Of a stretch of DNA of 32,233 bases, positions 1-32,233 are shown in pieces (position 1 is the first letter of the stretch; every line of letters begins with the position of its first letter). The notes under the pieces are model-generated. The model did no database searches. It was not told where the DNA came from and worked only from the letters and a program-made list of their open reading frames with translations. The position numbers and the translations under genes were made by a program. The DNA is from Kutzneria sp. 744 (lineage in GTDB: Bacteria; Actinomycetota; Actinomycetes; Mycobacteriales; Pseudonocardiaceae). The stretch covers positions 3,925,266 to 3,957,498 of the forward strand of contig NZ_KK037166.1 in the NCBI RefSeq assembly GCF_000568255.1, in the 5' to 3' direction.

Positions 1-2345
<2,345 letters not shown>

Positions 2346-2516
2346 GGGTGAACCCTCTTGCCATCGATCGCGGGCAACTTGAGCTGGCCGAACACGCACC
2401 AGAGACCCTCGATCCTAGGCGGTGACGGCATGCGGCCCCGTCCCGGGTGTTCGGGGAAAACCGTCGCCGGGCCGGCGCAGGATCCGTAGCGTGATCCGGT
2501 CGTGGGTGAAAACACT

Positions 2517-4539
2517 ATGAAGTTGCGAGCACTGGGGGTGGCGTTGGCCCTGGCCGCGCCGCTCGTGACGATCGTGCAGCCGGCGATCGGGGCGACCGCT
2601 CCGGTCAACCGGGCCACCGCGTTCGTGAACGTCGTCGCGCACGAGGACGACGACATCTTGTTCATGAACCCCGACGTGGCCGGCGGCATCCGAGCCGGCG
2701 TGCCGACCGCGACGGTCTTCCTGACGGCCGGCGAGAACGCCTTCGCTGGCGACCCGGCCAACGATCCCGACGACCCGTACTGCCCGAAGCCGCCCAACGA
2801 TGGCGGCAACCACCTGGGCGACCTCAGCCGTGAGCGGTACGCGCAATGCCGTCAGCAGGGCGTCCGAGCCGCATACGCGCAGATGGCCGGCGTGGCCGAC
2901 GTCTGGGACGGCGCTCTGGTGGATGTCACCGGTGGCGACTTCGGCGAGCTGTACACGCTGCGCGCGAAGCCGTCGGTCAAGCTCGTGTTCCTCGACCTGC
3001 CCGAGGACGGCGACGCCCAGATCGGAGGCTCGCTGTACCACCTGTATTTCGGCGACGTGCCGAACTTCAGCACCGACACGCTCGTGCCGACGGACGGCGT
3101 GGTGCAGCGCAGCTACAGCTACAACCGGGCCGACACGGTCAACGCGCTCGTGGCCCTCTACCAGTTGTTCCGCGCCGACCGCGGTTTCGGGGTGCAGGAC
3201 ACCACTCCCGGAATGCCCGGGAAACAAGATCGGCCGCGTGGGATCTTTCAACGGACCACCACCGACCACGTGATGGCCGGCTCGGGTTTGCGACCGAAGG
3301 CGCTGGGCAGGTACACCCGGAGGACCGCGTACGACCGGATCTCGCTGGAAGGAGTTCCGCGACTACAACATCGGCGGCGCGCCGGTGAACCTCACGCCCG
3401 GGGCTCGTGCGGCCAAGAACGCCACGTTCCAGGCGTACAAGCCGTTTCGACTTCGGCGACGTGGGAGATCGACTCCCCCGGACTACCACGGACTGGAGCC
3501 AGCGAATGTACTACCGCTGGCCGACCGGACCAGCTGGGTCGGCACGACCAGACGACGCTGAGGCGTTCGCCGTGCGCGCGCAACCTGCTCGTCTGTCGCA
3601 GGCGTCGACGGGGGCCTGAAGCGGCCGGTCGACTGCCGGCCGATGATCGCTGAGCCGGCGTGCGTCGCGGACGAGAGACGCGACGTTTTCGCCCGCCGAG
3701 CGGACTCCGGCGAACTTGTGGAGTTGACACAGACTTCTCCCAACGGCGCGTGGTCGACGCGGTGGTCGTCGCTGGGCAATCCGAACGCCGGCGACCCGGA
3801 CGCCCAACTTCAGGTCGGCATGCCCGTCGCCGCGAAGAACGGGGACGGCAGAGTCGAGATTTTCGTGCGCAATGGTGGAGGTGGTGTGAGCACCTCGTTC
3901 GAGCAGGCCGATGGCGTCTTCAGCGATTGGGTGGATCTCGGCGGCAGCGGCATTCAGGAGGACCCGGCCGCCGTGACGACCGACAGCGGCCGGATCGAGG
4001 TGTTCGCGAGCACGAAGACCAGCATTCTGCACTGGTTCCAGCCGTCGCCGAACAGCTCGTTCACGGCGGACTCGTCGTTCCCGTCCGGCCCGCCGGCCAG
4101 CGCGCCCACGCCCGCGATCGACCAGGACGGCCGGCTGGAGGTCTTCTACCGGCAGGCCGGCAGTGCGTCGGTCGAGGCGTCTGTGCAGGCCTCGCCGGAT
4201 GGCGATTGGAAGCCATCTCCGGTGGTGCTCGGCGGGCAAGCCGGCGTCGGGCAGCCCGCGCTCGTCACGGCGCCGGCCGGTGCGGACGCGCGGGTGATGG
4301 TGTTCACCCGGAACGGGGGCGGCGGCGTGAGCTCTGCGCGGCAGACCTCGGCCAACGGCGGGTTCGGTGGTTGGTCGGATCTCGGCGGGCTGTTCGTCGG
4401 GCTGCCGACGGCGGCCGTCGACCACGCCGGTTTTGTGGTGCTGCTGGCCATGAGTGCGGGCGGTCAACTGGCCGTGGACAAGCAGACAGCCGCCGGCGGG
4501 GACGCCCCGTTCGGCGGCTGGCAGCTGGTCGGGAGTTAA
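2517..4539 (+). pseudogene. Secreted PIG-L family deacetylase with C-terminal beta-propeller, multiply frameshifted
   Basis: PIG-L proteins are zinc-dependent N-acetylglucosaminyl deacetylases; this one would be exported. From ATG 2517 there is a signal peptide (MKLRALGVALALAAPLVTI, about 26 residues) and a metal-site motif VVAHEDDDILFMNPD. The reading frame is clean to about 3220. Between 3220 and 3640 homologous-looking peptides alternate among all three frames: NKIGRVGSFNG, then MAGSGLRPKALGRYTRRTAY, then EFRDYNIGGAPVNLTPG, then FDFGDVGD, then DWSQRMYYRWP. That needs at least five or six indels. From 3643 the frame is open again to TAA 4537-4539, encoding about 298 residues of repeated blades (EVFARR-, EIFVRNGGGGVS-, VMVFTRNGGGGVS-like), as in tectonin/PLL-type propellers. 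The whole span corresponds to about 674 codons, near the size of intact fusions. It is either a real pseudogene or a locally poor consensus. Confidence 0.8.
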
Positions 4540-5294
4540 CGCAGGCCGGCGAGCACGTCCCGGACGGCCTGGAGGCTGGCCCGCCACACTCCGGTGGCCA
4601 GGCTGATCCGGGCGACCCCCAGGGCGCCCAGCTCACTCGCCGTCGGGCCCGTCGGCTTGAACATGATGTTGACCGGGGCGTCGACCTGCCGGACGAACTC
4701 GGCGATGAGCTCCGGGTCGGACAGCACGATCGGGTAGACGCAGTCGGCGCCGGCGTCGAGGTAGCGCTTGGCCCGCTCGACGGCCTCGGCGAAGACGTCA
4801 GCGTGCATGGCCGCGTCGCCAGTTCGGATGAAGACGTCCACCCGGGCGTTGATGACCACCGGCACACCGGCAGCGTCGGCCGCCTTGCGGATGTTCGCGA
4901 GGCGCTCGGCCTGCCAGGCGGGTTGACGGAGACCGTCGGCGGCGGTGTGGTCCGTGTCCTCCAGATTGATGCCGACCGCACCGGCTTCGAGCAGCGCGGC
5001 CACCAACTGCTCGGCGTCGAGGCCATAACCGGCCTCGACGTCGGCGGTCACCGGGAGGTCGACAGCCTTGGCGACACGGCCGACGGCCGCGAACACCTCG
5101 TCGGCCGGCGCCTTCTCGCCGTCGGGGAAGCCGAGGCTCTCGGCCACAGCGTGGCTCGACGTGGCCACGACCGGGAAGCCAGCCTCGGCGACCAGGCCCG
5201 CAGTCGCCGCGTCCCAGACGTTGGGCAGCACCAGCGGGTTGCCCCGCTGATGCAGTGCGCGCAGCGTCTCGGCGTGCGCGGCCAGCTTGCTCAC
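4536..5294 (-). CDS. Isocitrate lyase/phosphoenolpyruvate mutase family protein
   Basis: A 252-residue single-domain TIM-barrel protein of the PEP mutase/isocitrate lyase superfamily, whose members make or break C-C or P-C bonds next to a carboxylate with Mg2+. Visible signatures are PLVLPNVWDAATAGLVAEAG near the N-terminus, the metal-site stretch VTADVEAGYG, and GAVGINLEDTD. The length fits the short branch of the family; the Cys motif of true isocitrate lyase (KKCGH) is absent, so isocitrate lyase activity is unlikely. The substrate is unknown. The GTG start at 5294 overlaps the TGA of the upstream AhpD-like gene in a GTGA, so translation is probably coupled. Its TAA and the TAA of the PIG-L gene share the palindrome TTAA at 4536-4539. 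Confidence 0.88.
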   Translation of the reverse strand: MSKLAAHAETLRALHQRGNPLVLPNVWDAATAGLVAEAGFPVVATSSHAVAESLGFPDGEKAPADEVFAAVGRVAKAVDLPVTADVEAGYGLDAEQLVAALLEAGAVGINLEDTDHTAADGLRQPAWQAERLANIRKAADAAGVPVVINARVDVFIRTGDAAMHADVFAEAVERAKRYLDAGADCVYPIVLSDPELIAEFVRQVDAPVNIMFKPTGPTASELGALGVARISLATGVWRASLQAVRDVLAGLR

Positions 5295-5767
5295 TCGGCG
5301 CCGCCGAGAGCCGGCGGCTGGTTCCGGCTGATCACGCTGATCCGGTTCCACGCGTTGATGGTGGCGATCATGGCGATGATCTGGGCCAGCTCGGCCTGGC
5401 TGAACTGCTTCTCGGCCTCGGCCCACGTCTCGTCGCTGACGCCGCCCTCGGCCAGCAGCGTGCCCTCCTCGGTCAGCGCGAGCGCCGCCCGCTCGCGGGC
5501 CGTGTAGAAGGACAGCTCCCGCCACGCCGGCAGCGCGTAGATGCGGCGCTCGTTCTCGCCGTGCTTGCGGGCGTCGGTGGCGTGCATGTCGATGCAGAAG
5601 CCGCAGCCGTTGATCTGGGAGGCGCGGATCTTGATCAGCTCGGCCAGGACGGGGTCGATGCCGTCGTGGGAGGCCTTGCTCACCAGCAGCATCGCGCGAT
5701 AGGCGGCCGAGGCCTCCTTGGCGACGTCGATCCGGGGCAGATGCGTCACGTACTCGTCAGAACTCAC
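5291..5767 (-). CDS. AhpD-like carboxymuconolactone decarboxylase family protein
   Basis: A small all-helical protein of the AhpD/CMD superfamily, whose peroxidase-linked members use a CxxC pair for thiol redox chemistry. The motif INGCGFCIDMHATDARK carries that pair (C-G-F-C), followed by a downstream conserved helix (SQAELAQIIAMIATINAWNR). About 158 residues from the GTG at 5767; GTG 5749 is also possible and neither has a strong ribosome site. It overlaps the PEP-mutase-like gene by 4 bases and is divergent from the MocR regulator 47 bp away, the usual arrangement for a MocR target. The reaction is not known; peroxidase or reductase roles are inferred from the family. Confidence 0.9.
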   Translation of the reverse strand: MSSDEYVTHLPRIDVAKEASAAYRAMLLVSKASHDGIDPVLAELIKIRASQINGCGFCIDMHATDARKHGENERRIYALPAWRELSFYTARERAALALTEEGTLLAEGGVSDETWAEAEKQFSQAELAQIIAMIATINAWNRISVISRNQPPALGGAE

Positions 5768-5788
5768 GGTCACGACGCTAGCCCGGAA

Positions 5789-5810
5789 CTGGTCCACTCG
5801 TATGATCCAG
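5789..5810. promoter_or_regulatory. Candidate MocR operator and -10 element between ahpD-like gene and mocR
   Basis: Two direct repeats, TGGTCCA (5790-5796) and TGATCCA (5803-5809), lie 13 bp apart start to start. They sit inside a weak inverted repeat (CTGGTCC / GATCCAG). A good -10 hexamer TATGAT (5801-5806) overlaps the second copy and would start transcription at or just before the ATG at 5815, giving a leaderless mocR mRNA. MocR proteins are known to bind direct repeats in such divergent spacers. That this is the actual site is inference. Confidence 0.5.
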
Positions 5811-5814
5811 CTTG

Positions 5815-7206
5815 ATGCCGAAATCATGGACCAGCGGCGGCTTCGAGCTGCACCTCGACCTGGAGCCGGGGGTCGGTCGCCGGGCGGCGCTGGAGCGGTC
5901 GCTGCGCGAGGCTATCCGATCCGGGCGGCTGGCGGCAGGCACCCAGCTGCCCTCTTCCCGCGCGTTGGCGGCAGACCTCGGGCTCTCCCGTGGGACGGTC
6001 GTGCAGGCCTACGAACAGCTGCTCGCCGAGGGATATCTGACGAGCCGGTCTAGGACGCACACCGAGGTCGCGGCCGTGCCGGGTGCTCGAACTCGCACGC
6101 AATCGAGAAGTACGTCGAACTTCTCGGTTCGGTACGACCTGGCGCCGGGCAACCCGGATGTCAGCCAGTTCCCGCGGTCGACATGGGCGTCGGCGTTGCG
6201 GCACGCCGTCACGGTCGCCGCCGACGATGACCTGCGCTACGGCGATCCCCGCGGACACCCCGAGCTGCGTCGCGCGCTGGCCGACTACCTGGGCCGCGTC
6301 CGTGGCGTGCGCACAAGTTCACAGGCAATTGTCGTGTGTACTGGGTTCACAAACGGCCTGCGGCTCATCTCCGCCGCACTGCGTGAACGCGGCGGTCGGA
6401 CGATGGCCGTCGAGGACTTCGGCCTGTCGTTCCATGCCGAGGCGATCGAACACGCCGGACTGCGGACGGAGACCGTCCGGCTCGACGACGACGGTCTCGT
6501 TGTCGACGAACTTCCCCAGGCTGACGGAGTTCTGGTCACCGCCTCACATCAGTTGCCGTGGGGCACGCGGCTGCACCCGGCCCGGCGAGGCGCGCTGGTC
6601 GACTGGGCGCGGGACAACAACGCCGTTGTCATCGAAGACGACTATGACGGCGAGTTCCGCTACGACCGCCAGCCGATCGGGGCGATCCAGGGCCTGGCCC
6701 CCGAGCACGTCATCTACGCCGGCACGGCGAGCAAGTCGCTGGCGCCGGCGATGCGGATGGCGTGGCTCGCGGTCCCCGAGCACCTCATCGAGCCGATCGT
6801 CCGGATCCGTCTGTTGTCGGAACGGCAGTGTCCGACCTTCGAGCAGTTGGCCCTCGCCCACCTCGTCGACAGCGGAGGGCTCGACCGTCACCTTCGCCGA
6901 ATGCGCACGTATTACCGGAAGCGGCGCGACTACCTGCTCAGCGCACTCGCGACGACCGTGCCCCAGGTCCGGCCGTTCGGCATCGCCGCCGGCCTGCACA
7001 TCACATTGCTGCTTCCCGACGGAATCGAGGAGAACGACGTCCAGGCGGTTCTCACCGACCACGGCGTCGGCGCCCATCTGCTGTCCGCCTACGCACGCCG
7101 CCGCTCGGCGCCACCCGGGCTGGTCATCGGCTACGCCACTCCCCCGGGCCATGCCTATCCCGCCGCTGTGCAGGCCTTGGTCACCGCGCTGAGCAAACTG
7201 GTCTAA
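5815..7206 (+). CDS. MocR/PdxR-type transcriptional regulator (GntR wHTH plus aminotransferase-like domain)
   Basis: A 463-residue regulator that senses pyridoxal phosphate or an amine adduct. An N-terminal GntR winged helix (about residues 10-75; SSRALAADLGLSRGTVVQAY) is joined by a linker (about 80-108) to a fold-type I aminotransferase-like domain. The PLP lysine is Lys307 in TASKSLAPAMR, and the EDDYDGEFRYDR motif is present. The ATG at 5815 is preceded by TATGAT with no Shine-Dalgarno, so it is probably leaderless. The linker DNA contains a perfect 8-bp inverted repeat (6104-6126). It likely controls the divergent AhpD-like/PEP-mutase-like pair. Its stop overlaps the convergent FMN reductase stop by 4 bases. 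Confidence 0.93.
   Translation: MPKSWTSGGFELHLDLEPGVGRRAALERSLREAIRSGRLAAGTQLPSSRALAADLGLSRGTVVQAYEQLLAEGYLTSRSRTHTEVAAVPGARTRTQSRSTSNFSVRYDLAPGNPDVSQFPRSTWASALRHAVTVAADDDLRYGDPRGHPELRRALADYLGRVRGVRTSSQAIVVCTGFTNGLRLISAALRERGGRTMAVEDFGLSFHAEAIEHAGLRTETVRLDDDGLVVDELPQADGVLVTASHQLPWGTRLHPARRGALVDWARDNNAVVIEDDYDGEFRYDRQPIGAIQGLAPEHVIYAGTASKSLAPAMRMAWLAVPEHLIEPIVRIRLLSERQCPTFEQLALAHLVDSGGLDRHLRRMRTYYRKRRDYLLSALATTVPQVRPFGIAAGLHITLLLPDGIEENDVQAVLTDHGVGAHLLSAYARRRSAPPGLVIGYATPPGHAYPAAVQALVTALSKLV
6104..6126. repeat. 8-bp perfect inverted repeat inside the MocR linker
   Basis: CGAGAAGT (6104-6111) and ACTTCTCG (6119-6126) are exact reverse complements around a 7-bp loop. The sequence resembles the GAAGTTCG core of the short repeats elsewhere in this window. 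It encodes part of the Ser/Arg/Thr-rich linker between the DNA-binding and aminotransferase-like domains, so it probably costs the protein little. Confidence 0.7.
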
Positions 7207-7757
7207 GCGGTGCGCTGGCGCGGCAACGCCGTGGTCAGCGCATGCCGGAACTCTTCGACGATGTCGCCGAACACGTGCTCGACGTCGGCATTGATGGACA
7301 GGCCACCATCGGTGTCGACCTGGAGATCACGTTCCAGCAGGAAGTAGCTCTGGATCACGTGGCGCGGGGCGAGGGACTGGACGACGGGGCGCAGTCCGTA
7401 GTCGAGGGCCAGCACGTGGGCCAGGCTGCCGCCGGTCGCCAGCGGCAACACCGTCTTCCCCGACAGCCCGAACTGCGGCAGCAGGTCGAGAAACACCTTC
7501 AGCAGTCCGGAGTAGGCAGCCTTATATGTAGGTGTGGCCAGCACGACTCCGTCGGCATCGGCCAGGCATTCCGCGGCACGCGCGATGTCCGGGTCCGACG
7601 TGTCGGCCGCCAGCAGCGGACCCGGTGGCAGGTCACGCAGCCTCAGGTGTTCGGTGACCAGCCCCGCCCCGGCGAGCCGGTCCGCGACGTACTCGGCGAC
7701 TCGGGCGGTCTTGGAGTTCCGCGACGGACTGCCGGAGATGACAACAACAGCGGGCAT
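7203..7757 (-). CDS. NADPH-dependent FMN reductase (SsuE-like)
   Basis: A 184-residue flavodoxin-fold protein that reduces FMN with NAD(P)H, often to feed a monooxygenase. The phosphate-binding loop is GSPSRNSKTARV near the N-terminus; ATPTYKAAYSGLLKVFLDLL and LPLATGGSLAH are typical of the SsuE branch. The ATG at 7757 has AGGAG 5 nt upstream. No alkanesulfonate monooxygenase or transporter gene is adjacent, so the SsuE name refers to sequence type rather than a proven sulfonate role. Its upstream region is the 19-bp repeat array, and it converges with mocR (4-base overlap at 7203-7206). Confidence 0.9.
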   Translation of the reverse strand: MPAVVVISGSPSRNSKTARVAEYVADRLAGAGLVTEHLRLRDLPPGPLLAADTSDPDIARAAECLADADGVVLATPTYKAAYSGLLKVFLDLLPQFGLSGKTVLPLATGGSLAHVLALDYGLRPVVQSLAPRHVIQSYFLLERDLQVDTDGGLSINADVEHVFGDIVEEFRHALTTALPRQRTA

Positions 7758-7814
7758 GACGACTCCTGGGCTGTTGGTGGGTGAAAACGACTACGTCGGC
7801 GGCCGACCACTCAT

Positions 7815-8272
7815 CCGACGAAATGCTCCTCGACCGGCGAACTTCCCCTTCTCCGACGGCAGGCCGGTAGACCGTCGATGTTCCCTTCCGCCGACGAACT
7901 TCCGGTCGACCGGCGAAGTTCCTCTTCGCCGGTCGAAGCACTGCTCGGCGAACGAAGTACCGCTCGGCCGACCAACATCCCGCCGGCCGACGAGCATGCG
8001 CCTGCCCGACGCAGCATCCGCCTGCCCGACGAACGTCCGGTTGGACGAGGAGCACCCGACCGATCGCCGAACTGCTGGCTGACCGACGAATGACCGATCG
8101 GTCGACGAACTTCTCGCCCATCGACGAACTTCCGATTCGTCGACGAACTTCTGCTCTTCAACGAACTTCCGGATCGTCGGCCAACTGCAGTCCGCCCGAC
8201 GAACGTCGGGTTAGCCGACGAACCTCCGGATGGTCGACGAACTGCCGGTGGACCGACGAAAAGCACAAGTGC
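7815..8272. repeat. Degenerate 19-bp tandem repeat array, about 24 units, non-coding
   Basis: Read on the + strand, a core close to YCGACGAACTTCC recurs at 7815, 7834, 7853, 7872, 7891, 7910, 7929, then (after irregular spacing) 7968, 7987, 8006, 8026, and again at 8083, 8102, 8121, 8140, 8158, 8177, 8196, 8215, 8234 and 8253. Nearly all steps are exactly 19 bp. Because 19 is not a multiple of 3 and open frames here are only arginine/serine-rich shadows, I call it non-coding. There are no unique spacers between units and no cas genes, so it is not CRISPR. It fills most of the 702-bp gap between the FMN reductase and the MpaB gene. The remaining 8273-8459 holds a small palindrome TGACAGTTGTCA (8345-8356) and nothing else I can identify. 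Confidence 0.85.
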
Positions 8273-8459
8273 GCCGACAACGCCGGGCAGGAATGTGCAG
8301 GTCCGGGGCGTAGAGGTCAGCCGGGACACAGCGCGCTGCAGACGTGACAGTTGTCAACGTGCGCCCTCGTGCGGAGGTCGTCTGACTGTGCCACGCCTCC
8401 GACGCTAGGTCAGGCGCCGCACACCGACAAGGTCGTCCCACGGGGTGAAAACCGGCTGT

Positions 8460-9326
8460 TCAGTCGATCGGCAGCAACTTCGTCGACGGACGGACCGATG
8501 GCCCGAGACGGCGCATCGCCTGTGGCACGTAGCCATGGGGAGACCGCCAGCGGATGGGCGCGGGGACCAAGAACGCGGCCGACCGGACGGCACGGAGCAT
8601 CGCGGTGCTCGCGGCCGGCGCATAGGCGCTGTGCCCGTGCAGCCGGATCGCCCAGCGCGGCAGCAGCGAGTAGGCGAGGTGGGCGACCGTCGGCTCGTAG
8701 ATCGGCAGGCCGAAGCCGAGCACCCCGGGCAGCGGCGGCTTGTGCAGGAACTCGTAGACGACCTCCGAGTCCTCGCCCCGCCGTAGTTCACCACGCATGT
8801 CACGCAGGTAAGTGGACATCTGCGCGGTAGAGCCGGGCACTTCATCCGGGTCGAGGCCCACAAGAGCGGCGGAACGGCGCTGCTCGTCGAAATACCGGTC
8901 GGCCTGCTCCCTGGTCAGCCGAAAACCGGCGCGGCGGACGATCGACAGGAACATCGCGACCTCAGCGCAGTGCACCCACAGCAGCAGGTCGGGGCGGTCG
9001 ATGCGGAACGTCCGGCCGGTGTCCGGGTCCTTGCCACGCAGGCTGCGGTGCACGGCTCTGACCTTGGCGGCGCCGGCGTGCACCTCGTCGAGCGGCGCGT
9101 ATGTGCTCATCGAGACGAACTTGGCGGTGCGCATGAGCCGGCCGAGCGGATCCTCGCGAAAGTTCGAGTTCTGCACCACGCCCGCGGCCGCGAGGGGGTG
9201 CAACGACTGGAGGTACAGGCTGGTGATGCCGGCCAGCCACATCGCGGGGTCGGCATGCAGTTGCCAGGTGACCGAGTTCGGACCGACCAAACCCGGGTCG
9301 GCCCCGTTCGACGGCACAGCGCTCAC
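8460..9326 (-). CDS. Oxygenase MpaB family protein (DUF2236)
   Basis: A 288-residue member of the family named after fungal MpaB and related to latex-clearing protein, heme-dependent oxygenases. Characteristic stretches are LHPLAAAGVVQNSNFREDPL followed by RTAKF, and DRPDLLLWVHCAEVAMFL. There is no signal peptide, so it is probably cytoplasmic. Many actinomycete paralogues are uncharacterised, so substrate and activity are open. The GTG start at 9326 has no clear ribosome site and may be leaderless. The GH16 gene ends 45 bp upstream on the same strand; no functional link is evident. Confidence 0.88.
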   Translation of the reverse strand: MSAVPSNGADPGLVGPNSVTWQLHADPAMWLAGITSLYLQSLHPLAAAGVVQNSNFREDPLGRLMRTAKFVSMSTYAPLDEVHAGAAKVRAVHRSLRGKDPDTGRTFRIDRPDLLLWVHCAEVAMFLSIVRRAGFRLTREQADRYFDEQRRSAALVGLDPDEVPGSTAQMSTYLRDMRGELRRGEDSEVVYEFLHKPPLPGVLGFGLPIYEPTVAHLAYSLLPRWAIRLHGHSAYAPAASTAMLRAVRSAAFLVPAPIRWRSPHGYVPQAMRRLGPSVRPSTKLLPID

Positions 9327-9371
9327 CTGTGCGAAGTTACGCCGTCGAAGGGGCCGACCCGAACCCCCAGA

Positions 9372-10718
9372 TCAGTGACCGAACGTGAACGTGTTCATGG
9401 CGACGAACGGCGCGGGTTGGCCGCTGCTGAACGTCAGGTACACGTCATGCACGCCGGTGGTGCCGGCGATGTTCGCCGGGATGGACCGCCAACTGGTCCA
9501 TCCTCCGGTGTTGCCGACGGCGAAGCTGCCGATCGGGGCGTTGGTGACGCTGTCCAGCCGCACTTCGACGAGCCCGCTGACGCCGCTGGCCGCACCCGAT
9601 GCCGCCGAGGCGACGAACTGGGTCGCTGGGCTGGAGCCCAAATCGATGCCGGAGTACTTCGCCCAGGCGCCGTTGGCGAGCTGGCCTACGTTGATGCCGC
9701 TGCTGGCCGCACTGTACTTCGTCGCGGGGATGGCCGTGTAGGCGTTGCCGACAGAGCCGCCGGGATTGGACGTCGTGGTGCCGCCGCCACCGCCCTTTGT
9801 GGACACGGAGACGTAGTCGACGAGCATCGGCTGGCCGGAAACCGTTGCGGCGGTGGGGCCGCCGCCGAACGCGGCCGGGAAGGCGCCGCCGATCGCCACG
9901 TTGAGGATCACGAAGAAGCCGTGCTGGGTGGCGTTGTTCCAGGTGGTCGCGTCGACCTGGTTGGCGTTGACGGTGAAGAAGTTGTTGCCGTCCAGGTAGT
10001 AGCGCAGCTGCTGCGGGTTGGCGCCGTAGTCGAGCTCGACGGCATAGGTGTGGAAGCCGGTCTGGCAGCCGCCGCAGGCCCTTTCGCCGGAGCCGAGGCC
10101 GGTGGTCTCGTTGCACGGCCCGCCGGAACCGGTGCCACAGTGCAGGGTCGCGAATTCCGAGCTCCGGCCGTTGATGTCCTCCATGATGTCCAGCTCGCCG
10201 ATGCTGGGCCAGTTCGTCGCCGCGGCCGGCCGGGCCGGGGCGCCCAGGGCCCAGAACGCCGGCCAGTAGCCGAGACCGTTGGCGGTGTTGACGTTCGGCT
10301 GCTGAACAGACGCCTCGATGCGCAGCACGCCGCCGGCCGGCGGCTGGAAGTCGGTGCGCTGCGTCTCGATGCGGCCGGACGTCCAGTTGCCCGAACCATC
10401 CATGACGGGCTTGATGGCGAGGTGGCCGCTGCCGTCGAGGTAGACATTGGCCGTGCTGTTGGTCATCGACTCGACCTCGCCGGTGCCCCAGTTGCCGGCT
10501 CCGCCGGGGTAACCGTGGCCGAGGTCGTAGAGCCAGTTCGAGCCGTTGACCGGGGAACCGGCGGAGCCGGTGAAGTCGTCGCTCCAGACGGTGGTGAAAC
10601 CGGCGGGCGGCGCGGGCGCCGCCGAGGCGGACTCAGTGGACAGTGCGACCGCCACCACGCCGGGTATCAACACGGCGAGGGCGCTTGCGGCGGCGAGCAA
10701 TCGTCGGCGTGAACGCAT
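9372..10718 (-). CDS. Secreted glycoside hydrolase family 16 with CBM6-like C-terminal domain
   Basis: A 448-residue exported endo-glucanase, probably beta-1,3- or mixed-linkage. A signal peptide (MRSRRRLLAAASALAVLIPG, cleavage near the ASA-A around residue 36) precedes a GH16 domain whose catalytic signature is GELDIMEDIN (about residues 171-180, nucleophile and acid/base glutamates). A Gly/Thr linker (TKGGGGGTTTSNPGG) then leads to a beta-sandwich resembling CBM6 (ATKYSAASSGINVG ... WTSWRSIPANI). The ATG at 10718 has GGAGGT 11 nt upstream, slightly far. The promoter region carries a CebR-like operator, suggesting induction by a glucan-derived oligosaccharide. Confidence 0.92.
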   Translation of the reverse strand: MRSRRRLLAAASALAVLIPGVVAVALSTESASAAPAPPAGFTTVWSDDFTGSAGSPVNGSNWLYDLGHGYPGGAGNWGTGEVESMTNSTANVYLDGSGHLAIKPVMDGSGNWTSGRIETQRTDFQPPAGGVLRIEASVQQPNVNTANGLGYWPAFWALGAPARPAAATNWPSIGELDIMEDINGRSSEFATLHCGTGSGGPCNETTGLGSGERACGGCQTGFHTYAVELDYGANPQQLRYYLDGNNFFTVNANQVDATTWNNATQHGFFVILNVAIGGAFPAAFGGGPTAATVSGQPMLVDYVSVSTKGGGGGTTTSNPGGSVGNAYTAIPATKYSAASSGINVGQLANGAWAKYSGIDLGSSPATQFVASAASGAASGVSGLVEVRLDSVTNAPIGSFAVGNTGGWTSWRSIPANIAGTTGVHDVYLTFSSGQPAPFVAMNTFTFGH

Positions 10719-10794
10719 GACTGTCGGTGACCTCCTTGTCACGGCAGGGATCACCGGCCGGCCGAGGCAGGAGGCCCGCGCGGTGATATCTCTA

Positions 10795-10822
10795 TGAGAG
10801 CGCTCCCATCCGCACAAGTCAA
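10795..10822 (-). promoter_or_regulatory. CebR-like LacI-family operator and -35 element upstream of the GH16 gene
   Basis: TGAGAGCGCTCCCA at 10795-10808 differs in one base from the perfect 14-bp palindrome TGGGAGCGCTCCCA bound by the cello-oligosaccharide repressor CebR of Streptomyces. A TTGACT -35 hexamer lies just upstream on the minus strand (complement of 10817-10822), so the operator falls in the spacer and -10 zone and could block transcription. That CebR or a relative acts here is inference; no LacI-family gene is in the window. Confidence 0.65.
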
Positions 10823-10851
10823 GGATGTGAACAACATCGAGTGACGGAAGG

Positions 10852-11553
10852 TCAACCGAGAAAGCCCCTGAGCAGCGACGCGGTGCCGTCGAGGTGCTCG
10901 GCCATGGCTCTGCGGGCGGCCGATGAGTCGCCGGAGAGAATGGCGTCGACGAGAATCGCGTGCTGGCGGTTGGAGTGCTCAATATTCTTGGGCAGCAACG
11001 GGATTCCGTCGAGCAGCTCGTTCAGGCACATCCGGACGTCGGCGACCGCGGCCGTCAGCGATGGTGATCCGCTGAGCTCGGCGATCGCCAGGTGCAGCCG
11101 GGAATCCTTGCGCCGGTACTCATCGAGCGCGGCACGATCGCATTCGTCCAGTCGAGCTCGCAGGTGCGATCGGTCCTCGTCGGACAACTCTCGGGCGGCG
11201 GCGAACTCCGTCGCACCGGTCTCCAACACGAACCGCAGGGTCAGGGCGTCCTCGATGTCGTCCACACGGGACACCGAGGTCGGCATCGCGCGCGGAGACG
11301 CCGTGCAGACGAAGGTCCCGCCGTACCGGCCACGACGGGACTCCACAAAACCCGATTCCTGCAAGGCATGCAGCGCCTCGCGCAACGTCACCCGGCTCAC
11401 GTTGAGCCGGGTCGCCAGGTCACGTTCGGCCGGCAGCCGCTCGCCCGGCGGAACGACGCCCAGCTTGATCGCCTGGAGCAGCCGTTCCACCGTCTCCTCG
11501 AACGCGTTGCCCGTCCTAACCGGACGGAACAACGCGTCGCCGACCGAGTCCAT
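10852..11553 (-). CDS. GntR/FadR-family transcriptional regulator (FCD domain)
   Basis: A 233-residue regulator with an N-terminal winged helix (ERLPAERDLATRLNVSRVTL; about residues 20-85) and a C-terminal all-helical FCD ligand domain with the metal-binding-type histidines (SRLHLAIAELSGS ... NRQHAILVDAI). It is the last gene of the operon beginning with the glutamine-synthetase-like gene, 16 bp after the SDR stop. It is therefore likely the local repressor and co-transcribed with its targets. The effector is probably the amine or a gamma-glutamylated intermediate (inference). ATG at 11553. Confidence 0.92.
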   Translation of the reverse strand: MDSVGDALFRPVRTGNAFEETVERLLQAIKLGVVPPGERLPAERDLATRLNVSRVTLREALHALQESGFVESRRGRYGGTFVCTASPRAMPTSVSRVDDIEDALTLRFVLETGATEFAAARELSDEDRSHLRARLDECDRAALDEYRRKDSRLHLAIAELSGSPSLTAAVADVRMCLNELLDGIPLLPKNIEHSNRQHAILVDAILSGDSSAARRAMAEHLDGTASLLRGFLG

Positions 11554-11569
11554 CGGTGTGGTCCGCCGA

Positions 11570-12337
11570 CTATTCCGGCGTCACGTAGGCGCCGGAGATG
11601 CCGCCGTCCACCAGGAACTGGGATCCCGTCATGAACGACGAGTCGTCGCTGGCCAGGAAGGCGACCGCGGCGGCGATCTCCTCCGGCTCGGCGAACCGGC
11701 CCATCGGGATGTGCACGAGCCGCCGGGCGGCGCGCACCGGGTCCTTGGCGAACAGCTCCTTGAGCAGCGGCGTGTTCACCGGCCCCGGGCACAGCGCGTT
11801 CACTCGAACGCCCTGCCGCGCGAACTGGACGCCCAGCTCACGCGTCATCGCCAGCACGCCGCCCTTCGAGGCGGTGTAGGAGATCTGCGAGGTGGCCGCG
11901 CCCATCACCGCGACGAACGACGCGGTGTTGATGATGGATCCCTTGCCCTGGGCCAACATGTGCGGCAGCGCGTACTTGCAGCACAGGTACACCGAGTTCA
12001 GGTTGACGTTCTGCACCCGTTGCCACGCCTCGAACTCCGTGGTCAGGATGGAGTCGTCGTCGGGCGGCGAGATGCCGGCGTTGTTGAAGGCGATGTCGAG
12101 CGAGCCGTAGGTGTCCACGGCCTGCTGGAACAGCGCCTCGACCTGGCCGGCGTCGGTGACGTCGACCAGGACGAACAGGCCGCCGACCTCCTCGGCCGCC
12201 TTGGCGCCGGAGTTCTCGTCCACGTCGGCGATGACGACCTTGGCGCCCTCGGACGCCAACCGGCGCGCCGAGGCGAGCCCGATTCCGCTGCCACCACCGG
12301 TGATCACCGCCACGCGGCCGGCGAGACGTTCTGCCAC
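11570..12337 (-). CDS. SDR family NAD(P)-dependent oxidoreductase
   Basis: A 255-residue classical short-chain dehydrogenase. It shows the nucleotide-binding GGGSGIGLASA, the NNAG motif (AFNNAGISPPDDD), the active-site YTASKGG, and a 3-oxoacyl-ACP-reductase-like C-terminus (FMTGSQFLVDGGISGAYV). GTG at 12337 has GGAG 7 nt upstream and starts 3 bases after the aldehyde dehydrogenase stop, so the two are tightly coupled. In this operon an alcohol dehydrogenase role, oxidising the hydroxyl of a gamma-glutamylated amino alcohol to the aldehyde used by the next enzyme, is plausible but inferred. Confidence 0.92.
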   Translation of the reverse strand: MAERLAGRVAVITGGGSGIGLASARRLASEGAKVVIADVDENSGAKAAEEVGGLFVLVDVTDAGQVEALFQQAVDTYGSLDIAFNNAGISPPDDDSILTTEFEAWQRVQNVNLNSVYLCCKYALPHMLAQGKGSIINTASFVAVMGAATSQISYTASKGGVLAMTRELGVQFARQGVRVNALCPGPVNTPLLKELFAKDPVRAARRLVHIPMGRFAEPEEIAAAVAFLASDDSSFMTGSQFLVDGGISGAYVTPE

Positions 12338-12340
12338 TTC

Positions 12341-13705
12341 TCACTCCTCAGTAGCGATGAACACGTTCTTGGTCTCGGTGAACGCGGCGACCGCGTCCGG
12401 GCCGAGCTCCCGGCCGAGGCCGGACTGCTTGTAGCCGCCGAACGGCGTCCAGTAGCGGACCGACGAGTGCGAGTTGACCGACAGGTTGCCGGCCTCCACC
12501 CCGCGGGCGACCCGCAGCGCGCGGCCGACGTCGCGGGTCCATATGGATCCGGACAGGCCGTACTCGGTGTCGTTGGCGATCCGCAGTGCGTCGGCTTCGT
12601 CGTCAAACGGCAGCACCACGACGACCGGACCGAAGATCTCCTCGACGACCGAGCGGTCCTTTTCGGACGAAGGCGTGAGAACCGTTGGCGGAAACCAGAA
12701 TCCCGCGCCGTCCGGAGCGCTTCCACGGAAGGCGACCGGGGCGTCCTCGGGAACGTACGAGGCGACCTTGTCCCGATGCGTCGACGAGATGAGCGGACCC
12801 ATCTCGGACTCGGCGCTACGCGGGTCGCCGACCTTGACGCCCTGCACCGCCGACTCCAGCAACGCCATGAAACGGTCGTACACGCTGCGCTGCACCAGAA
12901 TTCGCGATCGGGCGCAGCAGTCCTGGCCCGCGTTGTCGAAGACGCCGTATGGCGCCGTCGCCGCGGCTCGTTCGATATCGGCGTCGGCAAACACGATGTT
13001 CGCGCTCTTGCCGCCGAGCTCCAGTGTCACCCGCTTCACCTGCTCGGCGCAGCCGGCCATGATCTGCTTGCCGACGATGGTCGACCCGGTGAAGACCACC
13101 TTACGCACGGCCGGATGCGTCACGAATCGCTGCCCGACAACGGATCCCTTGCCGGGCAGCACCTGGAAGACATCTTCCGGAATGCCTGCTTCGCGTCCGA
13201 GCTCGGCCAGCCTGATCGCGGTGAGCGGCGTCAGTTCGGCCGGCTTGAGGACGACAGTGTTGCCGGCGGCCAGCGCCGGCGCGAAACCCCAGGCGGCGAT
13301 CGGCATCGGGAAGTTCCAGGGCACGATCACGCCGATCACGCCGAGCGGCTCGGCGAACGTGACGTCGATACCGCCGGCAACCGGGATCTGCCGGCCGAAC
13401 AGGCGCTCCGGCGCGCCCGCGTAGTACTCGACGACATCGCGCGCGTTGCCGGCTTCCCACCGCGCGTTGCCGATGGTGTGGCCGGAGTTGGTGACCTCGA
13501 TCTGCGCCAGGTTCTCCAGGTCGGCGTCGATCGCCGCGGCGAACCTGCGCAGCAGCCGGGCCCGGTCGCCGGGCGCGACGGCCTTCCACGCCGGCAACGC
13601 GGCCTGGGCGCGGGCGATCGCCGCGTCGGTCTGGTCGAGCGTGGCCAGCTCGACGGCGCCGACCAGCTCCTCGGTCGCCGGATTGATCACATCGAAGGTG
13701 GTCAC
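12341..13705 (-). CDS. Aldehyde dehydrogenase family protein
   Basis: A 454-residue NAD(P)+-dependent aldehyde dehydrogenase. The catalytic cysteine is in NAGQDCCARSRI (Cys263 by the GQxCxA pattern), the general base in VTLELGGKSANIVF, and the cofactor motif is PWNFPMPIAAW with VFTGSTIVGK. It is slightly shorter at the N-terminus than typical 480-500-residue members. The GTG at 13705 overlaps the amidotransferase stop as GTGA. Position between a gamma-glutamyl ligase and a gamma-glutamyl hydrolase points to oxidation of a gamma-glutamylated aldehyde (PuuC-like role). Confidence 0.94.
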   Translation of the reverse strand: MTTFDVINPATEELVGAVELATLDQTDAAIARAQAALPAWKAVAPGDRARLLRRFAAAIDADLENLAQIEVTNSGHTIGNARWEAGNARDVVEYYAGAPERLFGRQIPVAGGIDVTFAEPLGVIGVIVPWNFPMPIAAWGFAPALAAGNTVVLKPAELTPLTAIRLAELGREAGIPEDVFQVLPGKGSVVGQRFVTHPAVRKVVFTGSTIVGKQIMAGCAEQVKRVTLELGGKSANIVFADADIERAAATAPYGVFDNAGQDCCARSRILVQRSVYDRFMALLESAVQGVKVGDPRSAESEMGPLISSTHRDKVASYVPEDAPVAFRGSAPDGAGFWFPPTVLTPSSEKDRSVVEEIFGPVVVVLPFDDEADALRIANDTEYGLSGSIWTRDVGRALRVARGVEAGNLSVNSHSSVRYWTPFGGYKQSGLGRELGPDAVAAFTETKNVFIATEE

Positions 13706-14412
13706 TTCCCGTTCCCCGTTCTCGCCACCAAAGCCTTGAACAGCCGCACTTCCGCGTCCTGTTCGGGATGCCACTGCACGCCGAGCGCGAAATCGGCGCC
13801 CGCCAGCTCGACCGCCTCGACGATGCCGTCGGCCGATCGAGCGGTGATCGTCAGCCCGTCGCCGAGTCGGTCCACAGCCTGGTGATGCGAACACGAGACG
13901 CTCGCCGCGTCGCCGAGGATGTCGGCGACCGCGCTGCCCGGCGCCATTTCCACGTCGGTGCGTCCGAACTGGCCGACCACCGGGCGGTGCGTCGACGTGC
14001 CGGTGACATCGGGCACGTGCTGGGTGAGCGTGCCGCCGAGCACGACGTTGAGCACCTGCATGCCTCGGCACACACCGATCAGCGGCAAGCCGGCGGCAAG
14101 GGCGCTCTCGACCAGAGCGAACTCCGTCTCGTCCCGATCCGGCCGCACGCCAATGGTTTCCGGATGCGCCGCTTCGCCGTAGCGGGCCGGGTCCACGTCC
14201 GCGCCGCCAGCGACCACCAAACCGTCTAGAAAGGACACATCAGCAAACCCCAGCGGCGGCAACAGGACCGGGTTGCCGCCGGCCGCCGCGACCGTGTCGA
14301 CGTAGGTGCGCGGCAACAGCGCCGCGTCCACATCCCATGCGCCGTAACGAGCACGTTCGATATAGGTTGTGATGCCGATGACCGGTCGGCGGTCAAAGCC
14401 GTTCGAAGCCAC
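13702..14412 (-). CDS. Gamma-glutamyl-gamma-aminobutyrate hydrolase family protein (class I amidotransferase)
   Basis: A 236-residue PuuD-like hydrolase that removes the gamma-glutamyl group at the end of the pathway. The nucleophile elbow is LIGVCRGMQVLN, and the remaining triad residues are in QWHPEQD near the C-terminus; DGLVVAGGADVDP is also typical. The start GTG at 14412 lies inside the end of the glutamine-synthetase-like gene (20-base overlap), and the stop overlaps the aldehyde dehydrogenase start. The overlaps on both sides indicate translational coupling. Confidence 0.93.
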   Translation of the reverse strand: MASNGFDRRPVIGITTYIERARYGAWDVDAALLPRTYVDTVAAAGGNPVLLPPLGFADVSFLDGLVVAGGADVDPARYGEAAHPETIGVRPDRDETEFALVESALAAGLPLIGVCRGMQVLNVVLGGTLTQHVPDVTGTSTHRPVVGQFGRTDVEMAPGSAVADILGDAASVSCSHHQAVDRLGDGLTITARSADGIVEAVELAGADFALGVQWHPEQDAEVRLFKALVARTGNGK

Positions 14413-15739
14413 GGAAACGCTCCCAGTCGGTGACGGCGGAGTCGAACGCGGCCAGCTCCACACGGGCCGCGTTGCAGTAGTGGTCGACGACGTCCTCGCC
14501 GAACGCGTCGCGGGCGATCGTGCTGGCCGCGAACAGATCCTTGGCCTCACGCAGCGACGACGGCACCGTCGGCTTGTCCGAGGCGTAGGCGTTGCCGGAC
14601 AGCTCGGGCTCCAACGTCAGTCCGCTGTCGATGCCATGGAGACCGGCCGCGATCAGCGCGGCGACCGCGAGATACGGGTTCACGTCGCCGCCCGGCACGC
14701 GGTTTTCGATGCGCAGACCCGCCCCGTGACCGACCAGGCGCAACGCGCAGGTCCGGTTGTCACTACCCCAGGCGATGGCCGTCGGCGCGAAGCTTCCGGG
14801 CTGGAAACGCTTGTAGGAGTTGATGTTCGGCGCGTACAGCAGCGTCAGCTCGCGCAGGCAGGCCAGCTGGCCGGCGATGAACTGTTGCGCGGTCGTGGAC
14901 ATGCCGTGCAGTCCGTCACCGGCGAACGTGAGATCGCCGTCCGTGCCGCGCAGGCTGATGTGGATGTGGCAGGAATTGCCCTCGCGCTCGTTGTACTTGG
15001 CCATGAACGTGAGGCTGCGGCCCTCCTGGGCGGTGATCTCCTTGGCGCCGGTCTTGTAGATCGCATGGTTGTCGCAGGTCGTCAGCGCCTCGTCGTACCG
15101 GAAGACGATCTCGTGCTGACCGAAGTTGCACTCCCCCTTGGCCGACTCGACCATCAGGCCGGCTCCGCTCATCTCGTTGCGGATGCGACGCAGAAGCGGC
15201 TCGATACGGGAGGTTCCGAGCAACGAGTAGTCCACATTGTACTGATTGGCCGGCCGGAGATCCCGGTAGCCGAGGTCGTGCGCCTGCTCGTAGCTGTCGT
15301 CGAAGACGATGAACTCCAGCTCCGTGCCGACAAACGCGGCGAGGCCGCGCTCGGCGAGCCGGTCGAGCTGGCGGCGCAGCACCTGGCGCGGCGAGACCGT
15401 GACCGGGCTGCGGTCTTCCCACTCCACGTCGCACATCACCAGCGCCGTGCCCGGCAGCCATGGCGTGAGCCGTAACGTGCTCAGGTCCGGGCGCATCACG
15501 AAGTCGCCGTAGCCGCGCTCCCACGAGGACATCCGGTAGCCGCCGACGGTGTTCATCTCGACGTCGACCGCGAGCAGGTAGTTGCAGCCCTCGGTGGCGT
15601 GGTCGAGCACCACGTCCAGGAAGTAGCGGGCCGAGCAGCGTTTGCCCTGAAGGCGGCCCTGCATGTCCACGATGGCCACCAGGACGGTGTCGACCTCCCC
15701 GGTCTCCACCAACTCGCGCAGTGCGTCGACGGTGATCAC
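14393..15739 (-). CDS. Glutamine synthetase family protein, probable gamma-glutamyl-amine ligase (GlnA4/PuuA-like)
   Basis: A 448-residue GS-I fold enzyme expected to join glutamate to an amine with ATP rather than to ammonia. Conserved GS features include VGTELEFIVFDD, ESAKGECNFGQHEI, GNSCHIHISL, NSYKRFQPGSFAPTAIAWG and the ENRVPGGDVNPYLAVAALI region. The adenylylation-site NLYDLP segment of true GlnA is replaced by SGNAYASDKPTVPSSL, so it is not a housekeeping GS. The GTG at 15739 has GAGGAAGG 9 nt upstream. It heads the operon ligase > hydrolase > ALDH > SDR > GntR. The mix resembles the Streptomyces ethanolamine (GlnA4) and polyamine (GlnA2/GlnA3) gene sets; the exact amine is not determined. 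Confidence 0.93.
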   Translation of the reverse strand: MITVDALRELVETGEVDTVLVAIVDMQGRLQGKRCSARYFLDVVLDHATEGCNYLLAVDVEMNTVGGYRMSSWERGYGDFVMRPDLSTLRLTPWLPGTALVMCDVEWEDRSPVTVSPRQVLRRQLDRLAERGLAAFVGTELEFIVFDDSYEQAHDLGYRDLRPANQYNVDYSLLGTSRIEPLLRRIRNEMSGAGLMVESAKGECNFGQHEIVFRYDEALTTCDNHAIYKTGAKEITAQEGRSLTFMAKYNEREGNSCHIHISLRGTDGDLTFAGDGLHGMSTTAQQFIAGQLACLRELTLLYAPNINSYKRFQPGSFAPTAIAWGSDNRTCALRLVGHGAGLRIENRVPGGDVNPYLAVAALIAAGLHGIDSGLTLEPELSGNAYASDKPTVPSSLREAKDLFAASTIARDAFGEDVVDHYCNAARVELAAFDSAVTDWERFRGFERL

Positions 15740-15786
15740 GGGGACCGCCCTTCCTCGCCCGGCTCCAATGGACTGATCCTGACCCA

Positions 15787-15817
15787 TTGCATCGGCGCGG
15801 TCAACATGCGCTAGGCT
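15787..15817 (+). promoter_or_regulatory. Promoter of the aromatic leader and DAHP synthase
   Basis: A -35-like TTGCAT (15787-15792), a 19-nt spacer and a -10 TAGGCT (15812-15817) precede the leader GTG at 15824 by 6 nt. Transcription would begin at or next to that GTG, so the leader peptide would be translated from a leaderless RNA. The same TAGGCT hexamer and spacing occurs before the orn GTG in this window. Confidence 0.6.
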
Positions 15818-15823
15818 GATTCC

Positions 15824-15892
15824 GTGCTTCGTAGCTATCCGTGGTTTAGCGAGCCGGCCCTGGGTGGGCCCGGCGGCGACCACGTGCGCTGA
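15824..15892 (+). CDS. Leader peptide with Tyr-Pro-Trp-Phe (aromatic attenuator)
   Basis: A 22-codon ORF, GTG 15824 to TGA 15890-15892, beginning MLRSYPWFSEPALGG. Codons 5-8 are TAT CCG TGG TTT, so Tyr, Trp and Phe, the three end products of the pathway started by the downstream enzyme, sit within four codons. It is followed by a perfect intrinsic terminator (15915-15948) and then the DAHP synthase gene. Leader-peptide attenuation of amino-acid genes (trp, ilv, leu) is known in actinobacteria. No Shine-Dalgarno is visible and the -10 box places the RNA start at the GTG. Competing RNA pairings are described in the findings. Confidence 0.82.
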   Translation: MLRSYPWFSEPALGGPGGDHVR

Positions 15893-15914
15893 CCACGAAG
15901 CACCCAGAGCCGGC

Positions 15915-15948
15915 AAGGCAGAGGCGATTCGCCTCTGCCTTTTGTTTT
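15915..15948 (+). terminator. Intrinsic terminator of the leader (attenuator)
   Basis: AAGGCAGAGGC (15915-15925), loop GATTC, GCCTCTGCCTT (15931-15941): an 11-bp perfect stem followed by the U-rich run TTTTGTTTT to 15948. It lies 22 bp after the leader stop and 58 bp before the DAHP synthase ATG, so when formed it should cut off expression of the enzyme. Confidence 0.9.
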
Positions 15949-16006
15949 GCCCCAGACACAGGGCAGGCCGGCGGGACCTCCGGCGGCCTGCTGGAGAGGA
16001 ACCCCG

Positions 16007-17110
16007 ATGTCCACGCACAACCAGCGCATCGTCAGCTCGCGGCCGATGGTCTCGCCCGCGCTGCTGCGCGACGAGGCCCCGCTCGCCGACGCCGCCGAGG
16101 CCGTCGTCGTGCAGAGCCGGACCGCCGTCACCAACGTGCTCAACGGCGTCGACGACCGGCTACTCGTCGTCGTCGGACCGTGCTCCGTGCACGATCCCGT
16201 GGCCGGCCTCGACTACGCGCGGAGGCTGGCCGCACTGACCGCCGAGCTGTCCGACGAGCTGTGCGTCGTGATGCGCGTGTACTTCGAGAAGCCGCGCACC
16301 ACGCTCGGGTGGAAGGGCCTGATCAACGACCCGCGGATGGACGGCTCCTTCGACGTCAACCACGGGCTGCGCGTCGCCCGGAAGCTGCTGCTCGACATCC
16401 TCGACCTGGGGCTGCCGGTCGGCTGCGAGTTCCTTGACCCGATCACTCCGCAGTACATCGCCGACACCGTGACCTGGGGATCCATCGGCGCCCGCACCGC
16501 GCAGAGCCAGGTGCACCGGCAGCTGTGCAGCGGTCTGTCCATGCCGATCGGGATCAAGAACTCCACCGAGGGCGACGTCCAGGCCGCCGTCGACGCCGTC
16601 AAGGCCGCCGCCTCCAGCCACGTGTTCCCCGGCATCACCGACGACGGCCTGGCGGCGATCTTCTCGACTGCCGGCAACCCCGACTGCCACGTCATCCTGC
16701 GTGGCAGCAGCGCGGGTCCGAACTACGACCGCGCCAGCGTCGAACACACTGTCGGCCGCCTGACGAAGTCCGGCCTGCCTGCGCGGGTGATCGTCGATGC
16801 AAGCCACGGCAACAGCGGCAAGGATCACCTGCGCCAGCCCCTGGTCTCCGGGGACATCGCCGACCGGATCGCCGCCGGCGAGACCGAGGTGGTCGGCATC
16901 ATGCTGGAGAGCTTCCTCGAGGCCGGGCGGCAGGAACTGGTGCTGGGCCACGCCGAGGAACTGGCCTACGGACAGAGCGTCACCGACGCCTGCATGGGCT
17001 GGGACGTGTCGGAGTCCGTGCTCCGCTCCCTCGCCGACGCCGTCAGTCGGCGCCGGGCTTTGCGGTCGGCCGCGACCATGTCGTCAGCTTCCTCGGTTGT
17101 GACGGCCTAG
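16007..17110 (+). CDS. aroF: 3-deoxy-7-phosphoheptulonate (DAHP) synthase, type I
   Basis: A 367-residue enzyme that condenses phosphoenolpyruvate and erythrose 4-phosphate, the first step of the shikimate pathway. Type I (AroF/G/H-like) motifs are VVVGPCSVHDPVAG, YFEKPRTTLGWKGLINDPRM, MPIGIKNSTEGDVQ, HVILRGSSAGPNYD and RVIVDASHGNSGKDH (metal and substrate site). The ATG at 16007 has GGAGAGGA ending 6 nt upstream. The paralogue letter (aroF versus aroG/H) cannot be decided from sequence. Expression is probably set by the upstream YPWF leader and terminator. Many actinomycetes also have a type II enzyme, so this may be the aromatic-responsive isozyme. Confidence 0.95.
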   Translation: MSTHNQRIVSSRPMVSPALLRDEAPLADAAEAVVVQSRTAVTNVLNGVDDRLLVVVGPCSVHDPVAGLDYARRLAALTAELSDELCVVMRVYFEKPRTTLGWKGLINDPRMDGSFDVNHGLRVARKLLLDILDLGLPVGCEFLDPITPQYIADTVTWGSIGARTAQSQVHRQLCSGLSMPIGIKNSTEGDVQAAVDAVKAAASSHVFPGITDDGLAAIFSTAGNPDCHVILRGSSAGPNYDRASVEHTVGRLTKSGLPARVIVDASHGNSGKDHLRQPLVSGDIADRIAAGETEVVGIMLESFLEAGRQELVLGHAEELAYGQSVTDACMGWDVSESVLRSLADAVSRRRALRSAATMSSASSVVTA

Positions 17111-17521
17111 CGCTTCGCCGCCGAACATCTCAACTCCGGCGATCGAGCGCTTCACCGTCGCAGTGCTCGATCACGCCGGTCGACGGGTCCGCCGCCGGAA
17201 TGCTCGTCTTGGGCGACGCGGCAGCCGGTCGTTTCATGGGTGATGTTCGACGACCTCGCGGTTGTCGAGAGCGCGACCTCTGACGGCCGGATCGTCAGCG
17301 AATGTTGATGTGTTGACGAGTGTTGTCAACAGTGGATGGGCCAATCAACACTTGACCACAGTGGACACGAGTTGACCCGGTTGACGAGTCTTGAGGAGGG
17401 CAGGCCGGTCTAGCCGGCGAGGTCGAGTTCGCGGCCGGCCTCGAAGCTGACGGAGCCTCAGGTGACGGGCGGCAGCCTGATCTCGCCATACGGGTGAGGG
17501 CGATCGATTTCGGAGGTCGGG
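17111..17521. other. 411-bp intergenic region with a cluster of TTGAC/DnaA-box-like motifs
   Basis: No gene is supported here. From about 17303 to 17393 the motif TTGA(C) recurs on both strands. It includes TTGTCAACA (17323-17331) and TTGACCACA (17352-17360), each one base from the actinobacterial DnaA box TTGTCCACA, and weaker TGTTGACGA and AGTGGACAC matches. GTTGACGAGTnTTG occurs twice as a direct repeat (17312-17325, 17380-17393). The rest has no visible structure apart from the cupin ribosome site. Confidence 0.45.
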
Positions 17522-17866
17522 ATGAAGGACGAACTGGAGTTCTTCGACGTCGAGACCGTGCCGTGGCGGCCGGACCCGAATGCGCCGGGGGTCAGCGAAC
17601 GGGTGCTCAGCCGGGAGGCCGACGGCGAGGTGGGCACGCGGATCGCGAGATGGGCGCCGGGTACGGAGACGTCGAGCGTGATCCGGCACGACTACTTCGA
17701 GGAAGTTCTGCTGCTCGAAGGATCCCTCCACGACATCACGCTGGACCGGACGTTTCGTGCCGGCCACTTCGCCTCGCGGCGGCCGGGGATGCCGCACGGT
17801 CCCTATCGGACGGTGGACGGCTGCACGATGTTGGAGATCAGGAGCCGTCCAGCTGACGCATCTTGA
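17522..17866 (+). CDS. Cupin domain-containing protein
   Basis: A 114-residue single cupin barrel. Metal-site style residues occur in RHDYFEEVLLLEGSLHD (motif 1) and RPGMPHGPYRTVDG (motif 2); it resembles the ChrR-type or DUF4437-like sensory/enzymatic cupins. ATG at 17522 has GGAGG 5 nt upstream. No reaction can be assigned. Its 3' end overlaps the convergent TTC38-like gene by 29 bases. Confidence 0.85.
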   Translation: MKDELEFFDVETVPWRPDPNAPGVSERVLSREADGEVGTRIARWAPGTETSSVIRHDYFEEVLLLEGSLHDITLDRTFRAGHFASRRPGMPHGPYRTVDGCTMLEIRSRPADAS

Positions 17867-19163
17867 GCTGGTTGTACGGGGAGTCCGGTCGCACGCTGAT
17901 CCGCTCCCCGACCAGCGTCCGGGCCTGTGCGGTGCAGCCCGCACGAATGGCGGCCTCGACCAGCGTGCGCTGCATGACGTCGCGCTGGGCGTGGCTGCCG
18001 CCGAACTCATGGACGTAGCGGCGGATGGGCCAGAGCAGGTCGACCGCCTCGGCGTAGCGGCCGCGGCCGAATGCGAGCAGTGCTTCACATATGGGCAGGC
18101 CGACGCGCGCGGTCGTGGCGACGTTGGTCTCGGGCCCGGCTTCGGCGACGTAGCGGCGGCGGTCGGCTACGAGGTCTGCGGCCAAGTTGTCCTCGCCGGC
18201 TCCGACGTAGGACATGACGGCATGCATGTCGTTGAACGCGTTGAACGGGACCGTCATGCGCGGCGGCCACGTCGCGGCGAGTTTGGCCCAACGGTCGCCG
18301 ACCGCCTCGCCGAGCAGGTGCAGCCGCCACATCAGGCTCGCGGCGTTGACGGCCTCGGTGATGGTCGACTCCTCGGTCGGCGCGAGCCGCTCGTCGTAGA
18401 GGTCGAGTGCCTCGCGGTAGCGGCCGGCTTCCAGCAGGAACAGGCAGTAATGCCACCAGATGTGCACGCGAAGCAGGTTGCCCTGATCCCAGTCGGGCCG
18501 GCGGCGGTCGAGCATGGCGATGCCGTCGTTGTAGGTGGCCCGCATCTCGTGGGTGTGACCGACGGCGTGCACGCTCCAGACGTCGGCGGCGTCGAGCTCC
18601 ATCGACCGCAGGCCCGTCTGCTCGGCCAGCTCCCAGTGGCCGCATTCCTCCAGGCCGAAGGCGTACATGCCGAGCAGGTTGGCGTAGTGCGGATCCGCCG
18701 TGCTCCAGGCGGGCAACGCGCCGCCGATGCGATCACGGAGCGACGTGGCGTTGCCGGTGAGGAAGTCGATCTGGTGACCGACGGCCAGCGCCAGGGCGTC
18801 GCGGGGCTGTTCGGCCACCAGGTCGGCGAGCAGTGCGCCGGCGGCGTGGAGGTCTCCGTCGAGAAGCCGGGCCGCGGCTTCGACATGGAGGCGTTCGCCG
18901 ACGGTGAGGTCGCCAACGTGCTGCCGGAACTCGGCGAACTTCGCCGCGATCGGCGGCACGTACTGCGGATCGGTGCTCAGCACGGCCAGGTACACCCGCA
19001 TGGCGTTGGCCGTGGGCTGCAGCGGGTCCTCGGTGACCACACGCTCAGATCGTTCGCCGACGTCGAGGCGGAAGTGCAGCAGCGAGTCGACGGCTCCGTC
19101 CAGCTCCTCGACCGCCGCCGCAGTTGCCGCGTGCACCGAAATTCCGTGCTGATCCTGGCGCAT
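17838..19163 (-). CDS. Tetratricopeptide repeat protein 38-like protein
   Basis: A 441-residue helical-repeat protein resembling TTC38. Signatures are DQHGISVHAATAAAVEELDG at the N-terminus, ADPHYANLLGMYAFGLEECG, VHAVGHTHEMRATYNDGIAM and VHIWWHYCLFLLEAGRYREA. The conserved H-x-x-x-H (VHAVGHTHE) and WWH residues suggest a conserved site, but no activity is established. The ATG at 19163 directly abuts GGAGGA, too close for a normal ribosome site, while TATTGT 7 nt upstream fits a -10 for leaderless transcription. It is divergent from the 2H phosphoesterase with 18 bp between start codons. Confidence 0.88.
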   Translation of the reverse strand: MRQDQHGISVHAATAAAVEELDGAVDSLLHFRLDVGERSERVVTEDPLQPTANAMRVYLAVLSTDPQYVPPIAAKFAEFRQHVGDLTVGERLHVEAAARLLDGDLHAAGALLADLVAEQPRDALALAVGHQIDFLTGNATSLRDRIGGALPAWSTADPHYANLLGMYAFGLEECGHWELAEQTGLRSMELDAADVWSVHAVGHTHEMRATYNDGIAMLDRRRPDWDQGNLLRVHIWWHYCLFLLEAGRYREALDLYDERLAPTEESTITEAVNAASLMWRLHLLGEAVGDRWAKLAATWPPRMTVPFNAFNDMHAVMSYVGAGEDNLAADLVADRRRYVAEAGPETNVATTARVGLPICEALLAFGRGRYAEAVDLLWPIRRYVHEFGGSHAQRDVMQRTLVEAAIRAGCTAQARTLVGERISVRPDSPYNQLKMRQLDGS

Positions 19164-19181
19164 TCCTCCGACAATACGGCT

Positions 19182-19712
19182 ATGACCTTGCCACTCGGCG
19201 TCACCGGCGTGATCATCCCCGTGCTGGCGGCGGAGCCGCTCCTGGATCGACCGGGCGTCCCGCCACGCGTCGTCGAGGCCCATGTGACCGTGCTGTTCCC
19301 GTGGGTGCCGATGGACCGGTTGACCGATGAGGACGAGCTTGCCCTGGCCGCGATTTTCGCCGACGCACCGCCGATCGACGTCCGGCTGGCTGAGTTCCGC
19401 CGCTTCCCGACGGTCCTGTATCTGCGGCCCGAACCGGAGGAACCGTTCCGCGAGCTCACCCGTCGAGTGGCCGCGCGCTGGCCGGACCACCCGCCCTACG
19501 GCGGCGAATTCGGCGACGACATCCAGCCCCACCTCACTGTCGCGATGGACGTCTCCGACGAAATCCAGAACTTCGTCGAAAACGAGCTTTCCGTCGAACT
19601 TCCCCTCCGCGACCGTCTGACCGAGGCGTGGCTGGTCTACTCCGACGGCGAGCGGTGGCTGCGTCGGGCGACGTTCCCGTTCGGCCCGGCACTGCGGCCG
19701 GAGGGCGACTGA
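19182..19712 (+). CDS. 2'-5' RNA ligase superfamily (2H phosphoesterase-like) protein
   Basis: A 176-residue protein with the two H-x-T motifs that define 2H phosphoesterases: EAHVTVLFPW (H34-T36) and IQPHLTVAMD (H117-T119), at the expected spacing. Family members hydrolyse or ligate 2',5' or cyclic phosphodiester bonds in RNA or nucleotides; the target is unknown here. The stretch 19555-19610 contains repeat-like words (AGAACTTCGTCGAAA, GTCGAACTTCCCC) similar to the 19-bp array core. The ATG at 19182 has no ribosome site and is likely leaderless (GACAAT as -10). Confidence 0.87.
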   Translation: MTLPLGVTGVIIPVLAAEPLLDRPGVPPRVVEAHVTVLFPWVPMDRLTDEDELALAAIFADAPPIDVRLAEFRRFPTVLYLRPEPEEPFRELTRRVAARWPDHPPYGGEFGDDIQPHLTVAMDVSDEIQNFVENELSVELPLRDRLTEAWLVYSDGERWLRRATFPFGPALRPEGD

Positions 19713-19736
19713 TCACTGACTGCTCGGGGTGAGGCT

Positions 19737-20693
19737 TCAGAGCAGGCCGAGTTGGGCGGCGCGGACGCCGGCTTGGAAACGGCTGCGCGCGTCGAGGCTG
19801 AGCATGGCGGCGGCCATGTCGTTGCGCACCGTTCGGACGCTGACGCCGACCTGGCGGGCGATGGCGTCGTCGGTGAGGCCGTCGGCGAGCAGGCGGAGGA
19901 CCTTGTGATGACGGGGCGTCTCGTCGGGCAGGTGAGGGCGGCGAGGACCGGGGCCGCTGTTGGCCCAGAGCTGGTCGGCGAGCACGCAGAGCGGTGTGAC
20001 AGACGAGGTGGCCCGGTTGACGACGGCACGGTCGCCGGTGATGACCATGGCGACCGAACGGTCGACGAGCAGCATTGTGGTCGGCAGGATCGGGACGATC
20101 CGGGGTGCGGCGCCCCGGGTGCGCAGCCAGGTGGCGTGCGCGGCGACGGCCGGCGTGCGAATCAGCTCGCTGCGCCAAACCAGCCGGAGTTGAGCACCGC
20201 GACGGAGCACGGCCTCGGCGACCGGGGTGGCGAACTCGAACGAGCCGGTTCGGTGCTCCCCGCTGAGGATCACGACTTCCCGGCGGGCGTTGGCGACGAG
20301 GTGTTCGGCGAACGAGTTCATCTCGTCCAGGCCATAGAGGTGATCGGGACCGGGCGGCTCGTGACGGGCGATGAGCTGGGCGATGGACAAGGCCTGCGGT
20401 CGCGAGTCGCCGGCGCTGAGGCCCCACACCCGACTCGCCGCCAGCACGGGCAGTGCGAGGGCCGGGTCGACGGCACGGACAGCGCCGCTCTCTTCTGCGG
20501 AGGCGACCATCAGCCCATCAGCTCGCAGGCGATCGAGCGCGGCGGCGACGCGACCGTCGGGATGCGGGCGAACGGCGGCATCGGGGTGGCCGAGATCGAT
20601 GTGGCGGTTCAGATCGGCGAGGCGCCAGCGGACGCGGGTGAGTGCCGTCAGATAGACGGTCTCGGCGACGGAGTCGAGCCCCAAGCCGCTCAC
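19737..20693 (-). CDS. LuxR-type HTH regulator with TrmB-like N-terminus
   Basis: A 318-residue DNA-binding protein. The N-terminal ~90 residues look like a TrmB-type winged helix (SVAETVYLTALTRVRWRLAD), the middle (about 110-235) is a PLD-like or TrmB-like effector region (NARREVVILSGEHRTGSFEF; LLVDRSVAMVITGDRAVV), and the end is a LuxR HTH (LADGLTDDAIARQVGVSVRT VRNDM). The architecture is common in actinomycetes with unknown targets. GTG at 20693 is chosen because GGAGGT lies 6 nt upstream. It converges with the 2H gene, leaving 24 bp. Confidence 0.88.
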   Translation of the reverse strand: MSGLGLDSVAETVYLTALTRVRWRLADLNRHIDLGHPDAAVRPHPDGRVAAALDRLRADGLMVASAEESGAVRAVDPALALPVLAASRVWGLSAGDSRPQALSIAQLIARHEPPGPDHLYGLDEMNSFAEHLVANARREVVILSGEHRTGSFEFATPVAEAVLRRGAQLRLVWRSELIRTPAVAAHATWLRTRGAAPRIVPILPTTMLLVDRSVAMVITGDRAVVNRATSSVTPLCVLADQLWANSGPGPRRPHLPDETPRHHKVLRLLADGLTDDAIARQVGVSVRTVRNDMAAAMLSLDARSRFQAGVRAAQLGLL

Positions 20694-20832
20694 GAGCACA
20701 CCTCCAGGGCGGATGACCACTGCTGAGTCACACCGAATGCTGCCGGTGTCGGCTGACGTACCGCTTGTCCGACGCTTGTCCGGCGCGGCCCGGGCGGTGG
20801 CGAACGGGTCATCCCTCTAGGCCGTGCTACGC

Positions 20833-22461
20833 CTAGGCCTCACTGACCAGGGACACGGCACCGGCGCAGACGGCGCAGACCAGGGCGAAGATGAGCGGCT
20901 CCATGGTGCCGGCGTTGGCCCGGTCGAGCATGGCCCAGAGCAGCACGAGGGCGTTGGACGACGCGAGCAGCACGCAGGCGAGCCCGACAACCGGCCGGCG
21001 CAACGGCAGGGTCAAGACCGCGAACCGATAGCCGGACGGAACCCGGAACAGCTCGACGAAGGCCAGGACCACGACGACGCACGGGATGGCGAAGCCGAGC
21101 CAGGCGAGCACCGGGGTTGGCTTCGGCAGGCCGGCGACCATCAGGAACATGCCGGCGATCACCACGGCCATGGACAGCTGTCGGACGGCACGCCAAGCCA
21201 GCTTCTCCGCCAACGGCGACCGACCGGCTCCCGAAGGCCCACCGACACCGTGGGAGCGGCCGGTCTCGACGAATCGGTCTCGACTTGGGGACCGATCAGC
21301 TGCCGGACGATCGACTCGCGGGGATCGGTCACCGCGAGAGTGGTCGACGGTCAGGCTGCCGTCGACTGCGGACCGGCGGCTGGGCGAAGTTCGACCGCCG
21401 TCTGACGTGCGGTCGTCGCCGGAAGGTCGACCGTATGCTGAAGTTCGACGAAAAGCGGAAGTTCGGCCGCGAGCGGGCCGGCCATCGGAGAGGCGGTCGC
21501 CCAACGCGGACGGGCCGTCGACGTCGTTGGCCGCAGGACGGGCTCCAGCAAGACGGCTGCCGAAGAGGCGGTTGATCGCAGACCGGTAGCTGGCAGGGTG
21601 GTCGACGGCCTGATGGTCGAAGGTGCGCTGGTCGGCAGCCCGATGATCGGCGGCCCGGTGGTCGACGAAGCCGTGGTCGACGGCAGAGCGGTGGGCGGTG
21701 CGACGGGGTTGCCACTCGTCGGACGAGACTGAGGAGTTCGTCCACGGACGTGTCGAGCGGTGGGCGAAGGGAAGACCACCGGAAACCGAGGGTGGGTCGA
21801 CATCGCGAAGTGCGGCGAACTCCTCGCCTTCGACGAACTTCTGATTGTCGACGAACTTCTCGTTTTCGGCGAAGTTCTGCAGTCCGGCGGAGCGAGGGGT
21901 GGCCTGACGGAGCCGGGCCAGTTCGGCGCGAACGCGAGGATCGCCCGGTCTGCGACGCATGGCGGTGCGGTAGGCGTGCTCGGCGGTGGCGAGATCGCCG
22001 GTGCGGCGGGCGGCGTCGCCGAGGATGAGATACGGCCGGACATGATCGGGCTGGTAGCGGACGGCCTGGGCGGCGGCGTCGACGGCGTCGGGCCAACTGC
22101 CCGCGGCGCCGAACGCCTCGGCGAGGGCGATGCGGCACCGCCAGTCGGAGGGCGCCGAGCGCACAGCCTGACGAGCGGCGGAGACGGCCTCCTCATGACG
22201 GCCGAGACGACTCAAAGCCTTGCTGGCGAGACGGTGGGCCCACGCCCTGTCCCCACCGAGCGGTATCGCGCGGCGCGCGGCGGCAAGGGCGGCGGTGGCG
22301 TCGCCGCGGTCAAGCAGTGCGGCGGCAAGCCGGCACCAGACCTCGGCGCTGTCGGGATGGGAGCTGGCGATACCGCGCAGCAGGGCAACGGCTTTGCGTC
22401 GCCGGCCGGAGGCACTCAACTTGGCTGCTCGATCGAGTACGTCTCCGAGCGGTTCGACCAT
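20833..22461 (-). CDS. TPR protein with low-complexity repeat linker and C-terminal membrane domain
   Basis: A 542-residue protein in three parts. Residues 1-190 are TPR helices (RRRKAVALLRGIASSHPDSA; YLILGDAARRTGDLATAEHA). Residues about 190-420 are low-complexity. They begin with hexapeptides from four exact 18-bp units (FAENEK, FVDNQK, FVEGEE), continue with pentapeptides of DHxxx type (DHRAA, DHQAV; eight 15-bp units), then Arg/Ser/Asp-rich sequence. Residues about 425-542 contain roughly four transmembrane segments (MAVVIAGMFLMVAGL, FAIPCVVVVLAFVELF, GLACVLLASSNALVLLWAM, LIFALVCAVCAGAVSLV). ATG at 22461 has GGAGG 9 nt upstream. It is probably anchored with the TPR part in the cytoplasm. 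The function is unknown. Confidence 0.82.
   Translation of the reverse strand: MVEPLGDVLDRAAKLSASGRRRKAVALLRGIASSHPDSAEVWCRLAAALLDRGDATAALAAARRAIPLGGDRAWAHRLASKALSRLGRHEEAVSAARQAVRSAPSDWRCRIALAEAFGAAGSWPDAVDAAAQAVRYQPDHVRPYLILGDAARRTGDLATAEHAYRTAMRRRPGDPRVRAELARLRQATPRSAGLQNFAENEKFVDNQKFVEGEEFAALRDVDPPSVSGGLPFAHRSTRPWTNSSVSSDEWQPRRTAHRSAVDHGFVDHRAADHRAADQRTFDHQAVDHPASYRSAINRLFGSRLAGARPAANDVDGPSALGDRLSDGRPARGRTSAFRRTSAYGRPSGDDRTSDGGRTSPSRRSAVDGSLTVDHSRGDRSPRVDRPAADRSPSRDRFVETGRSHGVGGPSGAGRSPLAEKLAWRAVRQLSMAVVIAGMFLMVAGLPKPTPVLAWLGFAIPCVVVVLAFVELFRVPSGYRFAVLTLPLRRPVVGLACVLLASSNALVLLWAMLDRANAGTMEPLIFALVCAVCAGAVSLVSEA
21585..21704. repeat. Eight 15-bp tandem units encoding DHxxx pentapeptides
   Basis: Units start at 21585, 21600, 21615, 21630, 21645, 21660, 21675 and 21690, with a + strand consensus GGTCGACGGC plus five variable bases. 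The 15-bp period keeps the minus-strand frame of the TPR/membrane gene and gives DHGFV, DHRAA, DHRAA, DQRTF, DHQAV-type peptides. Confidence 0.8.
21813..21884. repeat. Four exact 18-bp units sharing the 19-bp array core, inside the TPR gene
   Basis: Units begin at 21813, 21831, 21849 and 21867, each opening with CGRCGAASTYCT. The middle two open with CGACGAACTTCT, identical over 12 bases to units of the intergenic array near 8103 and 8141. The coding copy has an 18-bp rather than 19-bp period and so stays in frame. Confidence 0.85.
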
Positions 22462-22758
22462 CGCTTGTGTCCTCCCACCAGCCGGACCAGGCAACTCGGG
22501 CAAGTCTGGCAGTGGCCGACACGGAACAAGGGGACCGTCTTATACCGGCGTGTCGCAGAGGTGAACACCGCTGGACGGCCCAACTAGTCGAGGTCAGCTC
22601 ACGAGGCTGGGCCACGTAACTGCGCGACATCGATGCCCGGCGACGTTCGGGTACGGAACAGGCTTTGACCAGGTCAGCGAGGATGCGAAAGGGCGGAGGT
22701 ACATAGGGAGACCGGGCAGCCGGGCCGCGTCGTGAAGGTCCGCGGCGAGCGGGGCGAC

Positions 22759-23169
22759 ATGAACTGGCTGTGCCACGAGCCCACAGAGCGGATGGGCGCG
22801 GCGATGGACGTCGCCAGCGTCCGAGGGCAACTGGTGGTGACGACGCCGTCGGAGCGTCGTCAGCAGACACCACTGGGCCGGACAATCGGCTCGGACTCGA
22901 CGAAACGACCACGGCTTCCGTCCCGGACCGGACGGAGCAGCAGGAACTGATCGTCCGGAGACCTGATCCGAGCGACCGTCGCGTGCGTATCCCGAGCTGA
23001 CAGAGAAGGGTCGCCAGGTCCAGGCGGCGGTCCGGCTCGAACTGGAACTGGTCGAACGGGCCGTGCTCGACGCGTTGAGCACGGAGGAAGAGCGGCGCTG
23101 CGGCGCGTGCTGCTGCGGTTGGCGGTGCCCGACGAGGGCGGCGGCGGCCCGGACGGCCCACGGGTGTAG
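22759..23169 (+). pseudogene. Decayed MarR-family regulator
   Basis: Pieces of a MarR winged-helix protein appear in order in changing frames. From ATG 22759: LCHEPTERMGAAMDVASVRG (frame 1). Around 22890-23000: LGLDETTTASVPDRTEQQEL then IVRRPDPSDRRVRIP (frame 0), the recognition helix and wing. From 22994: ELTEKGRQVQAAVRLELELV ERAVLDALSTEE (frame 2). From about 23096 to TAG 23167-23169: LRRVLLRLAVPDEG (frame 1). At least three indels are needed. The 297 bp upstream of it (22462-22758) hold no gene I can support. Confidence 0.65.
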
Positions 23170-23405
23170 CGATCATCACGTCTGAAAGTGGTCACAACAG
23201 GGGCAAGGCCGTTCCCCTTTTCAGGTCATATCCCCACACTTTCGTACGGTGAATGACGAAACCGCTGGACCGCCACCCGGATGAGTGACAGATTGAGCGG
23301 GCAACTCCGCCTGGGGGCGACATTGAGTGAACGTGGACAAGTTCTCCAGAGGACTCCGCCACTGTTGACTCAGGACGAGTGTCGGGAAGCCGAGGGGTGA
23401 ACACG

Positions 23406-23831
23406 ATGCGTAACGACCACATGACGCTCCGCTCGATGGCGGTGCTGGACCTGTTGGTGCCCGATGCACCGTCGGTCCCCGTCGAGGTCGAACTCCGCTA
23501 CGACACCCGCGACCCGTACGCAGTGACAGCGGCGTTCCGCTCCGGCCCGTCCGGCTGGGTGGAGTGGTGCTTCGCCCGTGACCTGCTCGCCGACGGCCTG
23601 ATCGCGGAGGCCGGCTCCGGTGACGTCCGCATCCGCCCGGCGGTCGACGACATCGAGCTCGTGATGCTGGTCGTCAGCTCGCCCGCCGGTCTGGCCATGT
23701 TCGAGGCGTCCGCGCAGGAGCTGGCCGACTTCCTCGACCGCACCTACGATCTCGTGCTGCCCGGCACCGAGGGCAGCTGGGTCAGCGTCGACGACGCGCT
23801 CACCACCCTGATGCCCTACGACCTGAGCTGA
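23406..23831 (+). CDS. SsgA-family sporulation/cell-division regulator
   Basis: A 141-residue SsgA/SsgB-like protein, a family confined to morphologically complex actinomycetes that positions FtsZ or the cell-wall machinery. Typical features are VEVELRYDTRDPYAVTAAFR, GWVEWCFARDLLADGL, GDVRIRPAVDD and ALFEA-like MFEASAQELADFLDRTYDLV. The ATG at 23406 has GAGGGG 8 nt upstream. It sits alone between a dead marR and an MFS gene. The 236-bp upstream region has no clear promoter to my eye. Confidence 0.93.
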   Translation: MRNDHMTLRSMAVLDLLVPDAPSVPVEVELRYDTRDPYAVTAAFRSGPSGWVEWCFARDLLADGLIAEAGSGDVRIRPAVDDIELVMLVVSSPAGLAMFEASAQELADFLDRTYDLVLPGTEGSWVSVDDALTTLMPYDLS

Positions 23832-23898
23832 GGCTCGGCCCACCCCGCAGCGCGGATCACCCTCGGCGAAGGAACAACCCCCGAGCCACCCCTGTTGG

Positions 23899-23925
23899 AA
23901 TGTTTCGTTGTCGCATGCAAACATT
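23899..23925. promoter_or_regulatory. Inverted repeat upstream of the MFS exporter, candidate repressor site
   Basis: AATGTTT (23899-23905) and AAACATT (23919-23925) are exact reverse complements separated by 13 bp. They overlap a possible promoter (TTGGAA at 23895-23900, CAAACA at 23918-23923) just before the AGGGAG ribosome site and GTG 23944. TetR-type repressors commonly guard such exporters, but none is adjacent. Confidence 0.5.
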
Positions 23926-23943
23926 TCGTGAGGGAGTCGAGCG

Positions 23944-25725
23944 GTGGGGTTACGCCAGCTGAGCCCGAAGGTTGTCGTCAGCGTCGTCTTCGTCGCGGCG
24001 CTCTTCCTCAACATCCTCGACACGACCATCGTCAACGTCGCGCTGCCGACGATCGCCGCCCAGTTCCACGTGACCGCCGCCGACGCGGGCGCGGTTGTCG
24101 TCGGCTACCTGCTCAGCCTCGCCCTGGTGATCCCGGCGTCGGGCTGGCTGGGCGACCGGTTCGGCACCAAGCGGGTGTTCCTGATCGCCCTGGCCGTCTT
24201 CACGCTGGCGTCGGCGCTGTGTGGCGTGGCCCAGTCGCTCCCCGAACTGGTCGCGTTCCGGCTGCTCCAGGGCCTCGGCGGCGGCATGCTCGCGCCGATC
24301 GGCCTGGCCATGCTGTACCGGGAGTTCCCGCTGGCCGAGCGCATGCGGGTGAACCGCGTGCTGATTCTGCCGACGGCGGTCGCGCCGGCGATGGGACCCG
24401 TGTTGGGTGGCCTGCTCGTGGACACGCTGTCGTGGCGCTGGGTGTTCTACGTCAACCTGCCGGTCGGCGTGCTGGCCTTCCTGTTCGGGCTGTTCCTGCT
24501 GCGTGAGCACCGCGAGCCGGGCGCCGGGCGGTTCGACGTCGCCGGTTTTGTGCTGTCCGGCGTCGGCTTCGCGCTGCTGATGTACGCACTCACGGAGGGC
24601 GCCACGCTGGGCTGGGGCGCGCCGCAGATTCTGATCACGGGCGTGCTCGGCGCCGCCCTGCTGGCCGCGACCGTGATTGTCGAACTGCGGGTGCCGGAGC
24701 CGATGTTGGACCTACGACTGTTCGGCGACCGACTGTTCCGGAGCATCAATATCGTCCAGCTGATGTCGACGGCCGGCTTTCTCGGCACGCTGTTCGTGTT
24801 CCCGCTGCTCTATCAGTCCGGACTCGGCGTCTCGGCGTGGCAGACCGGGCTGACGACGTTCCCGGAGGCCGTCGGCGTGCTGGTCGGCACGCAGATCGCC
24901 AGTCGGGTGTACTCGACGCTGGGCCCCCGGCTGCACATCGTGCTGGGTGTGGTGAACGCGGCGGTCGGAATGATGCTGATGACGCTGGTCGGGGCGGCCA
25001 CGCCGCAGTGGGCGGTCATGTTGATCATGTTCTACCTGGGACTGGGCATGTCCAACAACTTCAACCCGGCGCAGACCGCCGCGTTCGCGCAGGTGCCGCC
25101 GGCCAAGACGGGGCGGGCGTCCACGCTGTACAACTCCGGCCGGCAGGCTGGGTCGGCGATCGGTGTGGCGGTGCTGGGCAGCGTGCTTGCCGCGTTCAGC
25201 AGCGGCGGGGCTTCGGGTGGGACAGGCCACCTGCTCGGCTATCACGTGGCGTTCGCGGTGGCGGCCGGACTGATGATCGCGTCCGGGGTGGCGGCGCTTC
25301 TGATCAAGGACGGCGACGCGGCGGCGACCGTGACCCGATCGGAACGGGTTGCGGCCGTCGAAGCGGCGGACGTTGCTGCGGCGGCGAGCGGCGCGACGGC
25401 GAACTTCGACGACATCGAGAAGTTCGGCGGTGCGGAGAAGTTCGGCGAAGTGGAGAAGTTCGACAACGCGGACAAGTCCGGCGAAGCGGAGAAGGTCCAC
25501 GAGATGCAGAAGTTCGTCGAACTCGAGAAGTTCGACGACGGGCAGATGTTCGACGACGGAGAGAAGTTCGGCCGCACGGGCAAGTTGGACGACATCCAGA
25601 AGTTCGACGTCATGGACAAGTTCGACGACATGGAGAAGTCGGGCGAAGTTGCGGGGGCCGGTGAAGTGGTGGGAGTGGGCGACGTCGTGAGGCCTGCGGC
25701 CTCGCGGAAGTCGCCGACGCGGTGA
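23944..25725 (+). CDS. DHA2-type MFS drug transporter with hexapeptide-repeat cytoplasmic tail
   Basis: A 593-residue proton-coupled exporter of the EmrB/QacA type. Residues 1-460 carry the hydrophobic helices with the marker motifs LDTTIVNVALPTIAAQFHVT, GWLGDRFGTKRVFLIAL (motif A), RLLQGLGGGMLAPIG and ILPTAVAPAMGPVLGG (motif C region). After an Ala-rich stretch, residues 489-584 are sixteen hexapeptides (DDIEKF, GGAEKF, GEVEKF, VELEKF, DDIQKF ...) of charged, EKF-centred type, then a short ASRKSPTR end. The tail is unusual for the family. The repeat continues in other frames after the stop, so the present C-terminus may be a truncation. GTG 23944 has AGGGAG 7 nt upstream. Confidence 0.93.
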   Translation: MGLRQLSPKVVVSVVFVAALFLNILDTTIVNVALPTIAAQFHVTAADAGAVVVGYLLSLALVIPASGWLGDRFGTKRVFLIALAVFTLASALCGVAQSLPELVAFRLLQGLGGGMLAPIGLAMLYREFPLAERMRVNRVLILPTAVAPAMGPVLGGLLVDTLSWRWVFYVNLPVGVLAFLFGLFLLREHREPGAGRFDVAGFVLSGVGFALLMYALTEGATLGWGAPQILITGVLGAALLAATVIVELRVPEPMLDLRLFGDRLFRSINIVQLMSTAGFLGTLFVFPLLYQSGLGVSAWQTGLTTFPEAVGVLVGTQIASRVYSTLGPRLHIVLGVVNAAVGMMLMTLVGAATPQWAVMLIMFYLGLGMSNNFNPAQTAAFAQVPPAKTGRASTLYNSGRQAGSAIGVAVLGSVLAAFSSGGASGGTGHLLGYHVAFAVAAGLMIASGVAALLIKDGDAAATVTRSERVAAVEAADVAAAASGATANFDDIEKFGGAEKFGEVEKFDNADKSGEAEKVHEMQKFVELEKFDDGQMFDDGEKFGRTGKLDDIQKFDVMDKFDDMEKSGEVAGAGEVVGVGDVVRPAASRKSPTR

Positions 25726-25916
25726 AGGTCGGCGACATGGTCGAAGTCAACGACGTCCTGGAGGCCGGGGTGCGGTGAAGGCCGGCGGCGCGATAGAGGC
25801 CGGCGACACGGAAGTTCGACGACGTTGTGGAGGTCGACGACATCGTGGGAGTCGGAGCGGCGATGGAGGCGGCCCGATTGGCTCGCGTTGATGTGGATCG
25901 GGTCCGGCAGGCGTGA
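25408..25916 (+). repeat. 18-bp tandem repeat: 16 in-frame coding units, then frameshifted continuation
   Basis: From 25408 to 25695 sixteen 18-bp units encode x3-E/Q-K-F type hexapeptides in the transporter frame. After that frame's stop at 25723 the pattern goes on in other frames: EVADAV KVGDMV EVNDVL (from 25704 to a TGA at 25776), KAGGAI EAGDTE (from 25778), KFDDVV EVDDIV GVGAAM and on to TGA 25914-25916. This fits an originally longer tail cut by indels near 25704, 25777 and 25812. From 25917 to 26202 I see no gene or clear signal other than the ribosome site of the next gene. Confidence 0.85.
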
Positions 25917-26202
25917 CGATGGGTGGGCGAGAGTAGGCGGGATCACCCGAACGGGCGGGCGACGCTTCGGCCCTTCTGCCTAAAAGCGGTGGTCATGGGT
26001 GCGGGCGGGGGTGCCTGATCACCCTCCCAGGTGACAATCGGCGGCTCGGACGTGCGAGGCTAAGCGGCAGCACGGCGTGATCAACCACGGGGTAAGACGC
26101 GATCTGGCCGCGAAACCCGCGTCACGTCGTCGGCCGGGGTGCGTCACACCGCTGCGAGCGCCGCGATGTTGTCAGGCACCGAAGGGCTGGGAGGCGGAAG
26201 AC

Positions 26203-26400
26203 GTGGTTGACCGCAAGGAATGGTTGGTGACCTGCCGGGATGTGGCGGGCCGACGCCGCGATCTCACGGTGTTCGTCAGCCAGGGCCATGTGGTGCTGGT
26301 CGCGCCGCCGGGAGAGACCGCCGTGCTGGCGCCGCTGGAGGTCGGACGACTGCGGGCGGCACTGAGGGATGCGGTGGTGACGGCGTCGGAGCCGGCATGA
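26203..26400 (+). CDS. Small hypothetical protein (65 aa), coupled to GNAT gene
   Basis: Begins VVDRKEWLVTCRDVAGRRRD and continues LTVFVSQGHVVLVAPPGETA, a short beta-rich protein ending in a helix (EVGRLRAALRDAV). I do not recognise the family. GTG 26203 has GGGAGG 8 nt upstream, a strong site supporting translation. Its TGA overlaps the ATG of the acetyltransferase (ATGA at 26397-26400), so the two are expressed together. Confidence 0.72.
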   Translation: MVDRKEWLVTCRDVAGRRRDLTVFVSQGHVVLVAPPGETAVLAPLEVGRLRAALRDAVVTASEPA

Positions 26401-26894
26401 AGCTCCGCCGAGGCACGGACGCCGACCTGGAGACGGTAGGCGTCCTGTTCGACGACGCCGTGCGCTGGCTGGCGGAGCAGGGCCGCACCGGACAGTGGGG
26501 CACGGAGCCGTTCTCGACCGACTCGAAGCTGATGGAGACCATGCGGCGGCAGTTGGCCGGCGAGGCGTGGATCGCCGAGGTGGACTGCCGCGCGGCGGGC
26601 TTCATGGCGCTCGGGGAGCCGCAGGAGCACATCCCGCCGACCGACATGCCGGAGCTGTACGTGTCGAGCCTGGTCAGCGCACGGTTCCCAGAAGCGCGCG
26701 GGGCGGGGCGGATGCTGCTGAAGCACGCGGAAGCACGCGCGATCAAGGAAGGCGTGGGGCGGGTCCGCGTGGACTGCTACGCCGGCGACGACCGAGCATT
26801 GGTCGCCTTCTACGTCTCAGCGGGATTCACGCCGACGGACACCTTCACAGTCGACTCGTGGCCGGGTCAGGTGTTGGAACTCCGCTTGCGCTGA
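26397..26894 (+). CDS. GNAT family N-acetyltransferase
   Basis: A 165-residue acetyl-CoA-dependent acyltransferase. The order matches GNAT: N-terminal MKLRRGTDADLETVGVLFDD, the beta4 segment ELYVSSLVSARFPEARGAGR with the R/Q-x-x-G-x-G/A-like pyrophosphate loop (ARGAGRMLL), and the C-terminal VRVDCYAGDDRALVAFYVSA GFTPTDTF. The substrate is unknown. It is translationally coupled to the 65-aa protein and overlaps the convergent membrane gene by 28 bases. Confidence 0.9.
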   Translation: MKLRRGTDADLETVGVLFDDAVRWLAEQGRTGQWGTEPFSTDSKLMETMRRQLAGEAWIAEVDCRAAGFMALGEPQEHIPPTDMPELYVSSLVSARFPEARGAGRMLLKHAEARAIKEGVGRVRVDCYAGDDRALVAFYVSAGFTPTDTFTVDSWPGQVLELRLR

Positions 26895-27073
26895 CGGATC
26901 AGCGCCCACGACACGAAGCCGAGCCACACGAGGCCGGCGCAGCCGATAGCGATCCAGCCGGCGCGCAGCACGGCGTCGTCCACGAGCGTGGCGCTGAGGA
27001 TCGCGCACGCGATCGCCAACACGCCGAAGCCCAAGTGGAACGGCCTGGCCCGGAACTCTCCCCACCTCGCCAT
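26867..27073 (-). CDS. Small two-helix membrane protein
   Basis: About 68 residues from ATG 27073 (upstream GTG 27097 would add 8). Two hydrophobic helices are visible (LGFGVLAIACAILSATLV; AGWIAIGCAGLVWLGFVSWA), then a basic RQRKRSSNT tail, likely cytoplasmic. No family recognised. No convincing ribosome site separates the two start choices. Confidence 0.6.
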   Translation of the reverse strand: MARWGEFRARPFHLGFGVLAIACAILSATLVDDAVLRAGWIAIGCAGLVWLGFVSWALIRQRKRSSNT

Positions 27074-27099
27074 GGTCAGCCATGCTGCCACGACCACTT

Positions 27100-27115
27100 C
27101 CTACTCACGAGTAGG
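27100..27115. promoter_or_regulatory. 16-bp palindromic operator upstream of the SDR gene
   Basis: CCTACTC (27100-27106), AC, GAGTAGG (27109-27115): perfect 7-bp arms with a 2-bp centre, of the kind bound by TetR-family dimers. It lies 18 bp before ATG 27134 and just upstream of the membrane-protein start, so it could control both directions. No TetR gene is in the window. Confidence 0.65.
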
Positions 27116-27133
27116 TAGTGGCATCATCGCCGC

Positions 27134-27922
27134 ATGACCCGATCGTCGCCGCTGGCCGGCAAGCGCATCCTCATCACCGGCGCGTCCTCCGGCATCGGCC
27201 GGGCCACGGCGTTCGCGATCGCCGGACTCGGTGCGATCCCACTGCTGGTCGCCCGTCGGGCCGACGAACTGGCGCAGGTCCGCGACGGAATCGCGGCTCG
27301 CGGCGGCGAAGCGTATGCTTACACATGTAACCTTACGGATGCCGACTCCGTCGAGGCGATGCTCAGGCAGGTGCTGACCGAGCAGACTCGGGTGGACATG
27401 TTGGTCAACAACGCCGGCCGGTCGATCCGGCGGTCGCTCAACAGCTCGCGCGACCGTTATCACGACTTCGAACGGACGATGGCGATCAACTACTTCGCGC
27501 CGGTCCGGCTGGTGCTCGGACTGCTTCCGCACTTCCGGGAGCACGGCGGCGGGCACGTGGTCAACATCTCGTCCATGGGCGTGCAGACGCGCACGCCGAG
27601 GTTCGCCGCGTACCTGGCCTCCAAGGCGGCATTGGACGAGTTCAGCCAGGTCGCGGCGGCCGAGACGCTGCGTGACCGCATCACGTTCACCACCGTGCAC
27701 ATGCCACTCGTGCGCACGCCGATGATCGGCCCGAGCCGGGTCTACGACCGGATGCCGGCCGCCACCCCGGAGCGGGCCGCCCGGCTGGTGGTGCGTGCGC
27801 TGGTCAAGCGGCCCAAGTCCGTGGATCTGCCGTTCGGCCTGCTCGCCGCCGCCGGTTACGCGGTCGCGCCGAAGCTGGTCGAGCGGGTGCTCAACCTCGC
27901 CTACCGCACGCGGTCGGTCTGA
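27134..27922 (+). CDS. SDR family NAD(P)-dependent oxidoreductase
   Basis: A 262-residue classical short-chain dehydrogenase with ILITGASSGIGRATAFA, the DMLVNNAGRSIRRSL motif, HVVNISSMGVQ and the active-site YLASKAALDEF. The C-terminal part (ERAARLVVRALVKRPKSVDL PFGLLA) resembles the acyl-CoA/aldehyde reductase-associated SDRs of actinobacteria that reduce lipophilic carbonyls, so a lipid-related substrate is possible. It has no good Shine-Dalgarno before ATG 27134 and probably a short leader. It is likely regulated by the palindrome at 27100-27115. Confidence 0.9.
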   Translation: MTRSSPLAGKRILITGASSGIGRATAFAIAGLGAIPLLVARRADELAQVRDGIAARGGEAYAYTCNLTDADSVEAMLRQVLTEQTRVDMLVNNAGRSIRRSLNSSRDRYHDFERTMAINYFAPVRLVLGLLPHFREHGGGHVVNISSMGVQTRTPRFAAYLASKAALDEFSQVAAAETLRDRITFTTVHMPLVRTPMIGPSRVYDRMPAATPERAARLVVRALVKRPKSVDLPFGLLAAAGYAVAPKLVERVLNLAYRTRSV

Positions 27923-27923
27923 C

Positions 27924-28103
27924 TCAGGCCGCGCGCCACGATTCGCCGGTGCGGTTCACGTTCGGCGGCAGCCACGCGCTGCCGTCGCTGACCAACGGCT
28001 CCACCCGTCCGCCGTGCCAGTCGCGCTGGCATTGGTCGGAGCAGAAGAAGTCCGACGGAGAACCAGGCCTCTCCGTACCGCAGACGACACAGGGACCGGT
28101 CAT
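27924..28103 (-). CDS. Small Cys-pair (zinc-binding-like) protein, 59 aa
   Basis: Starts MTGPCVVCGTERPGSPSDFF and continues CSDQCQRDWHGG. The C-x2-C followed by C-x3-C spacing plus a nearby His is that of a small zinc ribbon or MYM/FCS-like finger. I chose ATG 28103 because GGAGG lies 8 nt upstream. Short proteins of this kind are common in actinomycetes, but the role is unknown. Its TGA is 1 bp from the SDR stop. Confidence 0.75.
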   Translation of the reverse strand: MTGPCVVCGTERPGSPSDFFCSDQCQRDWHGGRVEPLVSDGSAWLPPNVNRTGESWRAA

Positions 28104-28271
28104 CCCACCCACCTCCCGGGTCGACGTCCACCATGGACGCTAAATCGGCAAGGGGACGAACGTGTTTCGGGATTATGTCGACTAGACACCCGAAAAGTCC
28201 CACGATTTCACGCGCTCGGCCTATGGGACGCGGGGAAGCGGTGCTGGTGGTGGGCGCTGGGGTGACGCGGG

Positions 28272-29535
28272 AGGGGAACACCGGCGGGTGAACCGGGAAC
28301 ACCGACAGGCAGGTCGGCCGGCGAACCGGAGCATCGGTGGGGCGAACCAAGAACCCCAGCAGGCGGACCCGAGGCGTCGACGGGCAGACCTGAAGCTCAC
28401 GAGCGGGTCGACAGGGAAGCCAGGCCTACGGATCGGAATCCCAGCGGGTCGACGGCGAACACAGGCGGTCGGACCTGAACACCAGTGGGCAGACCGGCAA
28501 CGCCAGCTGACGGACCGAGAGCATGGGCAGGCGTGCAGCAAACCGGCAGACGGGCCGGAGCCTCGGTGGGCGGACCGTGAACTCCTCAACGGACACCGGG
28601 ACACAAGCAGGTGAACCGAGAACTCCAGCGTGTCGGCCGGAACACCAGCGGCGGACGCGGAGCGTCGGCAGGCGAACCACGGACCCGACGGATCTACGGA
28701 GAACACCAGCGAGCGGATCCGGAACACCCACCGGCGAATGCCAGCAGGTTGACCGCGAACGCCAGTAGCCAGACCCAGGAGACCCGCAGGCAAACCAAAA
28801 GCCCGGCTGAGCGACGGCGGAAACCAGCGGGTGGGCCCGGGACACCTCGGGCAAACCAACAACGCCAGCAGGTCGACGGCAAACACCAGCAGCCAGACCC
28901 AGGACACCGGCGAGCGAATCAAGAACCCAACGGGTCAACGGCGAACGCCAGCGGGCGGGCCCGGGACACCGGCAGGCGAACCAAGAGCCCTACAGATCGA
29001 CGGCAAACACCAGCAGCCAGACCCGCGAGACCCGCGGCCAAACCAAGAACCCCAGCAGGTCGACGGCGAACGCCAGCAGTCAGATCCGGGAGACCGGCGG
29101 GCGAGTCATGAGCCCGGCGGGTCGACGGCGGACGCCAGCGGGCCGGTCCGCAATACCAGTGCGTGAACCCAGGAACCCTGTGGGGGCGACGGCGAACACG
29201 GGCGGCCTGACCAGGACGCCAGCAAGCAGACCGGCAGCTCCGGCGGGTGGGCCGGCAAGGCCGGCGAGCGGGCCGGGAGCTTCGGTGGACGGGGCGGAAC
29301 CGCAGGCGGGTGGACGGGGTGGAACCACGGGCGGGTGGACGGGAACAGCGCTGGCGGGCCGAGATCCCGGTGAGCAGACGGGAAAGACCGGCGGGTGAAG
29401 CGAGGATCCCGAACAGGTCGACGGGGAACAGAACGGAACGCCGGCGGACGGGGGCCTTGGACGTCAGCGGAAGGAGTCGGAGCGGCTGTGGGCGGACGGG
29501 GAACGTCGGCGGGCGGATACGTGAGGTGGGTAAGG
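28272..29535. repeat. Degenerate ~21-bp tandem array (about 60 units) with 62-bp higher-order repeats
   Basis: The + strand repeats a unit close to GACCGGGAACACCAGCAGG every 20-22 bp through the region (for example GAAC-type cores at 28457, 28477, 28498, 28519, 28540, 28579, 28600, 28620, 28640, 28660). From about 28748 to 29185 three units form a larger block: the word CGACGGCRAAC recurs, with small changes, at 28750, 28812, 28874, 28936, 28998, 29061, 29123 and 29187, steps of 62-64 bp. Toward 29250-29535 the units become GGCGGGTGGACGG-rich. Every frame on both strands is low-complexity with no ribosome site, so I see no gene in this stretch. There are no unique spacers, so it is not CRISPR. 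It lies 3' of the HerA-like gene. Confidence 0.88.
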
Positions 29536-29580
29536 AAGCGAAGGGAGCCACTCACATACCGAAGAGCCACCACGCAGGAG

Positions 29581-31110
29581 TCAGCGGCGGCGGGAGGTTC
29601 CGAAGATTCCTCGGGTGATCTCACGGCCCAGGGCGGAGCCGGCGGAGCGGAGGAAGGACTTCACGGCCGGGTTGCCGAGGACCTGGCCGATGAGGCCGGG
29701 GTCGGCGGAGTCCTTGCGGGGCGCGGGGTCTGAGGGGTCTGAAGGACCGGCGGGGTCGGAGGAGGACGGCGGGGCGACCTTGGCCAAGAGCATCTCGTAC
29801 GCGGACTCGCGGTCGACGGCCTGGCCGTACTTGGCGAACAGGGGTGACGAGGCGGCGGCCTGCTTGACGGCGTCGGCGCCGATGGAGGCCATGAGGGAAC
29901 GGGGCGGCCGAAGGCGGGTCCAAGCGACGGGGGTGGGGGCGCCCTGCTCCGAAAGGACGGTGACGACGGCCTCGCCGATGCCGAGGGTGGTGAGGGCCTT
30001 GCCGAGGTCGTAGTGGGGAGTGGTGGGGTAGGTCTTGACGGTCTGGGCCAAGGCCTTCTGGTCGTCGGGGGTGAAGGCGCGAAGGGCATGCTGGACCCGG
30101 GCCCCGAGCTGGGAGAGCACGGCGTTGGGCACATCGGTGGGGAGCTGGGTGCAGAAGAAGACCCCGACGCCCTTGGAACGGATGAGCTTGACGGTCTGGA
30201 CGATCTGCTCCAGAAAGGCTTTGGAGGCGTCGGCGAACAGCAGGTGCGCCTCGTCGAAGAAGAAGATCAGCTTGGGCTTGTCCAGGTCGCCTTCCTCGGG
30301 AAGCTGGTGGAACAGCTGAGCCAACAGCCACATCAGGAACGTGGAGAAGAGGGCGGGGTTGCCCTGGAGCTCGGCGAGCTCCAGGAGGGTGACGACGCCG
30401 CGGCCGCCGTCGACGCGCATGAGGTCGGTGGGGTCGAGCTCGGGCTCGCCGAAGAAGGTGTCGCCGCCGTTGGCCTCGAGGTTGAGCAGGGCCCGAAGGA
30501 TCACGCCGGCGGTGGCGGGAGAGACGCCGCCGAGGCCCTTGAGGTCCTCCTTGCCCTCGTCGCCGGTCAGGTGCTGGATGACGGAGCGAAGGTCCTTGGT
30601 GTCCAACAGGGGCAGGCCACGGGAGTCGGCCCAGTGGAAGATGAGCCCGAGGGTGGACTCCTGGGTGTCGTTGAGGCCCAACACCTTGGACAGCAGGATG
30701 GGCCCGAAGCTGGTGATGGTCGCCCGCACGGGGACGGAGCCGCCGCCGTCGCCGAGGGACAGGAACTGCGCGGGGAAGCCGGCGGCGGCCCAGTCGTCGC
30801 CGGTCTCGGCGGCCCGCTTGGCGACCTTGTCGCCGCCGGCGCCGGGCTGGGACAGGCCGGAGAGGTCGCCCTTGACGTCGGCCATGACGACGGGCACGCC
30901 GGCGGCGGAGAGCTGCTCGGCCATGAGTTGGAGGGTCTTGGTCTTGCCGGTGCCGGTGGCGCCGGCGATCAGGCCGTGGCGGTTCAGCGTGGCCAGCGGC
31001 AGACGGACCCGGGCCGAGGCGTTGACGACGCCGTCGACGACGGCGGACCCGAGCTCCAGCGCACCGCCCTCGGTGGCGTAACCGGCGGCGATCTCCTCGA
31101 ACGCGTCCAC
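29581..31110 (-). CDS. Helicase HerA-like domain (DUF853) protein
   Basis: A 509-residue P-loop ATPase of the HerA/FtsK class. Walker A is AGATGTGKTKTLQLMAEQL (about residues 48-65), Walker B is KPKLIFFFDEAHLLFAD (about 279-293), and GVGVFFCTQLPTDVPNAVLS is the sensor/arginine-finger zone. The C-terminus is Pro/Ser/Asp-rich (PSDPSDPAPRKDSADP), then a basic end. GTG 31110 has GGGAGG 5 nt upstream. Bacterial DUF853 proteins are cytoplasmic and poorly characterised; unlike archaeal HerA there is no NurA nuclease next to it, so a DNA-end role is not shown. Confidence 0.92.
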   Translation of the reverse strand: MDAFEEIAAGYATEGGALELGSAVVDGVVNASARVRLPLATLNRHGLIAGATGTGKTKTLQLMAEQLSAAGVPVVMADVKGDLSGLSQPGAGGDKVAKRAAETGDDWAAAGFPAQFLSLGDGGGSVPVRATITSFGPILLSKVLGLNDTQESTLGLIFHWADSRGLPLLDTKDLRSVIQHLTGDEGKEDLKGLGGVSPATAGVILRALLNLEANGGDTFFGEPELDPTDLMRVDGGRGVVTLLELAELQGNPALFSTFLMWLLAQLFHQLPEEGDLDKPKLIFFFDEAHLLFADASKAFLEQIVQTVKLIRSKGVGVFFCTQLPTDVPNAVLSQLGARVQHALRAFTPDDQKALAQTVKTYPTTPHYDLGKALTTLGIGEAVVTVLSEQGAPTPVAWTRLRPPRSLMASIGADAVKQAAASSPLFAKYGQAVDRESAYEMLLAKVAPPSSSDPAGPSDPSDPAPRKDSADPGLIGQVLGNPAVKSFLRSAGSALGREITRGIFGTSRRR

Positions 31111-31206
31111 GCGGACCTCCCGGAACCGATACCCCGAACGGCACTGACGACACTAGGCCGAACAGCCCGAAACCGCGCGTTCAGGCGAACACGCACCGTG
31201 GCGGGA

Positions 31207-31212
31207 TAGGCT
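31207..31212 (+). promoter_or_regulatory. -10 element of a leaderless orn transcript
   Basis: TAGGCT at 31207-31212 is followed 7 nt later by the GTG of oligoribonuclease, so the RNA is predicted to begin at the start codon. No Shine-Dalgarno is present. The arrangement matches that of the aromatic leader. Confidence 0.6.
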
Positions 31213-31219
31213 CCTGCGG

Positions 31220-31831
31220 GTGACTGATCGTCTGGTGTGGATCGACTGCGAGATGACCGGGCTCGACCTGGGCAAAGACGCCCTGATTGAGATCGCGGCC
31301 CTGGTCACCGACGCGGAGCTGAACGTGCTCGGAGACGGTGTCGACGTGGTGATCCACGCCGGCGACGAAGCGCTGGACGCGATGCCCGACGTGGTGCGTG
31401 ACATGCACGCCCACAGCGGGCTGACCGAAGAGGTGCGCCGGTCGACGACCACGCTCGAAGAGGCCGAGCAACTGGTGCTGGACTACATCCGGCAATGGGC
31501 GCCCGACCCCCGCACCACACCGCTGGCCGGCAACAGCATCGCCACCGACCGTGGCTTCATCGCCCGTGACATGCCGGCGCTGGACAGCCACCTGCACTAC
31601 CGCATGGTCGACGTCTCCAGCATCAAGGAGCTGTGCCGGCGCTGGTACCCGCGCATCTACTACGCGCAGCCGGCCAAGGGCCTGGCCCACCGCGCGCTGG
31701 CCGACATCCACGAGTCGATCCGCGAGCTGGCCTACTACCGGGCGACGGCGTTCGTGCCGCAGCCGGGCCCGACCAGCGAACAAGCGCAGGCCGCGGCGGC
31801 CGAGGTGCTCAGGGCGGCCGGACAGGGGTAA
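31220..31831 (+). CDS. orn: Oligoribonuclease
   Basis: A 203-residue 3'-5' exoribonuclease that finishes RNA decay by cutting di- to pentanucleotides, including pGpG from c-di-GMP turnover. DEDDh residues are visible: [11 protein letters not shown] (D9, E11), [12 protein letters not shown], and [18 protein letters not shown] with the catalytic His and Asp. The C-terminal [17 protein letters not shown] extension is usual in actinomycetes. The GTG at 31220 is probably leaderless. tRNA-His follows 70 bp downstream, an arrangement I believe recurs in related genomes. Confidence 0.96.
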
Positions 31832-31838
31832 CCCGTTT

Positions 31839-31866
31839 TTGAGCTGAAGACGGCATGCGCTACGCT
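31839..31866 (+). promoter_or_regulatory. Promoter of tRNA-His
   Basis: TTGAGC (31839-31844), a 16-bp spacer and TACGCT (31861-31866) lie about 35 bp upstream of the mature tRNA 5' end, a suitable distance for a short 5' leader removed by RNase P. Confidence 0.55.
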
Positions 31867-31901
31867 TATCGCGGTCAAGGTCGGAAACGACAGTGATCTA
31901 T

Positions 31902-31975
31902 GGTGGGTGTAGCTCAGTCGGTAGAGCACTGGGTTGTGATCCCAGGTGTCGCGGGTTCGAATCCCGTCACTCACC
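31902..31975 (+). tRNA. tRNA-His (GTG anticodon)
   Basis: A complete cloverleaf. The acceptor GTGGGTG pairs with CACTCAC (one G-U), with G-1 at 31902 opposite discriminator C73 at 31975, the hallmark of tRNA-His. The D arm is GCTC/GAGC, the anticodon stem CTGGG/CCCAG with loop TTGTGAT (anticodon GTG at 31936-31938), and the T arm GCGGG/CCCGT with TTCGAAT. CCA is not encoded in full (CCG follows). Confidence 0.97.
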
Positions 31976-31981
31976 CGCGTG

Positions 31982-32014
31982 AAATGGCCCGGCGATGCTA
32001 TCGCCGGGCCATTT
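31982..32014 (+). terminator. Strong hairpin terminator after tRNA-His
   Basis: AAATGGCCCGGCGAT (31982-31996), loop GCT, ATCGCCGGGCCATTT (32000-32014): a perfect 15-bp stem just after the tRNA. The stem ends in a T run, and the palindrome would also read as a terminator from the opposite strand. Confidence 0.85.
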
Positions 32015-32028
32015 CCCTTGGTGTGCCT

Positions 32029-32073
32029 TGTGGGGGCACGGCCCCCACACCCCCACGCCGGGGCGAGCCCCGG
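32029..32073. terminator. Two further GC hairpins between convergent units
   Basis: TGTGGGGGC (32029-32037) pairs with GCCCCCACA (32041-32049), and CCGGGG (32058-32063) with CCCCGG (32068-32073). They lie 3' of the histidine kinase on the minus strand and may terminate it. No U tract follows, so function is less certain. Confidence 0.45.
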
Positions 32074-32106
32074 ACCCCATCGTGTGAGTTACGTCGCGAG
32101 ATTCGC

Positions 32107-32233
32107 CTAGGACCGCACTGGCAGGCGGACGCAGAAGCGGGTGTCGCCGGGGACCGATGAGACCGAGATGGCGCCGCCGTGGCGGCGGGTGACGATCTCG
32201 TGCGAGAGGTAGAGGCCGAGACCGGTGCCGCGG
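32107..32233 (-). CDS. Sensor histidine kinase, C-terminal end only
   Basis: Only the last 41 codons are in the window, ending at TAG (complement of 32107-32109). RGTGLGLYLSHEIVTRRHGG is the G2 box of the HATPase_c domain, followed by AISVSSVPGDTRFCVRLPV, the usual last strands. The enzyme autophosphorylates in a two-component system; sensor type and partner lie outside the window. Confidence 0.9.
   Translation of the reverse strand, partial: RGTGLGLYLSHEIVTRRHGGAISVSSVPGDTRFCVRLPVRS

Follow-up and report, generated by a model that had tools for sequence, protein, structure and literature searches.

A probably leaderless leader peptide with Tyr, Trp and Phe codons upstream of the type I DAHP synthase gene in Kutzneria sp. 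744 and its relatives

Comparative and folding analyses of a 32,233-nt stretch of the Kutzneria sp. 744 genome (the window, whose numbering is used throughout) lead us to propose that the type I DAHP synthase gene it contains is probably controlled by a leaderless, ribosome-mediated attenuator of the aroR kind, which would be read at Tyr, Trp and Phe codons. At the level of sequence, a conserved codon set, the spacing of a -10 hexamer and a set of predicted alternative helices are demonstrated. Three-way sensing by the leader is well supported by comparative evidence, from which we infer that expression would respond to all three amino acids.

Layout of the locus

The features of the locus are as follows.

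15812..15817, forward strand: -10 hexamer TAGGCT, 6 nt upstream of the leader GTG (read directly)
15824..15892, forward strand: leader ORF of 22 codons plus TGA, MLRSYPWFSEPALGGPGGDHVR (read directly; counterparts at 78 of 90 family DAHP synthase loci)
15824..15832, forward strand: leader-start helix, 5' arm, GTGCTTCGT (from folding; probability 0.97 in naked RNA)
15836..15847, forward strand: sensor codons TAT CCG TGG TTT (Tyr, Pro, Trp, Phe), codons 5-8 (read directly; conserved in family leaders)
15853..15866, forward strand: segment 1-2, GCCGGCCCTGGGTG, directly after the sensor codons; 13 of 14 positions pair with segment 3
15895..15903, forward strand: leader-start helix, 3' arm, ACGAAGCAC, bases past the leader stop (from folding)
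15901..15914, forward strand: segment 3, CACCCAGAGCCGGC, able to pair with either segment 1-2 or segment 4
15915..15948, forward strand: intrinsic terminator, 12-bp stem 15915-15941, loop of 3, U-rich tail (terminator scan)
15963..15975, forward strand: segment 4, GCAGGCCGGCGGG, pairs with segment 3 (six pairs) or segment 5
15979..15991, forward strand: segment 5, TCCGGCGGCCTGC, directly 5' of the Shine-Dalgarno sequence
15993..16001, forward strand: Shine-Dalgarno-like GGAGAGGAA of the DAHP synthase gene (read directly)
16007..17110, forward strand: type I (aroFGH) DAHP synthase gene, 367 aa (TIGR00034 aroFGH)

Direct reading of the leader ORF (15824-15892; GTG CTT CGT AGC TAT CCG TGG TTT AGC GAG CCG GCC CTG GGT GGG CCC GGC GGC GAC CAC GTG CGC TGA) bore out a first-pass annotation of this DNA, which had described a 22-codon ORF with TAT CCG TGG TTT as codons 5-8. 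The TAGGCT that it took to be a -10, 6 nt before the GTG, is indeed found at 15812-15817, and the terminator that it placed at 15915-15948 was recovered by a terminator scan with 12 pairs, a loop of 3 and a U-rich tail. This was the one terminator hit in 15300-16300 (mean 0.2 and s.d. 0.5 in shuffles), the bases after its stem being TTGTTTTG, and the same scan gave no sigma-70-type promoter pair in that interval. The downstream gene, previously said to encode the first-step shikimate enzyme, proved to encode a type I DAHP synthase (483.7 bits against TIGR00034 aroFGH, cut-off 173.2). As expected of an attenuator, a short ORF with codons for products of the pathway thus precedes a biosynthetic gene, and, as with aroR, the leader stands directly 5' of the DAHP synthase gene.

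None of 200 dinucleotide shuffles folds as well as the RNA from 15824 to 15955 (z = -5.08). No family of Rfam release 15 matched the leader RNA at the gathering score, the whole window giving just a tRNA; the best sub-threshold match in 15740-16060 was ar35 (E = 0.18). The R1 search across the whole Kutzneria genome returned one strong hit, all others having E values of 0.3 or worse. The genome encodes one type I and two type II DAHP synthases, and no aromatic leader was seen by eye in the upstream bases read for the two type II genes, nor in the bases read for the trpE-like and pheA genes. (Elsewhere in the window, a long ORF at 23944-25725 ends, after a transporter-like part, in many EKFDD/EKFGE-type repeats at 25200-25725, and 28221-29620 is a repetitive, low-complexity stretch with long ORFs in several frames on both strands.)

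Aromatic codons are conserved in leaders of relatives

Of 200 family genomes, 122 contain a match to the type I DAHP synthase protein. From the 146 listed places, 90 loci were read, namely the best 30 together with 60 picked by hand to take in distant paralogues, and a leader was accepted if it comprised 15-40 residues, at least two of them Tyr, Trp or Phe, with TANNNT six or seven bases before its start; no particular residue was required. Such a leader was found at 78 of these 90 loci, in 22 genera. Trp and Phe occur in all 78 leaders and Tyr in 75 (the Tyr-less ones are L137, L142 and L154), and the residues between the conserved aromatics vary, giving YPWF, YRWF, YFWF, YWWF and AYWF. Of the 12 loci at which no leader ORF was accepted, nine are distant matches (51-58% identity). 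The other three belong to genus g25 (L131, L148 and L156; 63-68% identity); there the start codon and the aromatic codons have been lost and segments 3-5 before the DAHP synthase gene have been kept. The leader ORF is therefore more than a chance occurrence.

The same codons recur more widely. All ten loci from actinobacteria of named genera (L031-L040) have Tyr, Trp and Phe, and a leader was present at 16 of 20 further actinobacterial loci, with Tyr and Trp in 16 of 16 and Phe in 15 of 16; genera among those 16 include Mycobacterium, Dietzia, Tsukamurella, Gordonia, Micromonospora, Isoptericola, Kribbella and, for Streptomyces, sp. 150FB. Two Nocardiopsis loci and two MAG loci gave no leader by the parse used for these 20. 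Among 20 further stretches of the order (two of which, L320 and L321, derive from one gene), 16 have a leader, with Trp in 14 and no Trp in two.

Codon usage within the leaders is unusual. In their first 14 codons, 74 of 95 Tyr codons are TAT and 87 of 151 Phe codons are TTT, as against 14 of 103 and 15 of 162, respectively, in other ORFs of the window, a comparison that sets leaders from many genomes against 13 hand-chosen ORFs from one genome. The idea that a single leader carries Tyr, Trp and Phe codons is thus supported both by conservation (75, 78 and 78 of 78) and by the Trp-less chorismate mutase leaders described below.

Promoter spacing points to a leaderless start

Because TANNNT was a condition of acceptance in the first parse, the parse was repeated with no promoter requirement, on the condition that a stretch of seven residues close to the start contain three aromatic ones. 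By this parse 76 of the 90 loci passed, and TANNNT lay 6-7 bases upstream in 74 of the 76, compared to 2 of 653 other ATG or GTG triplets in the same stretches. (The two exceptions, L002 and L158, are loci for which the parse picked an inner start codon.) The window has the spacing characteristic of a leaderless transcript, with its -10 TANNNT 6-7 nt before the start codon. The promoter-free test favours a leaderless start, and on the strength of this spacing the leader mRNA is probably leaderless, as the first-pass annotation had supposed.

Leader codon content appears to follow the pathway branch

Chorismate mutase, which opens the Phe/Tyr branch, is the step past which Trp is no longer a product. 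The chorismate mutase gene of Kutzneria (L232, L237; G000:C1:6686334-6686603, minus strand) has a leader of its own, MCARHYEFFYGIRTPAPVVA, with Tyr and Phe and no Trp; its sequence is unlike that of the DAHP synthase leader, and a GC-rich hairpin lies 3' of it. All 120 family genomes searched contain a match to this protein, and the best 30 loci were read for ORFs with at least three aromatic residues. An aromatic leader was found at 28 of these 30 (L239 has seemingly lost the frame and L255 has none), with Tyr and Phe in 28 of 28. Within the first 14 residues Trp occurs in 0 of 28, and one leader has a single Trp near an end, outside the aromatic part. Note that where several starts were possible the one with -10-like spacing was taken, and that longer choices at L244, L252, L256, L259 and L264 would add a Trp ahead of the start taken. 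The -10 is weaker in this set, with TANNNT in one leader, (T/G/C)ANNNT at 5-8 bases in 25 and neither in two. The difference in Trp content (78 of 78 DAHP synthase leaders vs 1 of 28 chorismate mutase leaders) has a Fisher P of 2e-24, uncorrected for kinship.

A covariance model of the leader matched 68 of 394 genomes of the class, and a second model, built mainly from the new leaders, matched 54; the downstream gene was assigned by tblastn at 86 loci. Of these, 70 yielded both a leader and a gene, six of those places being counted twice. Four (L211, L220, L268 and L269; two places, at contig ends) had a leader with no gene match, five (L178, L194, L288, L289 and L295) had a gene and no leader by that parse, although L178 and L194 show one in a separate reading, and seven with neither (L224, L227-L229, L292, L294 and L298) are probably false matches. 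Tyr, Trp and Phe are present in 6 of 6 leaders of type I-beta DAHP synthases (for example, MQRKFWRFYGYRP...). At 34 distinct places before chorismate mutase, alone or behind a DAHP synthase-like domain, Trp occurs in none, Phe in 34 and Tyr in 22 (examples are MRTYLAFIEPARVAGRVEA and MDRYFAFTEPAPEGRS, and the Phe-only MDRCSVFTEPAPEGRS). Leaders of type I-alpha DAHP synthases have Trp in 15 of 24; the nine Trp-less ones belong to two genera of a single family, g89 and g111, read RYPYF and similar, and are a real exception to the branch logic. Since model searches may favour look-alikes, the gene-first reading is the cleaner test. The codon set fits the end products of the enzyme, given where chorismate mutase lies in the pathway, and leader codon content thus appears to follow the pathway branch. 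(At L184, L185, L187, L189-L193 and similar loci, chorismate mutase stands behind a DAHP synthase-like stretch under a Tyr/Phe leader.)

Ribosome position and the downstream helices

Ribosome states were modelled by folding the window RNA with a masked footprint in five states. The core of the 1-2:3 helix had a probability of 1.0 with the ribosome stalled at Tyr5, 1.0 at Trp7, 0.97 at Phe8 and 0.56 at the stop codon, and of 0.0 in naked RNA; stalls on all three codons form 1-2:3, and a halt at any of them is therefore predicted to throw the same switch. Across 84 distinct leaders, a leader:r3 helix of at least five pairs formed in all 84 with a stall at the first aromatic codon or at Trp, in 80 at the last aromatic codon, in 57 in naked RNA and in 38 at the stop codon. 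A stalled ribosome favours this alternative helix: relative to the stop codon, a Trp stall enlarges it by at least two pairs in 69 of 84 leaders and makes it smaller in none, and relative to naked RNA it gains at least two pairs in 37 of 84. That 57 of 84 naked RNAs already form the helix speaks against a switch. Mean numbers of pairs were 13.5 at the first aromatic codon, 13.3 at Trp and 9.5 at the last aromatic codon. When the post-stop bases were shuffled, 5 pairs were reached in 674 of 840 folds and 10 pairs in 338 of 840, compared to 84 of 84 and 83 of 84 for the real leaders.

Segment 3 was located by parsing the bases past the leader stop for GAGCC[GA]G or either of two near forms, with a hit at 89 of 90 loci; GAGCC is invariant in 49 aligned leaders, an invariance that is partly built in by this parse, and the leader body and segment 3 are strongly conserved in nucleotides. 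(Near-identical sequences are represented once in the alignments, A1 with 49 and A3 with 33; A3 omits loci in which a long insert separates segment 3 from segment 4.) The helix between the leader and the post-stop bases (segment 1-2:3) beats shuffles (p<0.05) at 52 of 77 distinct loci. The first-pass annotation had argued that a leaderless start removes the usual 5' segment; this fails, because the leader body itself provides an upstream pairing segment.

The 3:4 helix beats shuffles at 68 of 89 loci; that of the window has six pairs and was equalled in 32 of 100 shuffles. Six of its eight pairs are invariant in 33 aligned relatives, so that covariation cannot be counted. The 4:5 helix beats shuffles at 58 of 89 loci, and that of the window was equalled in 0 of 100. 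It covaries in the 33 relatives, with 36 double-change cells and a covariation score neither of which was reached by any of 500 shuffles, and slid versions of the helix gave at most 11 such cells. Of five covariation measures, two lay within the shuffle range: the number of pairs showing a double change (261 of 500) and the number of pair types (497 of 500). One pair among the twelve is open in 18 of 33 relatives.

Other pairings were considered and set aside. A leader-start helix of 9 pairs (15824-15832/15895-15903), absent from the earlier description, has counterparts of the leader-start:post-stop kind with p<0.05 at 42 of 78 loci; as a conserved element it was rejected, 87.8% of cells being paired with covariation no greater than in shuffles, and its CAGCGC/GCGCTG form in relatives likewise did not covary. 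Sequestration of the Shine-Dalgarno sequence was not borne out, as a two-state accessibility gap above 0.2 appeared in 17 of 88 loci, 5 in one direction and 12 in the other. A 5:6 hairpin was weakly enriched (p<0.05 at 15 of 89 loci).

The U-run terminator accompanies a minority of family leaders and folds in every state

The stem of the window terminator had a probability of 0.94-0.97 in all five folded states. No classical antiterminator overlapping it was found among the masked states, in each of which the stem forms about equally; the stall-favoured helix adjoins the terminator flush, with no overlap, and the terminator shares no pairs with segment 3. An alignment of relatives, proposed earlier as a check, confirmed the aromatic codons and not the terminator, which in its U-run form is present in just 9 of 89 leaders of the first set. 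The terminator thus does not hold up as the conserved core of the attenuator, given this count and its probability in every ribosome position.

In the genus of the window, a similar U-run hairpin follows 6 of 7 leaders (L001-L006, not L007), and it is present in other lineages too. Outside the first set, a U-run terminator follows 6 of 6 leaders of type I-beta DAHP synthases; the class-wide counts are 9 of 26 for type I-alpha and 20 of 34 for chorismate mutase. The terminator starts 0 to 3 bases past segment 3 in eight of nine loci; at L045 the last two bases of the 8-base segment-3 motif lie within the terminator. Family relatives that have no U-run may act through 3:4, 4:5 and translation. 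(By eye, the terminator stem AGGCAGAGAC...GTCTCTGCCT is alike across lineages and gene classes beyond what pairing needs, in L001-L006, L184-L201, L291, L299, L300 and others.)

A model for attenuation and its alternatives

In the mechanism that we favour, the mRNA would begin at the leader start codon, and a ribosome halted by shortage of any of the three charged tRNAs would leave segment 1-2 free to pair with segment 3. This pairing would allow transcription to pass the terminator, and our guess is that the flush 1-2:3 helix might relieve termination by sterically hindering closure of the stem. In relatives that have no U-run, 1-2:3 pairing would instead enable segments 4 and 5 to pair next to the Shine-Dalgarno sequence. 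With a ribosome that has reached the stop codon, 1-2:3 would be disfavoured, so that segment 3 would be free and expression low. (The direction, in which stalling gives higher expression, is borrowed from C. glutamicum aroR.) With respect to the first-pass interpretation, its codon set and, judged by spacing, its leaderlessness are retained here, and its terminator core and lost 5' segment are given up.

It could also be that one amino acid (Phe, or Trp) is effective and that the other aromatic codons are passengers of RNA structure or of descent. The accessible text of a review reports that the FYF leader of C. glutamicum responds to Phe and not to Tyr (PMC11802643); Tyr is absent from 3 of 78 family leaders and from 12 of 34 class-wide chorismate mutase leaders, all of which keep Phe; Trp is absent from 9 of 24 class-wide type I-alpha leaders; and the helix is fuller with a stall at the first aromatic codon or Trp than at the last aromatic codon (13.5 and 13.3 vs 9.5 pairs). 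We nevertheless regard a single effective signal as unlikely, as Tyr, Trp and Phe are kept while the intervening residues change, and Trp is absent where the gene serves the Phe/Tyr branch alone.

A reading in which the RNA is a protein- or ligand-binding element, with the ORF incidental to regulation, would accommodate the strongly conserved nucleotides of the leader body and of segment 3, the retention of segments 3-5 in genus g25 after loss of the leader, and the no or inconsistent effects of leader codon changes at S. coelicolor ilvB/leuA given in the accessible part of one study (PMC1262725). It is improbable in the face of codon content that tracks the pathway branch among leaders of differing sequence, of a -10 at leaderless spacing and of the rare TAT and TTT codons. 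As for a chance ORF, with a terminator that closes an unrelated short transcript and a DAHP synthase gene that has its own promoter, it is favoured by a terminator that is thermodynamically allowed in every state and by the lack of any sigma-70-type promoter pair in the scan. Against it stand the occurrence of such an ORF at 78 of the 90 family loci, a -10 spacing far over background and, in relatives, the covariation of segments 4 and 5 ahead of the gene; this explanation is scarcely credible and is nearly refuted.

Returning to the leaderless, ribosome-mediated attenuator, we tentatively extend it to a broader statement, which we judge somewhat more apt to fail than to hold. Actinobacterial leaderless leaders may report the position of a gene relative to the branch, those of DAHP synthases I-alpha and I-beta with Tyr, Trp and Phe and those of chorismate mutase with Tyr and/or Phe and no Trp; a downstream relay of mutually exclusive helices (1-2:3, 3:4 and 4:5) would end beside the Shine-Dalgarno sequence, so that, depending on the lineage, one sensor could control either termination or translation. 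A first pathway step that serves three products must sum three signals, and a single peptide could achieve this without the help of a regulatory protein. The Trp-less second leader past the branch point, in genomes of the same family, offers a clean test of the codon logic, and the leaders give handles on the supply of aromatic precursors in actinobacteria.

Comparison with known systems

The E. coli trp and pheA attenuators work by alternating helices set by ribosome position; each responds to one amino acid, and antiterminator and terminator overlap. The Kutzneria leader resembles them in its predicted alternating helices set by ribosome position and differs in having three aromatic codons and no antiterminator that overlaps the terminator.

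The original study of the aroR-aroF attenuator is said to be Neshat 2014. In the accessible portions of two articles, C. glutamicum aroF is preceded by the aroR leader with Phe-Tyr-Phe codons (PMC11802643, PMC4046766), and one of these, a review, has transcription rising under Phe limitation with Tyr having no effect (PMC11802643); a third, likewise in part, states that both Phe and Tyr control aroR-aroF (PMC7356990). As far as these texts go, the two systems share an aromatic-codon leader peptide before a DAHP synthase gene and, putatively, ribosome-mediated attenuation; they differ in that aroR has Phe-Tyr-Phe and a reported Phe response, whereas the Kutzneria locus has Tyr, Trp and Phe codons. 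Moreover, unlike aroR, most family relatives have no U-run terminator and instead have 3:4/4:5 beside the Shine-Dalgarno sequence. A linking form, MRMWRFYFSKAPEAETS, is found at L303 in a 2.4-Mb genome of the same order; it combines FYF with Trp and has, by eye, a similar hairpin and U-run.

Going by its title, Morbach 2000 reportedly describes a leaderless leader peptide for C. glutamicum ilvBNC. Leaderless leaders are also described in S. lividans, where, as is probable here, the start codon is the mRNA 5' end and the codons match the regulated pathway; among the eight leader peptides in the accessible part of that work, none belongs to DAHP synthase or chorismate mutase (PMC8079986). The uORFC-13-1 motif before aroF in Acholeplasma is, in the part of the source available, likewise a short ORF with Phe codons and a terminator; it belongs to another phylum, has its own ribosome binding site and reads Phe, the likeness being one of description (PMC8632094). 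A 2005 actinobacterial comparative study, in its accessible part, reports that nothing was detected upstream of Phe or Tyr operons (PMC1262725). The three-codon form, its breadth, the Trp-less chorismate mutase leader and the covarying 4:5 helix were not found in the literature searched, a search whose scope took in few subscription journals. The kind of system is already known, and the DAHP synthase leader is best regarded as a widespread variant of the leaderless attenuators of the aroR type.
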